Source of the DNA: Candidatus Zhuqueibacterota bacterium
Lineage (GTDB): Bacteria > SM23-31
Direction: 5' to 3'
Length of the DNA: 6,116 nucleotides
NCBI GenBank assembly: GCA_022562855.1
Contig: JADFON010000122.1
Coordinates: 1 to 6,116 of the forward strand
In this document: piece by piece, positions 1 to 6,116 of the stretch
Position numbering within the stretch: position 1 is the first letter of the stretch
Layout of the letters: every line of letters begins with the position of its first letter
Made by a program: the position numbers and the translations under genes
Notes under the pieces: model-generated
Told to the model about the DNA's origin: nothing
The model's input: the letters and a program-made list of their open reading frames with translations, nothing else
The model's database searches: none

Positions 1-64
1 CCATTATGTTTTCCATTGCGTTGTCTATGGCATTCAAAAACGGATTGATAAATTCGGCTTTCAT
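1..64 (-). CDS. cheX: CheY-P phosphatase CheX (N-terminal fragment, cut by window edge)
   Basis: An ATG at 62-64 opens a frame running off the left edge. The 21 visible codons read MKAEFINPFLNAIDNAMENI and then M. The opening M-K-A-E-(F/Y)-I-N-P-F is the typical CheX start. GGAG lies six bases upstream (71-74), confirming the start. CheX is a CheC-family phosphatase that dephosphorylates CheY-P through an ExxN motif, which lies beyond the window. Its position 34 bases after cheY agrees with that role. The call rests on a short but characteristic N-terminus and on context. Confidence 0.82.
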   Translation of the reverse strand, partial: MKAEFINPFLNAIDNAMENIM

Positions 65-98
65 TCAATTCTCCAATAAGGTAATAAAAGAATTTGCT

Positions 99-458
99 TT
101 ATGCCTCGATAGTAGCCTTGACCTTTTCAATCAGGGTTTCTTTATCGAATGGCTTTACAATATAGTTATTTACACCCATTTTCAGAGCTTCAACGACTTC
201 TGTTTTGGCGCCTTCAGTTGTAATCATAACAATAGGAATATCTGCATATAGGGAATTACTTCTTAATTCTTTTACGAATGTGATACCATCCATCTCAGGC
301 ATATTCCAATCGGTCAAAACAAGTTCTATGCCTTCCATATTGCTTAATCCCTCAAGACCGTTACCGGCTTCCACGATATCATCAAAACCTGCAGTTTTCA
401 GACTATTGATAATTATTCTCCGCATGGTTACCGAGTCGTCTACAACTAAAACTTTCAT
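99..458 (-). CDS. cheY: Chemotaxis response regulator CheY
   Basis: CheY is the diffusible receiver that carries phosphate from CheA to the flagellar motor switch. The 119-residue product is a single receiver with D7-D8 in VVDDS, phosphoacceptor D50 in LTDWNMPEMDG, T80 in MITTEG, Y99 in NNYIVKPF and K102. The Trp after the phosphoacceptor and the Tyr before VKPF match positions important in classical CheY, separating it from the other free receiver in the cluster. A GAGGT about eight bases before the ATG supports the start. It follows the kinase by 54 bases, the widest gap in the cluster, and precedes cheX by 34 bases. The cheY-cheX order fits CheX acting as its phosphatase. A kinase-partner role for a separate phosphorelay cannot be excluded, since cheA is not visible. 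Confidence 0.94.
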   Translation of the reverse strand: MKVLVVDDSVTMRRIIINSLKTAGFDDIVEAGNGLEGLSNMEGIELVLTDWNMPEMDGITFVKELRSNSLYADIPIVMITTEGAKTEVVEALKMGVNNYIVKPFDKETLIEKVKATIEA

Positions 459-512
459 GATACTTTACCTCATGTTCTAAGATGCGGTTAGAGAATTCTT
501 GTAATATTGATA

Positions 513-2279
513 TTATTCCAGAAATTCGTCAGCCTTTTTGAATTCCACTTTAAACGAGGCGCCAGTTTCATCGGATTTTTCAACAAATAAATTTCCTTGT
601 TGCAAGGAAATCAATTCACTGCACATATATAGACCTAATCCTGTTCCCGATGAAGACGCATACTCGGTATCGTTATCCCTGATTTTCGTTGTGAAATATG
701 CCTCAAATATTCTCGGCAGGATCTTTTCCGGTATACCTCTTCCATTATCGGAAACAGAAAACCAGACCTTGTCGTCATCGACTCCCGTTTTGATTTTAAT
801 TGTGGGATTTGGCAAACCGTATACAGCATCGATACCATTTTTTACAAGATTTTGAAGTACTTGAGAAATATATGACGGCACTACATTGGTTAGTAATTCT
901 TTATCAGAGAAATCGAAAATCAGGTTTACATTTTTGTTATACCATTTATTGACATCAAGAAATCCAATTTCATCCCGTAGAAGTTCGTTTAGTTCGATTA
1001 CTTCAAATTCTTCGCTCTGAATAAACCTGCTTTTATTCATAAGAGAGTTTATCATGTCGATAAACCTCTCAATGCAGTCAAGGTTCGAGTTTAACCGCTT
1101 AGATAATTTTTGCAATGCCGGTTTATTGTTTCCCAGCAGAGTTTTAGGATTGTTTTTTTCCTTCAAAAGAAGCCCATCAAGGTCAAGCCGCATCAATTGT
1201 GCATAGCCGAGTATCCCCGATATTTGATTATTCATGTTATGGACAATTCCCTGAACATTTTTTCCAAATAAAGCCTGTCTTTCGTATTTCATCAGGTTAG
1301 CGGTCTGTTCCCGCAGCAATTGCTCCATAATATTTTTTTTGATAAGAAAGTCTTTTTTTGCATTGATAATACTCAAATGTGTAGCAATTCTAAAGACTAT
1401 TTCATCGGGATGTAAATCGCTTGACAAAAAATCCACGCTTCCTGATTTAAAACCAATTTGCTTAAAATCCCGGTCGAATTCAGGTGTAACAAAAATTACA
1501 GGAATCTGAGACAATTTGGAATTACTTTTCAGGGATTTACAAAACTCAATACCACCGTTGTCATTTTTGTCAACCGCTAACAAAACAAGATCGGGATTGT
1601 TTTGTTCCACAAATTCAGTGGACCCGTTCTTTTTGACGGCATAGGTCACATTATAACCCCGGTCTGAAAGAACCACTTCGAGAAACTGTGCAGAGGCATT
1701 TGAATCATCCACTATCAAGATATTGTTTGTATTATCAAGCGGTTCCTCTCCGCCGTCGGCGCTATCTGAAAATAGTCCATCGGGAATCAACGCCTCTCCG
1801 GGAACCGGCGATTTGCTCTCAATAGTAAAAACTATTTTCCTGTCATCTATTCCAAATAAAACGATTAATGAGTCATTGGATAATTCAGGAGCATTACTTT
1901 GGTCCCCGTTTTTGAGAGGAACCGGAACTCCGAGCTTCACGACGTCATCACCATCCAGTAATTTAGTCGCAAATTGTCCCGCAATTGCATTGGAGCACTC
2001 GGAAACAAAATCTTCTATAATTGTATCAAGATTATTTTTATCATACTCGCCATATAACATATCAACTAATTCCGACGCATGATCTTTTTCAAAATAAAGC
2101 CGGATCTTCAATTCATGAGGTTCAATGATTTCGATAGTCGAAGCCACCGACTCCTTTGTCCATTCAGGAAGTGAACCACACATTTCCTTTTCCGTTACTT
2201 CAGCAAAAAGCATCGTTTCGAATGTTTTGGATACCGCATCCTGCAGTTTTTCAAAGAATTCTTCATTATTTATGTTCAT
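513..2279 (-). CDS. Soluble hybrid histidine kinase: CheX-like domain, degenerate receiver, HisKA-like and HATPase domains
   Basis: The 588-residue cytoplasmic protein has no membrane segment. Residues about 1-160 resemble the CheX/CheC phosphatase fold, with E94-C-S-N97 followed by AIAG in the place of the ExxN catalytic dyad of CheX. Residues 186-300 form a receiver that starts with D191-D192, but A235 replaces the phosphoacceptor Asp and S287 replaces the conserved Lys, so it is a pseudo-receiver. A helical, probably coiled-coil linker spans about 303-340. The phosphorylation box has H347 in IVHNMNNQISGILGYAQL, with Asn at H+1 instead of Glu/Asp and N351 at H+4. The ATPase domain is complete: N-box N477/N481, G1 DNGRGIP at 511-517, F-box FEAYFTTK at 525-532 and G2 GTGLGL at 545-550. 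AGGA seven bases upstream supports the ATG. It lies between the free receiver and cheY, its likely phosphotransfer partners by context. Confidence 0.92.
   Translation of the reverse strand: MNINNEEFFEKLQDAVSKTFETMLFAEVTEKEMCGSLPEWTKESVASTIEIIEPHELKIRLYFEKDHASELVDMLYGEYDKNNLDTIIEDFVSECSNAIAGQFATKLLDGDDVVKLGVPVPLKNGDQSNAPELSNDSLIVLFGIDDRKIVFTIESKSPVPGEALIPDGLFSDSADGGEEPLDNTNNILIVDDSNASAQFLEVVLSDRGYNVTYAVKKNGSTEFVEQNNPDLVLLAVDKNDNGGIEFCKSLKSNSKLSQIPVIFVTPEFDRDFKQIGFKSGSVDFLSSDLHPDEIVFRIATHLSIINAKKDFLIKKNIMEQLLREQTANLMKYERQALFGKNVQGIVHNMNNQISGILGYAQLMRLDLDGLLLKEKNNPKTLLGNNKPALQKLSKRLNSNLDCIERFIDMINSLMNKSRFIQSEEFEVIELNELLRDEIGFLDVNKWYNKNVNLIFDFSDKELLTNVVPSYISQVLQNLVKNGIDAVYGLPNPTIKIKTGVDDDKVWFSVSDNGRGIPEKILPRIFEAYFTTKIRDNDTEYASSSGTGLGLYMCSELISLQQGNLFVEKSDETGASFKVEFKKADEFLE
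591..611. repeat. Perfect 9-bp inverted repeat with 3-base loop inside the kinase 3' end
   Basis: Positions 591-599 (ATTTCCTTG) pair exactly with 603-611 (CAAGGAAAT) across a three-base loop. It lies within kinase codons for roughly S-L-Q-Q-G-N, about 75 bases before the stop. It has no poly-U tail and so is not a normal terminator. It may be a chance result of codons or a small mRNA hairpin ahead of cheY. Confidence 0.5.
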
Positions 2280-2291
2280 TCGCTGTTCCTG

Positions 2292-2669
2292 TTAATTATT
2301 GTAAACAGTCTTTACGGTTTTGTCCAATGCCATTGGCGACAAAGGTTTATTGAGTACAGCGGAAGCGCCTAACGAAATTAGTTTTGATTCGTAGGCGGGA
2401 TTGGCTATGCTGCTAATCACAATGATGGGAATTGTCCGAAATTTGTCGGATTGACGGGTATTGATCACCAGTTCCTCACCATCCATTTCAGGCATAACCA
2501 AATCTGTCAAAATCAAGTCTATTTCGTTATCTTTTAACAAGTCAAGCGCCTCAACTCCATTAGCAGCTTCGAAATAAACAACACCCTCGTAACCGCCCAT
2601 CGAAAGACACTTTCGAATTACCATTCGTGAAGTTGCAGAATCATCCACGATTAAAATGTTCTTAGGCAT
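2292..2669 (-). CDS. Stand-alone receiver-domain response regulator (CheY-like)
   Basis: This is a single-domain phosphoreceiver with no DNA-binding or enzymatic output region. From the ATG at 2667-2669 it is 125 residues. It has the acidic pair D9-D10 in LIVDDS, phosphoacceptor D56 in LTDLVMPEMDG, the switch S86 in VISS and K108 in NKPLSP, so it should accept phosphate. It has Leu rather than the Trp found after the phosphoacceptor in the cheY product here, and residues after the switch Ser also differ, so it is probably not the motor-binding CheY. An adjacent ATG at 2670-2672 is possible, but the AGGAG is only three bases from it and six from the second. The start overlaps the HDOD stop, and the kinase gene begins only 12 bases after its stop. 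It is the natural partner of one or both neighbours. Confidence 0.94.
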   Translation of the reverse strand: MPKNILIVDDSATSRMVIRKCLSMGGYEGVVYFEAANGVEALDLLKDNEIDLILTDLVMPEMDGEELVINTRQSDKFRTIPIIVISSIANPAYESKLISLGASAVLNKPLSPMALDKTVKTVYNN

Positions 2670-3558
2670 CATTTTCTCCTGCCCCCTTATTTTCGGGGTC
2701 TAAATTGAAAAAAAACTTCTGAATTTCTTCATATTCCAATTCTATCGATATATAGAGATTTGATATATCGTTATCATTTAGTTTTAAAATATCTGAAGCT
2801 GTTGAATCAAGCCTATATGCCATTGAGTCAAACCCGGTTCCGAATCCCCCGAGCATAGCCATTATATCTCCGAAATGCACCATCGCACAAATTAGTTTGT
2901 GCTTCTCCGGTGCCGCCCCTGGATTGTGATGAAAACGAATAGCTGCTTGAAGAGTATCCGGAAAATTCCATTTGTTCGCCAGCATGTATCCCACTTCTGC
3001 ATGATTCGTTCTCAGTATATTCGATTCTACTGAGGGGAAATCCATCTCGATTCCTATCTTGTATTTTTCATTTAAATCACTGTCGTAGTTGGCAAGAAAT
3101 TCACTGATAATCACCTTGCCTATATCGAGCAATAATCCCGCCGTATAAACAACATCGGAGACTTCATACTTATTTGCCATTTGAGCAATTTGTCTTGACG
3201 CTATAGCGGTTCTCAAGGAGTGATTCCATAACCCGTTTTCTTCACATAAATACCCCTTAAGCGGATTGGAAAACATTTGACCGAAGCTTTGCTTAATGAC
3301 TATACCGAGTATTCCCCTGTTTCCAAGAAAATTGACCGCCCTGTCTATTGAAGTGACGGGTTTGCCCAGTCCAAATGAGGCGGAATTAACTACTTGCAGA
3401 CAACGGGTAGACAATGCAATATCTAATGAAACCAGCTTTATCAGATCCTTTACTGCATAATCGGAATTCGATATGAGATTCAAGATACGAACGGTGTTTG
3501 ATGAAATCGAAGGCATCGTACTTACGCGGTCTGTTATTTGTTGAAGTGTATTTTTCAT
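2662..3558 (-). CDS. HDOD domain signalling protein
   Basis: HDOD proteins are HD-superfamily relatives that usually lack phosphohydrolase activity and act as signalling scaffolds or outputs near receivers and diguanylate cyclase systems. From the ATG at 3556-3558 the product is 298 residues, a usual single-domain size. Typical signatures include the N-terminal VSTMPSISS segment, LVSLDIALSTRCLQVVNSASFG (about 42-63), W-N-H at about 111-113, AGLLLDIGK (about 140-148) and NHAEVGYMLANKWNFP (about 185-200) followed by HH at 210-211. In the HD-like position the His is replaced by Leu (L144-D145), so hydrolysis is unlikely. A TTG at 3565-3567 could add three residues. Neither start has a convincing Shine-Dalgarno, so the start is uncertain. 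The gene ends inside the next gene's start region, pointing to coupled translation with the free receiver, a likely partner. Confidence 0.93.
   Translation of the reverse strand: MKNTLQQITDRVSTMPSISSNTVRILNLISNSDYAVKDLIKLVSLDIALSTRCLQVVNSASFGLGKPVTSIDRAVNFLGNRGILGIVIKQSFGQMFSNPLKGYLCEENGLWNHSLRTAIASRQIAQMANKYEVSDVVYTAGLLLDIGKVIISEFLANYDSDLNEKYKIGIEMDFPSVESNILRTNHAEVGYMLANKWNFPDTLQAAIRFHHNPGAAPEKHKLICAMVHFGDIMAMLGGFGTGFDSMAYRLDSTASDILKLNDNDISNLYISIELEYEEIQKFFFNLDPENKGAGENDA
2676..2680 (-). promoter_or_regulatory. Shine-Dalgarno deciding the receiver gene start
   Basis: Minus-strand AGGAG lies six bases before the ATG at 2667-2669 and three before the ATG at 2670-2672, which favours the second of the tandem ATGs. 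The site lies inside the 3' end of the HDOD reading frame, as expected for coupled translation. Confidence 0.65.
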
Positions 3559-3596
3559 TTTGATCAATTATTTGGCAAATCGATTCTATCGCAAAA

Positions 3597-4247
3597 TTAC
3601 TGCTGTAAACCTTCTCCTGCTTGCAGAATCTGCCTTTTTAGATCATTCAATTGATTTTTTGCCGTAGCCCGTAGCTGAAAATCGAAATTATCGGCAATAA
3701 CTTTAATATCCCGGTGCAGGCTTTTCAGATCGGTTGTCTGTTTATTTTCCAGTCTCGGTTGAATTATAAATAAGGTCGAAAAATTATCCCGGTTATACTG
3801 GTTAACAGAGACTTTCCATGTATTTTCCAAATGTTTTTTGACCAAGAAACTGATCAAATACTGCGATATGAGATCAGGATAAACGACTGATGGGGAATAA
3901 AACCAAACCTGGGGAAGTTTGCCGATATATCCTTCATTATCAAGGTGACCTTCGCACGACCAGCAAGGTTGTACAATCCTGGATGCCGTCAGCGCATAAA
4001 CAAGAGGTAAAATGTTTTTTTCAATAGGATAATTGACCGGATCGGACGATAATTGTTTTGGAGCAAGCGAACAGTCTGCCGAACACATACAGCAGCAAAA
4101 TTGTGATTTTAGTTCGCACGTGCACGTATCTTTGCAATTGACGCAAGGTCTTACTTCTTTGTCGGTCGGCATACTTAACATTTCAAGAATATCATTTTTG
4201 CGGCGATCAAAATATTTTTCTCTTTCAAAAAAATATTCGATATACAT
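3597..4247 (-). CDS. Cysteine-rich soluble protein of unknown function, putative metal-binding
   Basis: I do not recognise a named family. The 216-residue protein has no signal peptide or membrane segment. A dense cysteine block at 35-59 holds C35, C38, C42, C44, C51, C52, C53, C55 and C59. A second motif, C95-W-S-C98-E-G-H101, follows. The middle (about 105-160) has an aromatic VWFYSP stretch and looks like an alpha/beta fold. The tail (about 170-212) is charged and probably helical. Eleven cysteines in CxxC-like spacing suggest zinc or iron-sulfur binding; this is inference. The CxxCxxH pattern is not a CxxCH heme c site. A full GGAGGTGA Shine-Dalgarno upstream makes the ATG at 4245-4247 the clear start. 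Flanking genes are the four-helix membrane protein upstream and the HDOD gene downstream, so a chemotaxis or redox-sensing role is plausible only by context. Confidence 0.82.
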   Translation of the reverse strand: MYIEYFFEREKYFDRRKNDILEMLSMPTDKEVRPCVNCKDTCTCELKSQFCCCMCSADCSLAPKQLSSDPVNYPIEKNILPLVYALTASRIVQPCWSCEGHLDNEGYIGKLPQVWFYSPSVVYPDLISQYLISFLVKKHLENTWKVSVNQYNRDNFSTLFIIQPRLENKQTTDLKSLHRDIKVIADNFDFQLRATAKNQLNDLKRQILQAGEGLQQ

Positions 4248-4254
4248 TTTATCA

Positions 4255-4262
4255 TCACCTCC
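4255..4262 (-). promoter_or_regulatory. Strong Shine-Dalgarno site for the cysteine-rich gene
   Basis: Read on the minus strand this is GGAGGTGA, an eight-base match to the 3' end of bacterial 16S rRNA, seven bases before the ATG at 4245-4247. It is the longest such match in the window. It fixes the start codon and suggests efficient translation compared with neighbours that carry only GGAG or AGGA. Confidence 0.8.
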
Positions 4263-4285
4263 AATAATATTGAATGCTAAATGAT

Positions 4286-4654
4286 TTATCCAATCGGCTG
4301 GATAAAATATGACGTTACAAAACTAAGCAATCGGAAGCCTGCGTATAGGGAAATGCCAACAACATGTTGTGTCCTTCCCTTATCGACAGATAGTAATCGA
4401 CATCCGAAGAATAGCATAAAAAAGTAGATCAAGATTACAAAAGTGGAAACAATAATATGCACCATGATAACCGGAGACAAGGGTTTACCTACTATGGATT
4501 CCACCACTGATCTGTTCATTTCAATAAAAATGACAAACAACATATCGATTGTTAAGGCGCACATAATCAACGGAATGTGTATATTAGGACGGCGACGGTA
4601 AAAGATCGACGCCGCTATTGCCAGTATCACAAAAATTGTTATTATTACACTCAT
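4286..4654 (-). CDS. Small four-helix integral membrane protein, DUF420-like, function unknown
   Basis: This 122-residue protein is almost entirely membrane. Hydrophobic segments lie at about 2-19, 26-46, 62-84 and 95-118. A basic RRR cluster at 20-22 follows helix 1 and a short DKGR turn precedes helix 4. There is one histidine near the start of each of helices 2, 3 and 4 (H26, H66, H97), and an acidic residue, E45, at the end of helix 2. The layout recalls DUF420-type four-helix proteins with membrane-edge histidines, but this comparison is from memory and the assignment is tentative. AGGA seven bases upstream supports the ATG at 4652-4654. The gene sits 42 bases after cheD and 38 bases before the cysteine-rich gene, and so appears to share their transcript. 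A sensory or redox/heme role is possible but unproven. It has no chemoreceptor signalling domain. Confidence 0.8.
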   Translation of the reverse strand: MSVIITIFVILAIAASIFYRRRPNIHIPLIMCALTIDMLFVIFIEMNRSVVESIVGKPLSPVIMVHIIVSTFVILIYFFMLFFGCRLLSVDKGRTQHVVGISLYAGFRLLSFVTSYFIQPIG

Positions 4655-4696
4655 ATATTTATCCTGATTTTTTTAATGACTAACACCATCTTATAT

Positions 4697-5185
4697 TCAG
4701 ACTTCCCAGTTACCTCTACCGGCGCTTGAAATCATAACTTTACCGGTATTAATCTCTATCGCAGCAGTTCTTGGTAATGAACCTCCGACATCTTCAGCCT
4801 GCAAACCCAATCCGTATTTCCAGAGGAGCTTTTTTGTCGCAAGTATATTTCTTTTTCCGATATCAAATAAACTATTCGGATCCATCACCTTTGCACCGCC
4901 TACTAATTTGATTATAAGATTCTTAGCATGACCGTTTAGACCTTCTTTTTTCATTTGCTTAAATAATGCCGGGATGCCGGTATCGGCAAAGTAACCCGGT
5001 CTTTTTTGTATCATATCCGGTCTAATTTTTGATTCGGGCAATGCAATATGAACCATACCTCCAACTTTGGTTACAGGATCATACATTATCAAAGCCACAC
5101 ATGAGCCGAGAGAATATGTTTTGATGACAGCACCGGTGTCGTGAGAAGCGCCATACTCCCCCACACCCAATACTATTTCTTTCAT
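4697..5185 (-). CDS. cheD: Chemoreceptor glutamine deamidase CheD
   Basis: CheD hydrolyses specific receptor glutamine side chains to glutamate in the cytoplasm, tuning chemoreceptor output. In organisms with CheC-family phosphatases it can also bind them. The 162-residue length is normal for the family. The expected Cys-His-Thr active site is visible: T23 in IKTYSLGSC, C29 in LGSC and H46 in GGMVHIALP. The family glycines in LVGGAKV (about 93-99) and DVGGSLPR (about 132-139) are also present. The ATG at 5183-5185 overlaps the cheB stop by four bases. A GGAG eight bases upstream, inside the end of cheB, supports this start. No cheC is visible; the CheC-family members here are the cheX start at the left edge and the CheX-like domain of the kinase. 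Any CheD partnership with those is inference. Confidence 0.97.
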   Translation of the reverse strand: MKEIVLGVGEYGASHDTGAVIKTYSLGSCVALIMYDPVTKVGGMVHIALPESKIRPDMIQKRPGYFADTGIPALFKQMKKEGLNGHAKNLIIKLVGGAKVMDPNSLFDIGKRNILATKKLLWKYGLGLQAEDVGGSLPRTAAIEINTGKVMISSAGRGNWEV

Positions 5186-6116
5186 GCCGCTTTCTCCGCC
5201 AACAGTCTTAACGTTTCTTCCGCTATATCCTCTAAAGGCAACAATCGTTGAGCGCCGCCATTCTTGTATGCTTCTTTCGGCATTCCAAAAACTACCGACG
5301 TTTTCTCGTCCTGTGCCATAGTTTTTGCCCCTGCCTGCCTCATAGAAAGCATCCCCTCCGACCCGTCGCGTCCCATCCCTGTCAATATAATGCCAATTGC
5401 ATTTGCGCCAACATATTTTGCGACTGAATTCATCATAACTTCTACCGACGGTCTATGACCGCAGACTTTCTCTCCTTCCGAACAAACTACCTGGTATATC
5501 CCGCCCGAACGCTTGATCGTCAGATGCATATCTCCAGGAGCAATCAAGACCCTCCCCGACATTACCCTGTCATTGGTTTTCGCCTCTTCGACAACCATCT
5601 CGCACTCGTTGTTGAGGCGGTCTGCAAACATCTTGGTGAACACGGGCGGCATATGCTGAACTATTACCACTCCCGGCATCGAAGGAGGAAACCGTGTAAT
5701 CACTTTCCGTATTGCTTCGGTGCCTCCCGTCGAAGCGCCAATTGCAATTACTTTGTCTGTAGATTCCGCCAGCGCCGAGCTTTTAAAGACCGGATCCGGA
5801 TCCGAAGAAGTTTTACTTTTCTTCCATGATGATACGTTAGCGATCGAGGCGATTTTAACTTTCGTTCTCAGCTCCATTATCATACTGCCAAGACCGCGCG
5901 CAATATCGGTGCTCGGTTTGGAAGCAAAATCCACGGCGCCGGCTTCCAACGCGTCAAGCGTAATCTGTTTTCCTTTCTGCGTCAAAGAACTCACCATAAC
6001 CACCGGTATCGGGTTCTGCGGCATAAGTCTCCTGAGAAATTCGACCCCGTCCATTCTCGGCATTTCAACATCGAGGGTCAGCCCATCCGGTTTATCTTTA
6101 TTTATCTTATCCATTG
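5182..6116 (-). CDS. cheB: Chemotaxis response regulator, protein-glutamate methylesterase/glutaminase CheB (5' partial)
   Basis: CheB demethylates receptor glutamyl methyl esters, and can deamidate receptor glutamines, when its receiver is phosphorylated by CheA. The window edge removes roughly the first 40 to 45 residues, including the acidic pair that opens the receiver. The ATG at 6112-6114 is internal because it falls inside the receiver fold, just before the phosphoacceptor strand. Counting from that Met, the receiver shows D15 in LTLDVEMPRMDG, S42 and K66 in SKPS. A Ser- and Lys-rich linker covers about 88-118. The esterase domain runs from about 120 to 305 with the Ser-His-Asp triad in place: S128 in GASTGG, H154 in VQHMPP and D250 in TGMGRDG. 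The stop overlaps the cheD start as ATGA, which suggests translational coupling. The family assignment is secure; only the N-terminus is unseen. Confidence 0.97.
   Translation of the reverse strand, partial: MDKINKDKPDGLTLDVEMPRMDGVEFLRRLMPQNPIPVVMVSSLTQKGKQITLDALEAGAVDFASKPSTDIARGLGSMIMELRTKVKIASIANVSSWKKSKTSSDPDPVFKSSALAESTDKVIAIGASTGGTEAIRKVITRFPPSMPGVVIVQHMPPVFTKMFADRLNNECEMVVEEAKTNDRVMSGRVLIAPGDMHLTIKRSGGIYQVVCSEGEKVCGHRPSVEVMMNSVAKYVGANAIGIILTGMGRDGSEGMLSMRQAGAKTMAQDEKTSVVFGMPKEAYKNGGAQRLLPLEDIAEETLRLLAEKAA

Follow-up and report, generated by a model that had tools for sequence, protein, structure and literature searches.

What does a CheX phosphatase domain do at the head of a histidine kinase-type protein? 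The question is raised by a single open frame of 588 codons (513..2279) in the window, by which we mean the whole stretch of 6,116 nucleotides analysed here; all the features of the window described below lie on its minus strand. The initial annotation had recognised a CheX domain fused to a kinase in this frame, and the fusion itself stands. The layout was incomplete, in that a receiver-like domain at residues 187–297, between the CheX domain and the kinase core, had been missed, and the protein reads, from its N-terminus, as CheX, pseudoreceiver and HisKA-type histidine kinase core.

An AGGA ribosome-binding-like site stands 5′ of the ATG of this frame. The CheX domain occupies residues 1–155 (1815..2279), as assigned by PF13690, by a profile match to CheX structures and by a phylogenetic tree, and is followed in the translation by an acidic linker rich in proline and glycine (residues 156–186; 1722..1814). 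The degenerate receiver (1389..1721) is assigned by PF00072, which gives 53 bits for the whole protein. The HisKA-like dimerisation and phospho-histidine region (residues 342–418; 1026..1256) is assigned by motif, the PF00512 match of 16.5 bits being below the curated cut-off of 26.9, and the HATPase_c domain (residues 470–582; 534..872), with its N, G1, F and G2 boxes, matches PF02518 with an E-value of 4e-22. Within the linker, TTG codon 164 (window 1786–1800) has CGGAGAGGCG just 5′ of it and, to judge by this context, is a possible internal start for a pseudoreceiver-kinase protein devoid of CheX.

Identity of the CheX Domain

The initial annotation took residues 1–160 to be a CheX domain with an intact pair of catalytic residues, E94 and N97, and proposed a profile search against Pfam. 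That search gives a significant match: PF13690 covers residues 45–142 and scores 42.4 bits (E 7e-11), where the cut-off is 27. The two residues are found in the translation at exactly those positions, in a complete catalytic signature, D90-x3-E94-x2-N97-x3-G101 followed by P119 (1977..2012, in one predicted helix). These five residues are invariant in an alignment of six CheX proteins, and the five positions are kept in 36/36 aligned CheX proteins, that of the window included, which takes the CheX identity well beyond chance; the initial assignment of the domain is thus borne out.

As a single query, the domain is divergent and its matches are weak, the best being to the CheX of B. burgdorferi (E 0.07). 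A profile built on the six CheX sequences aligned above, one of them the window's, matches the whole set of known CheX structures (1xko, E 2e-16; 3hzh_B, 2e-16; 3iic, 6e-32), and E94 and N97 align with the E and N of both B. burgdorferi and T. maritima CheX. In an AF2 model built on three sequences and of low confidence (pLDDT 54, pTM 0.50), D90, E94 and N97 lie on a helix spanning residues 81–107, where E94 is one turn from N97. A Foldseek search with this low-confidence model gave no significant match (E above 0.1). The re-alignment of structures by VIA, again with the low-confidence model, gave eight best rows that are all CheX, with Z scores of 5.6–6.7, which, being under 8, are not decisive, just as other folds missing from the VIA list prove nothing.

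With the CheX phosphatases (PF13690), such as those of T. maritima (1xko/1squ) and B. burgdorferi (3hzh, a CheX-CheY-BeF3 structure), the domain has in common the family profile, the ExxN motif with its D and P and, probably, the fold. Those proteins are stand-alone CheX, whereas the CheX of the window forms the N-terminus of a kinase-type chain. The CheX domain of the 588-aa protein most likely removes phosphate from a receiver; the water that attacks would be positioned by E94 and N97, as it is in the CheX proteins already characterised.

Other CheX Fusions

The search for the CheX family covered 386 genomes, 130 of which had a match, and was accompanied by searches for CheX subfamilies. No other joining of CheX to a HisKA-type core was found among the long frames examined and the matches listed, for 574 genomes across the searches, and no second copy of the CheX-pseudoreceiver-kinase architecture was seen in the genomes searched. 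The contigs of named genomes gave no close relative when scanned with the single protein, and two relatives when searched with a two-sequence alignment; the viral contigs searched gave none. CheX was seen joined to FapA (L048, 4837–8268), to a REC-PAS-GGDEF-EAL protein (L051, 2309–5026) and to receivers (L053, L144). In view of these partners, CheX is a mobile module.

The CheA-CheC/CheX fusions of the Leptospirae, for which a dual kinase/phosphatase role has been proposed (PMC10542144), and the protein in the window both join a CheX-type phosphatase to a histidine kinase; the idea of such a dual role is consequently not new. One protein that resembles these published fusions was found in L052 (2524–4908); it is CheA-like, with the layout Hpt-HATPase-CheX, and a receiver gene comes after it. 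However, the Leptospirae fusions are based on CheA (F1 class), whereas the core in the window is HisKA-like, and Pfam found neither Hpt nor CheW in the 588-aa protein at E-values up to 1. Unlike the CheA fusions, moreover, the window's protein has its CheX at the N-terminus, with a pseudoreceiver intervening. A literature search on the CheX domain with a kinase, on the CheX-like domain and on HDOD with CheX found nothing. As a variant of signalling components already known, the fusion is genuine but modest.

The Che Operon and the Origin of the Fused CheX

Directly upstream of the fusion gene lies a free receiver (REC, 2292..2672) in which Asp and Lys are intact, and before it an HDOD protein (2662..3567; PF08668, E 6e-49) in a position that is conserved before REC-CheX. 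The operon also contains cheD (4697..5185; PF03975, E 9e-26) and cheB (5182..6114; PF01339, E 6e-64), the 5′ end of which is cut by the contig edge, the profile match in its receiver part starting only at position 36. On the other side of the fusion gene is cheY (99..458), a receiver with Asp and Lys intact, and then a stand-alone cheX (2..64), which runs off the contig after its first 21 codons. The initial annotation had placed the start of such a gene at the left edge, and nucleotides 64–2 do encode MKAEFINPFLNAIDNAMENIM, which is like the MKIEYINPFLNAVDNAMETMI of contig C72.

Two further genes belong to the operon. One (3597–4247) encodes a Cys-rich protein of 216 aa (CVNCKDTCTCELKSQFCCCMCSADC, CWSCEGH) for which there is no Pfam or NCBIfam match and which possibly binds metal. 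The other (4286–4654) encodes a probable membrane protein of 122 aa with only a sub-threshold match to DUF420.

Contig C72, which belongs to the same genome, carries a second cheY-cheX pair (L047, 2620–3501). The pair appears to have been duplicated, since the CheY of C72 is 82% identical to that of the window.

The order HDOD-REC-CheX-CheY-CheX is found in four genomes of another phylum (L136, L138, L139 and L140), and recurs in the window, where the CheX-pseudoreceiver-kinase takes the place of the first stand-alone CheX. The operon does contain CheX twice, as a gene and as a domain, as the initial annotation had pointed out, but this is ordinary: all four of these genomes likewise carry two, so that two CheX activities are the rule in that group. 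The order cheB-cheD-HDOD-REC-CheX occurs, with variations, in L043, Desulfosudis oleivorans (L109), L132 and L134, and cheD-REC-CheX in L133 and L135. In the CheX tree, the fused domain pairs with an orphan CheX from a genome of the same family (97/94) and groups with the CheX of the che-block operons on one side of a branch (90/82, present in 88% of bootstrap trees), while the CheY-linked CheX of C72 (L047) branches elsewhere. Gene order accounts for the fusion: in the history that we prefer, the CheX of a conserved block, cheB-cheD-...-HDOD-REC-CheX-CheY-CheX, gained a C-terminal pseudoreceiver and a HisKA-type core in this lineage.

The Partner Receiver and the Pseudoreceiver

When compared with the receivers placed before CheX, or fused to it, in most blocks, the free REC of the window shows 41–48% identity (35.5% for L043); with CheY proteins it shows 31–35%. 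REC and CheX are adjacent genes in most related operons and, in L144 (1453–2352), they form one protein of 299 aa, the CheX domain of which scores 26.3, just under the Pfam cut-off of 27. The receiver of L144 is the closest to that of the window among those compared (47.6%). Such a natural REC-CheX fusion gives good grounds for thinking that the two work as a pair. On the strength of this adjacency and of the single protein in L144, the partner of the fused CheX is most likely the 2292–2672 receiver. The substrate could instead be CheY (99–458), or both receivers. The single-chain REC-CheX proteins (L144 and L053) thus have in common with the window's protein a receiver and a CheX in one chain; they differ in lacking the kinase part and, in the case of L144, in having an intact receiver where the window has a pseudoreceiver.

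Could the CheX domain act on the receiver within its own chain? PF00072 receivers that can be phosphorylated have an Asp acceptor and a conserved Lys, which in the pseudoreceiver are Ala235 and Ser287; the acid pair is retained. Every other receiver in the alignment has both Asp and Lys, Ala and Ser being found in the pseudoreceiver only. With Ala for Asp and Ser for Lys, the pseudoreceiver cannot be the target of CheX, and an intramolecular dephosphorylation is ruled out by the absence of the phospho-Asp. The domain is probably a regulatory or dimerisation piece. The FrzS protein is an example of a receiver without Asp (PMC1974792).

The Kinase Core

The H-box of the core reads H347 N348 M349 N350 N351 (HNMNN). 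The HE[I/L]NNP-type HisKA kinases, such as NtrB and CrdS, have the same box layout, with the phospho-His, an Asn at H+4 and the ATP-binding boxes. However, the NtrB/CrdS type has Glu or Asp at H+1, where the window has Asn, in addition to its N-terminal CheX and pseudoreceiver. The acidic H+1 residue on which kinase activity depends in the HisKA kinases studied is therefore missing (Asn348), while the phosphatase residue, Asn351 at H+4, is retained in this HisKA-type core. In CrdS, changes of E372 to A, D, G or Q each abolished kinase activity but not phosphatase activity; equivalent changes to Ala in HK853, HK4262 and HK1190 likewise abolished the kinase but not the phosphatase activity, and the H+4 Asn is needed for phosphatase activity only in the HisKA kinases studied (PMC3510030). 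Among the recognisable kinase H-boxes listed for the phylum, which is represented by six genomes, Asn at H+1 is unique to the window, the others having Glu or Asp. The kinase half of the protein may, on such residues, mainly remove phosphate.

When 241 genomes were scanned by pattern, 21/241 had the HN form and 146/241 the HE/HD form. Most of the HN matches fall in kinases with recognisable ATP-binding boxes. Histidine kinases of this kind, in which the phospho-His is part of HN instead of HE/HD, turn up repeatedly in bacteria (L086–L106), and this implies that Asn at H+1 is tolerated by evolution. Asn348 may thus be tolerated by the core of the window too. A loss of kinase activity was considered as a firm claim and, in view of the many HN boxes in kinases with intact ATP boxes, reduced to a lean: the H-box residues incline the core slightly towards a phosphatase or a sensor. 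A second HN site in the same genome (C208, L107) was rejected as a chance match in an antisense frame of 56 residues. Two short proteins (L091, 955–1818; L092, 955–1935), from two genomes of one family, have an HNLNNPL box and no recognisable ATP-binding boxes; L092 shares its contig with CheX genes.

These results support only in part the claim of the initial annotation that one protein might both phosphorylate and dephosphorylate the same receiver: an intact CheX is indeed fused to a kinase core, but the internal receiver is without Asp and Lys, and H+1 is Asn. In a true bifunctional enzyme, an active core would add phosphate to the free receiver or to CheY, the CheX would take it off again, and the one protein would give fast turnover. 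This is unlikely, if by no means negligible. The phospho-acceptor H347 is present and the ATP-binding boxes are all intact (NLVKNGIDA, DNGRGIP, YFTTK and GTGLGL), as would be expected of this sequence if phosphotransfer were still under selection; HN kinases with such boxes recur, and the dual role proposed for the Leptospirae CheA-CheC/CheX (PMC10542144), together with the CheA-like L052 and its receiver gene, is in keeping with it. Against it are the Asn at the very position where substitutions killed the kinase activity of CrdS, HK853, HK4262 and HK1190 (PMC3510030) and a HisKA match that falls under the Pfam cut-off.

Mode of Action

The explanation that we prefer, to which we give a little less than an even chance, is that the CheX of the block, with the core it would have gained, acts in trans. 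The CheX domain would remove phosphate from the free receiver (2292–2672), and the kinase core would dimerise the protein and dock the same receiver. With Asn at H+1 and the phosphatase Asn at H+4, this core would lean to dephosphorylation or sensing over strong phosphorylation, and the pseudoreceiver, unable to carry phosphate, would serve regulation or dimerisation. The possibility of a natural two-site phosphatase, in which CheX would be fused through an Asp-less receiver to a kinase-dead HisKA core with its own phosphatase residue, so that two sites of different mechanism in one chain would bear on the same free receiver, is distinctly unlikely.

Alternatively, CheX might mainly dock to and sense the phosphorylated receiver and relay its state to the core, with catalysis being secondary. 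The Asp-less receiver and the altered H-box resemble those of repurposed kinases such as DivL (PMC4211667), which reads DivK~P, and of Asp-less receivers such as FrzS (PMC1974792). However, the whole D-E-N-G-P signature is kept, which is beyond what binding alone needs, and the idea is quite improbable. That two separate genes were joined by an error of sequencing or assembly is scarcely credible: the source is a draft MAG (491 contigs, 79.6% complete), the architecture was seen in a single copy and codon 164 offers a possible TTG start, but 588 codons run in frame and stop-free, with an acidic linker, and the 82% identity of the window's CheY to that of C72 shows that the contig belongs to the lineage of that genome.

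If the preferred explanation, CheX acting in trans on the 2292–2672 receiver, is true, gene order and one natural REC-CheX fusion would pinpoint the substrate of a CheX within a kinase-type protein, and the dual kinase/phosphatase role proposed for CheX-kinase fusions would become directly testable. The kinase partner that CheX acquired would then be a HisKA-type core of the ordinary sort and not CheA, and the role of this core may have been swapped from that of a kinase to that of a phosphatase or sensor.
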